A model generated the notes under the pieces. That model saw nothing but the letters and a program-made list of their open reading frames with translations, did no database searches and had not been told where the DNA came from. Made by a program: the position numbers and the translations under genes. 64,000 nucleotides of DNA from a virus, in IMG/VR virus record IMGVR_UViG_3300018080_000098, positions 186,001 through 250,000 of that record; one strand, given 5' to 3'. Below, one piece after another: positions 1 to 64,000 of the stretch (within the stretch, counting starts at the first letter, position 1; each line of letters opens with the position of its first letter).

Positions 1-44
1 AACGATCTCCAGATTACGACGCTCCTACCACGTGGAGAAATTAA

Positions 45-314
45 ATGATGGCCCTACAGAAGAGAGAAGCCCTGGCCGAAATCGACCCCGAAATCCTGAC
101 CTTTCATGGGTTCGATGACGCCCTCATCGGCTACACCGACAGTTGGGGACCTGAAAACTCTCGAGATCTCCGCGCCGTCTACAGCTACGAAAAATGCATC
201 ACCGTCTTGCTGGATGATGGCCTGTCGTACGAGGAAGCTGTGGAGCACCTCGAATTCAACACCCTCGGTGCGTACGTAGGTACGCGGACCCCGGTGGTCG
301 TACATTTGGTGTAA
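45..314 (+). CDS. hypothetical protein, 89 aa
   Basis: Soluble acidic protein with no family I recognise. It opens with ATGATG a few bases after a purine-rich stretch (GTGGAGAAATTAA) that can serve as ribosome binding site. It ends 3 bases before the next gene, so it belongs to the run of tightly spaced genes that continues to about 2.85 kb. The upstream part of its operon lies outside the window. Confidence 0.7.
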   Translation: MMALQKREALAEIDPEILTFHGFDDALIGYTDSWGPENSRDLRAVYSYEKCITVLLDDGLSYEEAVEHLEFNTLGAYVGTRTPVVVHLV

Positions 315-317
315 ATC

Positions 318-515
318 ATGAAAGAAGACAGCTTCCCTGAACGTTTAGTAGAAGCTGCCAGATTGACAGAGCCCATGTTGCGTGAGTACAGCCAATCCTT
401 GGCTGACCGACACGACGCCAGCTTGGAAGGGCTTAAACGGTTGCTTACCAACATACACGATATTGAGCCTGAGTTTGCTCAGGTTGTAGAGGACAATTTC
501 TGGGACTTGGTGTAG
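318..515 (+). CDS. hypothetical protein, 65 aa
   Basis: Small acidic, probably helical protein (repeated Leu/Glu spacing). It starts 3 bases after the preceding stop and its own stop is followed after one base by the next ATG, which indicates translation as part of a polycistron. No catalytic motif is visible. Confidence 0.65.
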   Translation: MKEDSFPERLVEAARLTEPMLREYSQSLADRHDASLEGLKRLLTNIHDIEPEFAQVVEDNFWDLV

Positions 516-516
516 T

Positions 517-702
517 ATGCCTACGAAGAACCTCCGCGCACATTACTACTCCGAGTGCCGCATGGGGTGTGGCTTCCTTGTAGGAAACGCAACTCCATTG
601 AAGGTGTGTGCGGTGTGTCGGCAAGAGCTCGAGCTTCCTCCCTGTGAGGCTACTACAGCACCAGAAGTACTAGAAGACGAGTGGAAAGAAATATTACCAT
701 GA
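517..702 (+). CDS. small zinc-knuckle protein, 61 aa
   Basis: Cysteines at about residues 14, 18, 30 and 33 (C-x3-C ... C-x2-C) fit a small zinc-binding knuckle. The C-terminal stretch PPCEATTAPEVLEDE closely resembles a segment of the otherwise different protein at 19218-19805, suggesting a shared peptide module. The stop overlaps the next start (ATGA). Confidence 0.65.
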   Translation: MPTKNLRAHYYSECRMGCGFLVGNATPLKVCAVCRQELELPPCEATTAPEVLEDEWKEILP

Positions 703-1238
703 CTACTATTACCGAAGTATTAGGCAAAGCTGCGTCCTCCCAGAGCAGCGTCATCGGCAAGAACGCGAAGCCTGTAGGTATCACACCCGCTATCGCGCTC
801 ACCAACCCGAAGTTTGCCCACAACGTCGGCGCCGCTCAGCGAGCAGCCTCCTGCTTCGGCGTCCAGCAACTCTGGTTCACCGGCAACAGGGTTTCGCTCG
901 AGCCCGAGAAGGGCCAGCGTCTTCCCCGCGAAGAACGCATGAAGGGATACAAGGACGTCGAGCTCATCCAATTCGACTACTTCTTCGACCAGTTCACGGA
1001 CGTGACGCCTGTTGCTGTAGAGCTCCGGCCCAACAGTGAGAACCTCGTCCACTTCGAGCACCCCGAAAACGCGCTTTATATTTTTGGCCCCGAAGACGGT
1101 TCCATCCCGCAGGTAGCTCTGCGGCACTGCCACCGCTTCGTCACCATACCAACCAGACACTGTGTGAACCTGGCAGCAGCGGTCTACATCATCCTGTACG
1201 ACCGACTGCTCAAACAGACAAGAGAGGGTAGCTTATGA
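699..1238 (+). CDS. TrmH/SpoU-family RNA 2'-O-methyltransferase
   Basis: A 179-aa protein with the three motifs of the SPOUT TrmH family in order: N-x-GAAQRAA near residues 40-46, FGPEDGS near 130, and VTIPTRHCVNLAAAVYI near 155-172, the trefoil-knot SAM site. TrmH-like enzymes 2'-O-methylate tRNA or rRNA riboses; the substrate here is unknown. I chose the ATG at 699 because it overlaps the upstream stop (ATGA); an in-frame GTG at 681 is the alternative. The size is close to a bare SPOUT domain. With KptA, an RNA ligase and the odd tRNA genes in this window, a role in tRNA maturation is an inference. Confidence 0.85.
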   Translation: MTTITEVLGKAASSQSSVIGKNAKPVGITPAIALTNPKFAHNVGAAQRAASCFGVQQLWFTGNRVSLEPEKGQRLPREERMKGYKDVELIQFDYFFDQFTDVTPVAVELRPNSENLVHFEHPENALYIFGPEDGSIPQVALRHCHRFVTIPTRHCVNLAAAVYIILYDRLLKQTREGSL

Positions 1239-1525
1239 GCGAAGAGAAGAAGGGTGACCTGGTAAAAATCGGCGCGTTGTGGACCAACACAGACAGAAAT
1301 GGTAACAGATGTCTCACTGGGAGAATGGGAGACGCTGTCCTTCTGGTTTTCAAGAACCAGTTCAAGCAAGAAGACAAGCAACCAGACTACATTGCATACG
1401 TTGCGCGTCCTACTGAGAAGAAAGAAGACGGTCCGCAAGATTCCAAAGCCAAGTCGCTTTTCGATGGAAATAGCGGCAACCCCAACGTCGTGAACGCGGA
1501 TGACGGTGCAGATATTCCGTTTTGA
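1235..1525 (+). CDS. conserved small protein with an SSB-like acidic C-terminal tail
   Basis: The 96-aa protein opens with KIGALWTNTDRNGNR and contains KQPDYIAYVA, a pattern I associate with a small DUF736-like family of phages and plasmids (recalled, not searched). It ends in DDGADIPF, almost the DDDIPF tail with which bacterial single-stranded DNA-binding proteins recruit replication and repair partners. A single-stranded DNA-binding or partner-docking role is inferred from that tail. Its start overlaps the methylase stop (ATGA). Confidence 0.75.
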   Translation: MSEEKKGDLVKIGALWTNTDRNGNRCLTGRMGDAVLLVFKNQFKQEDKQPDYIAYVARPTEKKEDGPQDSKAKSLFDGNSGNPNVVNADDGADIPF

Positions 1526-1528
1526 TCC

Positions 1529-1798
1529 ATGATTTGTAAAGACTGCAAAACTATCATCGGTTTCGAAGAGGAAACCGATACCACAGATTGCCACGTTTGC
1601 CGCGGTGTGCTCTGTCCCGTGTGTACCAAAGAGGGCGATATATGGTACTGCTATAAATGCGACCTGGTGATTTGTGACCAGTGTGTAACCGTAGTCAGCA
1701 GCGACGCCCACGACGACGACATTGATGACGCATCGGAATCCTACACAGTTTGCCCTCTATGTGGCAGAGAGGTTATGCTGTTTAACGACTATTTGTAA
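1529..1798 (+). CDS. multi-zinc-finger protein, 89 aa
   Basis: At least five C-x2-C pairs are spread along the chain (residues about 3/6, 21/24, 29/32, 41/44, 49/52 and 74/77), giving a treble-clef or RING-like arrangement. Such proteins bind zinc and commonly RNA, DNA or protein. The gene starts 3 bases after the preceding stop. Function unknown. Confidence 0.7.
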   Translation: MICKDCKTIIGFEEETDTTDCHVCRGVLCPVCTKEGDIWYCYKCDLVICDQCVTVVSSDAHDDDIDDASESYTVCPLCGREVMLFNDYL

Positions 1799-1809
1799 AA
1801 GATACGCCA

Positions 1810-2151
1810 ATGTCGATCACTAAAAAGCAAGCGAAGCTCCTCCAGCTTCCCGTTGTCCGCCTCCTTTGCTGGGACCTCGAGCTCGGTCACCCCCGGCGCC
1901 CCAAACCTAATGAAAGACAGCCCAACATCATCTACAGCCTTGACGACCTCGAAATTTCCACTAAAGTAGTCAAACTTTCAGACAAACGAAAACCGGAAGA
2001 CGTAGTTACTTGCGAGAAGACAGGCCTTCCCCTGCGCCCCGTCTACTGGGACGACCAAGAAGGTAAAATACTACGCGCTATACCTATTAGCTGGCGAGAA
2101 GGTGTTTCCTATTATGAATACCGAGATGCAACCTCCCGAGCTCGGGACTAA
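1810..2151 (+). CDS. hypothetical protein, 113 aa
   Basis: Basic N-terminus and a mixed alpha/beta composition, with no motif I recognise. It starts 11 bases after the zinc-finger gene, and its 3' end overlaps the following gene by about 38 bases in another frame. Confidence 0.65.
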   Translation: MSITKKQAKLLQLPVVRLLCWDLELGHPRRPKPNERQPNIIYSLDDLEISTKVVKLSDKRKPEDVVTCEKTGLPLRPVYWDDQEGKILRAIPISWREGVSYYEYRDATSRARD

Positions 2152-2656
2152 CTCCACCATCCAGCAAGTTCGTTTCATCTCCGAGAAACGTGCCTACGAG
2201 CTTGAAGGCCACACCTTCCACGGCATGATCTCCATTACCGAACCCAGCCGCACAGCCCCCATCGACAAAGACAAATGGGGCGCCCTCCTGCGCCTCCGGT
2301 TCCACGATATCGATAAGCACCGGCAGAACTATATCCTCTTCAACCACAAGTACGCCAAGCGTATCATCAACTGGTTGAAGGAGAACGAGGACATCCTAAC
2401 CGTTGTGCACGTTCACTGCGCCCAGGGTATCTCCCGCTCCGCCGCTGTAGCCAAATTTATCGCGGAAGTCTACGGGCTCGAGTTTCCCAACACCTACGCT
2501 CTTTACAACAAACACGTTTACGCGGAGCTCCGCAAGTACTACTACAAGTACGACCCGATAGCCGACTCTCCTTTCAGAGAAGAAGCCACGAAGAAATCCA
2601 ACGATCAATACGACATCCGTTTCGCGAAGGACGATAACGACGATGACAACGAGTAA
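2114..2656 (+). CDS. dual-specificity/tyrosine phosphatase-like protein
   Basis: Contains VVHVHCAQGISRSAAVAKFI, a full Cys-x5-Arg phosphatase P-loop (HCAQGISRS) followed by the usual Ala-rich helix. A conserved Asp-containing loop upstream (LRFHDID) could supply the general acid. At 180 aa it is the size of a single small DSP domain. Cys-x5-Arg enzymes dephosphorylate protein phosphotyrosine/serine or RNA 5' ends; the substrate is not evident. I chose the ATG at 2114; an in-frame GTG lies at 2102. It overlaps both neighbours slightly. Confidence 0.8.
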   Translation: MNTEMQPPELGTNSTIQQVRFISEKRAYELEGHTFHGMISITEPSRTAPIDKDKWGALLRLRFHDIDKHRQNYILFNHKYAKRIINWLKENEDILTVVHVHCAQGISRSAAVAKFIAEVYGLEFPNTYALYNKHVYAELRKYYYKYDPIADSPFREEATKKSNDQYDIRFAKDDNDDDNE

Positions 2657-2846
2657 CGATTTCGACGTAACAGCCCTCGACGATAACACCGTACACGCCC
2701 TCTGGTGTGCTGTCCTGCTCCAGGTAGACGACATCCACATCGACCCTCCCAGCGATGTCTGGGACCGCCTTGAGGAGCTCAAAAATGAGTTGACCAGCGA
2801 GTGGGATAAACGGAACGGCTACGGCGAAGAAGAGGCTTTACTTTAA
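2643..2846 (+). CDS. hypothetical protein, 67 aa
   Basis: Small acidic helical protein starting inside the end of the phosphatase gene. It closes the first operon of the window; about 90 bases without a gene follow before tRNA-Ala. No recognisable motif. Confidence 0.6.
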   Translation: MTTSNDFDVTALDDNTVHALWCAVLLQVDDIHIDPPSDVWDRLEELKNELTSEWDKRNGYGEEEALL

Positions 2847-2934
2847 ACAGAATCGAACAGCGTTGGTTGTATCGATGAGCGGGTCACCTTCCCCCGTCTG
2901 GCTCGTCGCTGTCCAGAACTTTCGCTGTTCTTAC

Positions 2935-3008
2935 GGGGCCATAGCTCAATTCGGGAGAGCCCTGGCTTTGCAAGCCAGCTGTTGGGGGTTCGAGTCCCCC
3001 TGGCTCCA
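2935..3008 (+). tRNA. tRNA-Ala(TGC)
   Basis: Canonical 74-base cloverleaf: acceptor GGGGCCA/TGGCTCC, D-arm GCTC/GAGC, anticodon stem CTGGC/GCCAG with loop TTTGCAA (anticodon TGC), and T-arm with TTCGAGT. The discriminator is A and no CCA is encoded. The phage promoter-like motif begins right at its 3' end. Confidence 0.95.
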
Positions 3009-3020
3009 TCTTGTAAAACA
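3007..3020 (+). promoter_or_regulatory. phage promoter-like motif, copy 1
   Basis: CATCTTGTAAAACA immediately after tRNA-Ala and just before the HNH gene. It is one of about eleven copies of a CCATCTTGTAAAATA-type motif found in intergenic gaps upstream of + strand genes. Confidence 0.5.
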
Positions 3021-3026
3021 TTCTGC

Positions 3027-3578
3027 ATGAAAGAAATCTACGAGTTCGTCCGCGATACAGAAGCTGAAATCCAGCGCCGCCTCGGCAAGCCCAATCTCAC
3101 CGTCGAGCTCGTCCCCCGAAGCTGCTGGTGCTCCAACGTCCGCACCGTCGCCACCAAAGACCAGTGGGACACGCTACGCAAAGCAACCTACAAACACTAC
3201 AGCCACCGCTGCGCCGTGTGCGGCGGTAAAGGTCCCAAGTGGCCCGTCGAATGCCACGAGATGTGGCAGTACGATATCCTGCCCAAAGGCAACACACAGA
3301 AGCTCCGATACCTCATTGCCCTGTGCCCCAGCTGCCATGAGGTAAAACATTTCGGGCGAGCTCAAATGGTAGGCCGCGCAGAAGTAGCACTGTCACATTT
3401 GATGGCGATCAATGAGTGGCCTCAAGAAGAAGCCGTGTGGTATCTGCAACAAGTTTCCAAGATTTTTGGGGCCCGCAGCGAAATCGTAGATTGGGCACTA
3501 GACCTCAGCTGGGTAGGCAGCCGCTTCGACATTAAACTCGATACAACACATAGAGGAGGGCACCGTGGAATGGACTGA
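3027..3578 (+). CDS. HNH-type endonuclease
   Basis: A 183-aa protein with a zinc/HNH core: CAVCGGKG, then VECHEMWQYD, then LCPSCHEVKHFG, i.e. two C-x2-C pairs framing the His residues of a beta-beta-alpha-metal nuclease. Freestanding phage HNH proteins are often homing endonucleases, and the position directly after a tRNA gene fits that. The ATG at 3027 is the first start after the tRNA and promoter motif. Confidence 0.8.
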   Translation: MKEIYEFVRDTEAEIQRRLGKPNLTVELVPRSCWCSNVRTVATKDQWDTLRKATYKHYSHRCAVCGGKGPKWPVECHEMWQYDILPKGNTQKLRYLIALCPSCHEVKHFGRAQMVGRAEVALSHLMAINEWPQEEAVWYLQQVSKIFGARSEIVDWALDLSWVGSRFDIKLDTTHRGGHRGMD

Positions 3579-3789
3579 AACCGATAATCCACTTCGCGTC
3601 AAAGTTACCGCGAAGCTAGGAAGCGCCGACATCGAAGTAGAGCTCAACTGGAACGCCGCATTCTACGTACTCACTGAGTTCGTCAACGGCAGCGACCCCC
3701 AGTACTTCACCGAGGACGCTGTAAACCTTCTCAGAGCTCGAGCTCAGCAAATCCAAGATGCCATCGACATGCGCGATGGAAATGTGTAA
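3565..3789 (+). CDS. hypothetical protein, 74 aa
   Basis: Starts with GTG preceded by a strong ribosome site (GAGGAGGG) inside the end of the HNH gene. The chain looks like a beta hairpin followed by a helix (VNLLRARAQQIQDAID). Function unknown; it is cotranscribed with the nuclease gene by position. Confidence 0.65.
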   Translation: MEWTETDNPLRVKVTAKLGSADIEVELNWNAAFYVLTEFVNGSDPQYFTEDAVNLLRARAQQIQDAIDMRDGNV

Positions 3790-3797
3790 ACAGCTTC

Positions 3798-3812
3798 CCA
3801 TCTTGTAAAACA
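3798..3812 (+). promoter_or_regulatory. phage promoter-like motif, copy 2
   Basis: CCATCTTGTAAAACA in the gap before the lipoprotein gene at 3848, about 36 bases upstream of its start. Confidence 0.55.
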
Positions 3813-3847
3813 CTACAGGAAGACCTTCACCATCACAGGAGAAAACC

Positions 3848-4504
3848 ATGAAACGTATCGCAGCTCCCGCCTTAACTCTTTTCATGCTCGCCACCCTGGC
3901 AGCGTGCCCACCTCCCAACCCTAACGACCCCAAGGCCAAGTACGCCGCAGGGTACACCATCGTCACCTACGGCAAGTTCGTTATCCAAACCGCCCACGCA
4001 GGCTTCAAGGGCTTCGTAGCTATCAAACACAATGAGTGCAACGACCTCGTCTGTGTCAAACTCCACCCCGACAAGAAATCCGAAGCCTACAAAACCTGCA
4101 TGACGCAGGACCACTCCGCCGTCGCAGAGTTCAAAAAGTGCTACGGAAAGCTCGGGCAAGCAGAAGCCATCATCGACAAGGCTGTTCCCCTCTGCCAATC
4201 TATCCTGAATGACATCAAGGATATCCTCGACCTCAAGGTCCAATACGACATCGCCAAAGAATCTGCCACCAAGAAACCCGAGGAGCTCAAGCAGTTCTGT
4301 GATACCGTCTTCCCCGCCAAGTCCGGAGACGAGTACGAGAAGTGCCAGAAGGGCGAGCTTGTCAAAAAATTCGACTACATGGCAGCCTTTAAGGGCCGTG
4401 CCTGTAGCGGCTACTACGCTTTCGCCTTCGTCCCCGCACCGTACAACAAGTACACCGACCCCGTCCGTATGTGGTTCAAGGGCTACGGCGGCAACTGCAA
4501 ATAG
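3848..4504 (+). CDS. putative lipoprotein, 218 aa
   Basis: The N-terminus is a type II signal peptide: basic MKR, a hydrophobic core and lipobox LAAC (Cys about 20), followed by a Pro-rich linker. The rest is soluble and Cys-rich, with about eight further cysteines spaced like disulphides, consistent with an exported, lipid-anchored periplasmic protein. Lipoproteins of this kind in phages can act in superinfection exclusion, which is only an inference here. A good ribosome site (AGGAG) lies 6 bases before the ATG. Confidence 0.75.
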   Translation: MKRIAAPALTLFMLATLAACPPPNPNDPKAKYAAGYTIVTYGKFVIQTAHAGFKGFVAIKHNECNDLVCVKLHPDKKSEAYKTCMTQDHSAVAEFKKCYGKLGQAEAIIDKAVPLCQSILNDIKDILDLKVQYDIAKESATKKPEELKQFCDTVFPAKSGDEYEKCQKGELVKKFDYMAAFKGRACSGYYAFAFVPAPYNKYTDPVRMWFKGYGGNCK

Positions 4505-4513
4505 GAGACCACG

Positions 4514-4786
4514 ATGACAATTAAACTAGGCAACAAAGTCAAAGATGCCATCACAGGTTTCACTGGCATTGCCATCTCGAAAACAAAGTACCTGCACGGT
4601 TGCACTCAATGGGGGCTCCGCAGCCAGGAGCTCCACGAAGGCAAACCAATCGCAGTTCAGTGGTTCGACGAGCCACGCCTCGAGGTTCTGGAAGCGTCCG
4701 AACCTGTGCGCACCGAGGGTAGCGATGCGCGTCCTGGTGGACCCCGTTCTACACCTCCCAGTCGCTCCCCTTCAACCGCGGGCTGA
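4514..4786 (+). CDS. conserved phage-type protein, 90 aa
   Basis: The pattern KVKDAITGFTGIA ... GLRSQELHEGKPIAVQWFDEPRLEVLE resembles small conserved phage proteins I recall as uncharacterised beta-rich proteins. The last 25 residues are low-complexity (Pro/Ser/Arg) and may be drift. It is cotranscribed with the lipoprotein (9-base gap, AGGAG site). Confidence 0.65.
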   Translation: MTIKLGNKVKDAITGFTGIAISKTKYLHGCTQWGLRSQELHEGKPIAVQWFDEPRLEVLEASEPVRTEGSDARPGGPRSTPPSRSPSTAG

Positions 4787-4802
4787 CTCAAACAAAAAGT
4801 TC

Positions 4803-4831
4803 TTGACAGAGTCCAGAAATTCCTGTACGTT
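4803..4831 (+). promoter_or_regulatory. sigma70-like promoter for the RNA locus
   Basis: TTGACA, a 17-base spacer, then TACGTT. It stands at the head of a gene-free stretch that holds a structured segment, tRNA-Met and an SRP-RNA-like hairpin. The -10 is imperfect. Confidence 0.5.
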
Positions 4832-4832
4832 G

Positions 4833-5010
4833 GTTGCTGGAAATCCTCGGAAGGTCGATTGGCCGACCGGGGTCAGCGGCCCTGCCCAACCGGTGCTGCG
4901 ATACCACCGAGCAGGAGGCGCAAAGGGCAGTCGCAGCTGTCCGGATGCGTCGGTCTCAGGTTGCCGTATTGGGCGACGTTAAGCGAGGCTCGCTGAAACT
5001 TTAGTTTGCT
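4833..5010 (+). other. structured, probably non-coding segment
   Basis: GC-rich stretch between the promoter and tRNA-Met. Several hairpins are visible, for example GGTCG/CGACC near 4854 and AGCGA/TCGCT near 4982-4994, with an AAACT/AGTTT hairpin just before the tRNA. I see no gene with a ribosome site. It may be a leader or a separate RNA; I cannot match it to a known family. Confidence 0.4.
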
Positions 5011-5082
5011 TGCGGAGTGGAGCAGAGGCAGCTCGCGTGGCTCATAACCACGAGGTCGGCGGTTCGATCCCGCCCTCCGCTA
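5011..5082 (+). tRNA. tRNA-Met(CAT)
   Basis: Cloverleaf with D-arm GAGC/GCTC, anticodon stem CGTGG/CCACG, loop CTCATAA (anticodon CAT) and T-arm GGCGG/CCGCC. In the best register the first acceptor pair is U1.U72, unpaired, recalling the 1-72 mismatch of bacterial initiator tRNA. The three G-C pairs typical of the initiator anticodon stem are absent. It could be elongator Met, initiator-like, or an Ile tRNA needing lysidine. Confidence 0.85.
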
Positions 5083-5085
5083 ATA

Positions 5086-5132
5086 CTCTCGTGAACCCCG
5101 TCAGGGTCGGAAGGCAGCAGCGGTAGCGAGAG
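5086..5132 (+). ncRNA. SRP RNA (4.5S) domain IV-like hairpin
   Basis: The 47-base hairpin is closed by CTCTCG/CGAGAG and has the signal-recognition-particle signature: CCG/CGG helix, symmetric internal loop UCAGG/AGCAG, a GUC/GGC helix and a GGAA tetraloop (GTCAGGGTCGGAAGGCAGCAGC spans 5100-5121). This is the Ffh-binding element. Only domain IV is present, half the length of bacterial 4.5S RNA. It lies 3 bases after tRNA-Met, probably in the same transcript, and 13 bases before the next gene. Confidence 0.75.
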
Positions 5133-5145
5133 CTCGCAAAAACTC

Positions 5146-5655
5146 ATGACTAAAAAGTATTTCTACCACGTTTCTCCCAACCACAACATCCACAAAGGCA
5201 CTTCCGCTTCCTGCACTCTCTGCAAACGAGAGAAGGTGCATCGAAAAAAAGCTTCCAAAGCCACCACCAAGACAAGCGGTAAAAAAGGTGGCAAGAAGTC
5301 CAGCAAACGCGCCAAGAAAGTTCGCCACGACAAAGCTACTCCACGCACCTGCTCCGTTTGTGGAAAGAAGATAGACCGGAAGAACAAGAGCGGTCTCTGC
5401 ATCGTTCACTACAACGAACAACGAAACGTCGCCAAGAAAAAGGCCGACGCCTCTCGTAAGCAGTGCAGCATGGAAGGCTGTACCAACCTTCTTGGGCCCA
5501 CCAACCAATCCGGTTTGTGCTTCAAGTGCTTCGCGAAATCAGACGCCTGGAACCAGCGACGCAAAACGCACGGTGAGTGGGTCACCTCGGCTATTCGTGC
5601 TCGAGGTATCAAAGACCCCACTGACGATGCTCCCGAGCCCCCTTCCCGTTCCTAG
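5146..5655 (+). CDS. basic multi-zinc-knuckle protein, 169 aa
   Basis: Lys-rich middle (residues 28-62) between small zinc motifs: C-x2-C at 24/27, CSVCGKKIDRKNKSGLC near 66-82 and CSMEGCTNLLGPTNQSGLC near 106-124. The last two are near-repeats of a treble-clef-like unit. A nucleic-acid-binding role is inferred from charge and zinc. Only a weak ribosome site (GAGAG) precedes the ATG. Confidence 0.7.
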   Translation: MTKKYFYHVSPNHNIHKGTSASCTLCKREKVHRKKASKATTKTSGKKGGKKSSKRAKKVRHDKATPRTCSVCGKKIDRKNKSGLCIVHYNEQRNVAKKKADASRKQCSMEGCTNLLGPTNQSGLCFKCFAKSDAWNQRRKTHGEWVTSAIRARGIKDPTDDAPEPPSRS

Positions 5656-5701
5656 CAAGTTACTCTATGTCAACCACAGTAACTTTTGAAGGAGCTCCAT
5701 C

Positions 5702-6325
5702 ATGGCAGCCGTTCCTGTACTAGACGAGTATCTGATCAACTTTTGGCAGCAGGTCTGCGACATCGCTGTAGACTACAGTGAGGTTGATACGTTTCGAGCA
5801 GACGTTCACGCTCGGGACAAGCTTATCAACGTGCTGTGGAGCACACAGCGTGACGACCTTATCACGTTGTTCAGCGCTGGGAAGACAGCGGCCGACAACA
5901 TCATCGACGCCGTACGAGGAGCTACACCTCGGCCCACTCTCACTACACCTGTAGAAGCGGGCGACATCCCCATCTACCCCTTAGAGTTCTCTGTGTCCCC
6001 GAATTACGGTCAGGTGCTCACGTACTCGTACAACCGCGAGGACTTCAATCCAGACGTCGTCCCTACACCACCTCTTCCTACCTGGTGGTATATCGGCTCA
6101 GACCTATACCGCATGGTCCTGCGTTCCGACGATTACATCCTCAATGCTTCTCCCATCGAAGCTGTATCTGGTACCACTCTGGGTGTGTGGGGGGCTAATC
6201 TGTGCTACGGTGTGATCAGTCTTGAGTTGCTGCACAATGGCTACGCTTCTGCTCGAGCTCAGGCAGAAGCAGCGTCCATCCAGATCGTCTCCATTCTCAA
6301 CGAGAAGTCTCGCAGGAACCGCTAG
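5702..6325 (+). CDS. hypothetical protein, possible virion component, 207 aa
   Basis: Soluble protein of mixed composition with no motif I recognise. A strong ribosome site (GAAGGAG) precedes the ATG. A promoter-like motif starts a new transcription unit just after it. Assignment to the virion is only a guess from composition and neighbours. Confidence 0.7.
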   Translation: MAAVPVLDEYLINFWQQVCDIAVDYSEVDTFRADVHARDKLINVLWSTQRDDLITLFSAGKTAADNIIDAVRGATPRPTLTTPVEAGDIPIYPLEFSVSPNYGQVLTYSYNREDFNPDVVPTPPLPTWWYIGSDLYRMVLRSDDYILNASPIEAVSGTTLGVWGANLCYGVISLELLHNGYASARAQAEAASIQIVSILNEKSRRNR

Positions 6326-6371
6326 CTCCATCCAAAATAGTGTCGCTGAAACAGTTGCTTTCAGAAGCGGC

Positions 6372-6384
6372 GTCTTGTAAAATA
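6372..6384 (+). promoter_or_regulatory. phage promoter-like motif, copy 3
   Basis: GTCTTGTAAAATA, about 10 bases before the start at 6394. The short distance suggests it acts as a -10-type element with a short leader. Confidence 0.5.
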
Positions 6385-6393
6385 CTGTTCACA

Positions 6394-6819
6394 ATGGGCA
6401 CCGATGCAGAAAATAGAGCTTCCTCTATCCTGCTGCCAGGACAGCAGCTGCCACCTGTAGAGATTACTCCACCCGAAACGACGAGCTCAAACTCCAACAC
6501 CACCTGGTCTCCAGCTGCACCAGCGGCCACCTTCTGGGAACAAGTTGTCCTGGACCATCCACTAATTTTTACACCCATTGACGTTGTAGTCCTCCAATTC
6601 AGTGGCCAACAGTTAGAGCCATGGAGCTTGTCTCTACAGGTGAAATATGTAGACGACACCTTTGCGGAAACAATCGTCGACGATGGTACCGGAGCCCTCG
6701 AGAGCCTGAAATTCAGCGCTCGGATGAATTATCAAACAGGCGCCCTAACCGTCTCTGAAGTGGCAGCCTCCATTGAATACATACAAGCCACGTTCCAAAC
6801 CAAACAGGTAGCACAGTGA
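6394..6819 (+). CDS. 'LLPG-tag' protein, 141 aa
   Basis: The N-terminus AENRASSILLPGQ matches a tag shared with proteins at 13721, 14654 and 15094 (consensus AEQRAAAILLPG). A Pro/Thr/Ser-rich linker follows, then a beta-rich domain. I place the start at the ATG at 6394, just before the tag, rather than at in-frame starts overlapping the promoter motif. The shared tag suggests a common sorting, packaging or processing signal; the function is unknown. Confidence 0.7.
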   Translation: MGTDAENRASSILLPGQQLPPVEITPPETTSSNSNTTWSPAAPAATFWEQVVLDHPLIFTPIDVVVLQFSGQQLEPWSLSLQVKYVDDTFAETIVDDGTGALESLKFSARMNYQTGALTVSEVAASIEYIQATFQTKQVAQ

Positions 6820-7097
6820 CAACCATCAAATTCCAGCGTAATGCCCACGACGCGGAAGGCAACGTCCGCAAAGAAGCCCTCACCGATGTAGCAGACAAGG
6901 CTGTGCGCACGGCCACGTTCTCTCTCCATATGGCCAACGGGCACGAAGCGTTGACCTTCTCCGAGCTCGTAGAAGAGCACAGAAAGTACGACAAAGATTG
7001 GCCCGATGAGCCGTTCGGGTACAGCATCCCCGATATGCTGCGCGGTCTAGCAGACCTCGTGGAAGCTCGGTTGATTAGGGTGGTGAAGGAGGATTAA
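6816..7097 (+). CDS. hypothetical protein, 93 aa
   Basis: Starts with GTG overlapping the previous stop (GTGA), which indicates translational coupling. Helical, slightly acidic, with no recognised motif. Confidence 0.65.
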   Translation: MTTIKFQRNAHDAEGNVRKEALTDVADKAVRTATFSLHMANGHEALTFSELVEEHRKYDKDWPDEPFGYSIPDMLRGLADLVEARLIRVVKED

Positions 7098-7370
7098 GTG
7101 GAACATTTCTACCAGCTCATCAAATTCCTGTGGACGAAGTATCCCCACTCGTGCGAGACGTGCGGAGCGGCAACCGAAACCATTTCACCGCACGAAGCCA
7201 TGCGCGTCTCGAGTATCGGGACGAGCCACCCTCCGCTGCCATCTTGGGGCTTCAAGGAATTCAAATTTCTCCAATGTGCGAAAGGGCACCTCACGCGCCT
7301 GCAAGCTCCCTTCTCCATTTTGCGGTGGGCCTGTGCACCTCACTGGACTGCCAATTTAGAAGATGACTGA
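7098..7370 (+). CDS. zinc-ribbon-like protein, 90 aa
   Basis: GTG start one base after the preceding stop. A CETCG motif near residue 19 and a later Cys/His pair (CAKGH) resemble a split zinc ribbon. Function unknown. Confidence 0.6.
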   Translation: MEHFYQLIKFLWTKYPHSCETCGAATETISPHEAMRVSSIGTSHPPLPSWGFKEFKFLQCAKGHLTRLQAPFSILRWACAPHWTANLEDD

Positions 7371-7575
7371 GAAACCTTGGACAGTGTGCGAAAAGGCTTC
7401 CCCGTGCCCACTCTGCCACAAGAAGCCTCTTCATCACCCAGATGGCCTGTGGCTGTATCATACGTGCCCCAAGACACTTGTGTATTGCGATGAACAGCAG
7501 TGGGAAGACTTTGTACGAAGAAACAGAAAACAACGTGCTACCGGTGACCTGCCGAAAATTCCAAAGGAACGATAA
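7363..7575 (+). CDS. small zinc-knuckle protein, 70 aa
   Basis: CPLCHKKPLHH near residues 15-25 plus later CPKTLVYC form a plausible C-x2-C ... C-x6-C zinc site. It overlaps the upstream gene by 8 bases and ends at the start of the next short frame. Confidence 0.65.
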   Translation: MTEKPWTVCEKASPCPLCHKKPLHHPDGLWLYHTCPKTLVYCDEQQWEDFVRRNRKQRATGDLPKIPKER

Positions 7576-7712
7576 TGCAACCCTACGGCTTTTCCAAACG
7601 CGACCGCGGCTACGATTGCCCGTGCTGAGATAACACGGAGGACCCGGCCTGGTCCAAGGCCGGAAGGAAAAGAGCTCGACAGGAAGCACGTAAAGCAGCA
7701 AAGACAGCAGCC
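7575..7712 (+). pseudogene. small Cys-rich frame interrupted by an in-frame TGA
   Basis: An ATG at 7575 with a good ribosome site (AAAGGAAC) opens a 17-residue peptide ending GYDCPC and then TGA at 7626. The same frame continues without another stop with DNTEDPAWSKAGRKRARQEA up to and into the KptA start at 7713. The sequence across the TGA looks like one small zinc protein in which a Cys codon (CPCC) has become TGA. It is either a broken gene or a recoded TGA that could extend into KptA. Confidence 0.55.
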
Positions 7713-8282
7713 ATGGACCACCAGAAATCAGTCAGCACTAGCAAGTTCCTCAGCCTCGTGCTGCGCCACAAGCCAGAAACCATCGGGCTCCAGCTCGACC
7801 CAGGAGGCTGGGCCGACGTCGACGAGCTCCTGCGTAAGTGTGGTCGAGCTCGCCGCGGTCGAAATATCACACGAGCCGATCTCGAAGAAGTCGTCGCCAC
7901 CAACAACAAAAAACGTTTCGCGTTTAGCGAAGACGGCCGAAAAATACGCGCCAGTCAAGGCCACTCCCTCCCCGTCGACCTGGGCTACGAGCCCATCGAA
8001 CCTCCCGTTCACCTCTGGCACGGTACCGCCCGTCGTTTCCTAGGTAGCATATTTGAGAAGGGTCTGCTCAAGATGAACCGACAACACGTCCATCTTTCCG
8101 CAGACTTTCACACGGCGTACACAGTAGGCCAACGTCACGGCAAGCCTGTTGTGTTCCGTGTGCACGCACTCGATATGTACAACGATGGCCACAGCTTTTT
8201 CCTGTCTGCTAACGAAGTGTGGTTGACAGATCGGGTACCCGTGAGGTATCTGACGAAGGAGCCCGATGGTCATCCAACGTAG
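7713..8282 (+). CDS. kptA: RNA 2'-phosphotransferase (KptA/Tpt1 family)
   Basis: Full-length 189-aa family member: STSKFLSLVLRHKPE at the start, then GWADVDELL, IRASQGHS near 93-100, HLWHGT near 118-123, and RQHVHLS near 144-150, which together form the NAD+-binding and RNA-binding sites. Tpt1 removes the 2'-phosphate left at a splice junction by fungal- or plant-type tRNA ligation, transferring it to NAD+. No ribosome site precedes the ATG; the upstream TGA-interrupted frame is in phase with it. With the RNA ligase at 45.2 kb and permuted tRNA genes, a tRNA-joining role is a strong inference. Confidence 0.93.
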   Translation: MDHQKSVSTSKFLSLVLRHKPETIGLQLDPGGWADVDELLRKCGRARRGRNITRADLEEVVATNNKKRFAFSEDGRKIRASQGHSLPVDLGYEPIEPPVHLWHGTARRFLGSIFEKGLLKMNRQHVHLSADFHTAYTVGQRHGKPVVFRVHALDMYNDGHSFFLSANEVWLTDRVPVRYLTKEPDGHPT

Positions 8283-8293
8283 GGGAGGGACCC

Positions 8294-8569
8294 ATGCAGG
8301 ACTACGACAGGCTCGCCAGCAAGCTGTTCAACGACGCCATGGAAGGCCTATTGATCATCCACCGTACAGCTAGAGACCACCGAATCTCAGCGTTCCTGCG
8401 CGCCGATGACGATCGACTTATCGTTGGTCCCTTCGACGCTGTCTCCGAGAAGATGGCACCCCGTTTCCGCGAACAGCTTGAGAGGCTCGAGTTCGAGCCC
8501 CAGGACAAAGTCAACGCGTGGATTTTCGATACGTCGGTGTTCCGACGGGGAAGGAAAACGGATGGTTAA
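8294..8569 (+). CDS. hypothetical protein, 91 aa
   Basis: Follows kptA by 11 bases with a strong ribosome site (GGGGAGGG). Mixed alpha/beta and charged, with no motif recognised. The stop overlaps the next gene's start. Confidence 0.65.
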   Translation: MQDYDRLASKLFNDAMEGLLIIHRTARDHRISAFLRADDDRLIVGPFDAVSEKMAPRFREQLERLEFEPQDKVNAWIFDTSVFRRGRKTDG

Positions 8570-8993
8570 TAGAAGAGGTTTTCTGGCGCTTTGTGGAGCA
8601 GGTGCTGCAGCTGCAGTGCTCCCTGAAATGGAAGCGAGTGGCACTCCCAAAACGAAGGTGTTCATCAATGACATAGATGTATCGAAGTATGTACGTCCTG
8701 GTGCGTACATCACTGTGCCAGAGTACACTTATGCGCAAGAGACAAGTTTGCGCACTTTCTACCAATATCTTGCGCTGCTCGACAGGAGTGGTGCAGTAGC
8801 GCCTGGGATTGGACCTTACTATGATAAGCTTGTCTTTACGAGAACCTATCCAGCAGATAGGCTTATAGTAAGTGGTCGTACTAACATTCCAATGAAGAAG
8901 CTCAGTTCCATGTGGGAGCTTGCTGAACGTGCTGCACAGCATTCATTGCGCCCCTCCGCCGAACGTGCCATGAAGGAGTTCTTCGATGGTTGA
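8562..8993 (+). CDS. Tat-exported protein 1 (twin-arginine signal)
   Basis: Begins MVNRRGFLALCGAGAAAAV, a textbook twin-arginine signal (RRGFL, weakly hydrophobic Ala-rich core). The mature part of about 115 aa is soluble and unfamiliar. I chose the ATG at 8562, which overlaps the previous stop. It is the first of three nearby genes with Tat-type signals, suggesting folded proteins delivered to the periplasm. Confidence 0.8.
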   Translation: MVNRRGFLALCGAGAAAAVLPEMEASGTPKTKVFINDIDVSKYVRPGAYITVPEYTYAQETSLRTFYQYLALLDRSGAVAPGIGPYYDKLVFTRTYPADRLIVSGRTNIPMKKLSSMWELAERAAQHSLRPSAERAMKEFFDG

Positions 8994-9141
8994 TGAAAAG
9001 AAATCAAAGGATAGACCTTCGACGATAACTCCCGAGGATATCGAGAAGTCACTGGAGCGTTCCAAAAAGAGCATTCAGTATCTGGAGCCTATTTTGCGGA
9101 ACGTCTTCCGAAAACCACCACCCAAGATTGTTTTGGATTGA
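8986..9141 (+). CDS. small helical protein, 51 aa
   Basis: Starts at an ATG overlapping the end of the first Tat gene, behind AAGGAG. Highly charged, probably two helices (EDIEKSLERSKKSIQYLE), and ends in a Pro-rich tail. It sits between two Tat-signal genes in one operon. Function unknown. Confidence 0.6.
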   Translation: MVDEKKSKDRPSTITPEDIEKSLERSKKSIQYLEPILRNVFRKPPPKIVLD

Positions 9142-9154
9142 CAGGAAAACACCA

Positions 9155-9526
9155 ATGAGCCAAGGATTCAACCGAAGAGGATTTTTAACGGCTTGCGGCG
9201 CGGCAACAGTAGCTGCTACGGTCCCCGGAGACAAGACGCAGTCAATTGAACCCGACTTCCATCAGGAGACTGCACGTCGTGTATGGGAAGGTTCATGCCC
9301 TTCCTCCGAAGGAGTAGACGCCAAGAAGTTGGTGTGGGACGAGTCTCAAGGCACCTATGTGCTAAAGTGTGACCTCACTGAGAAAGAACAACAAGAGATC
9401 CTCGACGCCCTCTTCGCCGCTGGCCGCACCGGCAAGCTGAGCGGGAAAATCGTGGTGCGTGAAGGCGTGGACGTACTCCACAAGTTGATAACTACCAGGA
9501 AAATTCCATGGGCGAAAAAGGCATAA
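9155..9526 (+). CDS. Tat-exported protein 2 (twin-arginine signal)
   Basis: N-terminus NRRGFLTACGAATVAATV is a twin-arginine signal very similar to that of the gene at 8562. The mature domain of about 95 aa contains LTEKEQQEILDALFAAGRTG and is not a family I know. The ATG at 9155 follows ACAGGAAA. Confidence 0.8.
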   Translation: MSQGFNRRGFLTACGAATVAATVPGDKTQSIEPDFHQETARRVWEGSCPSSEGVDAKKLVWDESQGTYVLKCDLTEKEQQEILDALFAAGRTGKLSGKIVVREGVDVLHKLITTRKIPWAKKA

Positions 9527-9759
9527 CCAGACGAGGCTTCTTTCGAATCCTCGGGGCTGTAGCTGCTACGGCAGCTGCTCCGAAGCTCCTCGCGAGAGCT
9601 AAGAAGGAAGAGCTCGTCGTCCACGAAGTCAAGCAACTGAAACTTCAGAACCCGCCAGCTTCTGAGTTTGCTGCTTTGGCGGACGTGATTGCTGACCACA
9701 TCTTCGAGACAATGCAGAGGCCGGGCTTCTGCGATCGACTCTGGGGCACCGCGGTGTAG
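9508..9759 (+). CDS. Tat-signal small protein 3
   Basis: N-terminus TRRGFFRILGAVAATAAA again fits a twin-arginine signal. The remaining 55 or so residues are short and charged and may form an anchored helix. It overlaps the preceding gene by 19 bases, so the Tat proteins are translated as a block. Confidence 0.75.
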   Translation: MGEKGITRRGFFRILGAVAATAAAPKLLARAKKEELVVHEVKQLKLQNPPASEFAALADVIADHIFETMQRPGFCDRLWGTAV

Positions 9760-9761
9760 CG

Positions 9762-9965
9762 ATGGCGATTTACGAGTACCTTTGTGACGATTGCCAAGAA
9801 GTGACTGAGCTCGAGCGGAAGCACCTTGAGCGACACGACCCCGTTGATTGTAGTCACTGCGGTTCCCGAAAGACCAGCTTGACAATATCGAAAAACTCGT
9901 TCACGTTGGAAGGGAGTGGTTGGGCTACTGATGGGTATAAGGGGCGAAGGACGACAGTGAAATGA
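9762..9965 (+). CDS. FmdB-like zinc-ribbon protein, 67 aa
   Basis: Starts MAIYEYLCDDCQEV and has CSHCGSRKT about 25 residues later, the two C-x2-C knuckles and MxxYEYxC start of the FmdB/CxxC_CXXC_SSSS family. These are small putative regulators of unknown mechanism. Two bases separate it from the last Tat gene. Confidence 0.8.
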   Translation: MAIYEYLCDDCQEVTELERKHLERHDPVDCSHCGSRKTSLTISKNSFTLEGSGWATDGYKGRRTTVK

Positions 9966-10276
9966 CCAACTACAAAGATTACCGCTTCGACGTAGAACTT
10001 ACAGTTTCCGACCAGGCCAACCCCGACGATCTAATTTTTCAGATAGATGACGAAGCCGCAGCCGCCGGTTGGATAACCTACGCCGTGGGCGATCCGCGTT
10101 CTCTATACATCCAAATTGTTGGGGACTCAAACGAGATAACACCTCGCGGCAGAGACAGTTTTTGCAAGTGGCTAGCTGCCCTAGACGGTGTAACTCGCTG
10201 CAGGTCCACTGGAATCCATAGCGTCCGCGCAGACGCCCCACCATTCGTGCACGACTACACATGCGGACCAGGTTAA
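9962..10276 (+). CDS. hypothetical protein, 104 aa
   Basis: Starts in an ATGA overlap with the zinc-ribbon gene. Probably an alternating beta/alpha domain (RFDVELTVSDQANPDDL..YIQIVGD). No recognised family. Confidence 0.65.
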   Translation: MTNYKDYRFDVELTVSDQANPDDLIFQIDDEAAAAGWITYAVGDPRSLYIQIVGDSNEITPRGRDSFCKWLAALDGVTRCRSTGIHSVRADAPPFVHDYTCGPG

Positions 10277-10300
10277 CCTTTAATAGAAAGGAGCCCAACC

Positions 10301-10504
10301 ATGGCCAACATCATTTACGCTCTCCCCGTTTCCTGCAGCAACTGTTCCCACGTCTTCAACGTTCCGCTCGACATCCGTCGAGTTACCACGGGTGGGGAGC
10401 TCGACGTTCTCAGGCTCAATCCAACCGGTCAAGTGGAACTCGACTTCGTGGAGCTCGGAGAACTCCCCACCGAGTGCCCTAACTGTGGGGAACCGTTCTC
10501 CTGA
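10301..10504 (+). CDS. zinc-ribbon protein, 67 aa
   Basis: CSNC near residue 11 and CPNCG near 61 form a zinc ribbon around a beta-rich middle. A good AAAGGAG site precedes the ATG. Confidence 0.7.
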   Translation: MANIIYALPVSCSNCSHVFNVPLDIRRVTTGGELDVLRLNPTGQVELDFVELGELPTECPNCGEPFS

Positions 10505-10538
10505 TGCCCATCCGGTCAGCTACTTTTACACGTGCTTC

Positions 10539-10841
10539 ATGGGATGGGCCACGGGACACATAGCCAAGCTCCAGCAGGGCGAGACGGTTTCCTTTCGCCC
10601 TCGGGGCAACTCGATGAAACCGATCATCAAGTCGGGACAGCTGTGCACCGTGGCACCTGTCGACCCCTCCACTCTCAAAGCTGGGGACATTGTACTCTGC
10701 CGGGTGAGGGGCAACGAGTACTTGCATCTTGTGAAGGCCGTCCAACAAAATCGCTTCCAAATTGGAAATAATCGTGGTAGGATCAACGGCTGGATCGGAC
10801 CACATTCCATATTCGGGAAACTGGAACGAGTCGATGACTAA
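10539..10841 (+). CDS. S24/S26-like peptidase domain protein, 100 aa
   Basis: Contains FRPRGNSMKPIIKSGQLCTV (catalytic Ser in GNSM), then LKAGDIVLCRV and HLVKAV (candidate Lys), and QIGNNRGRINGW. This is a compact LexA/signal-peptidase-type domain seen in many phages. No transmembrane helix is present, so it is more likely a self-cleaving or repressor-type peptidase than a secretory signal peptidase. The true substrate is unknown. Confidence 0.8.
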   Translation: MGWATGHIAKLQQGETVSFRPRGNSMKPIIKSGQLCTVAPVDPSTLKAGDIVLCRVRGNEYLHLVKAVQQNRFQIGNNRGRINGWIGPHSIFGKLERVDD

Positions 10842-11046
10842 AGAGGCCAAGATTGTTTTCGCAATATACTGTGTACTACTAGCTGGCGTTGGAGTAACGT
10901 TGTGTTTTTGCAGGAACAGTAGTCGGTTAGTGGTAGTCCTTTTGCTCGCTGCAGTATTGCTTAGCGTACTTGCTTCGGCAGTTTCTCAAGTGTGGTACGA
11001 GTATAATCAGCAATTTATTACCGATGAGGAGCAAACTGATGGCTGA
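10834..11046 (+). CDS. small two-helix membrane protein (holin-like in size)
   Basis: Two transmembrane segments: IVFAIYCVLLAGVGVTLCF and VVVLLLAAVLLSVLASAV. At 70 aa with a charged tail it has the size and topology of a class II holin, but no sequence signature proves it. It overlaps the peptidase gene by 8 bases. Confidence 0.6.
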   Translation: MTKEAKIVFAIYCVLLAGVGVTLCFCRNSSRLVVVLLLAAVLLSVLASAVSQVWYEYNQQFITDEEQTDG

Positions 11047-11455
11047 CCCTTTTCTGCAAACCAACTTCAAACTACCCCGGCACCGCAAAACCTGCGCGTA
11101 CGTCACGAGCAAAGGGAAAGAGCTCTGCGACTGCTCCGCGAAGTTCAACGGTAAGCCCTTCGCCCACTGGCAACGAATGGCACAGAAGGACGTCGTGGAA
11201 ACACTTGTGCGCGCACTATCTATCGCTGAGTCGAGCGCTCCCTACTCTTTGCCTGCAGTATTAGTTGTGCAGCAGTTGTTGCATCTGCTGGAATCATTCT
11301 CAGTTGATGTAGTTGATGAAGTGAACTACGACCGGGAGCGCTGTGTGGCCGGGTTCGCTGCCATCATGCGTGATATTTGTAGCGGTGAGTGGTCCCCTTA
11401 CTTCGACCCCTCCGCAGTAGGTCTTCCCGACAATCGCGATGACTCAGTTTCGTAG
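11039..11455 (+). CDS. hypothetical protein, 138 aa
   Basis: Overlaps the membrane-protein gene by 8 bases. Mostly helical, with a few Cys in the N-terminal third (CAYV..CDCS). No family recognised. Confidence 0.65.
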   Translation: MADPFLQTNFKLPRHRKTCAYVTSKGKELCDCSAKFNGKPFAHWQRMAQKDVVETLVRALSIAESSAPYSLPAVLVVQQLLHLLESFSVDVVDEVNYDRERCVAGFAAIMRDICSGEWSPYFDPSAVGLPDNRDDSVS

Positions 11456-11660
11456 AAACACTCCCGAACCCGCTAGCAAAGTAGTCTACCTGCCCGTGGA
11501 CATGCGAGACTTTACAGAGTCCAAGGAAGGTGCTATAGCTACAGCTAAGGCTATGCCCGGTGCGGACCAGGGATACATCACGGTACTCTGTTTTCACCCT
11601 GGCTGTTTCGACGACTACCTTCTGAACGCCATACCAGACGAGCCCGTCGATGCGATATAA
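11439..11660 (+). CDS. hypothetical protein, 73 aa
   Basis: Overlaps both neighbours. Small alpha/beta protein without motif. Confidence 0.6.
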   Translation: MTQFRRNTPEPASKVVYLPVDMRDFTESKEGAIATAKAMPGADQGYITVLCFHPGCFDDYLLNAIPDEPVDAI

Positions 11661-11841
11661 TGCCAAGGTAGTAGGCGTTTGCGAGCATTGCGGACTCGAG
11701 TGGATAGCTCGAGGCGAACCTTCCGAAGAAGGTACACAGTGCATGGTGCAGCGGTGCTATTGTCACGTTGATATGTCTTTCGATCAATTGGACAGTTGCA
11801 TCAGAGATTTAAGGAAGTCTCTGGAGGAATCTAATAAGTAG
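11650..11841 (+). CDS. zinc-knuckle protein, 63 aa
   Basis: CEHCGLEW near residue 11 and CMVQRCYCH near 31-39 make a likely zinc site, followed by a helical tail. The stop overlaps the next coding frame. Confidence 0.65.
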   Translation: MRYNAKVVGVCEHCGLEWIARGEPSEEGTQCMVQRCYCHVDMSFDQLDSCIRDLRKSLEESNK

Positions 11842-12088
11842 GTCCCGTAAGAAAAGCCGCTTCATCGACGTCGTCGCTCCTGGTAACGGGAAGATTTTCC
11901 GGCGAAGCGCCAACAAAGCCATGCGAGCCAGAACGCGTACCCTTCTCAAACGATGCCTGTTCGATATCCTGCCCGTGCGCCTCGAGGAGGTCAGCGATAT
12001 CTACGACTACAAGGACTACAGCTGCTACGTGAGTACCGACGACACCGAGTGGCGACTTAAAGAGCTCGAGCGGCAGAAAAGAAAATGA
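11834..12088 (+). CDS. basic conserved phage protein with apparent ATA start, 84 aa
   Basis: An open frame with clear coding character (SRSRKKSRFIDVVAPGNGK ... YDYKDYSCYVSTDDTEW) has no ATG, GTG or TTG near its 5' end. An ATA at 11834 sits 5 bases after a perfect GGAGGA site, where the protein would read (M)SRSRKKS. The Arg/Lys-rich N-terminus resembles small conserved phage proteins I recall. The end overlaps the next ATG (ATGA). Confidence 0.6.
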   Translation: MSRSRKKSRFIDVVAPGNGKIFRRSANKAMRARTRTLLKRCLFDILPVRLEEVSDIYDYKDYSCYVSTDDTEWRLKELERQKRK

Positions 12089-12294
12089 CGCATGATGACT
12101 TCCCGCCCAAGCCCCCTCCCAGATTCGTCTTTCCTTCCGGGTCTTTAGTTGGTGGCGACTGCTCCACCGCAGAAAACTTGCCCGAGTGCCCCAACTGCGG
12201 TACGATCATGATCGTTGTTGAAGGGGTAGCAGCCCACTGCCCGGAGTGTTGCTACAAACAAAAATACCCTTGGATGGTACTGGAGGAGTTGTAA
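12085..12294 (+). CDS. zinc-ribbon protein, 69 aa
   Basis: Pro-rich N-terminus, then CPNCG and CPECCYK about 17 residues apart, a compact zinc ribbon. Starts in an ATGA overlap. Confidence 0.7.
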   Translation: MTHDDFPPKPPPRFVFPSGSLVGGDCSTAENLPECPNCGTIMIVVEGVAAHCPECCYKQKYPWMVLEEL

Positions 12295-12645
12295 ATGACA
12301 AAGTATGCTGAGCGTTTTAACAAAGAGATTGCACAACTATTACCGCAGAATAGGCGAGCAGCTTTCGAGATTCTACGGGTGCTCATGCATCCGAAGAGCG
12401 ATCTCAAACAAGGTCCAGCAGCTGAAGCGTTAGCACTAGCAAATATTTACCACGCAGTAGCAAATCCAAAAAGAGGCGTGAATTTGCTCGCACCGTTTCT
12501 TGGCGACCTTGACGTAAAAAGAGCTATCCGTAAAGTTTGGGACCAAGCGTTCAAGGGGTGGCCCGGAGAGCTAGAGATTAAAGAACAGCAGTCTATTATT
12601 GTTTATCGCCCTACTCCTGGAGGATTGCTTAGCGATGCTACTTGA
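12295..12645 (+). CDS. hypothetical protein, 116 aa
   Basis: Immediately follows the zinc-ribbon gene (TAAATG). Predominantly helical. Codons here are more AT-rich than in the flanking genes, which may mark a different origin. No motif recognised. Confidence 0.65.
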   Translation: MTKYAERFNKEIAQLLPQNRRAAFEILRVLMHPKSDLKQGPAAEALALANIYHAVANPKRGVNLLAPFLGDLDVKRAIRKVWDQAFKGWPGELEIKEQQSIIVYRPTPGGLLSDAT

Positions 12646-12952
12646 TGAGAATGGAAAGTTGGCCACGGTACCCGACGACGAGTTCCCCTACGAGCTCGAC
12701 GAAGACGGTAATTGGGTCCGCAAGGACAGAATAAAACCTGGGGAGTTTGACAACAACCTCTACAAGCTCATCGACTTCCAAATCGACAAGCAAGTGGTAG
12801 AGGACATCCTGCAAAACACCATCAACTATTACTGGGAGGAAAACTGTGAAGGTGAAACCCCTCCCAACATCGAAGTGGTAGAAGCAACGCACGACAAAAT
12901 CACCTTCCTCGTCCACGAGCCAGAACCATGGTCCTTCTCAGTTCCCATCTAA
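12635..12952 (+). CDS. acidic hypothetical protein, 105 aa
   Basis: Start at the ATG at 12635 behind TGGAGGA. Acidic and Tyr/Trp-rich, with no family recognised. It overlaps its neighbours at both ends. Confidence 0.65.
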   Translation: MLLDENGKLATVPDDEFPYELDEDGNWVRKDRIKPGEFDNNLYKLIDFQIDKQVVEDILQNTINYYWEENCEGETPPNIEVVEATHDKITFLVHEPEPWSFSVPI

Positions 12953-13113
12953 GCTCGCAACCTCATGGTGTTCCAGCTCGAGCTCTCACCATCACTCCGG
13001 ACATAGCCAAGCAACTTGCTAGAGAATCTCAGCAGGTGCGCAAAGAATTCCGTAAACGTATCCGCAAGATGTGGCACATCCCACCGCATGAACGCCGTGC
13101 CGTTTCCAGATAA
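12928..13113 (+). CDS. small basic protein, 61 aa
   Basis: The C-terminal half is a strongly basic helix (SQQVRKEFRKRIRKMWHIPP). The start overlaps the previous gene; a shorter form is possible. Modest support. Confidence 0.5.
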   Translation: MVLLSSHLSSQPHGVPARALTITPDIAKQLARESQQVRKEFRKRIRKMWHIPPHERRAVSR

Positions 13114-13139
13114 GCTGTAGTTCTACATTATTCTATGAT

Positions 13140-13652
13140 ATGCCAGACCGCCGCTTCTACATGCGGTTGCGGGTGCTTCATGTTGAGGACGATGAGGGGA
13201 TCGGGGAGCTTGTAGAGAAGCTACTAGATCTCTCCTACCTAGACATGCACCTGCAGCGCGTGACTACCCTCCAAGAAGGGATAGACTTGCTGTACCAACA
13301 GCGGTGGGACGTAATCCTGCTCGACCTCACCCTTCCAGACAGCGCACCCAAAGATACTTTCCAAGAAGTCTACAAAATAGCACCACAGCTCCCCATCGTC
13401 GTCTTGACCGCGGAAACAGACATCGAGATACGCGCCGCTACGATAGCAATGGGAGCTCAAGATTGTATCGACAAAATCGAGCTCTCCGCAACGCCCAACC
13501 TCCTCGCCCGAACCCTCCGCTTTGCCGTTGAGCGCCAGCGTACCATCCTCGAGCTGCAGGAAATCATTCGCGAGCTAGAGCTTTCCAAAAAGAAGCTCCA
13601 GGAGCTCATCGAGCAGGTAGACGATTCCCTAGATCCCTCCATCAAGCACTGA
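13140..13652 (+). CDS. response-regulator receiver-domain protein
   Basis: 170-aa CheY-like domain: acidic pair E16-D17-D18 (VLHVEDDEG), phospho-acceptor Asp62 (VILLDLTLPDS), Thr90 (VVLTAE) and Lys112 (CIDKIE) are all present. A C-terminal coiled-coil helix (ELSKKKLQELIEQVDDS) replaces an output DNA-binding domain. It could be phosphorylated by a host kinase or titrate one; that is inference. An alternative start is the ATG at 13161. The upstream sequence lacks a good ribosome site. Confidence 0.88.
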   Translation: MPDRRFYMRLRVLHVEDDEGIGELVEKLLDLSYLDMHLQRVTTLQEGIDLLYQQRWDVILLDLTLPDSAPKDTFQEVYKIAPQLPIVVLTAETDIEIRAATIAMGAQDCIDKIELSATPNLLARTLRFAVERQRTILELQEIIRELELSKKKLQELIEQVDDSLDPSIKH

Positions 13653-13665
13653 CGCGCTTTTTAAT

Positions 13666-13709
13666 TGACACAGTATTGTTTTTGGGGCATTCTCGACAAA
13701 GAGTTGTCG
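13666..13709 (+). promoter_or_regulatory. possible promoter with hairpin before the ribosome site
   Basis: TTGACA at 13666 is followed about 17 bases later by a weak -10. A perfect hairpin CGACAA-AGAG-TTGTCG (13694-13709) lies directly before the GGAGG of the next gene, well placed as an operator or translational control element. Confidence 0.4.
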
Positions 13710-13720
13710 GAGGAACCACT

Positions 13721-14119
13721 ATGAGTGATTGCACACAAAGAGCTGCTGCTATCATGTTACCAGGCCAGGTGATCATCAACAGCTCTGCACAGGCTTCCCC
13801 TAGGGCTAAACGAAGTACGGTTGATAGTGCTCAGGTCAATAACAAAAATGTGCGTTATCGAAACACTAAGAAACTTCACCGTGATACAGGAGACCTTCTT
13901 TCAATTACTGTAGGTGAGTTTGCACGTCTCCAAGATACATGTAGACGGTTGAGTTATCTAGGCCGCGTGGAAAGCGAAATACAGCTGCTGCCTTTTGTAA
14001 GGAGTCTTTGCGAAAAGTACGGGCTTGACCCAGAAGTGTACAGCCTCAACACTTATTTCGGTAGATTCTTTGAGATAGACGGACCCGATGATGGGTTCCC
14101 CGTAGGCGAGCTTGTCTGA
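13721..14119 (+). CDS. 'LLPG-tag' protein, 132 aa, paralogue of the 15094 C-terminus
   Basis: N-terminal tag CTQRAAAIMLPGQ. The C-terminal half (SITVGEFARLQ ... FVRSLCEKYGLDPE ... DDGF) is homologous by eye to the C-terminus of the protein at 15094. So two tag proteins share a second domain as well. A good GGAGG site precedes the ATG. Confidence 0.75.
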   Translation: MSDCTQRAAAIMLPGQVIINSSAQASPRAKRSTVDSAQVNNKNVRYRNTKKLHRDTGDLLSITVGEFARLQDTCRRLSYLGRVESEIQLLPFVRSLCEKYGLDPEVYSLNTYFGRFFEIDGPDDGFPVGELV

Positions 14120-14436
14120 TGGCACGTCTGCCTTTCCAGTGTGGCTTCTGCAAGCATCGCATTGGCCACCTCAACGCGCACGGTACTGGAGGACTCCCTC
14201 GCAGCCGCGGTGGACTTAGTCGCGTGCACCTCACCGGGCGCAAGCGGTTAAAGAAACTCAAGTTTCGACGCGGTGCTACTCGGAAACGAAAACTACTGCG
14301 GTACGTTGGAGAGCTTCGCAAAAAGTACTCAGCAGAGCACAGTAACTGGGTGTACGAGTACGTCTGCCACGATTGTGGTAATACGGGTTGGAGCGACCAC
14401 CCGGATTTGGCCAACAAGGTAGAGGAGGCGTTATGA
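14119..14436 (+). CDS. basic zinc-ribbon protein, 105 aa
   Basis: CGFCKHR near residue 8 and CHDCGNTGW near 83 form a split zinc ribbon around a very basic centre (GRKRLKKLKFRRGATRKRK), which points to nucleic-acid binding. Starts on the last base of the preceding stop (TGATGG). Confidence 0.7.
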   Translation: MARLPFQCGFCKHRIGHLNAHGTGGLPRSRGGLSRVHLTGRKRLKKLKFRRGATRKRKLLRYVGELRKKYSAEHSNWVYEYVCHDCGNTGWSDHPDLANKVEEAL

Positions 14437-14657
14437 GTATTCGTGCTAGGCAGGACCGAGCGGACATTTATCTTTGTGATCGAGAAGGCTGTACCGCTAG
14501 GCGAGCTTCCAATTGTGGCGTTCCTAGAGGTTGGGTGGAGGGGCATTTTGGTTCTTTTCATTTGTGCACTGCGGATCGAGATCTTTTGAATCGATACAAC
14601 CAGATTGCCGCCACACACGGAGTCCGCGCACTCTACGGTCGGAAAGGTTGTGGGTGA
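14433..14657 (+). CDS. small Cys/His protein, 74 aa
   Basis: CDREGCTARRASNCG and later HLC resemble a zinc-binding treble clef of a type common in phage genomes. Starts in an ATGA overlap. Confidence 0.6.
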   Translation: MSIRARQDRADIYLCDREGCTARRASNCGVPRGWVEGHFGSFHLCTADRDLLNRYNQIAATHGVRALYGRKGCG

Positions 14658-15088
14658 GTAGATTGAGCGACAGCGAGTCTACAGTAGCTGAGCAGCGCGC
14701 CGCAGCTATCTTGCTTCCCGGTGTGGTGATCGAGGAGGAAGCCCCCTCCGAATTTGAGGATGAGCTGCCATGGCAATCCAAACGCGCAGCTCCCGATCCC
14801 GGGGTAGAAACTCTCCAAAGACGGCTTGGCGTGTCACCAGATGGGATAGTTGGACCGGCTACACTGAAAGCTAGTGGTGGTGATATTTTCATAGTCACGA
14901 ATATGACAACTCACAGAGTTGTGATCTCCTCCAGCTTGATGGTAATGCCTGCAGGTACACTAGTGATAGGTGCAAGCAAGCTAGAGTTCAACCAATGGAT
15001 CCGGGATTTTGTAAAGAGAGGAATTCTTCGCGTTCTTTCCGTCTATAAACAACCTGCATACGAGCTTGTGTTCACCGATGCGGATTAA
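14654..15088 (+). CDS. 'LLPG-tag' protein with peptidoglycan-binding domain
   Basis: The GTG at 14654 overlaps the previous stop (GTGA). The protein carries the tag AEQRAAAILLPG near residues 12-23 and then VETLQRRLGVSPDGIVGPAT, a good match to the PG_binding_1 repeat (LQ..LG..pDGivGpaT). The rest is beta-rich. A peptidoglycan-binding domain points to a virion or lysis role. About 144 aa. Confidence 0.75.
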   Translation: MSRLSDSESTVAEQRAAAILLPGVVIEEEAPSEFEDELPWQSKRAAPDPGVETLQRRLGVSPDGIVGPATLKASGGDIFIVTNMTTHRVVISSSLMVMPAGTLVIGASKLEFNQWIRDFVKRGILRVLSVYKQPAYELVFTDAD

Positions 15089-15093
15089 TTATA

Positions 15094-15852
15094 ATGGCGG
15101 ACAATAAATCCTCAGATGCTGAACAACGTGCCGCAGCTATCCTACTCCCTGGGAAGGCGCTGGAACTCGATGATATAGAGTTTCCTGAAGAGGTAGACGA
15201 TAACCCTCCTGAGGTGATCAGGATTAACGGGAAGCTGTACGTAAAAGATAGCGGGGAACCCTACACGCTCGATTCTGAAGAGAAAGCTACTACTGGCTCT
15301 CCCAGCCTGGACACGATGCTTGAAGTCGTCGGGCAGTCCATCGCGCGAACAAACGCCGAGATGGAAGAGGTTGCTAAGCGTTACCAATTGCCAACGGCGA
15401 GCAGAGCTCTAGCGGAGCGTGTTGGAAAGAAAAAAGCAAAGCGTAAGCAGCAGTCCAAGCAAGTTACGCTGCTTAATCAAAGCAACGGAGATGTGGCAGT
15501 AGATACGGGTTCTAAGCTAACCGTGGTGAGCAGTGGAGGGTTTGTGCGGGTAGATCCGTCTGTTGCTTTCGCAGATCGCAACGAACGACTTCTAGCCTCC
15601 GGTGTTCTCAAGCTTGTGCAGGAAGATGATTCTGAAGACTCCCGTCTTCCTTCAATTACTGTGGCGGAATTCGAGCAGCTTCGGCGCCTTGAACTCAAAG
15701 GCAGGCAAACTGATAAATGGGCGCCACAAGAAGAATTCTTCTGTTTTGTGGACGCCCTTTGCTCCAAGTATGACCTTGACCCTGATGAGTTTTCCATCGA
15801 CCTCAGTACTGGAGAATTCTACTCCCTGGAAGAAGATGACGGGTGGCGCTAA
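15094..15852 (+). CDS. 'LLPG-tag' and 'RINGKLYVK' protein, 252 aa
   Basis: It has the tag AEQRAAAILLPGK near residues 9-21, then PPEVIRINGKLYVKDSG near 42-58, which resembles the IRVNGxxYV module of the genes at 28.6 and 31.9-33.6 kb. It ends in a domain homologous to the 13721 protein (SITVAEFEQL ... LCSKYDLDPDEF). It therefore links two recurrent N-terminal modules in one chain. Probably a structural or packaged protein, by inference. Confidence 0.75.
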   Translation: MADNKSSDAEQRAAAILLPGKALELDDIEFPEEVDDNPPEVIRINGKLYVKDSGEPYTLDSEEKATTGSPSLDTMLEVVGQSIARTNAEMEEVAKRYQLPTASRALAERVGKKKAKRKQQSKQVTLLNQSNGDVAVDTGSKLTVVSSGGFVRVDPSVAFADRNERLLASGVLKLVQEDDSEDSRLPSITVAEFEQLRRLELKGRQTDKWAPQEEFFCFVDALCSKYDLDPDEFSIDLSTGEFYSLEEDDGWR

Positions 15853-15856
15853 CCGC

Positions 15857-15869
15857 GCCTTGTAAAATA
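15857..15869 (+). promoter_or_regulatory. phage promoter-like motif, copy 4
   Basis: GCCTTGTAAAATA in the 93-base gap before the gene at 15946. Confidence 0.55.
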
Positions 15870-15945
15870 TAGTGGTAACCAGGCTGCATCTTCAGCCTTT
15901 CTTGTTACTTTCTAAGTTAGGCCCAAGTCCAAGGAGGAAACAAGG

Positions 15946-17031
15946 ATGCCATTACCACTGCCCAACTTTTCGACCAAACTTACGTTCGTAGACAAGGAAG
16001 GAGAAGAGGTAAACCTCAAAGATCTCGGACCGTTCGACGATCCACTCACCGCTTTGGAGATGTGGGAACGCGGCGACATCAGGCGCACCATCAAGGTGAC
16101 CACCCACGAAAACGAATCCAAGAAGTACTTCCGTGAGTACCTACGCAATATCTTCATCTCTCCCACCTCCGACGAGTTCCGTCTCTTCGGAGAGCACATC
16201 AACGAGGAGCTCCGCAACTACGTAGACCAGCTCAGTCTTGCACACCACATCTTCCACCTCACAGAGCTTCAAGAAGGCGAGTCCCCTGCTATCCTACTCG
16301 AAGAACGAACAGACAGTCCCAAGTGGACCTTTCGAGCCCCCGTGGCTATCGATGCAGAGTGCGAAGGAACCGTCGAGCCTACAGCTATCAAAACTACCAC
16401 TCTCTACCCTGCCGCCTACCCCGTAGAGTTCAGCGTTATCCGCAGTCCCCTCGAGGATTTCACCGGAAGTTTCGACCCCGAACAGTTCACCGAGGAGCTA
16501 CTACTGGAGCTCGTTAACTACGTTGTCAAGAAAGATAACGACACCACCTTCATGCTCCTCGAGCAAGCAGCCGAGTCCATCGGGAATCAGACCGCCTACA
16601 AATCTTTTACCCCTACAGCCCTTGCCAATACACGCAACCGGATCTGGGAATATCAGCTTGCTGTCCCTACCTTAGTCACTTCCCTTTCCACCCTCTTGAC
16701 AAACATCGACACGGAAGAGCTTCTACCGCAGTGGTACAGTCCCATCGAGAAAGTTTCACAACTACTTCAGGGCGCCGTAGGTAAGGTAGCAGACGTTGAG
16801 GTTCTGTGCACAGGCTCCGAACACGATCCACTGAAAATCGGAATGACCAACGCTCTCTACATGTGTGCGCCTCCTCGCCAGCTCGGTGCACGCCTCACCT
16901 CACTTCCCCTCAGCTCCCATCCCATCGACAAACGGCCGTTCGGCCAAGCTCACGCTGGTTACTTCTTCTACGGTCGATACGCTACCGCTGTCGTGAACAG
17001 CAACGCGGTCTCCCAAGCTTCCTTCGTCTAA
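15946..17031 (+). CDS. capsid-protein-like paralogue 1, 361 aa
   Basis: Clearly related by eye to the proteins at 46243 and, more weakly, 62007. Shared are a helix FxxELLLELVxxxxKKDNxTxxxLLxxA, a following LTxxAxxxxR segment, and a C-terminus CAPPRQLGAR ... YGRYATAVVNSNAVSQASF. The C-terminal pattern (Pro, LG-R, aromatic, VxNxxAV) recalls the P-domain/E-loop end of HK97-fold major capsid proteins. That fold assignment is an inference. It is preceded by a promoter-like motif and AAGGAGG. Confidence 0.6.
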   Translation: MPLPLPNFSTKLTFVDKEGEEVNLKDLGPFDDPLTALEMWERGDIRRTIKVTTHENESKKYFREYLRNIFISPTSDEFRLFGEHINEELRNYVDQLSLAHHIFHLTELQEGESPAILLEERTDSPKWTFRAPVAIDAECEGTVEPTAIKTTTLYPAAYPVEFSVIRSPLEDFTGSFDPEQFTEELLLELVNYVVKKDNDTTFMLLEQAAESIGNQTAYKSFTPTALANTRNRIWEYQLAVPTLVTSLSTLLTNIDTEELLPQWYSPIEKVSQLLQGAVGKVADVEVLCTGSEHDPLKIGMTNALYMCAPPRQLGARLTSLPLSSHPIDKRPFGQAHAGYFFYGRYATAVVNSNAVSQASFV

Positions 17032-17035
17032 CGTT

Positions 17036-17048
17036 GCCTTGTAAAATA
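17036..17048 (+). promoter_or_regulatory. phage promoter-like motif, copy 5
   Basis: GCCTTGTAAAATA in the 45-base gap before the gene at 17077. Confidence 0.55.
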
Positions 17049-17076
17049 GTGGTAGCCAACAATACGGAGGCTACCC

Positions 17077-17541
17077 GTGCACCCCGAGGGCAAAGAAATC
17101 TGGGAAAAGAAAAGTCGATCCTTCGAGATCTTCCACGAAGACCTCAGCATCAACAAGGTAGGCCCGTTCCTCGTTGACGTTTTGCAAAAATTGAATGAGC
17201 TCCCCGGTGTCGCCACGCTCTACTCCTGTCAAGGTCACAAGGACGAACGGAGCCCCATGGCGTACGTGTACCTTGTGTTGTCTTCCAGGAAAACGGAGTC
17301 TCTTCGCAGAACCATCTTGCCCTTCCTCAAACGTGCACCTTTCTTCCTCACCGTAGAGTTTGAGCACTCTATTGATATTCATATTTGCTCCCAGTTATCC
17401 ACGCGGGTAAAAATCAACGGAGACATCGACCATATCGGAGAGGACGCCCTTCCGATGTTTTACTATATCTACGATTTTCTTGCTACTATTGGTTCGAGCC
17501 GCGCCCTGGAGTGCTCTACGCTAGAAAAATGGCTACCGTAG
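17077..17541 (+). CDS. 'YSCxGH' family protein A, 154 aa
   Basis: GTG start behind ACGGAGG. Contains LNELPGVATLYSCQGHKDE, matched in the protein at 18454 (FNEIRGVVTTYSCEGHPE), so the two are paralogues over about 90 residues. Cys and His in the motif may bind metal. Function unknown. Confidence 0.7.
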   Translation: MHPEGKEIWEKKSRSFEIFHEDLSINKVGPFLVDVLQKLNELPGVATLYSCQGHKDERSPMAYVYLVLSSRKTESLRRTILPFLKRAPFFLTVEFEHSIDIHICSQLSTRVKINGDIDHIGEDALPMFYYIYDFLATIGSSRALECSTLEKWLP

Positions 17542-17620
17542 CCTAACTAGCGCTCTGGTACACCTTTGTCTACGTCTACACCTCGAACCCAAAAAATGGG
17601 TCATAATTGCAATCGGGCGC

Positions 17621-17649
17621 TTGACAACGTAATGCTCACCGGATATACT
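17621..17649 (+). promoter_or_regulatory. sigma70-like promoter
   Basis: TTGACA, a 17-base spacer and TATACT, the best host-type promoter in this part. It stands about 48 bases before the gene at 17697. The 80 bases upstream hold a short ACCC/GGGT hairpin and no gene. Confidence 0.75.
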
Positions 17650-17696
17650 GGTACCTATGTTGGGCGGAAACGTAATAATTACACGGAGGTATCAAC

Positions 17697-18194
17697 ATGA
17701 AAGCGCCACAAACTCATCTGTTCAAAGGAAAAGTAGTTGACCGAGTAGACTGGCGACAGTTCGATGACGGACGGGGAGGCACTGCGCATGACCCACTTAT
17801 CGTCTTCACCGATGGGTCGGCACTCGTATTCATGACAGAGGAGACAAACACGGGGGATTACGGTGTACTTCCCATCTACCACAAGAAAGGCACCCACAAA
17901 CCGACTATACTCACTGCTGTCTTTGTCGACTGGACCGAGTACGAGCGTGGGTGGGGATGCCGCCCAGACGGGTGCTCCGTCCACCTTTCCATGGAGGAGT
18001 GGAAGCGCTACTATGAGAAGTACAAGAAAAGCTTGCCGAAGGAGGTGCCTCACGAGTATAGCAGGCCAGACAACCCGCAGCCCGTCAGTGTAACCGACCC
18101 GGAAATCGTGGAAGCTCTTCTGGAAAAGAAAAGCGTACGCTACTGGCACAGGAGTAGGGAGTACTCTGTGCTGAAAGAAGCTGCCAACTTGTAA
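17697..18194 (+). CDS. hypothetical protein, 165 aa
   Basis: Follows a consensus promoter and ACGGAGG. Aromatic-rich alpha/beta protein with no family recognised. Its own promoter suggests expression separate from the flanking operon, perhaps early. Confidence 0.7.
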   Translation: MKAPQTHLFKGKVVDRVDWRQFDDGRGGTAHDPLIVFTDGSALVFMTEETNTGDYGVLPIYHKKGTHKPTILTAVFVDWTEYERGWGCRPDGCSVHLSMEEWKRYYEKYKKSLPKEVPHEYSRPDNPQPVSVTDPEIVEALLEKKSVRYWHRSREYSVLKEAANL

Positions 18195-18198
18195 AATA
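18186..18198 (+). promoter_or_regulatory. phage promoter-like motif, copy 6
   Basis: AACTTGTAAAATA overlapping the stop of the previous gene and ending about 14 bases before the gene at 18213. Confidence 0.45.
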
Positions 18199-18212
18199 TA
18201 AGAAGAGGTTCC

Positions 18213-18464
18213 ATGGAACTTTTAGCACACGTTTCCCAAGTAGTCATTGGTCTGCTCCTTGTGTTTGCTATGGGAGGAGGCACTGCGCTACAGCTGTATA
18301 AAATCTTCTATGGGGAACCGGCACGTATTGCTGGCACATGGGGTGCAGTTGTTGTGTTAGTATGCTTCGGCGCGTACTTTGGCTATCACGCTATCATGGC
18401 TGGGGTTAGGCTGGCATTCTACTTGAAGCTTGGCGAGGAGCAACGTAAACGTAATGCATCCTGA
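18213..18464 (+). CDS. small membrane protein, 83 aa
   Basis: Two or three hydrophobic helices (VVIGLLLVFAMGGGTAL, TWGAVVVLVCFGAYFGYHAI) and a basic C-terminus. Topology could suit a holin or inner-membrane factor; nothing specific proves it. Confidence 0.65.
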   Translation: MELLAHVSQVVIGLLLVFAMGGGTALQLYKIFYGEPARIAGTWGAVVVLVCFGAYFGYHAIMAGVRLAFYLKLGEEQRKRNAS

Positions 18465-19218
18465 AGACGACACCATCTACAAGGACACCCTGCTCCAGAG
18501 TTACCAGCAAGCCATTGACGAAGGTCACCTCGAAATGTCCCTCAAGCCTGCCTTGGACCGGTTCAACGAAATCCGCGGAGTCGTGACCACCTACTCCTGC
18601 GAAGGGCATCCGGAGCGTGATATTTTCCACGCCCGCGTGGACCTTGCTGTGTCACGCGACAAGTGGGCCAAGATGCAGACCTTCATTGAGGAGCTACTTC
18701 CCAGAGATGGTGGCATCATGTCCCTTGAGTTCTGCTACCACTCTGGCGAAGACGACATTCAGCAACACGTGACTGTCCGTACTCACCCGGCGCTCGTGCA
18801 ACAGAAAGCTGTGAAGCCACTCATCGACTTCGCGGACCGACTCGAGGAGCTCACCAAGACCACCTTCGACCTTGGCGAGCTCGCAGAACCTGTAGTAGCC
18901 GTCACGAAACGCCTCCCCGAAGATTGGCCGCGCAAGTGCGAGAAGTGCGGCTCTAGAGACATCAAGGTGACCTACTCCGATGTGGCTGGCGTCAAGCGAG
19001 TTAGCTATGTTGAGTGCGATACCTGCCAACAGCTGGAGTTCCGACGCAACACATGCCCTCGTTGCTACGGAAGAATGAGCCTGCATGGCAGCAGAGGCGG
19101 CGTCTACTGTCTACAAGAAATACCCGAGATACCGAATGTTTTTCGGTGCCCGCACTGCAAGAGCACTTATGTAAAGGGCGAACTCGACCCAGTTCCTATC
19201 GTGCTGGAGTTGACCTAA
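18454..19218 (+). CDS. 'YSCxGH' family protein B with zinc ribbons, 254 aa
   Basis: The N-terminal half is the YSCEGH domain shared with the protein at 17077. The C-terminal half adds C-x2-C pairs CEKCG, CDTCQ, CPRCYG and CPHCK, i.e. two zinc ribbons. Start at the ATG at 18454, overlapping the membrane-protein gene. The stop overlaps the next ATG (TAATG). Confidence 0.7.
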   Translation: MHPEDDTIYKDTLLQSYQQAIDEGHLEMSLKPALDRFNEIRGVVTTYSCEGHPERDIFHARVDLAVSRDKWAKMQTFIEELLPRDGGIMSLEFCYHSGEDDIQQHVTVRTHPALVQQKAVKPLIDFADRLEELTKTTFDLGELAEPVVAVTKRLPEDWPRKCEKCGSRDIKVTYSDVAGVKRVSYVECDTCQQLEFRRNTCPRCYGRMSLHGSRGGVYCLQEIPEIPNVFRCPHCKSTYVKGELDPVPIVLELT

Positions 19219-19805
19219 TGCAAAAATACCCTGGCAAATACTTTCTCAAACGAGACCCATCGTGCGCCCACTACTTCGACGATACTGTACCCCGCAAGGA
19301 CCTACGTGTACTCGCCCCCTGCGAAGCGACCGCCGCTCCAGAAGTCTCCGAAGACGAGCAGTACCAACCCATTGTCATCGCACGGCCCTACAAGTACAAA
19401 CGCCGCCTCTTCAAAGCTCGCGCCGCCGACCTCACAGGCCCCATGCGAAAAACCTTTTTCGTCCTCGGTGCCACCTGCCACCTGGGAGGCGTTCACAGCG
19501 TCTCCAGTATGCCAGGCACGTACGGATTCAACCTCCAAACTCTCCAAGCCCTCGAACGACGCCAATTGATTATCCTTCATCGCCAAGCTCCCTCCTGGCA
19601 GCGGCGTGTCGAAATGACCGAGTTTGGCAAAGAGCTGTGGCGCGCAGTGTTCCACCAGTTCGCGAAATGGTATCACGGGAACGCCCTCTACCACGCTCTC
19701 CGAAGCGCCTTCGCTTTCGAGCATTGGGGAGAACGCCCCAAACCGAAACGGAGAACAGAAACTAGTAGGAAAAGCAGCTTTTCCCTTAGCGAGTTTGAGT
19801 TTTAG
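19218..19805 (+). CDS. hypothetical protein with winged-helix-like region, 195 aa
   Basis: The middle (LQTLQALERRQLIILHRQAPSW ... RRVEMTEFGKELW) looks like a winged-helix domain of the type found in phage DNA-binding proteins. The N-terminal APCEATAAPEVSEDE matches a peptide in the protein at 517. Basic, Ser-rich C-terminus. DNA binding is an inference. Confidence 0.65.
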   Translation: MQKYPGKYFLKRDPSCAHYFDDTVPRKDLRVLAPCEATAAPEVSEDEQYQPIVIARPYKYKRRLFKARAADLTGPMRKTFFVLGATCHLGGVHSVSSMPGTYGFNLQTLQALERRQLIILHRQAPSWQRRVEMTEFGKELWRAVFHQFAKWYHGNALYHALRSAFAFEHWGERPKPKRRTETSRKSSFSLSEFEF

Positions 19806-19817
19806 AAGGAGTTCCTC

Positions 19818-20036
19818 ATGGGACGAAGAATTAGAGGCATCAGACCACACCGAAGTCGGCCACCCCTCAAAGTAAAAGGTGAGGTAAACTGCCCCCGCTG
19901 CAACGTTACCATCGACACTGTGTTTGAGGTTGACGGGACACCCATTTTGGTTGTAAAGTGCCCCAACTGCGAGACGGTGTTCAATCGTGAAATGGGAGAA
20001 ATTCTCGTAGACAAAGGAAAGGTACCAACAAAATGA
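19818..20036 (+). CDS. zinc-ribbon protein, 72 aa
   Basis: Arg-rich start (RRIRGIRPHRSRPP), then CPRCN and CPNCE separated by 27 residues of beta-hairpin: a classic zinc ribbon. AAGGAG precedes the ATG. Confidence 0.7.
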   Translation: MGRRIRGIRPHRSRPPLKVKGEVNCPRCNVTIDTVFEVDGTPILVVKCPNCETVFNREMGEILVDKGKVPTK

Positions 20037-20257
20037 ATCGAGCACAAGCTATCATCCTGAGAGCGGGCGACACGATGGGCGATGGTAGAGTACTCTCGCC
20101 CGAGGTTCTCCGTGCCATTGTTGCAAAGAACAACGGGCTCTTCTCGTACCACTCGCGTACACTCTATGCCATGGTGGACCTGGACGACCGCTCCCAGGTA
20201 GACAACGCCCACCGACAGGCGATGGTCTACGCCGCGCAAGTTCTAGAAGGAAAATAG
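20033..20257 (+). CDS. hypothetical protein, 74 aa
   Basis: ATGA overlap with the zinc-ribbon gene. Small helical protein, no motif. Confidence 0.6.
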   Translation: MNRAQAIILRAGDTMGDGRVLSPEVLRAIVAKNNGLFSYHSRTLYAMVDLDDRSQVDNAHRQAMVYAAQVLEGK

Positions 20258-20259
20258 AC

Positions 20260-20637
20260 GTGGGAATCTCCCCCTTCAAATCGAGCATTTGTAGAAGCGA
20301 GCCGCAAAGCTGCGGCTTCGTTCCCAAGAGTAGCTGCACGCACTTCGACGAAGTCCCACCTCCATCCGGCAATCCAGACCCCGGTGCGTACAAAATCCTC
20401 GCAGCAGAAGAACTCGGCAACTACCTCATCGCCACTATAGAATACCCAAACTGCCACAACTACGAAGGCAAAAAGATTCTCCTCTTCCACAACGTCACCA
20501 AAAAGCAGCTGCGCTCCCAGAAAAGAATCGATCCCCATTTCTGCGACAACACCAACCACATTAGCCCCGTCGCCAGATTCGAGCCCACCGAACGTGGTCT
20601 CCTCATGGCCAGAACGCTAGCAGCTTCCTTTTCGTAG
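20260..20637 (+). CDS. hypothetical protein, 125 aa
   Basis: GTG start 2 bases after the previous stop. Several Cys in the N-terminal third and a beta-rich centre. No family recognised. Confidence 0.6.
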   Translation: MGISPFKSSICRSEPQSCGFVPKSSCTHFDEVPPPSGNPDPGAYKILAAEELGNYLIATIEYPNCHNYEGKKILLFHNVTKKQLRSQKRIDPHFCDNTNHISPVARFEPTERGLLMARTLAASFS

Positions 20638-20658
20638 TGCTGCCAAGGAGAGTGGCCC

Positions 20659-21294
20659 ATGCCAGTAGAATACAAATATTTCGTCCGTGAAGACTTCGAT
20701 GAGCACGCACAGTGGATCCTCGATACCTGCATCCACATTCTGGGCGTCCTCCTCTCACACATCGAGTTTGACCAGACCTCCGCGCCCCTGGGCGAAGGTG
20801 AGAACACTATCGTCGCTTGTGTGGAAACAACAGAACCTGTCCTGTACGTAACCAGCGATAAGGTTAGATCACTCGAAGAGGCACTGTCGGAACGTTTCGG
20901 TGACCTGAACTTGAAAGTGCGTAGCACATGCCCAAGGTGTAAGAAGCGCTTGCACGACCATTACGGGTACTCTAAAGAGGACGAATACCCTTCCCTCAAT
21001 GTGTGCAACAAATGCTCCAGTAAAGAACTTGAGGAGAAGGAAAGCGCCAAGAAGGTAAAGTGCCCAACGTGCAGCAAGAAGTTCGTAGTCAAGGATCACG
21101 GTGAAAGCTACACCATGAATGCTCACCTCGTCATTCGTAGCGGTGTTCTTCCGCTCAAGCTAGAAGACATTTCTTCGGCCCGCGTCGATGCGGGTTCCTA
21201 TTTTGACCACGTGCGCTTTTGCTCCAAGAAATGCTTGCAACTGCGGTTGGATAGGTTTATCAAGGACCTTAGCATTATCTGCAACAACCTGTGA
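20659..21294 (+). CDS. protein with multiple zinc knuckles, 211 aa
   Basis: The N-terminal 80 residues lack Cys pairs. Then CPRCKKR, CNKCSS, CPTCSKK and CSKKC follow, so at least two zinc sites build the C-terminal half. A strong AAGGAG site lies in the 21-base gap upstream. Function unknown. Confidence 0.7.
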   Translation: MPVEYKYFVREDFDEHAQWILDTCIHILGVLLSHIEFDQTSAPLGEGENTIVACVETTEPVLYVTSDKVRSLEEALSERFGDLNLKVRSTCPRCKKRLHDHYGYSKEDEYPSLNVCNKCSSKELEEKESAKKVKCPTCSKKFVVKDHGESYTMNAHLVIRSGVLPLKLEDISSARVDAGSYFDHVRFCSKKCLQLRLDRFIKDLSIICNNL

Positions 21295-21309
21295 TAGAGG
21301 AGACAGTCA

Positions 21310-21543
21310 ATGAAAGTGAAAGAACTGATTGAGGAGCTCAAGCAACTGCCGCAGGATGTCGAAGTCATCCTCTCCCGCGACGAGGAAGGCAACGGCTTCA
21401 ACCCCTTCAGTGGGGACTTCTCCATCGGCGTCTACGATCCGGATGGTGACGACTGGTCACAGTTCACCACCAAAGAAAACTGGGAAGACGACAAAGATGG
21501 GGAGCCTTACCCTGGCGACAACGCGGTGGTGATGTGGCCATGA
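21310..21543 (+). CDS. small acidic protein, 77 aa
   Basis: KVKELIEELKQLPQDVEVIL followed by an acidic loop-rich region is a pattern I recall from many small phage and bacterial proteins of unknown role. Well-placed GAGGAG site. Confidence 0.7.
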   Translation: MKVKELIEELKQLPQDVEVILSRDEEGNGFNPFSGDFSIGVYDPDGDDWSQFTTKENWEDDKDGEPYPGDNAVVMWP

Positions 21544-21773
21544 TCCACGTACCCGAACCGCAGCAGAAGTATCGTGACAAGGATGGCCGTGTCTACGTGA
21601 CCAAAGGCGAGGCGACGCACAGCGAAACGCAGGAGCGCTTCGTGCTGCTACAAGAAATCTGCGGCGACCACCTCGGGATGCTTTACGCGATGCCCTACGA
21701 CCGCTTCTACGACGGCGAACCTGAGAAGCGTGGGAGGGTGGCCATTCTGCACACCACGATGGAGAGGTTGTAG
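21540..21773 (+). CDS. hypothetical protein, 77 aa
   Basis: ATGA overlap with the preceding gene. Mixed beta/alpha. No motif. Confidence 0.65.
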   Translation: MIHVPEPQQKYRDKDGRVYVTKGEATHSETQERFVLLQEICGDHLGMLYAMPYDRFYDGEPEKRGRVAILHTTMERL

Positions 21774-22010
21774 ATGGCACACTTCGGGACCTGTTCATTC
21801 TCCTACGCTGAAGTCAAAACGGTGCAGGCGCCCGTCTGCACCATCGACCAGTGGGGAACACCCCACATTACCTACGAACCGCTGCAGCTGGTGTACGGTA
21901 GCGTGACCTTCCCCACGGTCGACGCAGGAAGCCACCACACGCACGTGGTCATCTGTCCGAGGCCTACCAACAATGCACTGGATACTCCAACTGGATTTGG
22001 AGCAGGGTAA
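21774..22010 (+). CDS. hypothetical protein, 78 aa
   Basis: Directly abuts the preceding stop. Beta-rich with several His near the C-terminus (GSHHTHVV). It overlaps the ATP-grasp gene by 38 bases. Confidence 0.6.
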   Translation: MAHFGTCSFSYAEVKTVQAPVCTIDQWGTPHITYEPLQLVYGSVTFPTVDAGSHHTHVVICPRPTNNALDTPTGFGAG

Positions 22011-22776
22011 TGTCGAAGACATCCTGCTCGAAGTGGTGAAGGAGCTCGAGCTCCCACACACCGTCATCAAGCTCGTTCCCTTCTCCCACGAGCTCGTCCC
22101 TGAACCTGAGATAACCGGGAAAGCCGTCGTCTACGGTAGCACCAAGCTGCGTAAAATATCGCAGGCCCGAAACTGGTCACCTGGCTACTATTGGGACGAC
22201 TACAACTTCACCTTCGAGGCGTGGCGCGAGCACTGGGGCACCGAGCTCCTCAACCACGATTCCGTCGTCTGCCGCTTTGAAGATGTGCCGCTTCAGATAG
22301 ACCGTTTCTTCATGCGCCCGTGCGCCACGGACAAGACCTTCACAGGTTCGCACCTGGAGTGGTGCGACTACCTCGAGTGGCGGAAAGAAGTCCTCGCAGG
22401 GGAAGTAACACAGCACTACCAGGACCTGACCGCCGACACCATGGTGGCTGTAGCTCCCTATCGTGAGATTGCTCACGAGTGCCGGTTCTTCATCGCCAAC
22501 GGGAAAATCGTGACCGGGTCGTTCTACAAAAGCATCGGTTGGCGTAGGCGCATCGGTTTCTACGACACTCCCTGGTACGACGAGGAGATGGAGCGGTATG
22601 TGCTGGACCGGATAGCCGAGTGGCAGCCTCACAAAGCGTTCGTCCTCGACATTGCCAGAATCGATCACAAGACTTGTAAAATAATAGAGGTGAACTGCTA
22701 CAACTCGTCGGGTCTCTACGAGTGCGACGGGCGAAAAATGATCGAAGCTCTCGAGGAGATGGAAAAGGATGTATAG
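21973..22776 (+). CDS. ATP-grasp protein, R2K-like phage family
   Basis: 267 aa matching the pattern of phage ATP-grasp proteins: WILQLDLEQG at the start, VYGSTKL, a FMRPCATDKTFTG segment, ECRFFIANGKIVTGSFY, and ALEVN-like IIEVNCYNSSGLY as metal/ATP site near the end. ATP-grasp enzymes ligate carboxylates to amines via acyl phosphate. R2K members are thought to modify proteins or peptides, but no substrate is known here. The TTGTAAAATA string at 22674 lies inside this gene and is ascribed to codons. Confidence 0.82.
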   Translation: MHWILQLDLEQGNVEDILLEVVKELELPHTVIKLVPFSHELVPEPEITGKAVVYGSTKLRKISQARNWSPGYYWDDYNFTFEAWREHWGTELLNHDSVVCRFEDVPLQIDRFFMRPCATDKTFTGSHLEWCDYLEWRKEVLAGEVTQHYQDLTADTMVAVAPYREIAHECRFFIANGKIVTGSFYKSIGWRRRIGFYDTPWYDEEMERYVLDRIAEWQPHKAFVLDIARIDHKTCKIIEVNCYNSSGLYECDGRKMIEALEEMEKDV

Positions 22777-23152
22777 GAAGCTGTTCAGACGAGTGTGGCC
22801 TCCGGGGATGATTGTTACCAGGTTCTTATGGGACCGTCCATACTTGAGAAAACTATACCGAATCTACGTCACGAGACCGACACGGAGAGCCCTTCATTCC
22901 TTTGTAGGACCCTTCCTTCCTCAATTTTTGCACAGCGACATAGTAAAAAGGATGTACTACCGTTTCAGTGAGTTCTGGTGGGAGCACCCGAGTAACGGGG
23001 GGCACGCACTGTTCGTAGGCCGTTTTAGTGGTAGCCATCGCTGCCTTCTTGAGGAAGGACAACGCTGCCTTTTTTGTGGTGGGTATATGTCGTTTCCTGT
23101 GAACGCAGAAAAGATAAAAGCAGACAACTACGAAGAGGCTGCAGATAACTAA
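22769..23152 (+). CDS. basic hypothetical protein, 127 aa
   Basis: Very basic and aromatic N-terminal 80 residues, then CLLEEGQRCLFCGGYMS with a C-x2-C knuckle. It overlaps the ATP-grasp gene by 8 bases, so it could be a partner or substrate. Confidence 0.6.
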   Translation: MYRKLFRRVWPPGMIVTRFLWDRPYLRKLYRIYVTRPTRRALHSFVGPFLPQFLHSDIVKRMYYRFSEFWWEHPSNGGHALFVGRFSGSHRCLLEEGQRCLFCGGYMSFPVNAEKIKADNYEEAADN

Positions 23153-23164
23153 GGAGAAGTGTAT

Positions 23165-23368
23165 ATGGCAATCGAGAAAATTCACCTGATGGAAGAGCTT
23201 GGGAACATCGTCAAAAACGCTCCAGTTTTTCCAGGAGACACAATCTCCCATCAAACCGCGAACGCTTTAGGGAGTTCGGGGTTTGCTCAGCGGGACGCTG
23301 CGCAAAATTGGGTACCCACAGAAGATGGCCAGAAGCTGTGGGAACTGTGGTACAGACTTCCTCGGTAA
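23165..23368 (+). CDS. hypothetical protein, 67 aa
   Basis: ATG at 23165 sits 7 bases after AAGGAG. The chain resembles a small winged-helix fragment (ISHQTANALGSSGFAQRD ... TEDGQKLWEL). Weakly suggestive of DNA binding. Confidence 0.6.
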   Translation: MAIEKIHLMEELGNIVKNAPVFPGDTISHQTANALGSSGFAQRDAAQNWVPTEDGQKLWELWYRLPR

Positions 23369-23382
23369 CGTAAACATTCCTG

Positions 23383-23476
23383 GCGATGTCACGCGCGGAA
23401 ACGCAAGGATACGCCAGGTGAGGTGACGCGAGGTTGGGCAATGCAAGGAAAGTTCGGCTACCGTGTTAGGTGACGC
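23383..23476 (+). repeat. short degenerate direct repeats
   Basis: In the gap between genes the core ACGC(A/C/G)AGG recurs: AACGCAAGG, TACGCCAGG, GACGCGAGG, AATGCAAGG, then GTTAGGTGACGC. Spacing is about 10 to 20 bases. Could be binding sites or a small recombination scar. Confidence 0.45.
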
Positions 23477-23803
23477 ATGAAGCAAGCCACCATCGTTGCT
23501 GGACGGTACTACCGTAGCAGAGCCAGCGGCAACACCAGGCTCGTTTTGAGCATCGCCTCAGCGAAAAAACGTGCGACCATTGTACAATGGTGTGCTGTCG
23601 ATTATATTGGGAGAGTCCACCACTACAAAACGCAGCCCCTAGTGTCCTTCGCACGGTGGGCAGACGAAGAAGTTCGTCCAATTTTTGACGCGGTGGTACG
23701 CTGCAGCTGCGGAGGCTGGGATTGGACAGACCATGCAGAGTTGTTTGGCGTGTGCCCAGAGTGCAGATCTCCGTGGGCACACTTGCAAGGAGACGGCGCA
23801 TGA
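23477..23803 (+). CDS. zinc-knuckle protein, 108 aa
   Basis: The C-terminal RCSCGGWDW and GVCPECRSPW form a zinc ribbon. The N-terminal half is basic and beta-rich. Stop overlaps the next ATG (ATGA). Confidence 0.65.
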   Translation: MKQATIVAGRYYRSRASGNTRLVLSIASAKKRATIVQWCAVDYIGRVHHYKTQPLVSFARWADEEVRPIFDAVVRCSCGGWDWTDHAELFGVCPECRSPWAHLQGDGA

Positions 23804-24042
23804 GCAGCTACCCACCGTTAGCTGATTGCCTAGCTGTCAAGCACTACTGTTGGCGCATGTACAGCCACAGGAAGTGGTTTAAGGGTTGTGGGCTCAATAC
23901 AGACGAAGAAGAGTGCGTGGTGGAAATTCGGAAGGACCCGACGTATACAGACCGGTTTACGTACGTCAGCGAGAAGGACGGCGTGAAAATTCGCGTCGTT
24001 GACTTCGACTCCACTAAACATAGTGAAATGGAAGCTCAATGA
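23800..24042 (+). CDS. hypothetical protein, 80 aa
   Basis: Between two overlapping genes in an operon. Charged with several aromatic residues. No motif. Confidence 0.6.
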   Translation: MSSYPPLADCLAVKHYCWRMYSHRKWFKGCGLNTDEEECVVEIRKDPTYTDRFTYVSEKDGVKIRVVDFDSTKHSEMEAQ

Positions 24043-24338
24043 AAGACAAGAACTGGGCAAAACAGACCATCAAGAAGCTACAGAAACATCTTTCTCGGTC
24101 CGACCTTCTATCTACAGGCGGGCTACAAGAAGCGCGAATGACTGCCGTCCACTTCGTGGTCGACGAGCTCCGCGACGCCAGCTTGGAAGACATCGCTGCG
24201 CTCGTTGTACGTTTAGTCGTCCATCGACCAGAGCCGGACACGGATGAAGTGGAAGCCCTTCAGGACGAAGTGGAAGAACTGAAAAGTCAGCTACGTGTCC
24301 TCAAAGGGGGCGTAACCGCTTTGCTCGAGTCCTTCTAA
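24039..24338 (+). CDS. coiled-coil protein, 99 aa
   Basis: The C-terminal third is a clear heptad region (DEVEALQDEVEELKSQLRVLKGGV). The N-terminal part is basic and helical. Probably oligomeric. ATGA overlap with the preceding gene. Confidence 0.65.
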   Translation: MKDKNWAKQTIKKLQKHLSRSDLLSTGGLQEARMTAVHFVVDELRDASLEDIAALVVRLVVHRPEPDTDEVEALQDEVEELKSQLRVLKGGVTALLESF

Positions 24339-24358
24339 GTCTAAACAAAGGACCCTCC

Positions 24359-25204
24359 ATGTTCAAGTACATCACAGAAAACCTGTACGCCCACTTCGTC
24401 AATCACGACAGGCTTCCTGGTGGAAAACGAAAAGGCGCCATCTGGAAACACGGCGCCATGTGGTTGCACCACAAGAGCCTATCCTACGGAAGTGGTGAGT
24501 TCTTCCACCTCGAATGGTCTCTCGGCAAGCCCAACCTAGGAGCTCGTCTCAAGCTGCACAGCCCTGGTGGCGAAAACGACCTCTCCGGGAACGTGCAGAT
24601 CCCCGGAGTCTCCCTCTTCTGGGGTATCACTAACATCCCGCACTGGCGCAAAGTGCAGGAGACGCTGGGCCTCTACAAACCCAAAAGCGACGCGCACCCG
24701 TGGGGAGAGTACATCAGTAGGGAATTCGGTTGGCGCGTGTTCGATTGGAAGCTGTGGCTCGACGTCTGGAAGAAGACGAACGAGTGGAGCAGAAGCGACC
24801 CGTGGTGGATGCACACGGTCGTCGATCTGCACCCCATGGACGTTCTATTCGGCTACACTAAGTACAATGAAGGTGACACCATACACGACGAGGTTGTAGA
24901 ATTTCCAATGCCCGAAAAGTCCTACAAAGGGCGCGTGCGCATCCAGGCCAACGAGTGGAAGCGTCCCCGCTGGCCCTTTCCCAAGGTTATCCTTCGCGCC
25001 CACGTCGACATGGAAGAGCCCATCCCGTTCCCCGGTAAAGGAACCTGCTCGTACAACTGCGGAGACGACGCCATTCACGGCTCCTGCTTCCCTTGCCGTA
25101 CCGTAGAGGAAGCCATCGGGGAAGTCGTTGGCAGCGCGCTCCGCAACCGAAAACGCTACGGCGGTAGCCACCAGTTCACCCCACGAGAGAAGGTAGCACA
25201 ATGA
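24359..25204 (+). CDS. conserved large hypothetical protein, 281 aa
   Basis: Trp/His-rich protein with an internal pattern I recall from uncharacterised phage proteins (LHHKSLSYGSGEFFHLEWSLGK; ANEWKRPRWPFPK). The C-terminal CSYNCGDDAIHGSCFPC could bind metal. No function can be assigned. Confidence 0.7.
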   Translation: MFKYITENLYAHFVNHDRLPGGKRKGAIWKHGAMWLHHKSLSYGSGEFFHLEWSLGKPNLGARLKLHSPGGENDLSGNVQIPGVSLFWGITNIPHWRKVQETLGLYKPKSDAHPWGEYISREFGWRVFDWKLWLDVWKKTNEWSRSDPWWMHTVVDLHPMDVLFGYTKYNEGDTIHDEVVEFPMPEKSYKGRVRIQANEWKRPRWPFPKVILRAHVDMEEPIPFPGKGTCSYNCGDDAIHGSCFPCRTVEEAIGEVVGSALRNRKRYGGSHQFTPREKVAQ

Positions 25205-25560
25205 ACCACGACATGTGGAACAACTCTCGCTACGTAGTGGACTTCGAGATAGCAGGTGCTCAGTTCCGCTACCACATGATCACCTTCTTCAATTTCTCCA
25301 AAGGTGAATGGACACCAGAGCGTGTCTGCGAGATGGCAGACATCCCTGTAGACCGCTTTCGCCGTTTCCTTGTCTGCGACGACCGGCTTTCCTTCGGTGA
25401 GATGGCCCACATCGAGGAAACCGTCTTCGACCGCGAGTTCCGGGTTTGTGGCACCATCGACCTGCTCAAAAGCCAATACCCACCCGATACCCATCCAGAC
25501 CACATCAGCTACCAGGAAGAAATAGCCAAATGGAAAAAGCAAAATGAAGAAGATGTGTAG
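25201..25560 (+). CDS. hypothetical protein, 119 aa
   Basis: ATGA overlap with the preceding gene. Acidic, aromatic alpha/beta protein. Its end overlaps the signal peptide of the nuclease gene. Confidence 0.65.
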   Translation: MNHDMWNNSRYVVDFEIAGAQFRYHMITFFNFSKGEWTPERVCEMADIPVDRFRRFLVCDDRLSFGEMAHIEETVFDREFRVCGTIDLLKSQYPPDTHPDHISYQEEIAKWKKQNEEDV

Positions 25561-26389
25561 CCTACTCTTACTGCTGTTCGTTCTCCTGTTCACCAGTTGC
25601 GTGGAAACGCAGACCGTGGCACAGGAGTGCCCAGCAACTCACACTCCTCAATGCCCCTTTGGTCAACCGGTCTACTCCCCCACTCCACCCCACGCACCAG
25701 CAGTCGGCGTAGTCACCCGAGACCAATATTCTCTAGGCTACTCCTACTGGTACGACAGCGCCCTCTGGGCCTGCGAGACCATAACGCGCACCGAGCTCCA
25801 CGGAACCGCCAAACGAAAGAGCTCCTTCTCCCTCGACCCCGCACTGTCCAAGTACATGCAAACGAAGTCCTCTCAGTACACCAACAGTGGTTACGACCGC
25901 GCACACATCGTCGCCGCCACAAATCAGCTCTGGAGCCAGCCCCACATGGACCAAACATTCTACATGACGAATGTTACTCCTATGCGCCCCTCCTTCAACC
26001 GGGGCATCTGGCGCCAGTTTGAACAGTGGGTACGAGATTGGGTTACCGCCCACGGAGACGCTTACACCATCACCGGAGCAGTCTTCCTATCCTCCCCACT
26101 ATACGAGCTCGGATTCGAGCACCTGCACAACGACAGTGACAACGCTTTCGTACCTTCGCACTTCTACAAAATCCTCGTCTCCAAACGAGGCACCACCTCC
26201 TGGCACGCCATCGCTTTTCTCTTCGATCACAAATTCGAACACAAAGCTCCCTACGATTGGAAGGACTACGTCATCTCCATCCGTAAACTCGAGGTGATGA
26301 CCCAGCTGGATTTCATGCCCAGCTTGTCCACTACCAACTGGAAACGGATGGAAGCAGACGAAGCCAACTTTGACCTGTGGAGGGATTAA
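25544..26389 (+). CDS. DNA/RNA non-specific endonuclease (NUC1 family) with lipoprotein signal
   Basis: 281 aa. The N-terminus is a lipoprotein signal: MKKM, poly-Leu core, lipobox LFTSC (Cys19). The nuclease core follows with YDRAHIVAATNQLWS (118-132; DRAH in place of the usual DRGH) and the metal-ligand segment MTNVTPMRPSFNRGIWRQ (141-158), ending in a typical alpha/beta-alpha domain. Such enzymes degrade DNA and RNA non-specifically using one Mg2+. Membrane anchoring outside the cytoplasm would spare phage DNA and could attack incoming DNA; that role is inferred. Confidence 0.88.
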   Translation: MKKMCSLLLLLFVLLFTSCVETQTVAQECPATHTPQCPFGQPVYSPTPPHAPAVGVVTRDQYSLGYSYWYDSALWACETITRTELHGTAKRKSSFSLDPALSKYMQTKSSQYTNSGYDRAHIVAATNQLWSQPHMDQTFYMTNVTPMRPSFNRGIWRQFEQWVRDWVTAHGDAYTITGAVFLSSPLYELGFEHLHNDSDNAFVPSHFYKILVSKRGTTSWHAIAFLFDHKFEHKAPYDWKDYVISIRKLEVMTQLDFMPSLSTTNWKRMEADEANFDLWRD

Positions 26390-26390
26390 C

Positions 26391-26747
26391 ATGTTTCCTT
26401 GTATAGACCAAGAGAATGATACCTCCTGCAGCTACTGCGGTGCCCCAGAACTTGCAGAAGGGCTGTTGAACGATTGGCCCACATGCCAAACGTGCCTCGA
26501 CGTTCACACAGAGCTGCAGGCGATTGCAACCGGGTACCAACAAAGTGGTATCACCAGGGACGAAGCTCGTTACTACTTGCTGGGATTTTCCCGTATCGCT
26601 TCCTACCTGAAGGCGGAGCGCAAGGAGCAGCTAGCAGCACGAAAGAAAGAGCTGGCGCTTGCTCGCGAAAACAGAGACAACCAGCTCAAGAAGCACGCTC
26701 AGAGCGTAAAGAAAAAAGCATCCCTCCTGTCCACATTCAAACAGTGA
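26391..26747 (+). CDS. zinc-knuckle and helix protein, 118 aa
   Basis: N-terminal CSYCGA and CQTCLDVH form a zinc site; the C-terminal half is a long basic helix (ERKEQLAARKKELALARENR). Starts one base after the nuclease stop, so probably cotranslated. Confidence 0.65.
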   Translation: MFPCIDQENDTSCSYCGAPELAEGLLNDWPTCQTCLDVHTELQAIATGYQQSGITRDEARYYLLGFSRIASYLKAERKEQLAARKKELALARENRDNQLKKHAQSVKKKASLLSTFKQ

Positions 26748-26756
26748 GGCATCGTT

Positions 26757-27002
26757 ATGCAAGAATTCAAGCACCGCACAGACCTTTTCAATGAAGAGAT
26801 CATTTGCTTCAAGTACGGTCTCACGCAGGCAGAGTTTCGACGCCTCCGTAGAGAGGAGGGCTTCCCGGAGCCTGAGTACTTTTGCAAGGTCACATCACCC
26901 GGGAAATTCCGGTCGCCCAGAAAGGTTGTCTACTGGCGCAAGAGTGTGGTAAAGTCTTTCATGGCTTCTTGGGAAGAGCAGAAACGATGTGCCAAGGATT
27001 GA
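26757..27002 (+). CDS. AlpA-like helix-turn-helix protein, 81 aa
   Basis: The segment KYGLTQAEFRRLRREEGFPE ... RKVVYWRKSVVKSFM follows the AlpA/excisionase-type winged helix-turn-helix layout (turn, 'gFPxP', Arg-rich strand, 'W..s.V..f'). Likely DNA-binding regulator or small excisionase-like factor. Confidence is moderate. Confidence 0.55.
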   Translation: MQEFKHRTDLFNEEIICFKYGLTQAEFRRLRREEGFPEPEYFCKVTSPGKFRSPRKVVYWRKSVVKSFMASWEEQKRCAKD

Positions 27003-27250
27003 AGGACAAACTTTACTGGCGTCCCGTTGTTGTCAGCGGCCTCTGGTGCTGCTTCAAAAAGAGTGCCGATGCTAAATTTGGATTCGTTTCTCTTTGTGGT
27101 GGTTATGGTCGCGCACGTTCTGGTGGTCAGCAATGTGCACGTCCTCCTGCTATTCTGCGTTGCGCACGGTGTGACGTGGCCGAAATGAAAAGGCGTGACA
27201 AAGAGGAAAGTTTGCTCGAGCTTTCTAATTGGAAGGAGCACCAGCTGTGA
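26987..27250 (+). CDS. Cys-rich hypothetical protein, 87 aa
   Basis: LCGGYGRARSGGQQCARPPAILRCARCD is a compact Cys-rich pattern I recall from uncharacterised phage proteins. The ATG at 26987 overlaps the HTH gene. Zinc binding is likely. Confidence 0.6.
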   Translation: MCQGLKDKLYWRPVVVSGLWCCFKKSADAKFGFVSLCGGYGRARSGGQQCARPPAILRCARCDVAEMKRRDKEESLLELSNWKEHQL

Positions 27251-27468
27251 TCCGTGGCATTGGAATTGATGGTGTTGCGTCTGAAATGGGTGCGCTCAGT
27301 AGGCACTATCACGATTACAAAGTCGACCGGAAAGACCTGGTAGACAGTTTAATGCGTAGGTACACTGCATCTGAGGAAGAGGCGGAAGCAGCCGTTCGTA
27401 AAGCGTTGCGAGCTGGGGTAGTCTGCGAAGTGGGGACAGCTATTGAACTTGTCGAGGAGCCTTGGTAG
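27247..27468 (+). CDS. hypothetical protein, 73 aa
   Basis: GTGA overlap with the preceding stop. Two helices joined by a turn (RRYTASEEEAEAAVRKALRAGVV) resemble a small winged-helix fold. No firm assignment. Confidence 0.6.
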   Translation: MIRGIGIDGVASEMGALSRHYHDYKVDRKDLVDSLMRRYTASEEEAEAAVRKALRAGVVCEVGTAIELVEEPW

Positions 27469-27521
27469 GGAGTGTCTCGTCCTGCCTCTTTAGTTAGCCT
27501 CTACCCAAGGAGGCTAGCGTC

Positions 27522-28559
27522 ATGGACACAGACGACATCAACACCATCCAGGAGCTCATCGACGAAGACCCTCCCAACCTCGAGCCCAGCAACCACTCCA
27601 GTTGGGCCGTAGCCAACTTCAAAATAATCGCCATTTTGCTAGCCATTGGTCTGAGCCCGGTGTGCACCTACTTCGGTTCCGGGCGCGTTGAGAAAATTCG
27701 CACCAAGTTCGAACGGGAAGACCGGGCGAAGAAGCGCGAAACGCAGTTACGCATCCATCGCCAGAAGATGCGGACCACTTTGGTCAAAGAGGTGGTGTCC
27801 ATCGCGAAGAACGCCGACCTGGACAACGTGGCTCACGCGTACCGTATCGGACTCATTGCGGAAATCGTGATGTCCAATCCTGATGTGTTCAAGCTGAACA
27901 TGCGGGACGCGAAGGACAAGTTGGACGTCATCATCAAAAAGATGAAGGTGGTTCACAACATCCGCAAACAGCTAGCTGAAACGGAGAAGAGCGAGGCGGA
28001 GCTCCAGGGGAAGGTGAAGCGGTACGATAAGGAGAACGTGAACCTCGAGAAGAAGCTGAAGCGCATGAAGAAGAAGTACGACGCGGTGAAGTGGCGCAGC
28101 TACAAGGATCGCATGAAGTGGCAGAAGAAGGTGGAGAAGGTAGAGAAGGCACTCAAGGACAGCCGTTTTCGGAGGCGCATGTACGCGGAGCGATTGCAGC
28201 GGGAACGCCGTCGTAGGCGCCTGTACGCTCACTATCTTAGATACACGCAGCGGCGGTTGCAGAAGAAGGTCAACGCGGCGCAGACGGCCAAGAAAAAGAG
28301 CGATCTGGAAGTCAAGAAGCTCAACGGGGTGCTAGCCACGCTGGAGTTGAAGACTTCCACTGCGAGCAAAGAAATCAAGCAGCTGAAAGGCTTGGTACGG
28401 AAGCTCACGAAGGCAAAGCAGGACAGCGAGGCTACGGCTCAGGACTTGAGCGACGAGGTGAAAAAGCTGAAGGCAGCGAACAAGGTACTCCGGTCTGACA
28501 ACAAGACACTCATGCAGAAGGTGGCAGAGTGCAAACCGAAGAAGGCAATGACTCCATGA
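27522..28559 (+). CDS. membrane-anchored coiled-coil protein, 345 aa
   Basis: One transmembrane segment near residues 34-52 (IIAILLAIGLSPVCTYFG) is followed by nearly 290 residues of charged heptads. It contains very Arg/Lys-rich stretches and no enzymatic motif. It could act as a spanin-like or scaffolding rod, or a membrane tether. It is far longer than usual i-spanins. Good AAGGAGG site upstream. Confidence 0.7.
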   Translation: MDTDDINTIQELIDEDPPNLEPSNHSSWAVANFKIIAILLAIGLSPVCTYFGSGRVEKIRTKFEREDRAKKRETQLRIHRQKMRTTLVKEVVSIAKNADLDNVAHAYRIGLIAEIVMSNPDVFKLNMRDAKDKLDVIIKKMKVVHNIRKQLAETEKSEAELQGKVKRYDKENVNLEKKLKRMKKKYDAVKWRSYKDRMKWQKKVEKVEKALKDSRFRRRMYAERLQRERRRRRLYAHYLRYTQRRLQKKVNAAQTAKKKSDLEVKKLNGVLATLELKTSTASKEIKQLKGLVRKLTKAKQDSEATAQDLSDEVKKLKAANKVLRSDNKTLMQKVAECKPKKAMTP

Positions 28560-28864
28560 TAAATACATCGATACCGTCTATGATTCGAGTTGATGGCGTC
28601 AGGTACGCTCGAACTACTTTAACGTACGAGGAGGTGGGTGCGCGTGGCGCTGTCGAGGTGGGGATGGCATACGATTCCAGTGGAAAGGCTTACCCTGGCT
28701 GGGCCGACAAGACAGGCCGGAAGTATGCTGAAGTCAGTCCGGACCGCGAGAAGGGGGAACGTGGTCAGGTTTTTATGCGGATCGATAACAAGGAAGGCTG
28801 GCGCTGGGAATGGGATGAGGGGACGAGTCAGGAAGACGTGGACAACTTTCCTGATTACATGTAG
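28556..28864 (+). CDS. 'IRVDG-module' protein, 102 aa
   Basis: Starts ...PSMIRVDGVRYARTTL, a variant of the IRVNGxxYV module seen at 31.9-33.6 kb. The rest is acidic and loop-rich. ATGA overlap with the coiled-coil gene. It ends just before the convergent minus-strand block. Confidence 0.65.
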   Translation: MINTSIPSMIRVDGVRYARTTLTYEEVGARGAVEVGMAYDSSGKAYPGWADKTGRKYAEVSPDREKGERGQVFMRIDNKEGWRWEWDEGTSQEDVDNFPDYM

Positions 28865-28865
28865 C

Positions 28866-29036
28866 CTAGCGCGGCTCGTCGTTCCCTCTTCTGGCTAGCT
28901 TCTCTCCTACCTTTTCAGCGATTGCGTACAGAAGGAACTGATTCAGACTGGTCCCTTCTTTCTTGGCAATCTTCACACATTTTTCATGAAGCGAGGAGGG
29001 GAGACGGAGTAATATTCTGCCGCTGTACTTCTTCAT
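28866..29036 (-). CDS. ribbon-helix-helix (HicB/Arc-like) protein, 56 aa
   Basis: The sequence SGRILLRLPSSLHEKCVKIA then EGTSLNQFLLYAIAEKV is a textbook ribbon-helix-helix: beta strand RILLRLP, helix, turn with GTSLNQF, helix. These dimeric proteins repress promoters, often as antitoxins. Its ATG overlaps the stop of the upstream minus-strand gene (TGATG), so the two are coupled. Confidence 0.75.
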   Translation of the reverse strand: MKKYSGRILLRLPSSLHEKCVKIAKKEGTSLNQFLLYAIAEKVGEKLARRGNDEPR

Positions 29037-29602
29037 CAATCTGTCAAAAACAAGAAGGGGTCTTCAGTGACTACCCAGGCATCCAACATGTGCTCTGATT
29101 CTAGCCAGGTTCTCGGTGTGTCTGGTCCTGCTAACCGAGGTAGCTTGCTTGTATCTTTCGGCACTTTGAGTGTGACGATTTTGTCTTCCTTTGCCAGGTA
29201 GAACGAGCAGCTATCGTTTGCCACTTCGGCTTCCGTAATACGGGTACCCACCACAAGCTCTGCTACTTCGTCCCATTTACCGCCATCTGCTTTGTTGTAG
29301 TAGCTAAAGAGAGGCTTCTGGATGTGGTAGTACTTCGGATGGGCACCCACCCAACGATCGTCGAGCAGGAGCCAGCTGTCAGCTCCCCACAACGTGAGAA
29401 CCAACCACTCCGTGGATCGACTTTCGTTTCCGTCCAACCGAAACCCGACGAATCCGGGACCGCCCATGCCGTAGCTACCGAGGTGGGAGCTCCACTCGAG
29501 GATGACGCGGTTCAGGATGTTATTGGTGCCGACTTGCCGCAACGTGGGTGGAGGCTTCCCAGTAGCTTTCACGATGCTCGCTATGATGTTGGAGTTTTCC
29601 AT
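29036..29602 (-). CDS. hypothetical protein paired with an RHH protein, 188 aa
   Basis: Trp- and Gly-rich (GMGGPGFVGFRLDG; LVLTLWGADSWLLLDDRWV). I recognise no family. It starts 3 bases after the tRNA-like gene at 29605 and is followed immediately by the RHH gene, an arrangement that would fit a toxin-antitoxin-like or autoregulated pair, but nothing proves toxicity. Confidence 0.65.
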   Translation of the reverse strand: MENSNIIASIVKATGKPPPTLRQVGTNNILNRVILEWSSHLGSYGMGGPGFVGFRLDGNESRSTEWLVLTLWGADSWLLLDDRWVGAHPKYYHIQKPLFSYYNKADGGKWDEVAELVVGTRITEAEVANDSCSFYLAKEDKIVTLKVPKDTSKLPRLAGPDTPRTWLESEHMLDAWVVTEDPFLFLTD

Positions 29603-29604
29603 AT

Positions 29605-29679
29605 TGGGAGTGATGGGACTTGAACCCACGTCTCTGGGATCCTTAAACCTCAGCGCTTGAGCCGCTCAGCTACACTCCC
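29605..29679 (-). tRNA. tRNA-like gene with enlarged anticodon loop (TAA or TTA centre)
   Basis: Acceptor GGGAGTG/CACTCCC (7 pairs), D-arm with GCT/AGC, T-arm with TTCAAGT. The anticodon stem is CTGAG/CCCAG (one A-C mismatch) around a 10-base loop GTTTAAGGAT, or 6 pairs around 8 bases, instead of 7. The decoded triplet is therefore ambiguous (TAA, Leu; or TTA). The short variable loop is not Leu-like. Confidence 0.6.
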
Positions 29680-29684
29680 ATAGT

Positions 29685-29716
29685 GGGCCCGAGGGTAATA
29701 CCCTCACCCCGGGCCC
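29685..29716. other. strong two-step hairpin
   Basis: GGGCCC ... GGGCCC encloses GAGGGT-AAT-ACCCTC, with five unpaired bases on one side. It lies between two minus-strand tRNA-like units and could be a processing or pausing structure. No U-tract follows. Confidence 0.55.
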
Positions 29717-29739
29717 GTGTTTGCCGGTATACTCACATC

Positions 29740-29860
29740 GCTGACGACGTTTAAGCTGCCGCTTTAGTTCTATCTACCTGCGCTCTGTCAATTGAGCTAC
29801 CACCTCATAAGAGAGAGGCGGACGGGATTCAAACCCGCAACCTCAGGTTATTTTGTCAGC
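29740..29860 (-). tRNA. putative permuted tRNA gene, break in the anticodon loop
   Basis: Read on the minus strand, the T-arm (GCGGG TTTGAAT CCCGT) and 3' acceptor strand CCGCCTC (29849-29815) precede the 5' acceptor strand GAGGTGG, TA and D-arm GCTC/GAGC (29806-29782), separated by an 8-base linker. The anticodon stem is re-formed from both pieces: CAGGT (29780-29776) pairs exactly with ACCTG (29848-29844). Outside, GCTGAC (29860-29855) can pair with GTCAGC (29745-29740). The anticodon cannot be read because the join is unknown and no U33 is evident. Confidence 0.6.
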
Positions 29861-29934
29861 AGCATTCGATTCAGCGAAACCGACGAATGCTCAGATTTGG
29901 AGAATAGCTTGAACTTGCGTTGGGCATTTCTATA

Positions 29935-30045
29935 AAGCTCCGACAGCCACAGATGTCAGACAACGTGACTCGCGTCTACCAATTCCGCCACCTCCACGTA
30001 GGATTGTGGAGGGCAGGATTCGAACCTGCACGTCGTTGCGAGCTT
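29935..30045 (-). tRNA. putative permuted class II tRNA gene, break in the variable arm
   Basis: On the minus strand the T-arm (GCAGG TTCGAAT CCTGC) and 3' acceptor CCTCCAC lie first (30029-30006). A linker of 7 to 8 bases follows, then the 5' acceptor GTGGAGG (29997-29991, 7 of 7 pairs), TG and the Leu-like D-arm GCGGAATTGGTAGACGC. The variable stem forms across the break (CGACG with TGTCG), and just outside AAGCTC pairs with GAGCTT. The anticodon loop looks enlarged, so the identity is unclear. Confidence 0.65.
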
Positions 30046-30130
30046 CATAATTGGCGCCCGTCAGCTTGAGTTTGAACTTTAGCTTGTCTCCAACTCTAAG
30101 ACTTTTATTCAGTTGTGAAAAAGCTCCTCC
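30046..30130 (-). other. gene-free leader between RHH gene and tRNA-like units
   Basis: About 85 bases between the CopG-like gene and the permuted tRNA. I see no gene or clear hairpin. It probably serves as the 5' flank of the tRNA precursor. Confidence 0.35.
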
Positions 30131-30631
30131 TTACTTGAGCTCCACTAGCTTGTCACGAATCCATCGCATAGCTCCGAGCTCCAGCTGGGCTTCGCTTTCT
30201 GCAGCGTCCGCTGACTCGAGGGCCTCACGGCGCTGCTCGTACGACATTCCCGCTTCCGCCATCCCTACCTGGCCGGGAACCTGCGTTTCTAGCTCGCGGA
30301 GGCGCCTGTCCAGGTAAAAGAGCGCCCGCTCTTTCATGACTGTGGGGTTTACGTTGTCTGTTTTCACTTCTAACCATTTCCTTGCTTCTACAGTGATGCG
30401 CTCGTCAAGCCAACGTTTCATAAGCACCTGGTAGCCAGTATCTCTGCGTCGGGCAAACTCTTTGAGAATCGCCAGCATTTTGTTCGGTAGCCGAATACTG
30501 ATGGCCGTTGTGCCTGTAGTTTGAGGCACAGCTTCAGGCGCATCTTCCCATCCTTCGTCGGTGGGTTTCAGCTCACCAGAATCCCATTGTTGGGCTTCTT
30601 TCGCCAGCTGCTCGTGGTCGTCTGGTGCCAT
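30131..30631 (-). CDS. ribbon-helix-helix (CopG/BrnA-like) protein, 166 aa
   Basis: AISIRLPNKMLAILKEFARRRDTGYQVLMKRWLDERI (residues about 43-79) is an RHH domain like those of BrnA/CopG antitoxins. A C-terminal helical extension of about 85 residues is unusual in length. It follows the DUF7873-like gene by 3 bases. It probably binds its own operator. Confidence 0.7.
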   Translation of the reverse strand: MAPDDHEQLAKEAQQWDSGELKPTDEGWEDAPEAVPQTTGTTAISIRLPNKMLAILKEFARRRDTGYQVLMKRWLDERITVEARKWLEVKTDNVNPTVMKERALFYLDRRLRELETQVPGQVGMAEAGMSYEQRREALESADAAESEAQLELGAMRWIRDKLVELK

Positions 30632-30634
30632 CGG

Positions 30635-31372
30635 CTATCCCAGCAGGTATCCGAAGATAGCTTCGCCGTGGTCCTTCGGAGCAGCCTCGACTTCGTTGGC
30701 CTCTTCTCGGGCGTACTTGACCGCCTTGATGAGCTTCTGGACGCGCTTCTGCAGGTCCTTCTTCCGGTCCGCTGTAACGGCACCGCTCTGCAGAACCTGG
30801 GTCCAGGTGCCGACGATGACGTCTTTGGTAATCAGCTGCGTCTGCGCCGGGTGGTGCTCCGTGGCATCGTAGAGCACGATACCTTCCTGCACTTTCTGCA
30901 TCTGGGTGGTTTTGACCGGGTCGGACTTGAACAGGCCGGTGGCCTCGTCCTTCTGCCAGTTGTGTGCCGGGTCGAGGACGGGCATCTCGTTGACGGTGGT
31001 CTCCAGGTCCTTCAGCAGCTTCTCGAGGAAGAGGAGGTGCGTAGCGGGGACGTCCTTGAGGAGAGGTTGCCCGTCTACTACCACGTCTGCCTTCGCTTGG
31101 CAGTTGGCTGCGTCTTTCCGGGCCACCGTGTCGATGAGCTCGGTCATCTGCTCCGCCACGTTTGCAAGGAGCTCCTCGGCGCTAGCTTGGACGAGCTGCC
31201 GTTTGGGCGGCAAGTCTACCCCTTCGTCTTCCTTCTTCTGGTAGGTCTTGGTCATACCAGAGAAGAGAGTGTGGGCTTTCTGTAGGGCGTGGTAGGCTGC
31301 CGTGACATTTTTCATCACGCGGCTTTTGACGCCCTTTTCTACCGCGATGATCTGGTGCAATTTTGCGGTCAT
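30635..31372 (-). CDS. DUF7873-like conserved protein, 245 aa
   Basis: The pattern KLHQIIAVEKGVKSR ... PPKRQLVQ ... ADVVVDGQPLLKDVPATHLLFLEKLLKDLETTV ... LYDATEHHPAQTQLITKDVIVGTW matches, from memory, a conserved family of unknown function (DUF7873) found in bacteria and phages. It is full-length by that comparison. A consensus promoter and GGAGG precede it on the minus strand, so it heads the minus operon. Confidence 0.75.
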   Translation of the reverse strand: MTAKLHQIIAVEKGVKSRVMKNVTAAYHALQKAHTLFSGMTKTYQKKEDEGVDLPPKRQLVQASAEELLANVAEQMTELIDTVARKDAANCQAKADVVVDGQPLLKDVPATHLLFLEKLLKDLETTVNEMPVLDPAHNWQKDEATGLFKSDPVKTTQMQKVQEGIVLYDATEHHPAQTQLITKDVIVGTWTQVLQSGAVTADRKKDLQKRVQKLIKAVKYAREEANEVEAAPKDHGEAIFGYLLG

Positions 31373-31422
31373 TTTCTGTTACCTCCGATTCTGAGCTTCA
31401 GTTTCAATTTGCTGTGCTCACC

Positions 31423-31451
31423 AACATAGCGAGCTTGATTTAGTGTGTCAA
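31423..31451 (-). promoter_or_regulatory. sigma70-like promoter, minus strand
   Basis: Minus strand TTGACA (31451-31446), a 17-base spacer and TATGTT (31428-31423), about 45 bases upstream of the DUF7873-like start. Probably drives that gene and the RHH gene behind it. Confidence 0.7.
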
Positions 31452-31541
31452 GAAAATAATCGGGCTTGATTGATTTCCTTTTTATGTTAACATCTCCCCG
31501 ATCCGCGTCGGTTCAGGTCCTATTGCCTTCGCGGGGTTGTC

Positions 31542-31611
31542 GATGAGGCGGACCAGTCTCCCGACGCTAGGGGCTGAGCTTCTTTTGAAGTCAGTCCCCT
31601 TTTTTGTTTTA
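31542..31611 (+). terminator. repeated RNA element ending in a terminator hairpin, copy 1
   Basis: GATGAGGCGGACCAG ... GACGCTAGGGGCTGA, then a hairpin GGGGCTGA/TCAGTCCCC with a TTTT apical loop and a T-run. A second, diverged copy with the same order lies at 32794-32859, so the upstream 27 bases are conserved as well as the hairpin. Strand is uncertain; the + reading gives the T-run. Confidence 0.55.
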
Positions 31612-31645
31612 CAACGCGGGCAGGAGTAATCGAAACTCCAAAAAA

Positions 31646-31714
31646 GCGCAGGGCTGGAGTCGAACCAGCAGCGGGTGATCAAATCCCGACCTCTGCCGTT
31701 GAGGCGACCTGCGC
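31646..31714 (-). tRNA. tRNA-like gene with TGA-centred loop
   Basis: Acceptor GCGCAGG/CCTGCGC, D-arm CCTC/GAGG with GGC loop, T-arm GCTGG TTCGACT CCAGC. The anticodon arm is CGGG/CCCG closed by an A-A mismatch around TTTGATC, and the variable loop is only 2 bases. By position the triplet is TGA, with an unusual pyrimidine at 37. It is a near-copy of the gene at 32941. Confidence 0.55.
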
Positions 31715-31717
31715 AAA

Positions 31718-31858
31718 TACGCCGGATAGGACTCGAACCTATATCCACACCAAGAGTACCTTTCAGCCTTGATGCCGCTCTTCCTATTCCCCACCCGCCA
31801 GACGGAGGTGCACCTTCCGCTGGACTTAGCAGTGGTATTTCTTTTGAGCTACCGACGC
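31718..31858 (-). tRNA. tRNA-like gene with D-loop insertion and long anticodon arm
   Basis: Acceptor GCGTCGG/CCGGCGT pairs over 7 positions (two G-U), and the T-arm ATAGG TTCGAGT CCTAT is normal. The D-stem halves GCTC (31849-31846) and GAGC (31780-31777) are 65 bases apart rather than about 8. The anticodon arm has 8 pairs (GCATCAAG/CTTGGTGT) around a 13-base loop GCTGAAAGGTACT, containing CTGAAAG (Phe-like). It looks intron-bearing. Confidence 0.55.
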
Positions 31859-31895
31859 ATATAGTTACTCTATGATGTTGAACAAAGGAACAGTT

Positions 31896-32357
31896 ATGTC
31901 GAAACGACCTCCTAAACGAATTCGTGTCAACGGGCACCAGTACGTCCTGGCTACCAACACCAACACCGACGACGATGTGCCCCCGGATATTGACTACAAC
32001 GAACTTCTTCGTATCGCGGCATCCGACAAGCCTACCGCTGAAGAACTGCAGAAATTCAGCAACGGCCTGCTGCGAGTGCGCACGAATTTGGAAACCGCTA
32101 CTATGGATCTCAGTAGCGTTAAGGGAACTGTTGCAGCAGCGTTCCAAGATTGGAGCTCCCTCGGGGGTGAATTGGTTTCTGATAAATCTGGGTCCCGTGT
32201 AGGAAGATGGCTCTTTAAACAGTTTGACAAGTTCGTTAGGTGGCGCCTGAATAAGCTTGCGAAGAAGATAGAGTCTGCGGAGGCGTCCGCTCGAAAATGG
32301 TCTCGGGCCTTTGGGAAAGCAAGACAGACCATATTGAGCAAGTTCAGTTACAGATAG
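31896..32357 (+). CDS. 'PPKxIRVNG-module' protein 1, 153 aa
   Basis: Starts MSKRPPKRIRVNGHQYVLA, the module shared with the genes at 32428, 33131 and 33404. The rest is helical and basic towards the end. AAAGGAAC precedes the ATG at 31896. It sits between blocks of minus-strand tRNA-like genes. The shared N-terminus suggests a common localisation or packaging signal; function unknown. Confidence 0.7.
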   Translation: MSKRPPKRIRVNGHQYVLATNTNTDDDVPPDIDYNELLRIAASDKPTAEELQKFSNGLLRVRTNLETATMDLSSVKGTVAAAFQDWSSLGGELVSDKSGSRVGRWLFKQFDKFVRWRLNKLAKKIESAEASARKWSRAFGKARQTILSKFSYR

Positions 32358-32427
32358 TAGCTGTTTATATTTAAGCAACCTTCCATGAAAAAACAGAATC
32401 CCGATCTTTGGGCAGAAGGAGTAGGGA

Positions 32428-32775
32428 ATGTCGAAACGGCCTCCTAAGAAAATTCGTGTGAATGGCCGCACGTATGTAAAAGCGTCCGAGATAGATACTA
32501 TACGAGCACGTGCGCAGGTACTGCCGGTACTAGCCTCCAAATACGACGTCGCTGCCAACGGGATTAGACAAGCTTTAGCTGCTTTTGACGCTTTTGAAAA
32601 AGTGGCAAAGGGTGCCGAAGATACGCTCTCTACCGATGTGGTAACATCTATGCTACACAACGTAAACTTCATGCGTAAATCTATCGCTTCCTTCCCAGGA
32701 GAACTCGAGAAGGTTAGCACCACTTTACGTGGTGTCGCGAAAAAAGATTTGGCAACCGTCAAGGCGCACAAGTAA
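32428..32775 (+). CDS. 'PPKxIRVNG-module' protein 2, 115 aa
   Basis: Starts MSKRPPKKIRVNGRTYVKA. The remaining 95 residues are helical and not obviously related to those of the other module proteins. Preceded by AGAAGGAG. Followed by the second terminator-type element. Confidence 0.7.
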   Translation: MSKRPPKKIRVNGRTYVKASEIDTIRARAQVLPVLASKYDVAANGIRQALAAFDAFEKVAKGAEDTLSTDVVTSMLHNVNFMRKSIASFPGELEKVSTTLRGVAKKDLATVKAHK

Positions 32776-32793
32776 GCCCCATTCAAGCAAGTT

Positions 32794-32859
32794 GATGAGT
32801 CGGGCCAGGCTCCCAACGCTAGGGGCTGCGCTCTTTTGAGGCAGTCCCCTTTTATTTTT
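32794..32859 (+). terminator. repeated RNA element ending in a terminator hairpin, copy 2
   Basis: GATGAGTCGGGCCAG ... AACGCTAGGGGCTGC, hairpin GGGGCTGC/GCAGTCCCC with TTTT loop, then TTTTATTTTT. Aligns along its length with 31542-31611. It follows the gene at 32428 and may terminate it. Confidence 0.6.
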
Positions 32860-32863
32860 GGGG

Positions 32864-32938
32864 CGCAGGCAGCAGGGCTCGAACCTGCAACCTCCCAGTA
32901 CCTTAAACTGAGCGCTCTACCATTGGAGCTATGCCTGC
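32864..32938 (-). tRNA. tRNA-like gene, enlarged anticodon arm (AAG or TAA)
   Basis: Acceptor GCAGGCA/TGCCTGC, D-arm GCTC/GAGC, T-arm GCAGG TTCGAGC CCTGC and a normal 5-base variable loop. The anticodon stem CTCAG/CTGGG encloses 9 bases, TTTAAGGTA; with a sixth U-A pair the 7-base loop TTAAGGT would show AAG. Two bases more than a standard arm. Confidence 0.65.
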
Positions 32939-32940
32939 AA

Positions 32941-33010
32941 CGCACAGGGGAGGAATCGAACCTCCGACGGGTGATCAACTCCCGACCTCTGCCACTGAGG
33001 CGACCTGTGC
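32941..33010 (-). tRNA. tRNA-like gene with TGA-centred loop, second copy
   Basis: Acceptor GCACAGG/CCTGTGC, D-arm CCTC/GAGG, T-arm GGAGG TTCGATT CCTCC. The anticodon region CGGGA-GTTGATC-ACCCG is almost the same as in the gene at 31646, again with an A-A closing mismatch and a 2-base variable loop. The pair looks like a duplicated, shortened tRNA. Confidence 0.55.
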
Positions 33011-33017
33011 AAAAAAA

Positions 33018-33093
33018 TGCGGACGGTGGGATTTGAACCACACGACATACCAGAGCCCGAGGGATGGCCGCTCTACCACTGAGCTACGTCCGA
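33018..33093 (-). tRNA. tRNA-like gene, irregular anticodon arm
   Basis: Acceptor TCGGACG/CGTCCGC (first pair mismatched), D-arm GCTC/GAGC with AGTGGTA, T-arm with a bulged U. The anticodon arm can be drawn as GCCA/TGGT with a 12-base loop or 10 bases with a U-C mismatch. No reliable anticodon. Confidence 0.5.
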
Positions 33094-33130
33094 TTGTAGT
33101 TACGTTATACCTAACAGAGGAGACAGAACT

Positions 33131-33400
33131 ATGCCCAAACAACCTCCCAAACAGATTCGTGTGAATGGTCACATGTACGTGCTTGCAGAGCCTACAAAGG
33201 ATAATCCGATCCCACCCGATAAAGAGATGGCGTACCAGCTGTGGCAGAGTTTGTTGGCTGCTGAGAAGGATCACGGTCCGCTGGACGAGCGCAACCAACA
33301 GAGACTCGACCGACTCACCCAGGAGTTCGCAGCGTTGGGCATCTCTCCACCTGAGCGCCCTAAGAGACAGATGATTTTTCCGAAAGGCTTCGGAGGCTAA
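33131..33400 (+). CDS. 'PPKxIRVNG-module' protein 3, 89 aa
   Basis: Starts MPKQPPKQIRVNGHMYVLAE, then a helical segment and a basic C-terminus. GAGGAG precedes the ATG. The following gene (33404) begins almost identically, pointing to tandem duplication of the 5' end. Confidence 0.7.
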   Translation: MPKQPPKQIRVNGHMYVLAEPTKDNPIPPDKEMAYQLWQSLLAAEKDHGPLDERNQQRLDRLTQEFAALGISPPERPKRQMIFPKGFGG

Positions 33401-33403
33401 TCT

Positions 33404-33625
33404 ATGCCTAAACAACCACCTACAAGAATCCGCGTTAACGGGCACACGTATGTACTCGCTGAGCCTCCCGAAGAAGGAGCTTCCGGTCCTCAGTCGCTGA
33501 CTGACGAAGAGAAGAAGTTCATGGACGAGCTCAACAGGAAGATGTACCAACCTGGGTACCAGGTGAGTCAGTACGAAGCTGACTTGTACAACGCTCTTCT
33601 GAAGAAGATGAAGCCCAAGTCTTAA
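33404..33625 (+). CDS. 'PPKxIRVNG-module' protein 4, 73 aa
   Basis: Starts MPKQPPTRIRVNGHTYVLAE, like the preceding gene. The remainder (SLTDEEKKFMDELNRKMYQPG) is a short helical region. It starts 3 bases after the previous stop. Confidence 0.7.
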   Translation: MPKQPPTRIRVNGHTYVLAEPPEEGASGPQSLTDEEKKFMDELNRKMYQPGYQVSQYEADLYNALLKKMKPKS

Positions 33626-33639
33626 CCTGTCATAAGTGA

Positions 33640-33718
33640 TGGAGAGGCCAGGAGTTGAACCTGGACGGCCGTCTGGATTACTCCGATGAAACGGTGCTCT
33701 CCCCAGAGCTACCTCTCC
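33640..33718 (-). tRNA. tRNA-like gene with 16-base anticodon loop
   Basis: Acceptor GGAGAGG/CCTCTCC, D-arm GCTC/GAGC, T-arm CCAGG TTCAACT CCTGG, all regular. The anticodon stem CCGTT/GACGG encloses 16 bases (TCATCGGAGTAATCCA), nine more than usual, as if a small intron were present. A CAT triplet lies near the 5' side of the loop. Confidence 0.6.
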
Positions 33719-33724
33719 GAAAAG

Positions 33725-33797
33725 TGGTCGGCGTGGACTCGAACCACGTACCCCGTTGCCGCTAGGCGCCAACGATAGCAGTACCGCTACCCGACCG
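33725..33797 (-). tRNA. tRNA-like gene with 11-base anticodon loop
   Basis: Acceptor CGGTCGG/CCGACCA (C1-A72 mismatch, as in bacterial initiator tRNA), a short D-arm AGC/GCT, T-arm CGTGG TTCGAGT CCACG. The anticodon stem CGTTG/CAACG encloses 11 bases GCGCCTAGCGG, in which CGC/GCG may pair. No reliable anticodon. Confidence 0.55.
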
Positions 33798-33804
33798 GAG
33801 GACA

Positions 33805-34333
33805 TTAGCTTCCCACTCCTTGTGTTTGGTTTCTACCCGGTGACCACCACCGAGCTTTGAATCTCTGCCACCAGGAACTCTCGAGATCCTGAATCTTCTC
33901 CTTGAGCTTGGAGATCTCCCTTTCCTGAGTTCTCCGCTTCGCCCACTCCTCCTGCATGTAATCGTGGTGCTCCACGAAATCCACCATCCGAAGCAGGGAC
34001 AACGTACTCAAATATTTCCCACGGATACTCTTGGGACCAGGCTTGACCCCCAGAGCCATCACCTGCCCAGCATACCTCCCGGCAGATTCGACTACGCGGT
34101 GCACAGGTACACCACGCTCCTCGAGCTCATCCGCAAGTTCGCAGAGCTCCCCTTCGGTTTCTACACCGAGAGCAACAGCATATGTTCCGGGACTTAGGTT
34201 ACCGTCCGAGGATTCCCCGCTGGCGTGGACACACTGCGCAAAGGCAATGCCCACGGGCAGGTCTGTCCGAACAATGCAGTAATGGCAAATGGGGTCGTGG
34301 GAGGCTTGCTGACTGTCAAGGGAGGTTACGCAT
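33805..34333 (-). CDS. peptidyl-tRNA hydrolase 2 (PTH2)-like protein, frame joined by an apparent +1 shift
   Basis: The domain HYCIVRTDLPVGIAFAQCVHA ... TYAVALGVETEGELCELADELEERGVPV ... AGQVMALGVKPGPK fits the PTH2 family, which releases amino acids or peptides from stalled peptidyl-tRNA. It is followed by a coiled, basic tail. The ATG at 34333, behind AAGGAG, reads MRNLP and meets TGA at CCT TGA C; the hydrolase frame is entered by a +1 step there. Without it no normal start lies downstream of the promoter. Confidence 0.75.
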
Positions 34334-34376
34334 TTTTCTTGGCTCCTTGGTTGCGCGTTTTTTGTTCGACCACCCA

Positions 34377-34405
34377 AGCATAAGGACACCGCTCCACGAT
34401 GTCAA
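34377..34405 (-). promoter_or_regulatory. sigma70-like promoter, minus strand
   Basis: Minus strand TTGACA (34405-34400), 17-base spacer, TATGCT (34382-34377). It would start transcription near 34371, upstream of the AAGGAG and ATG of the PTH2-like gene. Confidence 0.7.
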
Positions 34406-34490
34406 GCAGAAAAAGCAAACTTTTTCGTAAGTCAGCGCAACCATAGTTAGTATTTGGTACAAAAACTTCACCAAAACACCCCAAACGACC

Positions 34491-35996
34491 ATGCAAACAG
34501 TACCACAAACGCTCCGCTACCAAGGTACCACCTACGACCTGGTAGAAGCAGCTGACAGCTCCCCCGAAGACCTCAAAGCGTACCTCCACAGCGCCCGACG
34601 AGCCTTCAACCGCCTCGTCCGCGAAAGCGGCAAAGCTTCAGCTCTACGACACCAAATCGAAGAGACCACCGACGACCCCAAGAAAGCCCAGTCTACCTGG
34701 TCCACCCAAGCTCCTAAACACCCCGCTATCAAGAAGTTCCTCAAACGCTTCAACGTCACCGGAGACAAAGAGAAATTCCTGCTCTCCAAACTCCGAGACG
34801 CCGTCTTCGGCAAACCCCGAGACGAAGCATGGAACAGCTTGCGTCGTTACCTCGAAGCCGCCTACATCGCCCAGCAACGAGAGAAAGCTCGAGAACCCGC
34901 AGTCAAAGCTGGTATCCCCAAGGAAATCATCGAGAAGTTCTTCCCCAAGTCCTTCGCTTTCGACGTGGCTCCCGATGGCAAGCTCGTCCGAGAGTTCGAG
35001 GTGTTCGGGAACGAAAAGAAAACCATCGAGGCTAAGCGCAAAGCTATGCGCATTCTGCTAACCAGGTGGAACGACCTCGTGGACCGTATCAACCGGGACC
35101 TCCAATCTACCAACCCCATCCGACGCCTCGAAGCCCTCGTTACCTCTATCATCATCCATACTGGTATCCGTCCTGGTGAGGGTGGAGAATCCAAGCTCAA
35201 GGACGACTTCGGGAAAATCATCCGTGACGACGAAGGTAAGCCTATCCGAATCAAAACCGTCGGTGCCACCGGTATCAAACCCGAGCACGTCGATTTCGTT
35301 CGAGACGACTTCGCCGTTATCGAGTTTCCCGGTAAAGCTGGTACCAAGAACGTCGCGGAGCTCACTGACCCTAACATCGTCCACGCTCTTCAAGAACAAA
35401 TACAACTGGTAGAGCAGGACAACGAGGACCTCGCGTTCGTAGCTCCTACGGGAGAACGAGTCACCCCGAAACGTATCAACCGTTACCTGCGCAGCGTCCT
35501 CGGGCCCGGTGTCACCGCCAGCGACTTCCGGAAGCTCAAGGCTACCCAGACCTTCTACGATTCCCTGAACCAACGTAAGCACGAGCTCGTCGCGCGCTTC
35601 AAAAACCTCAAGGAGCTCACGAAGGGCGACATGCGAGAGCAAATCGTCTCCGCCATCGTCGACTACCTCTACGAAGCCGCCGAGCACGCCCAAGAAGCCA
35701 TTAGCCACACCGACGTAGAAACCACTCTGGAATACTACATCACTCCTCGCGTTACCATAGACTACCTGGCCGGGAAGGGTGTGAACCGAGCTCTGGACGT
35801 TGTGGTCGGTGACGGTAAAGAGCTCCAGGTCAACTTCGATCCACTCGACTTTTTCGAGACGATGACGCGAGACGTCGAAGAGAAAGCAGCCTCGGTACAA
35901 CGTACAGCTGCTACGCTGTTCTACTTCGGTGATGAGTTCGTTGACTACAACGTCGACGACGCCATCGAAGAGCTCGAGGAAGACTCCTCTAGATAA
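34491..35996 (+). CDS. DNA topoisomerase IB
   Basis: 501-aa protein with the catalytic core of eukaryotic/poxvirus-type topoisomerase IB: TGIRPGEGGE (first Arg), FPGKAGTKN (Lys hairpin), TASDFRKLKATQTF (second Arg region), SHTDVET (His) and LEYYITPRV (nucleophilic Tyr). It relaxes supercoils through a 3'-phosphotyrosyl intermediate without ATP. The N-terminal 150 residues form the usual cap domain, and about 80 residues extend beyond the Tyr. Its first residues (LRYQGTTYDLVEA) loosely recall the IRVNG module. Starts about 100 bases from the divergent PTH2 promoter. Confidence 0.9.
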   Translation: MQTVPQTLRYQGTTYDLVEAADSSPEDLKAYLHSARRAFNRLVRESGKASALRHQIEETTDDPKKAQSTWSTQAPKHPAIKKFLKRFNVTGDKEKFLLSKLRDAVFGKPRDEAWNSLRRYLEAAYIAQQREKAREPAVKAGIPKEIIEKFFPKSFAFDVAPDGKLVREFEVFGNEKKTIEAKRKAMRILLTRWNDLVDRINRDLQSTNPIRRLEALVTSIIIHTGIRPGEGGESKLKDDFGKIIRDDEGKPIRIKTVGATGIKPEHVDFVRDDFAVIEFPGKAGTKNVAELTDPNIVHALQEQIQLVEQDNEDLAFVAPTGERVTPKRINRYLRSVLGPGVTASDFRKLKATQTFYDSLNQRKHELVARFKNLKELTKGDMREQIVSAIVDYLYEAAEHAQEAISHTDVETTLEYYITPRVTIDYLAGKGVNRALDVVVGDGKELQVNFDPLDFFETMTRDVEEKAASVQRTAATLFYFGDEFVDYNVDDAIEELEEDSSR

Positions 35997-36004
35997 TTTC
36001 CATT

Positions 36005-36019
36005 CCACCTTGTAAAATA
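36005..36019 (+). promoter_or_regulatory. phage promoter-like motif, copy 7
   Basis: CCACCTTGTAAAATA just after the topoisomerase stop, about 70 bases before the gene at 36089. Confidence 0.6.
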
Positions 36020-36088
36020 TCGGGGGAAGGCGGCGCGGTTGTCGCCTACGCTCAAGTTGTGACTCAACACAAACGAAAGGAGACGACT

Positions 36089-36454
36089 ATGGGCACATTG
36101 AAGATGAGGGAATGGTTGGAGGAAAGGTCCAGTTTGTTGGGGGATTTCGCCACTCTCAGCAGATGCCTGTCCAATATGACTGAAATGGACCGGGCAGAAA
36201 ATGGTGATTTAATTGCAGAAATTGCAAAGAAGATGTCATCCATCCTCGAAATGGTAGACGATCAGAAACCGTACACTGCCACCGATTTTGCTATTGCTTG
36301 CTCAGGTACTATACAGAAGGCCCTGTCCAACGGTGGAGTGGCCAATTCTTTTGGAGTTGAAGGAGGCGACGTCGGAGCCTTTAGTTTCACTGTCAAAGAT
36401 GGTGAAGGAAAAGAGAGGCGCCTACGGGTAGAAGTGATGGAGGAGGTTGTTTAG
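36089..36454 (+). CDS. hypothetical protein, 121 aa
   Basis: ATG behind GAAAGGAGA. Helical N-terminal part, beta hairpin end (GAFSFTVKDGEGKERRLRVEV). No family recognised. More AT-rich than its neighbours. Confidence 0.65.
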   Translation: MGTLKMREWLEERSSLLGDFATLSRCLSNMTEMDRAENGDLIAEIAKKMSSILEMVDDQKPYTATDFAIACSGTIQKALSNGGVANSFGVEGGDVGAFSFTVKDGEGKERRLRVEVMEEVV

Positions 36455-36472
36455 TACTTCCTCATTTTCTGC

Positions 36473-36500
36473 TTGACTTTCCTTTCTGCTTTCCTACAAT
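36473..36500 (+). promoter_or_regulatory. sigma70-like promoter
   Basis: TTGACT, 16-base spacer, TACAAT. Upstream of the gene at 36642. Confidence 0.65.
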
Positions 36501-36549
36501 AGATGTCGTAACGCGGATTTCTCCGCTACAGTAAAGAAAGACGATTCTC

Positions 36550-36669
36550 ATGCCAAACCTCGAACATGTTGAAACTACAGAGAGTATTCGCTCAATCCAT
36601 TGGGACGAGCTCATAGGTAGGTCAACACGAAAGGAAAAGGCATGCAGAACATCAATTTCGACAACCTGA
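36550..36669 (+). CDS. possible short leader frame, 39 aa
   Basis: ATG at 36550 opens a 39-residue frame that overlaps the start of the next gene by 28 bases. Ribosome site is weak (AAAGA). It could be a leader peptide or chance. Confidence 0.3.
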   Translation: MPNLEHVETTESIRSIHWDELIGRSTRKEKACRTSISTT

Positions 36670-37541
36670 AGAAGCAGTTCGAGCGCATCGGCGCTCGACT
36701 GGAGGTCCACCAGCACGAGGCGCGCAAGGTGCGCCCTCGAGGTTTCGACTACCGCGCTCACCGGTTGAAAGGTGACGAGCGGTGGACGTGGGACATGGTG
36801 GCTCCCTTCACCTCCAACATCCGCACCGACGAGGACGGAGAGCACTTCTCCTTCATCGTGGGCGACAACTCCCACGCGCCCGAAGGCCAGCTGCTCCAGA
36901 AGCTCCAAGTGCTCGACGTGCAACCCAAGGACCGCCACCTCGTGCTCCAGGTGGTAACCGGGGAGGGCCGTGAGCTCACCACGGAAAAGATGCTGATGGG
37001 CCACGACGAGCGCCACTGGTTCATCGCGGGCGTCGACAGCAAGGTCAACACGGTCCAGCAGGCCAAGGAGTCCCTCAAGCCTCGCGAGGTCCGAGAGCTC
37101 CAGAAGCGTCAGAAGGTCAAGAAGTCCAAGCGCAATAAGCGCAAGAACGAGACCTTCGTGCGACAGGGTGAGTGGTTCTTCGTTCCCGAGCCCGACTTCA
37201 AGCCCGGCAAGCTCGCGATCACCTCGAAGAACGAACCCTTGCGTCGCGGGCGTTCCAAGCCCCACATCGCCCAGGAGGCCTGTCGGGTCGGTGGCGAGAC
37301 AGTGATGGTTTCCTCCACCGTCGCGCCCAACGGTCTCTCGATGAACGCGTACAACCGCCTCCGCAACGAGGACCCGGAGAAGTTCCGGCGCGGCTTCTGG
37401 CGAGCGATGACGCGCAACGCCCGCGTGTATGTGCGCGGTACCATCAAGCATCCGGACCACAAGACGCTCAAGCTGCGCGTCTGGCACCGGGTCGTCGGGA
37501 ACATCGAGCCCCGCATGCAGACGGTCGCGTTCCTCGACTAA
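36642..37541 (+). CDS. conserved hypothetical protein, 299 aa
   Basis: Pattern FERIGARLEV ... LQVLDVQPKDRHLVLQV ... LMGHDERHWFIAGV ... VRQGEWFFVPEP ... EPLRRGRSKPH ... VYVRGTIKHPDHKTLKL is one I recall from bacterial and plasmid proteins of unknown function. The base composition is more GC-rich than nearby genes, suggesting acquisition. A basic linker KKSKRNKRKN splits two halves. AAAGGAAAAGG precedes the ATG. Confidence 0.7.
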   Translation: MQNINFDNLKKQFERIGARLEVHQHEARKVRPRGFDYRAHRLKGDERWTWDMVAPFTSNIRTDEDGEHFSFIVGDNSHAPEGQLLQKLQVLDVQPKDRHLVLQVVTGEGRELTTEKMLMGHDERHWFIAGVDSKVNTVQQAKESLKPREVRELQKRQKVKKSKRNKRKNETFVRQGEWFFVPEPDFKPGKLAITSKNEPLRRGRSKPHIAQEACRVGGETVMVSSTVAPNGLSMNAYNRLRNEDPEKFRRGFWRAMTRNARVYVRGTIKHPDHKTLKLRVWHRVVGNIEPRMQTVAFLD

Positions 37542-37610
37542 CAGAAAATCATTCAACAATTAAAGGTACTTTTTAGGTGAACAACGTTTCACTCAAGGGA
37601 GTACCGCATC

Positions 37611-38735
37611 ATGGCAAAAGTCCGTGTACAGAATCAGACCAGCTACCGGTTAGTTGTCCCCCGTCCACTGAATCTACGCCTCACCGCGGGTCAAGCGAGA
37701 GTGTTGGATATTATTGATGTAGACCGCACATTCAACGATCCCCGCATCGTAGCGCTTGTAGACGGTGGCCAGTTGAAGCTAACGCTGCTGGAAGACGACA
37801 CTCCGGACAGCGGAGCTACGCTGCCTTTCTACACAGATGCGCAGATGCCGGACGCTACACAGAATGCGGGTATGATGGTCTACAACACCACACAGCAGCT
37901 GGTGCTCTACTCAACCAGTATTCAGTGGGTAGCGGTAGAGTCTGTTCCTACCTTCAACAGTGCGCCCGCTCCTGCAACGTTGCCTCCCGGCTACCTGATT
38001 TGGGAGAAGGACACGCAAACACTTTTGTACAACGGTGGTTCCGCTTGGATGCGAACTACAGCTAACGGTGTAGACGCTCGACCAGGTCATCTATTCCCGA
38101 CGCCTACCAGTGTTCCAGCGGGCACGATTTTGATGGACACGGATACCAAGCAGCTGCGGGTGTCCGACGGCAATCGATGGCTGTACCCATCCTACGCCAA
38201 CGAGTATTCTTCTTACTCTTCGCTGCCATTGCCAACCAATGTGCCTTTCGGCAATCTGGCTTTCGTGAGCGACACGCAATCGTTGTTCCTGCGGCAGGGA
38301 GGTAGCTGGGTTAGCACCGCAGCACAGCTTCGCTTCTACGCTACTTATGGTGATCTCCCAGATAGTTCCACGTACGGCAACGACGAACGTGGTGTAGTTG
38401 CTTACATCAACGACGATCACGCGGTTGTGGTTTGGGATGGGAAGTACTGGCGCTATATGACGCAGATGCGTGACTACAAGCCTGGCGACATTCCAGACCC
38501 GTCGAACTACGCAGACGGTCACATGATACTGAATGGGGATGTCTACCAGCCCCTAATTGCGTGGTCGGGCGATTGGAAGGGCATCACTCCTGTAGCGCGT
38601 CCTTACGTTGCTGGGGCTCGTCCCGCTAACGCAGATTGCAAAGAAGGCACCATGATTTGGAACTCCACTTCCAATAAGGTCAACTTCAACATCGGAGGAA
38701 GGTGGGTTGACGCGAGTGGGGTTGTAGATCCGTAG
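37611..38735 (+). CDS. repeat-built virion protein, probably fibre or tail-associated
   Basis: 374 aa built from at least five tandem units of about 50 residues that end in 'L-x-VxxGxxW' (LRVSDGNRWLYPS, LFLRQGGSWVSTA, VVVWDGKYWRYMT, WNSTSNKVNFNIGGRWVDA). Such beta repeats occur in phage head or tail fibres and spike proteins and are thought to bind surfaces or glycans. No enzymatic motif is seen. It is the last gene before a 1.7-kb gene-free stretch. Confidence 0.75.
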   Translation: MAKVRVQNQTSYRLVVPRPLNLRLTAGQARVLDIIDVDRTFNDPRIVALVDGGQLKLTLLEDDTPDSGATLPFYTDAQMPDATQNAGMMVYNTTQQLVLYSTSIQWVAVESVPTFNSAPAPATLPPGYLIWEKDTQTLLYNGGSAWMRTTANGVDARPGHLFPTPTSVPAGTILMDTDTKQLRVSDGNRWLYPSYANEYSSYSSLPLPTNVPFGNLAFVSDTQSLFLRQGGSWVSTAAQLRFYATYGDLPDSSTYGNDERGVVAYINDDHAVVVWDGKYWRYMTQMRDYKPGDIPDPSNYADGHMILNGDVYQPLIAWSGDWKGITPVARPYVAGARPANADCKEGTMIWNSTSNKVNFNIGGRWVDASGVVDP

Positions 38736-38750
38736 CAGCTCCTTTTTATC

Positions 38751-38782
38751 TTGACAAATCCGGGGCCCATCTTGTAAAAGTA
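38751..38782 (+). promoter_or_regulatory. composite promoter: TTGACA plus phage motif copy 8
   Basis: TTGACA at 38751, then CCATCTTGTAAAAGTA at 38767-38782, so that TAAAAG falls 18 bases after the -35. Here the phage motif occupies a -10 position. It heads the long non-coding region. A weaker variant, CCACCTCGTAAAAA, lies at 38972. Confidence 0.6.
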
Positions 38783-38789
38783 TCTACAG

Positions 38790-39110
38790 GGTAGCTGGAA
38801 GCTGCTGGTTCGCTCACGCTGAAGCACAGCCCAGCATGCTCTTATAGAGCCTGTTTGTGGGGACCGTCAGGCAGAAAACAAAAACGTCCCCCCGTCGCTC
38901 TCGGTGCCTGGCGGCGAGCCACTGGACCGGCTGGCTAGAAACTCGAAATCGTGGAGTGGAAGCCCCCGGATCCACCTCGTAAAAATTGTAGACCGAGTGC
39001 ACCCATGCTGAAAATGGGCTCTGTTGGTCGAGTCGGAGTAAAAAATCGACCCACGTGTTATAATCCCGCAGCAGGTAGCTGATGGCAACGTGAGATGCTT
39101 GCTGCGCATT
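38790..39110 (+). other. structured gene-free region, part 1
   Basis: No convincing gene on either strand. Hairpins include GCTCT/AGAGC near 38838 and GGGGAC/GTCCCC around 38858-38892, plus a CGCAGCA/TGCTGCG stem near 39068-39105. A stretch GCAGCAGGTAG occurs here (39070) and again at 39659. Probably transcribed RNA of unknown type. Confidence 0.4.
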
Positions 39111-39250
39111 AGAAGGAAAAAGAATCGGTTCAGTCTAAGACTGGACTGATGCACCACTGATTCCGAAGGAAGTGGCGAGCGTCTGTAGCCGTTAATGCGC
39201 TGTCCAAAATCGTAGGGCACGCATGTGGTGCAATACTAGACGCTCGAGGG
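39111..39250 (+). ncRNA. putative pseudoknotted RNA
   Basis: TGCACCAC (39150-39157) pairs with GTGGTGCA (39225-39232), while CGAGCGTCT (39176-39184) pairs with AGACGCTCG (39238-39246). The two helices interlock as a pseudoknot. A third helix (39195-39205 with 39215-39224) sits inside. The upstream CAGTC-TAA-GACTG hairpin adds to the structure. I cannot match it to a known ribozyme or riboswitch. Confidence 0.5.
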
Positions 39251-39422
39251 TTTTTAAGCCCTGGTTGTTCGGACGCAGCACGAGCGAGAGAGTGCTCCGT
39301 TTGTTGGCGGCTACGGGTGACCATAATACCGCCTGCGTCAGCTTTTGCCTGTTGAGCTGTTAATCATCAGGAAGTCGTCTCGGGTAGAGATGCTGCAGCA
39401 ACTCGCTCGAGGCGCATTTTTC

Positions 39423-39452
39423 TTGACACACTCGACTTGTTTGTGGTAGACA
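39423..39452 (+). promoter_or_regulatory. possible sigma70-like promoter
   Basis: TTGACA, 18-base spacer, TAGACA. It lies inside the gene-free region and could drive the tRNA-like segment downstream. Confidence 0.4.
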
Positions 39453-39459
39453 AAAGAAG

Positions 39460-39737
39460 TCAGCCCATACTGGTCCCATGACACCAGTGGGCATGTTGGG
39501 AAGTCATGGTGAGGTTGATTCACCATAAGCGAGATTGCCGACTGGTAGCTTGTGGAGTACTGGATCTTCCAACAACAGTTGTTTTACGAGTCGGTCCTCT
39601 GTTGAGTGGGTGTGGGCTCCACTGCTTAAACGGAGACATTGAATACACAGAGCCAAAGCAGCAGGTAGGGCTACAGTGCAAGCCTGCTGTGGAGGGAGAG
39701 TGGTGGACACGCTTGCCCCAACCCTTTCCCGATTTTG
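39460..39737 (+). other. structured gene-free region, part 2
   Basis: No supported gene. Stems include GGCTC/GAGCC near 39615-39652 and CAGCAGG/CCTGCTG near 39660-39691. It may be leader or intron-like sequence of the tRNA-like gene that follows. Confidence 0.35.
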
Positions 39738-39838
39738 ACACGAGTGGCGCAAAGGGTAACGCTGGGTGCTCCTCACTGCGGGACTGAGCCAATAAAAGAA
39801 AACCCGCAAGTGCAAGGTTCGATTCCTTGCCCCGTGTA
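39738..39838 (+). tRNA. tRNA-like gene with insertions
   Basis: 5' ACACGAG, TG and a D-arm GCG..GGGTAA..CGC are followed about 60 bases later by T-arm CAAGG TTCGATT CCTTG and 3' CCCGTGT (6 of 7 acceptor pairs). The only good stem between is TGCGGG/CCCGCA with a 20-base loop, and 14 further bases separate it from the D-arm. It looks like a tRNA carrying extra sequence; the anticodon is unreadable. Confidence 0.45.
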
Positions 39839-39967
39839 GATTGACTGAGTGAGTAACAATGAAGGGCCCTGACGCCCGAGCAACTCTGCGAGCTCAGTTG
39901 ACCGTAGCCGAAAAGCCTAGTCAGGTTGGGTGAAGTAAGCGAGGCGAGCGGTTCCCGTAAGGAACTT
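39839..39967 (+). other. structured gene-free region, part 3
   Basis: Contains a GTTCC/GGAAC hairpin near 39950-39964 and other GC-rich pairing, but no supported gene. Confidence 0.35.
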
Positions 39968-40028
39968 GCGTGAGGGTAGGCTGGTCCTACTGCTGACGAG
40001 TGCACGGTTCGAGCCCGTGTCTCACGCA
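39968..40028 (+). other. tRNA-like minidomain (acceptor and T-arm)
   Basis: GCGTGAG pairs exactly with CTCACGC (40021-40027), and the T-arm CACGG TTCGAGC CCGTG is regular. Only about 27 bases lie between the acceptor strand and the T-arm, containing one hairpin (GTAGG/CCTAC). That is too short for D plus anticodon arms. It may be a decayed or partial tRNA. Confidence 0.45.
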
Positions 40029-40406
40029 TAAGGTAGCGCGACCACTCCTCAGTCGTGGTCGTAGCAGTTGCCATGGTGGGTGACGACTGAGTGTTGAAAG
40101 GATGGATTGGCCCCTCTCCTTCAGCAGTCGATTAAACTAAACGTGGGCCATATTCGGAGCTCTGCGGGCGACGCGCGTGTAGGCCCATGAGTGTTATTGT
40201 TGGGGGCTGGTGGTCGCGGAAGAGCTCCACTTTTAAAAAAGACTTCAGTTGCCCCGCTGGGGGTGTGGAATCGTGGGTCAGCTGCGCTACGGTGTATCAG
40301 CCGCAAGTTGCCGTAGTGTGGCTCCCACAGGGGCGTAAGGAGCTCGACATGGTCTGTGTGTTTCTCAGCATTGGCCTTTTAAGTCCAAGTGACTTAGGAG
40401 GCCAAA
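40029..40406 (+). other. structured gene-free region, part 4
   Basis: A strong hairpin CGACCAC/GTGGTCG (40039-40061) and a longer-range match CTCAGTC/GACTGAG are visible. No convincing coding frame before 40407. The stretch ends shortly before the small gene at 40407. Confidence 0.35.
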
Positions 40407-40664
40407 ATGAGCAGGACGAGAAGGAAAGTCCATCGAGAGTACGATTGCTGGGACGAGTGGTACCGCCTCCGCATTGAACGCGGGAAGTTTTTGCAAGGCT
40501 CCACATCACCACCGAAACGGTCTGGTGGCTACCTCTGCGATTGGTGTCACAGTCCGAACGGGAAAAAGTACGACAAGCAGCGCAGAGTGAGGCTGCTGCG
40601 TCGGGAGGCGAAGGATAAAATGTGGCGAGAGTGGTTGCAATGGGAGCTCGATACCCAAACATAA
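40407..40664 (+). CDS. basic zinc-knuckle protein, 85 aa
   Basis: Arg/Lys-rich with one CDWC pair (YLCDWCHSPNGKK). Preceded by TTAGGAGG. Probably nucleic-acid binding; function unknown. Confidence 0.65.
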   Translation: MSRTRRKVHREYDCWDEWYRLRIERGKFLQGSTSPPKRSGGYLCDWCHSPNGKKYDKQRRVRLLRREAKDKMWREWLQWELDTQT

Positions 40665-40906
40665 TCACGTTGAAGCAGGCACAGCAGTTAACCATTCCCA
40701 AGGATGCACAAGAGGCTGTGGTGTACTTCGATACGCGGGACGGAAAGACTAAGCGATACGATCCGTCCGATGGGTGTATCCAAATCGCAACCATCAGCAC
40801 GAAGCCGTCGCCATGTAGAGTACTCTTCGAGCGGGTTGCTTTTGTCACTGCAGGAGCTATAATAGCTTCCGTGGTGTGGTGGTTGGCAGTGTGGTATTTT
40901 AGGTAG
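40640..40906 (+). CDS. hypothetical membrane-anchored protein, 88 aa
   Basis: The ATG at 40640 overlaps the preceding gene. A soluble N-terminal part is followed by one C-terminal hydrophobic helix (VAFVTAGAIIASVVWWLAVWYF), a tail-anchor arrangement. Confidence 0.6.
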   Translation: MGARYPNIITLKQAQQLTIPKDAQEAVVYFDTRDGKTKRYDPSDGCIQIATISTKPSPCRVLFERVAFVTAGAIIASVVWWLAVWYFR

Positions 40907-40911
40907 CCTAT

Positions 40912-40983
40912 TGGGACGTGGTGTAATTGGTAGCACCGGAGATTTTGGTTCTCCGTGTCCGGATTCGAGTTCCGGCGTCCCAA
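40912..40983 (+). tRNA. tRNA-Gln(TTG)
   Basis: Acceptor TGGGACG/CGTCCCA, D-arm GTGT/GCAC, anticodon stem GGAGA/TCTCC with loop TTTTGGT (TTG), T-arm CCGGA TTCGAGT TCCGG. Fully canonical; no CCA encoded. Confidence 0.95.
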
Positions 40984-41009
40984 ATCCAGTAGAAGAAAGG
41001 AGGTACCCC

Positions 41010-41039
41010 ATGAAGCGTTTTGCATTAAACAACCTCTAG
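41010..41039 (+). CDS. nine-codon minigene with perfect ribosome site
   Basis: AAAGGAGG is followed 5 bases later by ATG and nine codons (MKRFALNNL) before TAG. It sits between tRNA-Gln and a structured RNA. It may be a leader peptide, a minigene affecting tRNA pools, or a truncated gene. Confidence 0.35.
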   Translation: MKRFALNNL

Positions 41040-41051
41040 CCCTCCCGTTTG

Positions 41052-41123
41052 TGTCCGGTTGGCGGTATGCCAGAGGTAGCGTTCCAAGTTCGTTGGCATC
41101 GGCTTGGGGAGTTAAACCGGACA
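41052..41123 (+). ncRNA. hairpin RNA closed by a 9-bp stem
   Basis: TGTCCGGTT (41052) pairs perfectly with AACCGGACA (41115-41123). The inside holds TGCC/GGCA and CCAA/TTGG hairpins. It has tRNA-like size but no D- or T-arm. It directly precedes tRNA-Val and may be processed from the same transcript. Confidence 0.45.
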
Positions 41124-41128
41124 ACCTT

Positions 41129-41207
41129 GGGCGGTTAGCGAAGTGGCTTTACGCGGCGCCCTTACAAGGCGTGACATTTTACACTGGTTCGAGTCCAGTA
41201 CCGCCCA
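41129..41207 (+). tRNA. tRNA-Val(TAC)
   Basis: Acceptor GGGCGGT/ACCGCCC, D-arm GCG/CGC, anticodon stem GCGCC/GGCGT with loop CTTACAA (TAC), T-arm ACTGG TTCGAGT CCAGT. The region between anticodon stem and T-stem is 10 bases, longer than usual for Val. Confidence 0.88.
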
Positions 41208-41231
41208 TCCTATTACGAAAGGAGCATTACG

Positions 41232-41441
41232 ATGTCGATGCAAGTTGTACTCCGCAAAGGTCTCTACACCGACGACAAAGGAAAGACCGTCGTCTACGTA
41301 GTCAATAATGTTTACGAAAGGGGTTGGGATCAGGTAGACTTCGACGTTGTCCGCAGCGGGGCGGAACGTTCATGGCCGCTCGAAAGATTTCAGCGTCAGT
41401 TCCCCAACCGCGTCACCAAAATCGAAATTTCCTTCGAGTAA
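41232..41441 (+). CDS. hypothetical protein, 69 aa
   Basis: Follows tRNA-Val behind AAAGGAGC. Beta-rich small protein, possibly an SH3- or PUA-like barrel by pattern (VYVVNNVYERGWDQVDFDVV). Uncertain. Confidence 0.6.
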   Translation: MSMQVVLRKGLYTDDKGKTVVYVVNNVYERGWDQVDFDVVRSGAERSWPLERFQRQFPNRVTKIEISFE

Positions 41442-41445
41442 TCCT

Positions 41446-41721
41446 ATGAGTAGATTCGAAGCTCACGGTCCCGCGCACTCCCTCGCCTACGGCGTCGACC
41501 ACATGCCGTTCATCGGCACCTTCCTGCAAGTGTGGGGCAATACTGAGTATGACATGCCCGATGGAGACAACATCGTGGTAGACAAGCATCAAGTATCCGT
41601 TGCTCACATCATCGATGCAGCACAGCGGTACGACATACCGCTTGACTTGGAGAAGCTCCACCGCAATCTTGGAACCACTCCAGACATCGAACGTCTGCGG
41701 GAGTTCGGACTACTGCGATGA
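41446..41721 (+). CDS. hypothetical protein, 91 aa
   Basis: Starts 4 bases after the previous stop. Mixed fold, no motif. ATGA overlap with the next gene. Confidence 0.6.
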   Translation: MSRFEAHGPAHSLAYGVDHMPFIGTFLQVWGNTEYDMPDGDNIVVDKHQVSVAHIIDAAQRYDIPLDLEKLHRNLGTTPDIERLREFGLLR

Positions 41722-41930
41722 ATCGGTACACTATTGACCAAGGTGGTACATGGAAACGTTTCACTCACTGTGATCTCTGCCGCAAGAAACTAGATGAACC
41801 GTTCGAAGCGAAGGTGACCATTGGCTTCGTATTCGCTTGTGCTAGCTGCTCTCCAGGACTTCAAGATGGAAGCTTCGAAGACACCGGCAACTACTACGAC
41901 CCAGACGAAGCTGCCACTTCCAGAGGATGA
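41718..41930 (+). CDS. zinc-knuckle protein, 70 aa
   Basis: CDLCRKKL and CASCSPG about 24 residues apart form a zinc ribbon. Overlaps the following ParB-like gene. Confidence 0.65.
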   Translation: MNRYTIDQGGTWKRFTHCDLCRKKLDEPFEAKVTIGFVFACASCSPGLQDGSFEDTGNYYDPDEAATSRG

Positions 41931-42336
41931 CCTTTGTGGTCCTCTTGAAGTAGACCTTTCTAAACTTCTTTCCCTTTACCCGCAAACAGACCCCTACCAT
42001 TCAGAGATATGGAACGACTTTGTCCTCGATAAGGACAGCATCCTGCAGAAAGTTCGCGTCCAGGATTTTCGTGACGAGCCCCTACCCTATCACGATTTAC
42101 AGTTAACGAGCTCTGTCAATTGCCAGGCAGAGCACGAACGTCGTGTGGCCTATCTCTACGTGCATGGTTGGGACGACCCCATCGAGCTTGATGTTGGCGT
42201 TGCTGGATTTGATACAGGGTCTTCTTATCCTGTATACGATGGCAACCACAGGATTGCTGCCGCTGTTCTTCGCGGCGATTCACATATTTTAGCGAATTGC
42301 TCTGGCGAAGAAAATCGCATTCAGGAGCTCCTCTAA
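41866..42336 (+). CDS. ParB/sulfiredoxin-like domain protein, 156 aa
   Basis: The segment YPVYDGNHRIAAAVLRGDSHI has the DGxHR-x-AAA-x-x-G signature of the ParB/Srx nucleotide-binding fold. Phages use such domains in nucleases and regulators. The ATG at 41866 overlaps the zinc gene. Confidence 0.65.
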   Translation: MEASKTPATTTTQTKLPLPEDDLCGPLEVDLSKLLSLYPQTDPYHSEIWNDFVLDKDSILQKVRVQDFRDEPLPYHDLQLTSSVNCQAEHERRVAYLYVHGWDDPIELDVGVAGFDTGSSYPVYDGNHRIAAAVLRGDSHILANCSGEENRIQELL

Positions 42337-42343
42337 ACTTTTC

Positions 42344-42372
42344 TTGACATATTTTTCTAGACGTCGTAAAGT
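42344..42372 (+). promoter_or_regulatory. sigma70-like promoter for nadE-pncB
   Basis: TTGACA, 17-base spacer, TAAAGT, ending 38 bases before the nadE start. The sequence around the -10 (CGTAAAGT) recurs at 44447 and in the 52442 promoter region. Confidence 0.7.
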
Positions 42373-42409
42373 CGCGACAGCAACATTACGAAGCACTGAG
42401 AGGTGTCAG

Positions 42410-43237
42410 ATGCAGAATATTTGGAACGAGATCACGGGGAAGCTCAGAAACTTTTTTCACAGCAGAGGGTTCACCAAGGCGGTGATCGGGGGCTCGGGAG
42501 GCATCGACTCCTCAGTAGTGATCTGCCTCGCAGTAGAAGCACTTGGAGCGAAGAATGTCCTCGTCGCTATGATGCCCGCTCCTCACTCGAGTGAGGGTAG
42601 CGTAACGGACACTTTGAAGCTGTGCTCCAACTGGGGTGTGACGCCGGTAACTCTTCCCATCGAGCGGCTGATGGGGGAGTTCAACACGTCGCTCGCGAAC
42701 ATCAGCAACATCGTTACGCCTCCGCTGGGCAACTTTCCGAAGGTGGACGGTGCGTTCACGTACGAGAATATTCAGGCGCGCATCCGCATGGTTCTCCTGA
42801 TGGCGCTCAGCAATGAGTACGGCTGTCTCGTGTTGAACACCTGCAACAAGTCGGAGGACTACACCGGCTATTGCACACTCTACGGAGACTCATGTGGTGC
42901 CATCGCGCCTATCGGGGACCTCTACAAGGGGGAGGTCTATGAGCTCGCGGAGTGGATCACCTACAACCCTGTACTCCCCAATATCCCCTTTGCCATTCTG
43001 CACAAGGCGCCCACGGCAGAGCTCCGTGAAGGGCAATTGGACTCCGACGAAATTCCTCCCTACGAGGAGCTCGACCCGATCCTCACACACCTTCTCGATG
43101 AAGGGTTGACTGTGGACTCCGTGGTCACGTTGGGCCACGACGCCAACACGGTGGCGAAGGTGCAGCACCTCATGAACGGTTCGGGGTACAAAAGGGACCA
43201 GTCGGCTCCCGTGCTCAAGCTCGAGAGGAAGGGCTGA
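42410..43237 (+). CDS. nadE: NH3-dependent NAD+ synthetase
   Basis: 275 aa with the ATP-pyrophosphatase P-loop SGGIDSS at 29-35, then NIQARIRMVLLMALSN and NTCNKSEDYTGYCTLYGDSCG, the conserved NaAD/ATP-binding stretches of NadE. It amidates nicotinate adenine dinucleotide to NAD+. There is no glutaminase domain, so it uses ammonia. It overlaps pncB by one base (TGATG). Confidence 0.93.
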   Translation: MQNIWNEITGKLRNFFHSRGFTKAVIGGSGGIDSSVVICLAVEALGAKNVLVAMMPAPHSSEGSVTDTLKLCSNWGVTPVTLPIERLMGEFNTSLANISNIVTPPLGNFPKVDGAFTYENIQARIRMVLLMALSNEYGCLVLNTCNKSEDYTGYCTLYGDSCGAIAPIGDLYKGEVYELAEWITYNPVLPNIPFAILHKAPTAELREGQLDSDEIPPYEELDPILTHLLDEGLTVDSVVTLGHDANTVAKVQHLMNGSGYKRDQSAPVLKLERKG

Positions 43238-44415
43238 TGCTCAAGAGTATCCTCGACACCGACCTCTACAAGCTCACGATGCAGCAGGCCGTGCATCGGC
43301 TGTACCCGTGGGCAGAAGCTGAGTACACGTTCATCAATCGGGGAGGAACAGAATTCCCACAAGGGTTCGCGGCAAAGCTTCGTCTTGCTATTGAGGAGCT
43401 TGCCAGTCTGCGACTTACTAGGGAGGAGAAGACCTACCTGGCAGCCACGTGCCCTTACTTGACGCCAGTGTATCTCGATTTCCTGCGTTCTTATCGCTTC
43501 AACCCTTCGGAGGTTCACATTTCACAGCCTCCGCACGGAAACCTTTCCGTGTCTGTTAGGGGACCTTGGTACAGAACGATTTTGTGGGAAGTTCCCCTAA
43601 TGGCGATGATCAGCGAGCTCTACTTCCAGGAGACAATGGCTCGCGCCAACCCACGTCCAGTGCGGCAGGAAACCAACACGCTCAAGGGAGAATCCTTTGT
43701 TAAAAGCGGAGCGCGGTTGGTGGACTTCGGTACACGGCGGCGCTTCTCTTGTCAGAACCAGGACGAGGTCCTCTACGACCTGCTCGCTGTCACTGGCAGC
43801 ACCCTGGTTGGAACGAGCAACGTGTACTTCGCACGAAAATACGGCATCAAGCCTATCGGTACTCATGCGCACGAGTGGTTCATGTATCACGGCGCTATCA
43901 ACGGGTACCGGGCAGCCAACCCGACCGCACTCGATGCTTGGATGCGTGTGTACCAAGGCGCCCTGGGCATCGCGCTCACAGACACGTATACCACGAAGGC
44001 GTTCTTCTCCATTTTCGACGCAGTGAAATCTAGGCTGTTTGACGGTGCCCGTCACGATTCCGGTGACCCCTTCGATTTCGCAGACGCCGCCGTCGCACAC
44101 TACGAAAAGCTGCTCATCGATCCTTTCTCCAAAACGTCAGTGTTTTCTGATGGTATCTCCTCCACAGACACGGTTGCTCGACTGCAGCGACACTGTGCAG
44201 GAAGAATCAAGACGTCATTCGGTATCGGCACATTCCTGACCAATGACGTGGGTGTCACACCACTCAACATCGTTATCAAGATGACGTCCTGTCGCGAGCA
44301 TCCCAATAACCGGTGGGTACCCACCGTCAAGCTGTCGGATGCCGAAGGGAAGCACACAGGTGACAAGGCAGAAGTCAAGCACTGTCTGGACGTGGTCAGC
44401 CGAATCGCTCCGTAG
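43237..44415 (+). CDS. pncB: nicotinate phosphoribosyltransferase
   Basis: 392 aa with the PncB landmarks: LDTDLYKLTMQQAV at the start, NRGGTEFP, YRFNP, GPWYRTILWEVPLMAMISELYF, the phosphoribosylation His region GTHAHEWFMYHG, and DSGDPFDFA near the C-terminus. It converts nicotinate and PRPP to NaMN, the first step of Preiss-Handler salvage. With nadE it supplies the first and last steps; host NadD would be needed between. Likely counters NAD+ depletion. Confidence 0.93.
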   Translation: MLKSILDTDLYKLTMQQAVHRLYPWAEAEYTFINRGGTEFPQGFAAKLRLAIEELASLRLTREEKTYLAATCPYLTPVYLDFLRSYRFNPSEVHISQPPHGNLSVSVRGPWYRTILWEVPLMAMISELYFQETMARANPRPVRQETNTLKGESFVKSGARLVDFGTRRRFSCQNQDEVLYDLLAVTGSTLVGTSNVYFARKYGIKPIGTHAHEWFMYHGAINGYRAANPTALDAWMRVYQGALGIALTDTYTTKAFFSIFDAVKSRLFDGARHDSGDPFDFADAAVAHYEKLLIDPFSKTSVFSDGISSTDTVARLQRHCAGRIKTSFGIGTFLTNDVGVTPLNIVIKMTSCREHPNNRWVPTVKLSDAEGKHTGDKAEVKHCLDVVSRIAP

Positions 44416-44425
44416 ACATTTTTTC

Positions 44426-44454
44426 TTGACAGCTTTTCCTGGACAACGTAAAGT
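44426..44454 (+). promoter_or_regulatory. sigma70-like promoter
   Basis: TTGACA, 17-base spacer, TAAAGT, preceding about 270 bases of structured untranslated sequence. Confidence 0.7.
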
Positions 44455-44722
44455 AGCTTCCAATGCTGGGTAGCAACTAGCGATACACCAAGATGTCGTG
44501 AGCGCAGACGTGGAAGCGACTGCCGGTTGTTGCCGCAGCAGCCTACGGGTGGTGGCCCACCGTAGGGCTTACCGGGCGCCAGTGAGCCAGCATGCGGGCA
44601 CGCTTCGTGTTGCTGGATGACTCCCGGATAGTTGCAAGCGTGCATACGGTAGCTCGGCTCTGCAGGGTTGTGGTTGACTTGGCTATTCGTTTGGGCCACC
44701 TTCTATTACGGGAGGTATTACT
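44455..44722 (+). other. structured leader or ncRNA
   Basis: Gene-free, GC-rich stretch between a promoter and the gene at 44723. A CCTACGG/CCGTAGG hairpin (near 44547-44573) and several GGC/GCC pairings are visible. It may be a long 5' leader with regulatory structure or an independent RNA. Confidence 0.4.
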
Positions 44723-45109
44723 GTGCAACGACCGACGATGGCTGATGTCCGGAAAATTCACGCGTTACTGGATGAGGGAGATTCAGAAGTAGCGTTTCTT
44801 CAGGCTTTCGTGCGCTCATGTAAGGAAGCTGCAGAAATGCTGGGCTTGCACACGCTGCCATTTGATAAGATGTCCGACATCATCACACGGATTCGTAGGC
44901 CATTCCACAGTATGGAACAATTGCTCCAGTACATCGAGGAGTCGAGTCCTTACCGTTACCGCAACAAGTCTAGGGCGGTTGTAATCCTGCCCGATGATAC
45001 CGTTCTTCAGCCGGGGCACATCGTCTCGTTGGACGAAGAGGAGCGGACAACGGAACCGATCATGGGTTATATCGACGAGGGACTTTTGGTGTCCCTCACA
45101 AAAGAATAG
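44723..45109 (+). CDS. hypothetical protein, 128 aa
   Basis: GTG start behind GGGAGG. Helical N-terminal 85 residues, then beta-rich. No family recognised. Confidence 0.65.
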   Translation: MQRPTMADVRKIHALLDEGDSEVAFLQAFVRSCKEAAEMLGLHTLPFDKMSDIITRIRRPFHSMEQLLQYIEESSPYRYRNKSRAVVILPDDTVLQPGHIVSLDEEERTTEPIMGYIDEGLLVSLTKE

Positions 45110-45115
45110 GAGAGT

Positions 45116-45235
45116 ATGATGAAGAGGGTCAGTAACTTTCAGTATTTCGTAGCAGAAAAGAAAACAAACAGAGAAGGACCCTCTTATGAAGTCGTACCCC
45201 AGTATTCCGTACCCTGGGAAGAAGGGAACGGGTAA
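45116..45235 (+). CDS. possible short gene overlapping the RNA ligase, 39 aa
   Basis: ATGATG just after AGGAG opens a 39-residue frame (MMKRVSNFQYFVAEKK ...) that runs 50 bases into the ligase gene in another frame. It could be a leader peptide coupled to ligase translation. Confidence 0.4.
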   Translation: MMKRVSNFQYFVAEKKTNREGPSYEVVPQYSVPWEEGNG

Positions 45236-45797
45236 AAAACTTCACACTTTCGCCAAGCTAGACGGCTCCAACCTCCGCTTCGAGTGGACCAAGAAAAAAG
45301 GCTGGCATAAATTCGGTACTCGTCGTCATCTTTTTGACGAGAGCTTCGATGTCTATGGACCGGCGATCCCACTCTTTCGGGAACGGCTCTCCGAACCCCT
45401 CGAGCGCATTGCGCGGGACAACCGATGGGACAAGGTCATCGTATTCTGCGAGTACTACGGCCCGCAGTCGTTGGGTGGGCAACATGAGCCCGACGATCCA
45501 ATGGAGCTCACCGTCATCGACGTCAATCCTCATCGGAAGGGTATCCTCCCTCCCGTAGAATTCCTGAAGCTGTTCGAGGAATTCGGCCCTAATTATCTAG
45601 GCCACCTTACGTGGTCGTTGGGTTTTCTTTCGCGTGTGCAGAGCGGGGAAGTCGAAGGCGCCAGCTTCGAAGGCGTCGTCGGTAAGTGCACGGAAGGTAA
45701 GGTACTCAAGATGTACAAGACTAAGACGGCTGCCTGGATAGAGGCGATCCTCGAGCGCCACGGAGAGGAAAAAGGACGGAGGATAATCAACAGCTAG
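45186..45797 (+). CDS. RNA ligase (nucleotidyltransferase superfamily, Rnl2-like)
   Basis: 203 aa with all nucleotidyltransferase motifs: motif I KLDGSNLR with nucleophile Lys24, motif III/IIIa VIVFCEYYG (84-92), motif IV EGVVGK (162-167) and motif V KMYK (175-178). It seals 3'-OH/5'-phosphate RNA ends via lysyl-AMP and RNA-adenylate. The chain is compact, without a large C-terminal domain. With KptA/Tpt1 and permuted or insertion-bearing tRNA genes in the same genome, tRNA joining or repair after anticodon-nuclease attack are the leading roles; both are inference. Confidence 0.85.
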   Translation: MKSYPSIPYPGKKGTGKKLHTFAKLDGSNLRFEWTKKKGWHKFGTRRHLFDESFDVYGPAIPLFRERLSEPLERIARDNRWDKVIVFCEYYGPQSLGGQHEPDDPMELTVIDVNPHRKGILPPVEFLKLFEEFGPNYLGHLTWSLGFLSRVQSGEVEGASFEGVVGKCTEGKVLKMYKTKTAAWIEAILERHGEEKGRRIINS

Positions 45798-45799
45798 GC

Positions 45800-45814
45800 G
45801 CATCTTGTAAAATA
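45800..45814 (+). promoter_or_regulatory. phage promoter-like motif, copy 9
   Basis: GCATCTTGTAAAATA right after the RNA ligase stop. About 180 bases of untranslated sequence with CCTGGG/CCCAGG repeats follow before the gene at 45995. Confidence 0.6.
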
Positions 45815-45994
45815 CTTGTGAGCGTAACGGTTCCACGAGCCGGGTATACGCGGAGAGACTCCTGGGGAATTATAAAACCTGGGAGATACCTGGGAACGGG
45901 GTGGGCACCCAGGAGGCGCGGGGCGTAAAAAGGTCCGTCACCCGCAACGCTGAGCTTAGAGGTGGGATGCTCAGCACTTTCAACGAGAAAACAC

Positions 45995-46246
45995 ATGCTC
46001 GAGCGACGTTCCATAGTCAAAGGTACCTGCGACTGCTGCTACAGCGATGGCGATATGCTCCTCCACGTTGAGCTTGGCCTAGTGAACTTGTGTATCTGTA
46101 GCAAGTGCAGGAAGAAACTTTCCTATTTGTTGGCCACCAGCAGTAGTGGTACCCTTGCTCCCGGTGGTACAACAAAGAAAACAGTCAGCGGCGGTTCGTA
46201 CAAAACGGACACCTGTGTGCCTGTGAAGGATATTAAAAGCCGATGA
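45995..46246 (+). CDS. zinc-knuckle protein, 83 aa
   Basis: GTCDCCYSDG and LCICSKCRKK give two Cys clusters; the tail is Gly/Ser/Thr-rich. The start at 45995 is the first ATG of the frame without an overlapping structure. ATGA overlap with the next gene. Confidence 0.6.
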   Translation: MLERRSIVKGTCDCCYSDGDMLLHVELGLVNLCICSKCRKKLSYLLATSSSGTLAPGGTTKKTVSGGSYKTDTCVPVKDIKSR

Positions 46247-47226
46247 TTAGTGCAAAGCTAGTCTTCCGAGATGACGCTGGGAACCTCTGCCCACCAGGAC
46301 ATATCAACTCCCTCACGCCTGAGAAGTTTTACACAGATTGGGCCGCAGGAAAGCTGCAGCGAGACGTGGTGGTGCAAATAACTGACCCCACGGTTGTAGA
46401 GAGGGGTTTCCGCAATCCGCACTCACTCGAGTTTCAACTGGCAGGGGTAGAAACGTACTACGCATGGGGAGCGATAGACGAGGAGCTCTTGTTGGCGCCT
46501 AAACTACTCACTGTTTACCGTGACCTTTCTCCTGCTCAGGTATTGGTTACGCGACGCAACAATAAGGACTTCCACGACATCGCTTGGCACATGCTAAAGG
46601 CAGGCGTCGCAGAGAGTATTGTCGTTCGCGCCCGTGGTAAGTTGTACGCTACCTTCTACCCGCTGTCCGCAGATGTGTCTCATACAGCAGACTGGTACGA
46701 CCGCGATCCGAAGGATGTCGTACGGGACATCATCCTCGAGCTTCTAGAAAAGTGGACGAAGCGCGACAATGCTACGGTGCTGCACTTGCTCAACACTGCA
46801 TGCAATACTATCAACGACGTCTTTGCATTCAAGGAGCTCACGTCGTTTGCGGTCGACTGCATGCGTACCCAGGTGATGCGCTGGCAATTCTCGGAACCCC
46901 AGATGCACGTTTTGGCTACCGCGCGTGCACTGGCGAACATGGATCCGGAGAAGTGGAAGCGGTGGCATATGCACCCTATTTGTTTAGGTGCTCCGCATGA
47001 CGTAACATGGGCGGACTACACCAGTTCCTCTCGGGACCAGAAGGACCTGTTCCTTTGTGCGGCCCCTTCTGCGCTTGGAGCGCGCGGCGTGAAAATCGAA
47101 ATACAGGCTGAGCCTATTCGAAATACACAAACCCCTTCCACCGAGTATGGGTGGCTGTGGAGCAGCGAGATAAGCACACAGGTCACCAACTCCCGTGCCG
47201 TGGTGGCTGGTGCCTTCGAGGAGTAA
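46243..47226 (+). CDS. capsid-protein-like paralogue 2, 327 aa
   Basis: Homologous by eye to the protein at 15946: YDRDPKDVVRDIILELLEKWTKRDNATVLHLLNTA, a following ELTSFAVDCMR segment, WQFSEP ... NMDPEKW, and the C-terminus LCAAPSALGAR ... YGWLWSSEISTQVTNSRAVVAGAF. The GW...EI...V-N-x-RAV end closely recalls HK97-type major capsid proteins. If so, this would be the best capsid candidate in the window; the call rests on pattern only. Confidence 0.6.
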   Translation: MISAKLVFRDDAGNLCPPGHINSLTPEKFYTDWAAGKLQRDVVVQITDPTVVERGFRNPHSLEFQLAGVETYYAWGAIDEELLLAPKLLTVYRDLSPAQVLVTRRNNKDFHDIAWHMLKAGVAESIVVRARGKLYATFYPLSADVSHTADWYDRDPKDVVRDIILELLEKWTKRDNATVLHLLNTACNTINDVFAFKELTSFAVDCMRTQVMRWQFSEPQMHVLATARALANMDPEKWKRWHMHPICLGAPHDVTWADYTSSSRDQKDLFLCAAPSALGARGVKIEIQAEPIRNTQTPSTEYGWLWSSEISTQVTNSRAVVAGAFEE

Positions 47227-47229
47227 AAC

Positions 47230-47751
47230 ATGAGCAACCCAACTGAGCAGGAAACAAACTGCCCGAAGCATGGTTCGGTTGCCCGAGCGCTTTTCGGCTT
47301 TGACTACGTGTGTTCAGAGTGTTTAAGGGAGTACCACGAAGCCCTCGACAGATGCCCGGGTGAGCGCATTCAACGTGAAATTGAGCGCCGCATGATTTGC
47401 GGAGATCCCAAAGTAATCAGAAAGAAAACGTGGCCCGAGTACTTCGAGAAGGTGCTTAACGGCGAGAAGCGCTTCGAGCTCCGCATCGCGGACGACACCA
47501 ACTACGAGGAAGGTGATCTGCTCGTCCTCGAGGAGTGGGACCCGGAGACTCAGCAGCTTACCGGCCGCCACGTCACGCGGCGCATCGGCTACATGCTCAA
47601 CACGAAGGATTTGGATTTCATCTGTCCACAGGACGTCAAGCACCTCGGCCTCCTCGTCATGCAGTTGGAAGACCCTTCTCCTGACCTTAAAGAAGGCGAC
47701 AGAAAATGTGGATATGAGTGGGGGTGTTGGTTTGGACCAGCTGGGAGATAG
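47230..47751 (+). CDS. zinc knuckle plus DUF3850/ASCH-like domain, 173 aa
   Basis: The N-terminal CPKHGS ... CSECLREYH is a zinc knuckle. KTWPEYFEKVLNGEKRFELRIADDTNYEEGDLLVLEEWDPETQQLTGRHVTRRIGYML follows the DUF3850 (ASCH/PUA superfamily) pattern, an RNA-binding beta barrel. Probably binds RNA; target unknown. Confidence 0.75.
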   Translation: MSNPTEQETNCPKHGSVARALFGFDYVCSECLREYHEALDRCPGERIQREIERRMICGDPKVIRKKTWPEYFEKVLNGEKRFELRIADDTNYEEGDLLVLEEWDPETQQLTGRHVTRRIGYMLNTKDLDFICPQDVKHLGLLVMQLEDPSPDLKEGDRKCGYEWGCWFGPAGR

Positions 47752-47758
47752 GTTACCA

Positions 47759-48001
47759 ATGATTATTGAATGCATAGTAAGTGGGCAAGCTGTCAGTATA
47801 ACCACTACGTCCGACTTGCGCGTAGGGCAACTGCGGATGAAAGCGCTCGAGGAAACGGGGCACCCTATTGAATATTCCAACGAGTGGGAGGTACGCAATG
47901 CAGACGGCGCCTTGTTGGTAATATCAAACACCCTCGTGCACAGTGATCTTTCTGACGGCGCTACTGTTTACATAGACCCCCACCCGGGTGTTGGCGCATG
48001 A
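47759..48001 (+). CDS. ubiquitin-like beta-grasp protein (DUF2604-like)
   Basis: 80 aa with the spacing of the DUF2604-type ubiquitin-like family: short beta hairpin (CIVSGQAVSITTTSD), LRVGQLRMKALEETGHP helix, WEVRNADGALL, and a final strand DGATVYIDPHPGVGA. Family members, as I recall, end in GVGG for conjugation by E1/E2 enzymes; here the last residue is Ala (GVGA). No E1, E2 or JAB gene is seen in the window. It may be a decoy, an inhibitor or a substrate of a host conjugation system (inference). Start at 47759 behind GGGAG. Confidence 0.65.
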   Translation: MIIECIVSGQAVSITTTSDLRVGQLRMKALEETGHPIEYSNEWEVRNADGALLVISNTLVHSDLSDGATVYIDPHPGVGA

Positions 48002-48180
48002 CAGTAAACGTCGACAACAGTGGCGGCGTGTACAACATAGGTGCCGTGTTTTTGTTCTGCCCTGCTTGTGGCCATCTCCTTCATTGGACGAGAGTTCCAG
48101 GAACGTACGGACTCCTTTCTGAGTACCGCGTGAAGTGTCCAGACTGTGGTGAGTTTATGGAGAAGTGTGATGGCTGTTGA
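47998..48180 (+). CDS. zinc-ribbon protein, 60 aa
   Basis: CPACGHLL and CPDCGEFMEKCDGC make a zinc ribbon with extra cysteines. ATGA overlap with the ubiquitin-like gene, so translated together. Confidence 0.7.
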   Translation: MTVNVDNSGGVYNIGAVFLFCPACGHLLHWTRVPGTYGLLSEYRVKCPDCGEFMEKCDGC

Positions 48181-48367
48181 ATTCGACAACTGTTACGCAG
48201 AGCACCAGACCGACAAAGCACTACTGGTTTACATTCCGGAAATTTCCGACGAACCCCAGTGGGTGCCACAACAGCACATTACCGATGACAGCGAAGTGTA
48301 CCGAAAAGGTGATGAAGGCAAGCTCGTCGTCACCGATTGGATAGCTGAGAAGAAAGGGTGGGTGTAA
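48170..48367 (+). CDS. hypothetical protein, 65 aa
   Basis: ATG at 48170 behind GGAGAAG. Acidic and beta-rich. Overlaps both neighbours slightly. No family. Confidence 0.6.
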   Translation: MAVEFDNCYAEHQTDKALLVYIPEISDEPQWVPQQHITDDSEVYRKGDEGKLVVTDWIAEKKGWV

Positions 48368-49119
48368 TGCAGGAAGACCTTACAGAAGAAGTGGAAATCG
48401 CTGTCGATAGGATGCTCCACTGGCTAGACGTGTACACACGTACTCGTAGCAGCACCATCACCCCCAGCATCGAGTTTCAGCGCGCGGTCATGGACGCCGC
48501 TTTGATGAAAGCCGACGAGGGTATCAAGAAGCAGCTCGAGCAGTACGAGGCTGAAGAGGTAGCTCGAGTGAAGCGTCGGGAAGAGGTAGAGAAGAGCAAC
48601 GATCCGAAGAAGGGTTGGTGGATCCACACGTTGTCCCCTCGCATGGGCGTCAATTGGCATCTGCTTGAACGCTTCGAACAAGAGAAGTTCAAAAATCCGA
48701 AGCGCCTGTTCCTCTACCGTAAACAACGCAGCGAGCTCATGTGTGACTGCAAAGGTCGGGACGGTAGCTCCTGCGGCACGTGCTACGGTACCGGCTTCGA
48801 CGGTGGTTGGGTGTTCGCTGGGCCCTTCCCCGCGGTGGGTGTTAGAAAAGAAGCTGAGCCCGATACCGAAACCGATGGCAGGCTTCTAGGTGCAATGCAT
48901 TTCCAGGTTTCTTTGTTCCGTCGCATTATCCCTGGCGATGTGGTGGTAGACGAAGACGGTGTACGCTGGCGCGTCCTCAGAGTAGAAGGAGGGTGGAACC
49001 AGAATTACCAGTACGGCTGGCTCGTGCACGCTTTCACCGTCCACCCCACGTTGGGCCAAGCAAAGTTTCCCTTGACGCACAACGAGAAGAAGATGGAGAA
49101 GGAAGTAGATGCTGAATAG
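48367..49119 (+). CDS. protein with DnaJ-type zinc motif, 250 aa
   Basis: A helical N-terminal 120 residues is followed by CDCKGRDGSSCGTCYGTG, a DnaJ-like Cys-rich C-x-C-x-G repeat, then a beta-rich domain. No J domain is present. Function unknown. Confidence 0.65.
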   Translation: MQEDLTEEVEIAVDRMLHWLDVYTRTRSSTITPSIEFQRAVMDAALMKADEGIKKQLEQYEAEEVARVKRREEVEKSNDPKKGWWIHTLSPRMGVNWHLLERFEQEKFKNPKRLFLYRKQRSELMCDCKGRDGSSCGTCYGTGFDGGWVFAGPFPAVGVRKEAEPDTETDGRLLGAMHFQVSLFRRIIPGDVVVDEDGVRWRVLRVEGGWNQNYQYGWLVHAFTVHPTLGQAKFPLTHNEKKMEKEVDAE

Positions 49120-49636
49120 GCGCACGATTCAGGATATAGTGCTTCGTGGTTACCTTCCGACAACCACGGGAGAGCTCCGCGCTTTGGAAGAACGTCTTGT
49201 CACCTGTGGGGACGTGGAGCAGCATTTTCTCGAGTACGGGCGTCCAGGAATGCACATTTTCGGACAAGCTCCCGAGGACCACGAATGTTACCCTGGTTGC
49301 GTGCCCATCGACTACATCCCGTGCGATCACCACATCTACATCATCCGGCACGACCCTATCAACGCGTCTCCAGCTGGACCTCTAGGTGAGTTGCGTGTAC
49401 AAGGCCGGGAAACGTGCTCCCTGTGCGGCAAGCCTCTACGGTTGGCGTTCGGCATTCCTTTAGACACCAAAGATTTGGTTCTGGTGGGGTGCCCTGCCCT
49501 AAAGGAAGGCGTGACCATCGTTGACGTGTTGCCGATCTTTTCCAAAACGTTGGTGAAGGGGTCACTTGGTAGCGCGCTCAATATTCCTTACCAGCGCAGC
49601 AAATACGCGATGACTCGTGTGGATGAGAAAGTGTAG
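49109..49636 (+). CDS. hypothetical protein with zinc site, 175 aa
   Basis: Contains CYPGCVPIDYIPCDHHIY and CSLCGKPLR, suggesting metal binding. Overlaps the preceding gene by 11 bases. No recognised family. Confidence 0.65.
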   Translation: MLNRRTIQDIVLRGYLPTTTGELRALEERLVTCGDVEQHFLEYGRPGMHIFGQAPEDHECYPGCVPIDYIPCDHHIYIIRHDPINASPAGPLGELRVQGRETCSLCGKPLRLAFGIPLDTKDLVLVGCPALKEGVTIVDVLPIFSKTLVKGSLGSALNIPYQRSKYAMTRVDEKV

Positions 49637-49916
49637 GAGGGACGGTATTTTGGTAATAGGAATTATGCTCTTGCTCATAGTAATTGGGTGGACCCTTTTT
49701 GCAGCGTTCATCCAGCAGGGTATGCTTAGACGTGTCAAAGTCTACCTGTTTTTCCTTGGTACGGTGATCACGTTTTTTCTCATGTGGGGAGGGTCCATGG
49801 TTGCTTCTCCTGTTTTTGGCAGCGAAAATTTGTGGAAAGACGTTTTTGTTAAGAAATGCTCCTGTGTCTGGGAGATAAAAGATTCAACGGTTAGTCAGAA
49901 GCGCAAGCAGAAGTAA
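49623..49916 (+). CDS. small membrane protein, 97 aa
   Basis: Two transmembrane helices (ILVIGIMLLLIVIGWTLFAA and VYLFFLGTVITFFLMWGGSM) and a basic Cys-containing tail. Overlaps the preceding gene. Could be a holin-like or envelope protein. Confidence 0.65.
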   Translation: MRKCRRDGILVIGIMLLLIVIGWTLFAAFIQQGMLRRVKVYLFFLGTVITFFLMWGGSMVASPVFGSENLWKDVFVKKCSCVWEIKDSTVSQKRKQK

Positions 49917-49926
49917 AGGTACCAAG

Positions 49927-50457
49927 ATGCCAATAGAATCTGTTACTTCCATCTTGAAGCGTATCAGCGACGCTCGCAAGCTGTACGTAGAGCGCACTTT
50001 TTCTGGGCGCGCTTTCACCGAGGGCATCGATTTGGTACGCTCACAGGTAGCCGTTAAGCAGTATTACGGCCTGGCTCCAGGTATTCTGGAACCGGGAGAA
50101 ACGCTGGTAGATGGAACGTGTCTTGTCCACGTTCCTCCCAGAGAACCCGGGAAGCCTTTTCGCACGGTAACCGTATCCACGGGAGCTCCTTCTACCGCTA
50201 TCTTTGCGGGCTTCAAGTTGGGTGACGGTTTCCCCATGGTCACTGTAGGCTCCGGTCACTTCCACGTGTACACTCTTCTCTACGACAAAAATGCGGAGTG
50301 GGCGCTCGACGACCATTGCTTGCCCATTCCCGGGCCCGATGGCCTCGTGACCACAGGAGCCTTCCCAGATGACCACTTTCGTGCTATAGGTCGAGTGGTG
50401 CAGCTGCCAACGAAACACGACCCGTATTTGGGACTTGCAGGTTTCGCTCATGCGTAG
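49927..50457 (+). CDS. hypothetical protein, 176 aa
   Basis: Beta-rich with a His cluster (GSGHFHVYTL) that might bind metal. Eleven bases from the preceding gene. No family recognised. Confidence 0.65.
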   Translation: MPIESVTSILKRISDARKLYVERTFSGRAFTEGIDLVRSQVAVKQYYGLAPGILEPGETLVDGTCLVHVPPREPGKPFRTVTVSTGAPSTAIFAGFKLGDGFPMVTVGSGHFHVYTLLYDKNAEWALDDHCLPIPGPDGLVTTGAFPDDHFRAIGRVVQLPTKHDPYLGLAGFAHA

Positions 50458-50468
50458 GATGGTGCCTG

Positions 50469-50864
50469 ATGGCTGGCAACAAGAAAACTCCAAGCGGAAT
50501 CACGATTGTTCTTAACGGAAAAGAGATTGGTAAAATAACCGATTGGAAACCATCACGACAAGAAGACCGAGATGCTGGGTTCCCTAAGTACGTAGAGAAA
50601 ATCAAAGACGTGAACAAATTCCTCGAGGAGATGTGGGACAAAGAAATCGAAGTCGCCACCGGAGCTCCGTCCTTCCCCGAGCAGAGCTTCACCTTGAAAC
50701 AAGACGATTGCTCAATCACCATGATCCTAGATGGCCAAGAAACCGAGCTGGAAGAGTGTTGGTGGGAGGGCGACAACTTCGTTGTGCGTGAGAAAACCAC
50801 CGGCAAAGTGTGGGCCTTCGTAAACGCTTACCCAGTTAGTGAGAAAGTTGTAGAAGAGGTTTAG
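50469..50864 (+). CDS. hypothetical protein, 131 aa
   Basis: Acidic alpha/beta protein with repeated Trp. Next start follows after one base. No family recognised. Confidence 0.65.
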   Translation: MAGNKKTPSGITIVLNGKEIGKITDWKPSRQEDRDAGFPKYVEKIKDVNKFLEEMWDKEIEVATGAPSFPEQSFTLKQDDCSITMILDGQETELEECWWEGDNFVVREKTTGKVWAFVNAYPVSEKVVEEV

Positions 50865-50865
50865 T

Positions 50866-51116
50866 ATGGCTACTGTTTACATCATCACGGATGGTACCAC
50901 GTTTGTTGGGGCGCACACGGAGGGTGGGCTGCACTTGGCGCAGGTGTTCATGGAAAAGAACACGCGGAAATCGGGTGCCAACTTATAGCGTCTCTTTGTA
51001 TTGAAGATGCTCCATGCCTGCAGGTGCGCACGTTGGAGGTTCCTCCTGAGGATATTCATGTGTACGTCAATGCGGAGTTGGTCAAGAAGCAGCTCGGGCT
51101 CACAGAAGAGGAATAG
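50866..51116 (+). pseudogene. frameshifted small gene
   Basis: ATG at 50866 reads MATVYIITDGTTFVGAHTEG ... FMEKNTR and stops at 50986-50988. A -1 step near 50969 enters a frame that stays open with clear coding character (EIGCQLIASLCIEDAPCL ... VYVNAELVKKQLGLTEEE) and ends at 51116, 2 bases before mazG. It is either a recent indel, a sequencing error, or programmed frameshifting; no classic slippery heptamer is evident. Confidence 0.55.
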
Positions 51117-51118
51117 AA

Positions 51119-51478
51119 ATGACGTTCACAATCACCAACCGAGACAAAGAGTGGGTCCAACGTACCCAAGACCTCGCCAGCCGCCTCCACCGTATCGCCA
51201 AAGAACACGGCTGGTGGCCCAGCGAAGGACGAAACCACGGAGAAGTTATCGCCTTGGTTCACTCCGAATTGTCCGAAACTCTAGAAGCCATGCGCCACGG
51301 CAATCCACCCAGCGAGAAAATCGAAGGCTTCTCCCAAGTAGAAGAGGAGCTCGCGGACGCCATCATCCGCATTCTCGAATACTGCCACGTGCACGATGTC
51401 CGTATCGGAGAAGCTATTCTCGCGAAAGCGAAGTACAACGATCAACGTGCCTACCGGCATGGCGGCAAACAATTTTGA
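51119..51478 (+). CDS. mazG: MazG-like nucleotide pyrophosphohydrolase
   Basis: 119 aa with the all-alpha NTP-PPase signature: LVHSELSETLEAMRHG (EExxE-type helix), VEEELADAIIRILEYC, and KYNDQRAYRHGGKQF at the end. It hydrolyses (d)NTPs or ppGpp-like alarmones to monophosphates; phage MazG enzymes are linked to nucleotide-pool and stringent-response control. Single-domain length. Confidence 0.9.
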   Translation: MTFTITNRDKEWVQRTQDLASRLHRIAKEHGWWPSEGRNHGEVIALVHSELSETLEAMRHGNPPSEKIEGFSQVEEELADAIIRILEYCHVHDVRIGEAILAKAKYNDQRAYRHGGKQF

Positions 51479-51510
51479 CAGCTGTAGCTTGTTGAAACAA
51501 GGAGTCACCA

Positions 51511-51783
51511 ATGAGCCTCGACTTGGACAAGTTCAACGAAACCGCCGTAGCCTCAGTATGCTTTTATGAAGTTGACGACGAAGGTGTACGAACAGATAAA
51601 GCTGTTACCATCTCGAAGGCTGAGTGGGTAGGAGATAAAGCACGCTTCGCTTGCAGCAACGCTCTAGTTAGGTTCTTTGCAGAACTAACAACCATGGAAG
51701 TCCCCACTCCAGAAGCAATACGAGATCTCATGGACGAATATGGTATCTATCTCCATATTCCCGGAACTACACCAAATGAATAA
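51511..51783 (+). CDS. hypothetical protein, 90 aa
   Basis: Follows mazG by 32 bases with ACAAGGAG. Acidic alpha/beta protein. Overlaps the following zinc gene. Confidence 0.65.
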   Translation: MSLDLDKFNETAVASVCFYEVDDEGVRTDKAVTISKAEWVGDKARFACSNALVRFFAELTTMEVPTPEAIRDLMDEYGIYLHIPGTTPNE

Positions 51784-52108
51784 ACCTCTCTACACCAACT
51801 GCCCCGAGTGCCAAGCCAAAATGGCGCTCCCTCTCGTCCAAAGCCTCAGTGAGATAATCGGCACCTCCCCCGGTTGCCCTACCTGCGGCAAGCTCCTGTT
51901 CTGTGTACCACCGGGCAAGCTCATCCTCTTCGATGACCGAAAGCACAAAGCTACCAGAGAGCTTCCCGTTCCCTGCAAAGAGTGCCAGGGTCTCGGTGTG
52001 GTCCGCCAACAAAAAGAGGAATCTCCTGAGGATATTGCTTACGTCTCTTGTGAGATGGTGCACGCAACTTGCCCTCAGTGTAACGGAGATGGCCACGCTC
52101 GTTCGTAG
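51776..52108 (+). CDS. DnaJ-type zinc protein, 110 aa
   Basis: CPECQAK, CPTCGK, CKECQGLG and CPQCNGDG: two zinc sites, the second pair matching DnaJ Cys-rich repeats (CxxCxGxG). Probably protein or RNA binding. Confidence 0.7.
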   Translation: MNKPLYTNCPECQAKMALPLVQSLSEIIGTSPGCPTCGKLLFCVPPGKLILFDDRKHKATRELPVPCKECQGLGVVRQQKEESPEDIAYVSCEMVHATCPQCNGDGHARS

Positions 52109-52131
52109 ACGGAACGTCGTTATCTATCTGT

Positions 52132-52320
52132 GTGAACCGTGAACGCGAACTGGAGCGCACCGCTGTGACTGCCGATAATCTCGCTCCTGTTTGCTGTGGC
52201 GTTTCCAAAAGGAAGCTCGACATTCTTCATCAGCAGTACAAAGAAGAGTACCTGTGGAAGTGCGACCACTGCGGTAGTTTTACGTATCGGTTGTTGAGTA
52301 AGGATCGCGGTAGACGCTAA
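52132..52320 (+). CDS. small zinc-knuckle protein, 62 aa
   Basis: GTG start. CCGVSKRKL and CDHCGSF form a likely zinc site around a helix. Its stop abuts a structured RNA segment. Confidence 0.6.
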   Translation: MNRERELERTAVTADNLAPVCCGVSKRKLDILHQQYKEEYLWKCDHCGSFTYRLLSKDRGRR

Positions 52321-52389
52321 CGTGCGCTGTGTGCCTAGGCGAAGCAGAGAGATGCCGAGCGCACGTCTCCCAAGTAGCGGTTTACCACT
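52321..52389 (+). ncRNA. structured RNA upstream of a terminator
   Basis: GTGCGCT (52322-52328) pairs exactly with AGCGCAC (52358-52364), and a TAGCGG/CCACTA hairpin follows. The segment ends in the terminator at 52390. It could be a small RNA or the 3' end structure of the upstream operon. Confidence 0.45.
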
Positions 52390-52425
52390 AAGGCACGAGG
52401 CCTCCCGCTTCGTGCCTTAATTTTT
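52390..52425 (+). terminator. intrinsic terminator
   Basis: AAGGCACGA / TCGTGCCTT (9 perfect pairs) followed by AATTTTT. Confidence 0.85.
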
Positions 52426-52441
52426 GCCCCGAATATTTTTC

Positions 52442-52470
52442 TTGACAACGTAAAGTGGATGTAGTATTGT
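52442..52470 (+). promoter_or_regulatory. sigma70-like promoter
   Basis: TTGACA, 17-base spacer, TATTGT. Directly after a terminator and 27 bases before the GHKL gene, so that gene has its own transcription start. Shares ACAACGTAAAGT with the region of the 44426 promoter. Confidence 0.7.
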
Positions 52471-52496
52471 TTCCTACACAACGGAGGTGATATTAC

Positions 52497-53948
52497 ATGG
52501 CAAATCAATGGTTGGAAGTTGACAAAGAAGGTCTTCGGGAGCTCGTGGCAAAGAAGCCTGCGTGGGGTGTTTTGGCTGAGCTTCTTCAGAACAGCTGGGA
52601 TGCCGACGACACGGAGAAGGTGAAGGTTACCTTCATCAAAATTGCGGGGCGCCCCCTCGCGGAGCTTATCGTCGAGGACGATAGCCCTGAAGGATTCAAA
52701 AATCTCACGCACGCCTATACGCTTTTCGCTCCGTCGTCCAAGAGAGACAACCCCGAAAAGCGTGGTGTCTTCACCTTGGGCGAGAAGCTTGTGCTGGCCC
52801 GCTGCAAGTGGGCGCGCATCAGTACCACCAAGGGAACGGTGGAGTTCGAGGAGAGCGGTAAGCGTACCCACCGTCGCAAGAAGCGTGACGCCGGTACCGT
52901 CTTCCACGGTATGCTGAAGATGAATCAGCAGCAGTACGACGAGGCTTGCGGAGCACTCGACCTGTTCATCCCACCCATCCCGACCTTTTTTAACGACGAG
53001 GAGCTCGAGGGACGGGAGCCTATCCACACATTCGAGGCTATCCTTCCCACGCTCCGTGCCGATGAGGAAGGCAATCTTGTGCGGACCAATCGCAAGACCG
53101 AGGTGCGTGTGTACCAGGTGAAGAGCGGTGAGAAAGCTCACCTGTACGAGATGGGTATTCCCGTCGTGGAGACCGGAGACCGCTTTCACGTCGACATCTG
53201 TCAGAAGGTTCCGCTCAACATGAACCGGGATAATGTGCCCCCGAGCTACCTTCGGAAACTGCGTTCCCTCGTGCTCAACGAGACCCACGACCTGCTCACT
53301 GCCGATGACGCCGCGGAAGGCTGGGTCAACGAAGCTCTTGAGGACGACGACGTTTCCGAGGAAGCGGTCAAGGCGGTAGTGAAACAGCGTTTCGGTTCCA
53401 AGGTGGTCATCGCAGACCCGTCCGACCGCGAAGCCGAAAACCGTGCCAAGGCTAGAGGATACACCGTCGTTCACGGCCGCTCCCTCTCCAAGAAGCAGTG
53501 GGAAGCCGTCAAAAAGGCCGACGCCATCGTGCCCGCGGGACGAACCTTCCCCACGAAGAACGTCCAATACAGCGCCGATGGCAGACCCGAAAAGCTCCTC
53601 GAGAAGAAGGACTGGACCCCGGCGATGCACCAGGTCGTCAATATGATCGTCCGTCTCTCCGAGAAGCTCATAGGCTTCAAGGTAGCCGTGGTCATCGTCA
53701 ACGATTCCCAACACCAAGGTAACTGCTTCTCCGCTTGGTACGGTAGCGGCGTCCTGCATCTCAACCTGCGGCGCTTGGGACGTAAGTGGTTCGAGGGTTC
53801 CAAGCAGAAAATCCTCAAGCTGCTCATCCATGAGCTCGCCCACGAGTACAGCAGCAACCACCTAAGCTCCGACTATCACGACGCTTTGTCGAAGCTCGGA
53901 GCTAAGATGACCATGCTTGCCCTCGAAAATAAACGCCTCTTCCGGTAG
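52497..53948 (+). CDS. GHKL-ATPase protein with C-terminal zincin motif, 483 aa
   Basis: N-terminal GHKL (HSP90/MutL/histidine-kinase) ATP site: LAELLQNSWDAD (Glu28, Asn32), VEDDSPEGF and KRGVFTLGEKLVLA. A middle beta/alpha domain follows. Near the end LLIHELAHEYSSNHLSSDYHD has an HExxH zinc-protease signature (His445, Glu446, His449) with possible third ligands downstream. The combination suggests an ATP-regulated metallopeptidase. Phage proteins of this general kind exist, but the biological role is unknown. Confidence 0.8.
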   Translation: MANQWLEVDKEGLRELVAKKPAWGVLAELLQNSWDADDTEKVKVTFIKIAGRPLAELIVEDDSPEGFKNLTHAYTLFAPSSKRDNPEKRGVFTLGEKLVLARCKWARISTTKGTVEFEESGKRTHRRKKRDAGTVFHGMLKMNQQQYDEACGALDLFIPPIPTFFNDEELEGREPIHTFEAILPTLRADEEGNLVRTNRKTEVRVYQVKSGEKAHLYEMGIPVVETGDRFHVDICQKVPLNMNRDNVPPSYLRKLRSLVLNETHDLLTADDAAEGWVNEALEDDDVSEEAVKAVVKQRFGSKVVIADPSDREAENRAKARGYTVVHGRSLSKKQWEAVKKADAIVPAGRTFPTKNVQYSADGRPEKLLEKKDWTPAMHQVVNMIVRLSEKLIGFKVAVVIVNDSQHQGNCFSAWYGSGVLHLNLRRLGRKWFEGSKQKILKLLIHELAHEYSSNHLSSDYHDALSKLGAKMTMLALENKRLFR

Positions 53949-53970
53949 CTCCTCCTCAAAAATTTACTCT

Positions 53971-53985
53971 CCATCTTGTTAAATA
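53971..53985 (+). promoter_or_regulatory. phage promoter-like motif, copy 10
   Basis: CCATCTTGTTAAATA (one base variant) about 90 bases before the virion-type gene at 54074. Confidence 0.55.
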
Positions 53986-54073
53986 CATATAGGGACGTTG
54001 TGTCCCTGTGTGAAGTCCTGCGGTGCGCAGGCATAACCAAGAAGTCCCACGTAGGAGTGGGCAGGAGAGAAGG

Positions 54074-54958
54074 ATGCCGAACTACGAGTTTGACGTTCTC
54101 ATTCACGGAAAATCCACAACCAAGTACGCTCACGAAGGAAGGTACTACATCGAGGGAAGACCCGGTTCCGAGTTCACCCTCCTCGTGCGCAACAACACCG
54201 GCTCCCGAATCCTCGCCGTCATGACCGTCGACGGCCTCTCCATCATGGACGGTAAGAAGGGTAGCCTGGACGGTAACGGGTACGTCGTCAACCCCTACCA
54301 GACCCTCAAGATTCCCGGGTGGCGTCTCGACGACGACGACGTAGCGAAATTCGTCTTCCAGGGCAAAGGAAAGTCCTACGCCGCCAAGAAAGGCAACACC
54401 CGGAACGTCGGCGTTATCGGCTGCGCGATCTTCCAAGAAGATTGCCCCAGCTACGTAAGCTACCCCTCTACCACCTGGACCACTCTTACTTATACCGACA
54501 GTAACTTTGATAGAGAGCGCTCTTCTGGAGAAGTGAACGTGGATTGGGTAGGTGGTGATACCACGGTTACTTGCGATTCAAGGGAGCTCACTTGCGACGA
54601 CTCAAGTGGCGTCAACATTAACTACTGCTCCACTACCCCCGCATCGCAACAAGGTTCTGTTAGCAGTAGCAACGTTCTCAGGTCAACTGGAGGAAGCCGC
54701 AGCGCACGAAGAGTGAAAAGCAGAAAAATGTCTACGCAGAACATCGGAACAGGGTTCGGAAAGAAAGCCTCGCACGAGGTAACGGAAGTCAGCTTCAGCC
54801 GCAAGGACCGCCCAGCTGAAGTCTTCGCTATCCACTACGACGACAAGAAGGGTCTCGAGGCCAGGGGTATCAACCTCAGCCGCAAAGTCCACGTCGCTAA
54901 CCCGTTCCCCAAAGATGCCGAGAAAGGCTGCACACCTCCAGCTGATTGGCAAGGCTAA
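54074..54958 (+). CDS. conserved phage virion-type protein, 294 aa
   Basis: NYEFDVLIHGKSTTKYAHEG ... PGSEFTLLVRNNTGSRILAVMTVDGLSIMDGKKGSLDGNGYVVNPYQTLKIPGWRLDDDDVAKFVFQ ... NVGVIGCAIF is a pattern I recall from conserved structural proteins of large phages. The middle is Thr/Ser/Cys-rich. The ATG at 54074 follows GAGAAGG; an upstream in-frame start lacks a ribosome site. Confidence 0.7.
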   Translation: MPNYEFDVLIHGKSTTKYAHEGRYYIEGRPGSEFTLLVRNNTGSRILAVMTVDGLSIMDGKKGSLDGNGYVVNPYQTLKIPGWRLDDDDVAKFVFQGKGKSYAAKKGNTRNVGVIGCAIFQEDCPSYVSYPSTTWTTLTYTDSNFDRERSSGEVNVDWVGGDTTVTCDSRELTCDDSSGVNINYCSTTPASQQGSVSSSNVLRSTGGSRSARRVKSRKMSTQNIGTGFGKKASHEVTEVSFSRKDRPAEVFAIHYDDKKGLEARGINLSRKVHVANPFPKDAEKGCTPPADWQG

Positions 54959-54966
54959 TTAACCGC

Positions 54967-54993
54967 GGGAGGGGTGGCAACCCCACCCCTCCC
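54967..54993 (+). terminator. GC-rich hairpin after the virion gene
   Basis: GGGAGGGGTGG / CCACCCCTCCC, 11 perfect pairs with a 5-base loop, ending 14 bases before the next ATG. No U-run follows, so it may pause, protect mRNA 3' ends or be a weak terminator. Confidence 0.55.
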
Positions 54994-55007
54994 CTTCACT
55001 CCTACCC

Positions 55008-55241
55008 ATGTTCTTTCACAAACTCATCCAGAAACTGAAAACGAAGAACCGCAAACACGTCTTCGACCTTGACCATCCTAAGGTAATCACTTACGGCGGT
55101 CTTTCCATCGGCAAAATCCCCTTCCAGCAAACACTCTACGAGTGCTCCCTCTGCGGCAAACAACTCCTCCTCGACCGCGAAGACATGCAGCGCCTCCCCC
55201 GTTCCATGTCCCACGGCTGCCCCGGAAAGAAAAATGGCTAG
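55008..55241 (+). CDS. small zinc protein, 77 aa
   Basis: CSLCGKQ near residue 46 and a C-terminal HGC. Overlaps the next gene by 8 bases. Function unknown. Confidence 0.6.
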   Translation: MFFHKLIQKLKTKNRKHVFDLDHPKVITYGGLSIGKIPFQQTLYECSLCGKQLLLDREDMQRLPRSMSHGCPGKKNG

Positions 55242-55782
55242 GAAAAAGAGCGACCGCCTACTCAACGGCTACCTGATGGTCTACCGACCAGACCACCACC
55301 GCGCCATGAAAAACAAGTCCTGGCGCGGCTACATCCACTACCACGTCCTCGTAGCCGAAGAGCTCCTAGGGCGCCCCCTCCGCGACGACGAAACCGTCCA
55401 CCACCTCGACGGCGACGTCCTCAACAACAAGCCCATCAACATCCTCGTCCTCCCCATCCGAATGCACCACAAACTCCACGGTTGGTTCGCTCGAGGAGCC
55501 CCCGGTATCGAACGCTTCGGTATCAAACGTACCGAGCACATCACCGCCCGCGGCAAGAAAGACCGCGGCAAGTGCGTCATCTGCGATGAACCCCTTACCG
55601 GTAACCAGAGGAAGTACTGCGGCAACACCTGCAAGGGTCTCGCCCTTCGACGTACCAAACGCCCCAACAAAGCCACCCTCGCTAAAGACATCAAGAAGAT
55701 GAGCTGGCGCGCGATGGGGCGCAAGTACGGTGTGTCCGACAACGCGGTCCGAAAGTGGGCCCGGAATTATAAGCTGATTTAG
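55234..55782 (+). CDS. HNH homing-endonuclease-like protein, 182 aa
   Basis: GYIHYHVLVAEELLGRPLRDDETVHHLDGDVLNNKPINI is an HNH_3-type core (HH...D...N). A zinc knuckle (CVICDEPLTGNQRKYC) and a C-terminal helix-turn-helix (SWRAMGRKYGVSDNAVRKWARN) complete a typical homing endonuclease. Its knuckle resembles that of the minus-strand HNH at 57091 (CVVCNKSLTGRQSKYC), so the two are probably related mobile genes. Confidence 0.85.
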   Translation: MARKKSDRLLNGYLMVYRPDHHRAMKNKSWRGYIHYHVLVAEELLGRPLRDDETVHHLDGDVLNNKPINILVLPIRMHHKLHGWFARGAPGIERFGIKRTEHITARGKKDRGKCVICDEPLTGNQRKYCGNTCKGLALRRTKRPNKATLAKDIKKMSWRAMGRKYGVSDNAVRKWARNYKLI

Positions 55783-55797
55783 AAAGGAAAAATCACG

Positions 55798-56133
55798 ATG
55801 CCCAAAGGTTTCAGGTTCGATCCAAAGACAGTTAAAGAAGGTGAACAGTTTGTGGAAAGGATAGCCGACGGGACGATCAAACGAAGGATTCCCCTTAACG
55901 AGGAGTTTGACTGCAGGCTCAAAAAATTTTTTGATGAGATGCCAACGTACAGCAGCGCAGACCCCCTCACCAGCTTCTTCTACCTACTCATGCGTGACCA
56001 CCTGCCAGCAGGTGTAGTGACTGAGCTTATCGCGGAAAGCAACGGTGGAGACACCTCTGTATTCACCAACGGACACCTGGCCGAGTTTGCCGAGCTCTGC
56101 GCGCAGGAGCTCATGAAAGACGCACTTCGTTAA
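55798..56133 (+). CDS. hypothetical protein, 111 aa
   Basis: Helical acidic protein, preceded by GAAAGGAA. The next ATG follows 1 base after its stop. No family. Confidence 0.65.
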   Translation: MPKGFRFDPKTVKEGEQFVERIADGTIKRRIPLNEEFDCRLKKFFDEMPTYSSADPLTSFFYLLMRDHLPAGVVTELIAESNGGDTSVFTNGHLAEFAELCAQELMKDALR

Positions 56134-56134
56134 A

Positions 56135-57010
56135 ATGTTTGACGATACCATCATCAGTCGACGGTGGATCTTCGAGAAGGTTTTCGGCCAGATGATCCGT
56201 CCGCGCCCCGTTTGCAGCTGTGAAGTTCCTGATTACGCAGAAGACCTCTTCGATCGTGGTGAATATCGGTATCGCTGTGGTACTTGTCGGGGGTACATCG
56301 ATATGGTATGGATACTTGAAGGACATTTTCCGGAGCCTTCCAAGAAAGAAGCTCCAGTGCCGAAGAAACGACAACTCTGTGACAAGACAGATAACTGGAA
56401 GCTTTCAGACGAGTATGGAGCCCTTACAAAAACCAACATAAAAGCGCTAGGCGTATCGGAAACGTTTTTCACAGGGAAAAGACTGATGGAAGTACAAACG
56501 AGAAGTAGCTGTGGGGAGCTGAAATACTTTCCCACTCTTCGGGAAGCTCGGGATTACGCAGACGGGAACTCGGAAGTCTGGAAAATTTCCTTCGCCCTTT
56601 CTACCGGCGAACGTGTGCGCCTCGTGAAACGCGATGCCGGGTGGGTGTGGGAAGACATTGTGTGGGAAGTAGAAAAGGAGCTCGGAGTAGTTATAGAATC
56701 ATTGGACTACGGTCCTCCCCCTGTGCTGGGCCGCTTTCGGTACATGGATCAGTTCTACATCGACGGTAGAGGTTTGGTGCTCACGGGCATCTTGGAGGAA
56801 GGTACAGTTGCTCCAGGGATGCAGGTGGTCATCAACTACCGCGTCAACGAGTTGGACTTCAGCCAGCCTGTACGTATCAAGGGCGTCGAGCGCATGGGTC
56901 GCAGCAAGAACGTCGGGCTCCTCTTGGGCAGCGTGAGCATCCCCGTTGACGGATACGACTTCTCAGATGTTGTCTTGACTGTAGAGGATGAGTTCCCTAT
57001 AGTAGAGTAA
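56135..57010 (+). CDS. multi-domain protein with EF-Tu domain 2-like end, 291 aa
   Basis: The N-terminus has a zinc-like pair (CSCEV ... CGTCRG). The C-terminal YIDGRGLVLTGILEEGTVAPGMQVVINYRV ... VRIKGVERMGRSKNVGLLLGS resembles the beta-barrel domain 2 of translation GTPases. No G domain is present. It might bind tRNA or ribosome-associated partners; uncertain. Confidence 0.55.
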   Translation: MFDDTIISRRWIFEKVFGQMIRPRPVCSCEVPDYAEDLFDRGEYRYRCGTCRGYIDMVWILEGHFPEPSKKEAPVPKKRQLCDKTDNWKLSDEYGALTKTNIKALGVSETFFTGKRLMEVQTRSSCGELKYFPTLREARDYADGNSEVWKISFALSTGERVRLVKRDAGWVWEDIVWEVEKELGVVIESLDYGPPPVLGRFRYMDQFYIDGRGLVLTGILEEGTVAPGMQVVINYRVNELDFSQPVRIKGVERMGRSKNVGLLLGSVSIPVDGYDFSDVVLTVEDEFPIVE

Positions 57011-57015
57011 TCAAA

Positions 57016-57089
57016 GGGGCACGTAGCTCAATTGGTCAGAGCGACGGTCTCATAAACCGTGGGTTGCAGGATCGTACCCTGCCGTGCCC
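57016..57089 (+). tRNA. tRNA-Met(CAT), second gene
   Basis: Acceptor GGGCACG/CGTGCCC, D-arm GCTC/GAGC, anticodon stem ACGGT/ACCGT with loop CTCATAA (CAT), T-stem GCAGG/CCTGC. The T-loop is ATCGTAC: positions 54 and 58 are A and U rather than U and A, a swap of the conserved reverse-Hoogsteen pair. Could be elongator Met or a lysidine-type Ile tRNA. Confidence 0.9.
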
Positions 57090-57090
57090 A

Positions 57091-57471
57091 TTAAGGAATG
57101 TTCATATCTGGATGATGAACTTCCATATGACAGTTTGCGCATAGCATCTCACATTTTAGCACTTCCTCTTCCAAGCGCTCACGTTTTGTGTTTGCCAAGT
57201 GACGGCTATCCAATTTGAATTTTTTTGTTGAAGGGTCCTTGTGGTGAAAAACTAGCGCGGCGTAATTTTTGTCATAACCACAGCTACTACATTTCCCACC
57301 GAAGTATTTCACTATCATTTTTCGTCTTCGCACACCACGCTCTTTTTGCCTCGCGTAGGTTTGGTACGCCTTATTGGTGACCACACACTTGCATTTGTTG
57401 GAGCAGTATTTACTTTGTCGTCCTGTAAGGGATTTGTTACAAACAACGCACTTTTTACCATTGGGTGCCAT
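57091..57471 (-). CDS. HNH endonuclease, probable homing gene, 126 aa
   Basis: N-terminal knuckle CVVCNKSLTGRQSKYC, then CSSCGYDKNYAALVFHHKDPSTK (HH of HNH) and CEMLCANCHMEVHHPDM (final His). Complete HNH domain. It lies on the opposite strand, ending 1 base from tRNA-Met, and is flanked by tRNA genes, a typical position for a mobile freestanding nuclease. More AT-rich than its surroundings. Confidence 0.85.
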   Translation of the reverse strand: MAPNGKKCVVCNKSLTGRQSKYCSNKCKCVVTNKAYQTYARQKERGVRRRKMIVKYFGGKCSSCGYDKNYAALVFHHKDPSTKKFKLDSRHLANTKRERLEEEVLKCEMLCANCHMEVHHPDMNIP

Positions 57472-57573
57472 AGATACGGTTCCTTTCTTTGCTGTGTTAT
57501 ACTCTAACTAGATTATGCGGGTTAACATAACCAGGCTACTCGCTTTTGCATCATCCCTCGGTTCGATTCCCCC
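57472..57573 (+). other. gene-free spacer with a T-arm-like remnant
   Basis: CCTCGGTTCGATTCCCCC near 57557-57574 looks like part of a tRNA T-arm, but the stem does not close (CTCGG against CCCCC) and no matching acceptor is found nearby. Possibly a tRNA remnant beside the HNH gene. Confidence 0.35.
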
Positions 57574-57602
57574 TTGACATATCTATCGTATCGTTCATAG
57601 GG
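57574..57602 (+). promoter_or_regulatory. possible sigma70-like promoter for the tRNA-Leu pair
   Basis: TTGACA at 57574 with a weak -10 17 bases on (ATAGGG). The first tRNA-Leu begins at 57612, leaving almost no leader. Confidence 0.4.
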
Positions 57603-57611
57603 GACTAGTCT

Positions 57612-57697
57612 GCTACTGTGGCGTAATTGGCAGCCGCGCCAGACTAAGGATCTGGTGGACCTTTGTGTCCGTGGGAGTTCGAGTCTCCCCAGTAGCA
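57612..57697 (+). tRNA. tRNA-Leu(AAG)
   Basis: Class II tRNA: acceptor GCTACTG/CAGTAGC, D-arm GCG/CGC, anticodon stem CCAGA/TCTGG with loop CTAAGGA (AAG), long variable arm GGAC/GTCC, T-arm GGGAG TTCGAGT CTCCC. Anticodon AAG is uncommon in bacteria, where GAG normally reads CUU. Confidence 0.93.
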
Positions 57698-57700
57698 TCC

Positions 57701-57785
57701 GCGACTGTGGTGGAATGGTAGACACGCATGGTTCAGGTCCATGTGAGCCCTTGTGCTCGTGAGAGTTCGACTCTCTCCAGTCGCA
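57701..57785 (+). tRNA. tRNA-Leu(CAG)
   Basis: Class II tRNA three bases after the previous one: acceptor GCGACTG/CAGTCGC, anticodon stem CATGG/CCATG with loop TTCAGGT (CAG), variable arm GAGC/GCTC, T-arm GAGAG TTCGACT CTCTC. Confidence 0.95.
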
Positions 57786-57807
57786 TCCTCCCTCCAAAAA
57801 TCCCCTT

Positions 57808-57822
57808 CCATCTTGTAAAATA
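57808..57822 (+). promoter_or_regulatory. phage promoter-like motif, copy 11
   Basis: CCATCTTGTAAAATA, the exact consensus, 17 bases before the gene at 57839. Confidence 0.65.
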
Positions 57823-57838
57823 AAACCGGGAGCACAAA

Positions 57839-58312
57839 ATGTCACTCACCAGCCAAGACATCAATCCGGAGCTCGACCTGCGCCTGGCAGACACCGGCTC
57901 CCGTGGAGAAAACGAAACCATCATCCGGTTTATCACCCGCGAGATGTACATCGATATCCAGTGTCTCATCATCGCCGCGCAGCTCCAACGCAAGTGCGAC
58001 GCCGCTCGAGCCAAAGGCCACCCCGACCTGAAAGCCGAAGAGTTCTTCCTCTCCCTCATCCAGTGTGACACCTCCGACCGAAAAGCGTACTGGCTCCAGG
58101 ACTACAAAGGTCGCGCACTCCTCAGCTGCACCCTCTGCCTGCGAAATGACGTTGAGTGGGTCCTCGAAATAAAAGGCCCCGATAAACGGCAGAGATTCTG
58201 CCCCGAGTGCTACGCCAAGCTCAACATGAAACAACTCTACGGAGATATTCCGAGAAACGCTCCAGACATCCTCCGCGAAGGTTTGAAGGCATTAAAAGGA
58301 GGCACACCATGA
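57839..58312 (+). CDS. hypothetical protein with zinc site, 157 aa
   Basis: First gene after a consensus promoter motif. CTLCLRN and FCPECYAKL are a split zinc knuckle in the C-terminal half. The helical N-terminus is unfamiliar. Confidence 0.65.
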   Translation: MSLTSQDINPELDLRLADTGSRGENETIIRFITREMYIDIQCLIIAAQLQRKCDAARAKGHPDLKAEEFFLSLIQCDTSDRKAYWLQDYKGRALLSCTLCLRNDVEWVLEIKGPDKRQRFCPECYAKLNMKQLYGDIPRNAPDILREGLKALKGGTP

Positions 58313-58647
58313 AAACGATTACCACCTACGAAAAAGGAGACGTCGTCCGCTACGTGGGAGAAGAATCCCTCGTGTTCACAGATGGCTCCAGAGAGCTCAA
58401 ATGCAACAAACTGGGTGTGCCTCTCCGGGCCCAGTTTTTCATGCTCTACTCCATCGACCCCAACAGCACTGGAATCGTCGTCGCTAACCAGGAGCTGAAC
58501 GAGCACGACTTCTCCAGCTATAACGTGCGCGTTGAGTTCGCCCGTACCCTGGAGTTCGGAGAAGCCTCTTTGGTAGCCGACATTCCCGCCAGCGAGCTCA
58601 AGCTCGTCAAGGACACCACAGATAAGAAAGAAACCCCCGATGAGTGA
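58309..58647 (+). CDS. hypothetical protein, 112 aa
   Basis: ATGA overlap with the preceding gene behind AAAAGGAGG. Beta-rich start (YEKGDVVRYVGEESLVFTDGS) suggests an SH3-like barrel. Function unknown. Confidence 0.65.
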   Translation: MKTITTYEKGDVVRYVGEESLVFTDGSRELKCNKLGVPLRAQFFMLYSIDPNSTGIVVANQELNEHDFSSYNVRVEFARTLEFGEASLVADIPASELKLVKDTTDKKETPDE

Positions 58648-59485
58648 CGACAAAGTCGTCAGCCTAGACGAGCGCCGCGCCAAGAAACAACAGGCCGACT
58701 TCGCAGACGCCGTCGCAGAGTCATTAGGTGTATCTACCACCGGCCTCGCAGATATGGTCGGCACGTCTGTAGAAGATGTCCAACAAGGCTTCCTGGATGC
58801 CATGGAACGCCACAGTATGTACCGCGCCCACGACGAAGCTCTCAAGGAGCGTGAACGTCAACAAGGACTCGACCCAGATACCTGCCACAACGCTGTCTGC
58901 GACCGATGCGTTCAGTTTGAACACACGCATACAGACCCCTCTACCGGAGAAGTCACCTTCAGTGGACGCAAAAACTTTTGCAAAGAAGGAAGTGCCCAAG
59001 GCTGCATCTTCCGCCTCCTCGAGCACCCCTACTCAGATCCCTTCGTAGACATCCCCTCCCACAACGAGTGCATCCGCATCCTGCAGCGTATCGGCTACAC
59101 ACGCCAAGGCAGCTTCGAGGAAGAGCTTGGCACCAACTTTATGGCGTACAAAAATACCCGCAAGCTGTGGGAAGCGTACGTGCTCTTGCTAGTCGAGACT
59201 GGTCGTGTTACCATTCCCGATGAAGATTGGGAGAACGTCAAACACCACGAAGAACAACACGCCAAATTTGTAGGCGCCAATGAGCTTGCCCACGAGTATT
59301 TCAAGGACCGCGAGCTCCCAGATAATGTAGCTACCGTGGCTGAGCTTGTCGCCCAACGAAATGCTCTGCTCGCGTTCATCCGTGGAGAAATCGATTGGCC
59401 CGACGGGCGGTGCCCCTGCGGCGAAGACTACAACTGGAACCACGTCGCGCACACGGAAAATTGTCGTTTCAGGGACAAGGAGTAG
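58640..59485 (+). CDS. large Cys-containing hypothetical protein, 281 aa
   Basis: Helical N-terminus, then CHNAVCDRCVQFEHTH and CKEGSAQGC in the middle, and CPCGEDYNWNHVAHTENC at the C-terminus: several potential metal sites. Overlaps the preceding gene by 8 bases. No family. Confidence 0.65.
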   Translation: MSDDKVVSLDERRAKKQQADFADAVAESLGVSTTGLADMVGTSVEDVQQGFLDAMERHSMYRAHDEALKERERQQGLDPDTCHNAVCDRCVQFEHTHTDPSTGEVTFSGRKNFCKEGSAQGCIFRLLEHPYSDPFVDIPSHNECIRILQRIGYTRQGSFEEELGTNFMAYKNTRKLWEAYVLLLVETGRVTIPDEDWENVKHHEEQHAKFVGANELAHEYFKDRELPDNVATVAELVAQRNALLAFIRGEIDWPDGRCPCGEDYNWNHVAHTENCRFRDKE

Positions 59486-59489
59486 CTGC

Positions 59490-59771
59490 ATGGGATTCGG
59501 GAAGGTTTTTTGTGAGCATCTGAAGGAGCAGATGAACCGTCAGGAGTACACCGACCAGGTGCTCGTCGACTTCTTCGGAGCAGCGTACGGAGTCGACGTG
59601 GCACAGCAGTGTAGGGTACGTCCTCTTAGGCCCCCACCCCCGCCACCTCCTCCCTCCTTACGCCCGCGTCCAGCACAGCAGCCTCCCGCTGCTAAGCAGT
59701 ACTGCCCTTACTGCGGCAGAAGAATTGCCAACGACATGCTCGAGTGTCCTGGTTGTGGAGCACCACAGTGA
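59490..59771 (+). CDS. Pro-rich linker plus zinc-ribbon protein, 93 aa
   Basis: A run of prolines (LRPPPPPPPPSLRPRPAQQPP) connects a helical N-terminus to a C-terminal zinc ribbon CPYCGRRIANDMLECPGCG of the zinc-ribbon_2 type. ATG at 59490 behind ACAAGGAG. Confidence 0.7.
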   Translation: MGFGKVFCEHLKEQMNRQEYTDQVLVDFFGAAYGVDVAQQCRVRPLRPPPPPPPPSLRPRPAQQPPAAKQYCPYCGRRIANDMLECPGCGAPQ

Positions 59772-59965
59772 ATAAATATGATCTCTGGTACTCCGAAAGC
59801 GAATGCTGCTACACGATGTTCCCGGCTGAGCACGATCCAGCTACACATGGTGTAGAGGAAGACGCTGTGTTGTTGAAAACTTTTGAGGTCCCTACCTGGG
59901 AAGACGCGAGGTGTAAACAGCACGAGTTTTTGGGGTGGGAACCTTACAAACCTTTGGAGGAATAG
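59768..59965 (+). CDS. hypothetical protein, 65 aa
   Basis: GTGA overlap with the zinc-ribbon gene. Acidic and aromatic. No motif. Confidence 0.6.
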   Translation: MNKYDLWYSESECCYTMFPAEHDPATHGVEEDAVLLKTFEVPTWEDARCKQHEFLGWEPYKPLEE

Positions 59966-59968
59966 CAC

Positions 59969-60274
59969 ATGGACCCGGATAGCAACCGCTTCGTACCGCT
60001 TACTGAAAAAGCAGACGAGGAGTTAGTAAAAAATCAGACGCGGGAGATGCAGCGTCGGCTTCGGCAAATGCAGAAAAGTTTAGACGATCCAGGAGCGCTT
60101 CTACGTCCCAATGGACAGCCGGTGCCGAAGCACTGGTCCGTGTTCACGGTGGGAGAGGATGTGGTAATCAAGGACTACACGTTCCGCGTGGCATATGTTG
60201 GGGAAACTAACATCCTGTTTGAGCCAGTAGGTCCACTGATGGTGGGCGGAAAGAAGGCGCCCGATGGCAAGTGA
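59969..60274 (+). CDS. hypothetical protein, 101 aa
   Basis: Helical N-terminal half and a beta-rich end (FTVGEDVVIKDYTFRVAYVGETNILFEPVGP) resembling a small barrel. GGAGG before the ATG. No family. Confidence 0.6.
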   Translation: MDPDSNRFVPLTEKADEELVKNQTREMQRRLRQMQKSLDDPGALLRPNGQPVPKHWSVFTVGEDVVIKDYTFRVAYVGETNILFEPVGPLMVGGKKAPDGK

Positions 60275-60605
60275 AGCCACACGTTACAAAGAAGCAGCAG
60301 AGAAGCTGTGGTCCCTTCTGGACGACATCGATACCGCGAGCGACATGTTCAAACCGTCCACTGAGGAGGGTTTCAGGGCGTTCTATCGCTACGCTATGAA
60401 ACGCTGTGAAGAGCGCGGGAAGATTCTCGAGAGTCGGGACGGTTACACGTTGGTGTGGCCCGACACGCCAGATGACGGTCCAGGGGGGCTTCCTCTAGAG
60501 CCAGATGGTGCGCGTCCTTCTAGAAGGAGAGGTCGTCCGAAAAAAGATAAGATTTGGGCAGAGTGTCCGTTAGGAGATCCTCGGTTAGAGGAAGACCTTT
60601 TTTGA
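60264..60605 (+). CDS. AT-hook-containing protein, 113 aa
   Basis: Helical N-terminus, then an AT-hook-like RRRGRPKKDK near residues 87-96, suggesting minor-groove DNA contact. Overlaps its neighbour by 11 bases. Confidence 0.6.
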   Translation: MASEATRYKEAAEKLWSLLDDIDTASDMFKPSTEEGFRAFYRYAMKRCEERGKILESRDGYTLVWPDTPDDGPGGLPLEPDGARPSRRRGRPKKDKIWAECPLGDPRLEEDLF

Positions 60606-60624
60606 GCCAGTTGTGGGGTGTCCA

Positions 60625-61071
60625 GTGAACGACAAAACAGCCAAAGAAGAAAAAGAACGCACCTGCGGTTCCTGGCAGTGCTCAGACGACAACGCCGAAA
60701 TTGTCGAGCTCTCAGACAACCACTTTCTCTGTACAGGCTGCGGTAGCGTTGAACACGAAGGCACCTACACTTTCGGCGGTTCTCCCGATTGGGAGCTCGG
60801 AAATTCTGTGCAATCCCTTGCGAAAGACAAGCACGCCCTCCACAGATTCTTTGACGACCTTCCTACAGTGTTAGAGAGAATGCTCATAGGTATGGACAGC
60901 GTCCACGCTGTCAACCAGGCACTCGTCGCAGAAGTTCAGCGACTCCACAAACGAATAGAAAAACTCGAGGCTTCCCATGGCATCCAGCAAGTTCCGCGGG
61001 ACGAGAAAGAAAACCCGGTCGACGAAGGGACGAAGGCTGACCCCGGCGGAGAAGATAGCTCGAGCAGCTAA
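60625..61071 (+). CDS. zinc and coiled-coil protein, 148 aa
   Basis: CGSWQCSDD and CTGCGSVE form a zinc ribbon-like start. A coiled helix (NQALVAEVQRLHKRIEKLEAS) and an acidic Ser tail follow. GTG start at 60625 chosen; GTG at 60613 is possible. Confidence 0.6.
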   Translation: MNDKTAKEEKERTCGSWQCSDDNAEIVELSDNHFLCTGCGSVEHEGTYTFGGSPDWELGNSVQSLAKDKHALHRFFDDLPTVLERMLIGMDSVHAVNQALVAEVQRLHKRIEKLEASHGIQQVPRDEKENPVDEGTKADPGGEDSSSS

Positions 61072-61288
61072 GTGCCAACACAAAAAATTCCGCTACCGCA
61101 ACCGAGGTACCGAAGCCGTGTGTCTCAACTGCGGCTCCGTTCAAAAGGTGCGCGGAACCGGTGTGAACATAGAAGTAGTAGAAAACTGGAAACTCGAAGC
61201 AGAAGAGCCACCGGAGCACGATCCCCACTGCAGCTGCTCGGTGTGCCACCTGAAACGACAAGGAGAAAACGATGGGCAAGATAGGTGA
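60977..61288 (+). CDS. basic zinc-ribbon protein, 103 aa
   Basis: Very basic N-terminus (KFRGTRKKTRSTKGRR), then CQHKKFRYRNRGTEAVCLNCG and a C-terminal CSCSVCHL. It overlaps the preceding gene by nearly 100 bases in another frame, unusual here but both frames look coding. Confidence 0.55.
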   Translation: MASSKFRGTRKKTRSTKGRRLTPAEKIARAAKCQHKKFRYRNRGTEAVCLNCGSVQKVRGTGVNIEVVENWKLEAEEPPEHDPHCSCSVCHLKRQGENDGQDR

Positions 61289-62000
61289 CTTGATAGAGGC
61301 TGCTGTAGCTAATGGCGGCAAGGTGCTCGTCCGCTACGAGGACTCAGATCCCAATTGGGTACTAGGTGAAGAAGACGGTGAGCCTGCGCTGGTATTTGAA
61401 AGCGCCACAGTGAAGATGTCGATGAACACCGACCATGACGCACTCCCCGGCGACCAAGCGGAAATCGTCATCCAGGGACTGATGCCACAGCTGCTCCACT
61501 ACGTCTCAACCGGCGACCGCACCTACGAAAGCCTTCTCGGAGAAACTCTGTTCCTCGGAAAAACTGGTGGCTTGACTACTCGTGAACCCGACAAACCAGC
61601 TCAAGTGATTTCCGTCGGCTTCGTCATCACGGGCAGAGGCGACGTCTACATCAGTCCCACCAACCCCTCCGCTAAACAGACCGAGGTCCTCGAAGGCCAG
61701 TGTAAGTTCTGCCGCGCCGCTGTACACGAAACCTCCTTGTACTGCTGTGACTGCATTCAAATGATGGACCACGCCAACGAGGTAGTGCGTAGTCAGCCAC
61801 TCTCCGAAGAGTTCCGCAAATGGACCGTGCGCGTGTATAACAAAATGGCGCCCCGCTTCGAGAAGACCTGCACCGATTGCAACGCTCGAGACGGCACCGT
61901 TCGCCCCGACGCCGATGAGCTCAATTGGTACTGCCAGTCCTGTGCCATGGAGCTCACCGGTAATAGCTGTAAAGAGTGGAAAAACGAAGGATGGGAGTAG
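61272..62000 (+). CDS. hypothetical protein with zinc ribbons, 242 aa
   Basis: The C-terminal half carries CKFCRAAV, CCDCIQM, CTDCNA and CQSCAMEL, i.e. two zinc ribbons. The N-terminal half is beta-rich. Overlaps the preceding gene by 17 bases. Function unknown. Confidence 0.65.
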   Translation: MGKIGDLIEAAVANGGKVLVRYEDSDPNWVLGEEDGEPALVFESATVKMSMNTDHDALPGDQAEIVIQGLMPQLLHYVSTGDRTYESLLGETLFLGKTGGLTTREPDKPAQVISVGFVITGRGDVYISPTNPSAKQTEVLEGQCKFCRAAVHETSLYCCDCIQMMDHANEVVRSQPLSEEFRKWTVRVYNKMAPRFEKTCTDCNARDGTVRPDADELNWYCQSCAMELTGNSCKEWKNEGWE

Positions 62001-62006
62001 CCACCC

Positions 62007-62843
62007 ATGTTCCTAGGTTACTACGCTGACCAAAAAGAACGCTTCGAAGAAGCCTTCTGCGGAGCAGAAGTAGACGAAGAAGGCGCTCGAGAAGTCCTCA
62101 CCACACTGGCACAAGACGCCATCGAGCTCTGGAAACAAATGTCTCTCGCCAGAAAACTGCTCCACATCGAAGATATGGCAGAAGACGCCGAACCGTTCTT
62201 TCAAGGAAGGCGCCTCAAGGATTTCAAATTTCTCACAGCCTTCTTCCTGAGTGTAGAAGAAGCCAGAGAGTGCGGGTACCATCTTCTCGAAGAGAAACTT
62301 CAGGACCTCCTGGAAGGCACCACGGTGCGAGAGGAGAACATCTTTATCCGTTTGGTCAACGAAGCCTGTAGCAACTTCGCAGACACCTACGACGACCTCG
62401 CCAAACGGCCCACCTTCGACCGTCTCGACCATCGCGTGTTCGACCTCGGAGTAAAAAGTCCCCGCTCTCTATTGATTCCCTGCTTCCCACCACGCTTCCG
62501 ACGCTCCCGAGAAGCGCATCTGTCGTTACTCCCTGAAAGAAACCACCTGACCACCTCCTTCATCGGAACGATGGCACCCCCTTCCGACGACGCTCCAACG
62601 CTACGCGTCTACACAGATAGCCTGCGCTATGACACACTACGCTTCCTGGCGCCCATGAGCAGCTACGTCTTCGGCAGCCCCGAAGCCGTAGGTACTCTTT
62701 ACCTGTGGCCCGTTAAAATATCCGTCGGCTTCGTGCCCTCCCCTCGGTACGTGGAGCTCCACATCGAACAGCGTATGTGCATGGAAGTCAACCACACCGG
62801 CGACAACATAGCCTTCTTCGACTTGGAGCATGATGCCTTCTAG
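62007..62843 (+). CDS. capsid-protein-like paralogue 3 (divergent), 278 aa
   Basis: Weaker similarity to the proteins at 15946 and 46243: LLEEKLQDLLEGTTVREENIFIRLVNEAC aligns with their KDN-type helix, and the C-terminus has the same order (FLAPMSSYVFGS ... YLWPVKISVGF ... MCMEVNHTGDNIAFF). If the others are capsid-fold proteins, this is a distant member; otherwise function unknown. Confidence 0.5.
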   Translation: MFLGYYADQKERFEEAFCGAEVDEEGAREVLTTLAQDAIELWKQMSLARKLLHIEDMAEDAEPFFQGRRLKDFKFLTAFFLSVEEARECGYHLLEEKLQDLLEGTTVREENIFIRLVNEACSNFADTYDDLAKRPTFDRLDHRVFDLGVKSPRSLLIPCFPPRFRRSREAHLSLLPERNHLTTSFIGTMAPPSDDAPTLRVYTDSLRYDTLRFLAPMSSYVFGSPEAVGTLYLWPVKISVGFVPSPRYVELHIEQRMCMEVNHTGDNIAFFDLEHDAF

Positions 62844-62854
62844 GAGGAACGATC

Positions 62855-63067
62855 GTGAGCAAAGGCAAGAAACATCCCAAGTTATCAGAACTTCCCGCAG
62901 GTGAGGTCTACTTCCTGGACGAGCCCAAGCCTCTGAAGGACGTCGAAAATATTACACTCGCAGGCCGCGACGTCCTCGAAGCGAAGTACCAGGATGCGCT
63001 GAGAGCTTTCGATGAACGGATGAGTCGGGAGATCTTGGAGCTCCTGGATGAGAAAGACGATGAGTAA
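62855..63067 (+). CDS. hypothetical protein, 70 aa
   Basis: GTG start behind TAGGAGGA. Charged with a C-terminal helix (ALRAFDERMSREILELLDEK). Overlaps the next start. Confidence 0.6.
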   Translation: MSKGKKHPKLSELPAGEVYFLDEPKPLKDVENITLAGRDVLEAKYQDALRAFDERMSREILELLDEKDDE

Positions 63068-63455
63068 CCCCTACTTCTGTTTCGTGCGCACGAATAACGA
63101 AGGCGCCACCAAGGAACTCCTCGCGGGCCTGGTGGACAGCGGCGTCCTGAGCCTTCGAGAGATTGACCCCTGCTGCCGAAGCGAAGTGGAGGAACTCCTG
63201 ATCTGCCAACACACACAACGTCGCCTGTTTAAAGATTCAGGCAGAAAGCTCCCTCCTTCTGGCAAGCGTTGGCTAGACGTGTTCGTAGACAACACGAGAG
63301 TCCGTGCAGTAGACGTGAACGATAATACTACCCAAATCTTCCTCAAAAAGGAAGGGTGGAAAATTTCAGGTATCTACAGACATCCCAATGGGCTCCTCTA
63401 CTGGGCTTACTCCTACTCTGAGGACCAGCAAAAATCGACACCGCTCGCGATTTAG
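63060..63455 (+). CDS. hypothetical protein, 131 aa
   Basis: Last protein gene of the window. Mixed alpha/beta, with no family recognised. It is followed directly by a promoter and tRNA cluster. Confidence 0.65.
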   Translation: MSNPYFCFVRTNNEGATKELLAGLVDSGVLSLREIDPCCRSEVEELLICQHTQRRLFKDSGRKLPPSGKRWLDVFVDNTRVRAVDVNDNTTQIFLKKEGWKISGIYRHPNGLLYWAYSYSEDQQKSTPLAI

Positions 63456-63458
63456 TGC

Positions 63459-63486
63459 TTGACAGCAGCGTTCAGCTCGCTACAAT
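63459..63486 (+). promoter_or_regulatory. sigma70 promoter for the tRNA cluster
   Basis: TTGACA, 16-base spacer, TACAAT, close to consensus. Transcription would begin near 63493, about 48 bases before the first tRNA of the cluster. Confidence 0.8.
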
Positions 63487-63540
63487 GGTTTCAAGATTAA
63501 GGGAACAAGATTTCGAGGACTGGAAGGTAAGTACAGAAAA

Positions 63541-63613
63541 ACAATGATAGCTCAGTTGGTTGAGCGTCGGTATTGAGAACCGAAGGTCGCGGGTTCAAAT
63601 CCCGCTCCTTGTT
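63541..63613 (+). tRNA. tRNA with anticodon TGA on a class I body
   Basis: Acceptor ACAATGA/TCCTTGT (one mismatch), D-arm GCTC/GAGC, anticodon stem TCGGT/ACCGA with loop ATTGAGA (TGA), 5-base variable loop, T-arm GCGGG TTCAAAT CCCGC. TGA would read the Ser codon UCA, yet Ser tRNAs carry a long variable arm. The flanks GAAGGTAA and TTACCTTC can pair and close the unit. Confidence 0.85.
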
Positions 63614-63706
63614 ACTTCGCCATTTACCTTCATACTACCTCGGAACTAAGATACAACAGCGTAACGCTGAAAGGATACATCAAAGATACAACGAGCTCGC
63701 GGACTA
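63614..63706 (+). other. inter-tRNA spacer with conserved pieces
   Basis: Contains an AGCGT/ACGCT hairpin (63658-63669) and CGAGCTCGCGGACTACTAGG. Similar pieces (a CAGC..GCTG hairpin, then CGAG..GGACTnnnAGG) recur in the next spacer at 63839-63897. Part of it also occurs before the first tRNA (TTTCGAGGACTGGAAGG). Confidence 0.45.
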
Positions 63707-63828
63707 CTAGGTAATTACAGGAAATTTTCCAGGTTCAAGTCCTGGCTTCCCCATTTAAGGGGAAGTGGCCAAATTGGTAAAGGCAACAGCATTATAAGCT
63801 GTGGATAACCATCCATCAATTTACCTGG
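63707..63828 (+). tRNA. putative permuted tRNA gene, anticodon TAT, break in the variable region
   Basis: The T-arm CCAGG TTCAAGT CCTGG and 3' acceptor CTTCCCC with discriminator A (63729-63753) come first. After a 5-base linker come 5' acceptor GGGGAAG (63759-63765, 7 of 7 pairs), TG, D-arm GCC/GGC and a normal anticodon arm ACAGC-ATTATAA-GCTGT. A GGAT/ATCC variable hairpin follows. Flanks CTAGGTAATT and AATTTACCTGG pair around the whole unit. TAT would read AUA (Ile), though the long variable arm argues for a class II identity. Confidence 0.75.
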
Positions 63829-63897
63829 ACACTACCGCGACTTTAAATTTCACAGCACGAGGAGGTGCTGAGAGCATAGATTTCGAGAGGACTTAGG

Positions 63898-63999
63898 AGC
63901 GTTTACGGTAAAGCACTTGTCTGAAAAACAAGGTATTCCTGGTTCAAGTCCAGGCCCCGCCGCTTTTATGGCGGGGTTGCTTAAAAGCACAAACCCGCT
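63898..63999 (+). tRNA. putative permuted tRNA-Phe(GAA), break in the D-loop
   Basis: Order: D-loop end ACGGTA, D-stem AAGC (63911-63914), anticodon stem CTTGT/ACAAG with loop CTGAAAA (GAA), variable GTATT, T-arm CCTGG TTCAAGT CCAGG, 3' acceptor CCCCGCC, discriminator G. A 7-base linker is followed by 5' acceptor GGCGGGG (63970-63976, 7 of 7 pairs), TT and D-stem GCTT (63979-63982), which pairs 4 of 4 with AAGC upstream. Outer AGCG and CGCT can also pair. The window ends 1 base later, so the unit may extend. Confidence 0.78.
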
Positions 64000-64000
64000 T

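What the first reader, a model, noticed from the sequence alone, without database searches (positions are those of the whole stretch)
29935..30045. Permuted class II tRNA on the minus strand, variable arm rebuilt across the break
Seen: 3' acceptor CCTCCAC and T-arm lie ahead of 5' acceptor GTGGAGG and a Leu-like D-arm, 7 of 7 acceptor pairs. The variable stem CGACG/TGTCG can only form between the two pieces. Just outside it AAGCTC pairs with GAGCTT, with four bulged bases (GCAA) between the helices. This resembles a relaxed bulge-helix cleavage site.
Basis: partly seen in the sequence, partly recalled or inferred. Interest (0 to 1): 0.86.

Follow-up and report, generated by a model that had tools for sequence, protein, structure and literature searches.

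The report
Permuted tRNAs beside phage gene DUF7873
Many unrelated phages, this one included, carry tRNA-shaped genes whose two halves are in swapped order, next to a gene of unknown function (DUF7873); annotation programs miss them, and in most relatives they still encode the CCA end that a working tRNA needs.

Summary
On the minus strand (29922-30060) a 3' tRNA half precedes a Leu-like 5' half: 7/7 acceptor pairs, variable-arm strands pairing only across the break, and further closing helices (-22.9 kcal/mol; 5 of 2000 shuffles as good). A second permuted tRNA-like lies directly after it (29740-29860). They follow DUF7873 and a CopG-like gene. In nine unrelated DUF7873 phages of Gordonia, Rhodococcus, Arthrobacter, Vibrio, Rhizobium, Klebsiella and Pseudanabaena the same unannotated gap holds one or two permuted tRNA-likes: 11 strict hits in 4.4 kb of gaps against 2 in 122.6 kb elsewhere, both the displaced Keelan pair. 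Nine of those 13 encode NCCA after the 3' acceptor strand. This points to a conserved permuted tRNA(-like) family whose acceptor is opened by tRNA processing. A spliced bulge-helix-bulge intron is not supported. The Ro60-binding Y RNA YrlA, also a permuted tRNA mimic and common in phages, is the closest known RNA but differs: sealed acceptor, Ro60 partner. Separately, the phage has an array of Y-RNA-like RNAs (63.5-65 kb), some permuted, with strongly covarying basal stems, upstream of a divergent Ro60-like vWA gene. Transcription, maturation and function remain untested.

The parts
29922..30060 (-). Permuted tRNA-like #1 (the finding): closing stem, 3' half, 8-nt linker, Leu-type 5' half
30006..30029 (-). 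#1 T arm and 3' acceptor strand CCTCCAC
29998..30005 (-). #1 linker AATCCTAC between the acceptor strands (no CCA here)
29972..29997 (-). #1 5' acceptor strand GTGGAGG and Leu-type D arm
29945..29970 (-). #1 local anticodon arm AGTCAC/GTGGCT with a 14-nt loop (not decoding-like)
29740..29860 (-). Permuted tRNA-like #2: acceptor CCGCCTC[tctcttat]GAGGTGG; anticodon stem CAGGT/ACCTG across the break; outer GCTGAC/GTCAGC; weak YrlA match (37.5 bits, cut-off 69)
30635..31372 (-). DUF7873 gene (PF25283), conserved neighbour of permuted tRNA-likes in nine other phages
30131..30631 (-). CopG-antitoxin-like gene between DUF7873 and #1
29604..29680 (-). Conventional-order tRNA-like with an enlarged anticodon loop, directly after #2

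Best explanation
Element #1, with its neighbour #2, belongs to a phage RNA family made of circularly permuted tRNA(-like) genes that travel with DUF7873. The transcript begins in a closing stem at the old variable or anticodon loop, runs through T arm, 3' acceptor strand (NCCA in most relatives), a short linker, 5' acceptor strand and D arm, and ends in the other strand of the closing stem. Shown here: gene order, acceptor complementarity, pairing across the break, NCCA in most relatives, and the link with DUF7873. Inferred: tRNA end-processing (RNase P on the 5' side, tRNase Z or 3' trimming on the other) cuts the linker and frees a CCA acceptor, leaving two pieces held together by the closing stem, as in two-piece tmRNA. 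The closing stem is used as it is rather than spliced. The product can mimic or act as a charged tRNA whose anticodon end is altered. My guess is that DUF7873 binds it and that it serves during infection either as a tRNA resistant to anticodon nucleases or as a decoy.
For: Architecture and significance of #1 and #2. DUF7873 next to them at 5e-93. Discovery set: the gap after DUF7873 in Phendrix, NiceHouse, Mimi and Pam2 holds one or two permuted elements. Test set fetched afterwards: Vibrio K480, Rhizobium TM16 and TM39 and Klebsiella FBKp24 have one in the same gap; Keelan has two, displaced by a tRNA-Thr gene. In total 11 in 4,404 nt of gap against 2 in 122,634 nt outside, the 2 being Keelan's. 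Anticodon-stem halves pair across the break with different sequences: ACGGC/GCTGT, GCAGA/TCTGT, ACGGT/ACCGT, GAAAC/GTTTC, CAGGT/ACCTG. NCCA directly after the 3' acceptor in 9 of 13 relatives' elements; 23 of 74 conventional T arms in these loci. Pam2's element has the same Leu D arm as #1. Four relatives share TATYGCTCYA downstream of the first element and the window has a near match. No Rfam family covers them and no held paper names DUF7873.
Against: The window's own elements lack the encoded CCA. #1 is broken in the variable arm, whereas most relatives' first elements are broken in the anticodon loop. Its 14-nt anticodon loop cannot decode normally. #1 itself has no close homologue, so covariation of its own closing stem is untested. 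DUF7873 is separated from #1 by a CopG-like gene here. Some linkers are long (24-36 nt). No transcription data. DUF7873 has no known activity, so the partner role is guilt by association.
Confidence: 0.6

Rival explanations
1. It is a Y RNA (YrlA type): a permanently permuted tRNA mimic on a basal stem that binds Ro60, with a sealed acceptor, never processed.
For: YrlA is a circular permutation of tRNA (PMC11472068, PMC8394870). Element #2 scores 37.5 bits with the YrlA model, as do several phage YrlAs (33-51 bits). YrlA-type elements are common in phages: 64 of 64 stretches found by one pattern have 6-7 of 7 acceptor pairs, and 32 of 49 records searched, nearly all carrying such elements, encode TROVE/Ro60. 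Class II Leu-type YrlAs exist beside Ro60. This phage has a divergent Ro60-like gene elsewhere.
Against: Element #1 reaches only 15.8 bits (cut-off 69). YrlA acceptors are often 5-9 bp and capped by UUCG, GNRA or CUUG, and none of the linkers of the set selected without regard to the linker shows NCCA, while DUF7873-linked elements keep 7 bp and NCCA. The YrlA motif GGTTACTTC is absent from #1. No TROVE match in this phage by Pfam.
Confidence: 0.2
2. A permuted tRNA gene in the sense of archaea and red algae: the ends are cut and ligated at the break and the linker is removed, giving an ordinary tRNA-Leu.
For: Order and pairing match permuted pre-tRNAs. A candidate RNA ligase lies in the window at 45186-45797 (phrog_548, 9e-8).
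Against: No EndA. The anticodon loop of #1 would still be 14 nt. In the ligase searches, run mostly on YrlA-type phages, ligases were patchy; they were not searched in the DUF7873 phages. No BHB motif is conserved.
Confidence: 0.12
3. Debris: two tandem tRNA genes lost their outer halves, leaving a 3' half followed by a 5' half.
For: The best phage match to the #1 junction is a pair of adjacent tRNA-Leu genes in CcrBL9, a plausible origin. Tandem Leu pairs are common.
Against: Debris would not keep acceptor and cross-break pairing or recur beside DUF7873 in nine unrelated phages. In 122 Leu-type tandem junctions only 4 had 7/7 acceptors: one was an ordinary tandem pair, and at least two of the other three are structured elements.
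Confidence: 0.08

Closest known systems
YrlA, bacterial Y RNA (Rfam RF02553)
   Same: Permuted tRNA-like module (T, acceptor, D arms) on a basal stem formed by the RNA's 5' and 3' ends; found in phages
   Different: Acceptor sealed by a tetraloop and of variable length, Ro60/TROVE partner, conserved GGTTACTTC and internal loop; #1 fails the model
Circularly permuted tRNA genes of archaea and algae
   Same: 3' half before 5' half, intervening linker between acceptor strands, breaks in D, anticodon or variable region
   Different: Those use a bulge-helix-bulge, EndA and ligase; here no EndA, no conserved BHB, 14-nt anticodon loop, phage host
Permuted two-piece tmRNA
   Same: Acceptor strands joined by a removable linker, CCA encoded before the linker, pieces held by pairing
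   Different: No tmRNA fold or recognised tag; normal tRNA D arm and anticodon-type stem; Phendrix has a separate ordinary tmRNA

Membership tests
Circularly permuted tRNA gene | 3' half upstream of 5' half with complementary acceptor strands and a linker | tested here: met
   7/7 in #1 and #2; 13 strict elements in 9 relatives
Circularly permuted tRNA gene | BHB (or relaxed) motif at the break and a splicing endonuclease | tested here: not met
   no PF01974 in the phage; no shared bulge-helix motif at the breaks of relatives
Circularly permuted tRNA gene | mature, normal-order ligated tRNA made | not testable with these tools
   needs RNA data
YrlA Y RNA | Rfam RF02553 at gathering score | tested here: not met
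   #1 15.8 bits, #2 37.5 bits, cut-off 69; #2 is in the range of phage YrlAs
YrlA Y RNA | Ro60/TROVE gene in the same genome | tested here: inconclusive
   no PF05731 hit; a 709-aa vWA protein matches a phage Ro60 profile in the vWA part (E 5e-4; hhalign 95.5%); AF2 pLDDT 56.8 and Foldseek uninformative
YrlA Y RNA | sealed acceptor hairpin | tested here: not met
   #1 and #2 have 8-nt unstructured linkers; relatives mostly encode NCCA there
Permuted tmRNA | match to tmRNA models, tag reading frame | tested here: not met
   tmRNA_permuted 10.2 bits (cut-off 47), cyano_tmRNA 16 bits (cut-off 70)

The most novel reading that the evidence does not exclude
Phages of actinobacteria, proteobacteria and cyanobacteria share a family of genuinely permuted, CCA-ending tRNA genes that are matured without splicing into two-piece tRNAs and work with DUF7873, possibly as nuclease-resistant or translation-controlling tRNAs. 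These would be the first permuted tRNA genes known from bacteria or their viruses.
Probability: 0.42. Interest if true: 0.95.

Novelty: new variant of a known kind. Interest (0 to 1): 0.85.

Why it matters
Permuted tRNA genes are described for archaea and algae; in the papers found here none is reported for a bacterial virus. A conserved, unannotated family tied to one protein of unknown function, across phages of several bacterial phyla, gives a direct way to ask what DUF7873 does and why phages rearrange tRNAs, with anticodon-nuclease defences as the obvious suspect. Cultured actinophages (Phendrix, NiceHouse, Mimi, Keelan) make it testable now. It also shows that tRNA counts in phages miss permuted genes and include Y-RNA-like tRNA mimics wrongly called tRNAs.

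Tried and rejected
RNA ligases as the joining partner: RtcB in 3 of 45, T4 Rnl1 in 7 of 45 and RNA_ligase in 11 of 45 records, mostly YrlA-type phages; patchy, so not a shared machine of that class. Group I intron or ribozyme at the break: nothing relevant in Rfam. First idea that the UUCG-capped elements were new permuted tRNAs: dropped when Rfam and TROVE showed them to be YrlA. Close homologues of #1 by acceptor sequence: 0 hits. Relative G043 of the CopG-like protein: no permuted element found. DUF7873 in the Ro-locus relatives: none. Structure of the Ro60-like protein: two AF2 models, pLDDT 44 and 57, PDB search uninformative. A short reading frame after the first element (MKLKLSL-like in four relatives) was seen by eye and not tested.

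Full report
Check. The minus strand at 30060-29922 reads closing stem, T arm, 3' acceptor CCTCCAC, linker AATCCTAC, 5' acceptor GTGGAGG, Leu-type D arm, an anticodon arm with a 14-nt loop, and the other closing strand. ARAGORN and Rfam do not report it. Seven of seven acceptor pairs and the cross-break variable stem are present. The outer helix is nine pairs, with a further GGGC/GCCC beyond an internal loop. Fold z-score -3.07; head-tail duplex reached by 5 of 2000 shuffles.

It is not alone. 29860-29740 is a second permuted tRNA-like, with CAGGT/ACCTG across its break. Genome-wide, only four elements plus one chance hit pass the scan; the other two true ones are at 63.7 and 63.9 kb on the plus strand.

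YrlA detour. Blast of the junction led to Gordonia GMA2 and Microbacterium BAjuniper. A pattern scan of IMG/VR then gave 64 UUCG-capped permuted elements, all with 6-7 acceptor pairs. In the commonest type the break lies between positions 28 and 29: 27-28 come from the far end and pair with 42-43. A second scan without any acceptor constraint again gave permuted elements, with stems of about 5-9 bp and stable tetraloops. Rfam identifies the class as YrlA, and 32 of 49 records searched, nearly all carrying such elements, encode Ro60/TROVE. YrlA is already described as a circularly permuted tRNA mimic (PMC11472068, PMC8394870), and its tRNA-like domain has been proposed as a competitive inhibitor of an anticodon nuclease (PMC7790460). 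So permuted tRNA mimicry in phages is known in that form.

The locus of the finding. The gene two places upstream of #1 is DUF7873 (PF25283, 5e-93). In Phendrix, NiceHouse, Mimi and Pam2 the unannotated gap after DUF7873 contains one or two permuted tRNA-likes. Five further, more distant phages were then fetched as a test: four have one in the gap, and Keelan has two just beyond an inserted tRNA-Thr. Counts: 11 strict elements in 4,404 nt of gap, 2 (Keelan's) in 122,634 nt outside. Anticodon stems pair across the break with different sequences in different phages.

Acceptor end. In these relatives NCCA directly follows the 3' acceptor in 9 of 13 elements (ACCA in Phendrix, NiceHouse, Mimi, Keelan, Vibrio and Klebsiella), against 23 of 74 conventional T arms in the same loci. 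In YrlA-type elements selected without regard to the linker none is seen; the 1-of-71 figure is biased because most of those were chosen for TTCG. Hence the DUF7873-linked RNAs look built to be opened to a CCA end, unlike sealed YrlA. The window's two linkers lack CCA, and so do this phage's conventional tRNAs whose 3' flanks are shown.

Mechanism. Shown: order, pairing, linkage, NCCA. Inferred: linker removal by tRNA end-processing and a two-piece product held by the closing stem. Splicing is less likely: no EndA and a 14-nt anticodon loop. A candidate RNA ligase exists (45186-45797), so ligation is not excluded. Function (nuclease-resistant tRNA or decoy, bound by DUF7873) is a hypothesis.

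Separate Y-RNA-like array. At 63513-64014 and on to G000:250891 the phage has four RNAs with one basal stem (outer helix, loop ACKRC, inner helix, UACAGRA; loop CACAUUU on the return strand) that frame tRNA modules in different circular registers: normal order (63513 'tRNA-Ser' and G000:250771 'tRNA-Cys', the latter with a 5-bp acceptor), broken in the variable arm (63697) and broken in the D loop (63885). Three relatives (L264-L266) have orthologous arrays. The basal stem pairs in 95.1% of cells (shuffled mean 72.0), covariation score 0.645 against 0.176 shuffled and at most 0.126 when slid; the alignment was assembled by hand from 16 elements of 4 genomes. ARAGORN gives different anticodons to orthologous modules (Ser-tga, Asp-atc, Ile-tat, Thr-agt), so these are mimics rather than decoding tRNAs. 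They precede a 709-aa vWA protein whose vWA part matches the phage Ro60 profile; the fold could not be confirmed. This is probably a divergent Ro60/Y RNA system, a new variant and a finding in its own right.

Verdict. The finding is real and conserved as an arrangement. It is best filed as a new variant: a DUF7873-associated family of permuted tRNA(-like) genes. The bulge-helix cleavage idea is not supported.

Noticed in passing
window 63513-64000 and G000:250001-250891 (+): Array of Y-RNA-like RNAs sharing one covarying basal stem, with tRNA modules inserted in different circular registers, upstream of a divergent Ro60-like vWA gene and an ARPP-1 gene; conserved in L264-L266.
   Followed up: yes
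window 29604-29680, 32865-32938, 33018-33093, 33641-33718 (-): Conventional-order tRNA-likes whose anticodon loops are enlarged (9-18 nt), only in this minus-strand cluster; a PTH2-like peptidyl-tRNA hydrolase gene (33805-34389) lies at its upstream end.
   Followed up: partly
L162:7500-7680: A permuted Leu-type tRNA-like nested inside the anticodon arm of another tRNA, both acceptors pairing 7/7 by eye; no TROVE in that record.
   Followed up: partly
window 45186-45797 (+): Short (203 aa) RNA-ligase-like protein, phrog_548 E 9e-8.
   Followed up: no
window 31872-36000 (+): Repeated small genes starting MPKQPPKQIRVNGHMYVLA-like, resembling the N-terminus of the topoisomerase IB-like protein at 34491.
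   Followed up: no
L267 (contig JAFCCX010000051.1): 36% homologue of the Ro60-like protein with a syntenic ARPP-1-like gene in a contig binned as Pacearchaeota; an unusual tRNA-like with a large insert lies upstream.
   Followed up: no
L269, L270, L271, L272, just after the first permuted element: Conserved TATYGCTCYA hairpin-like motif, readable as a short MKLKLSL-like frame ending in a stop in some; could be an RNA motif or a tag-like peptide.
   Followed up: no
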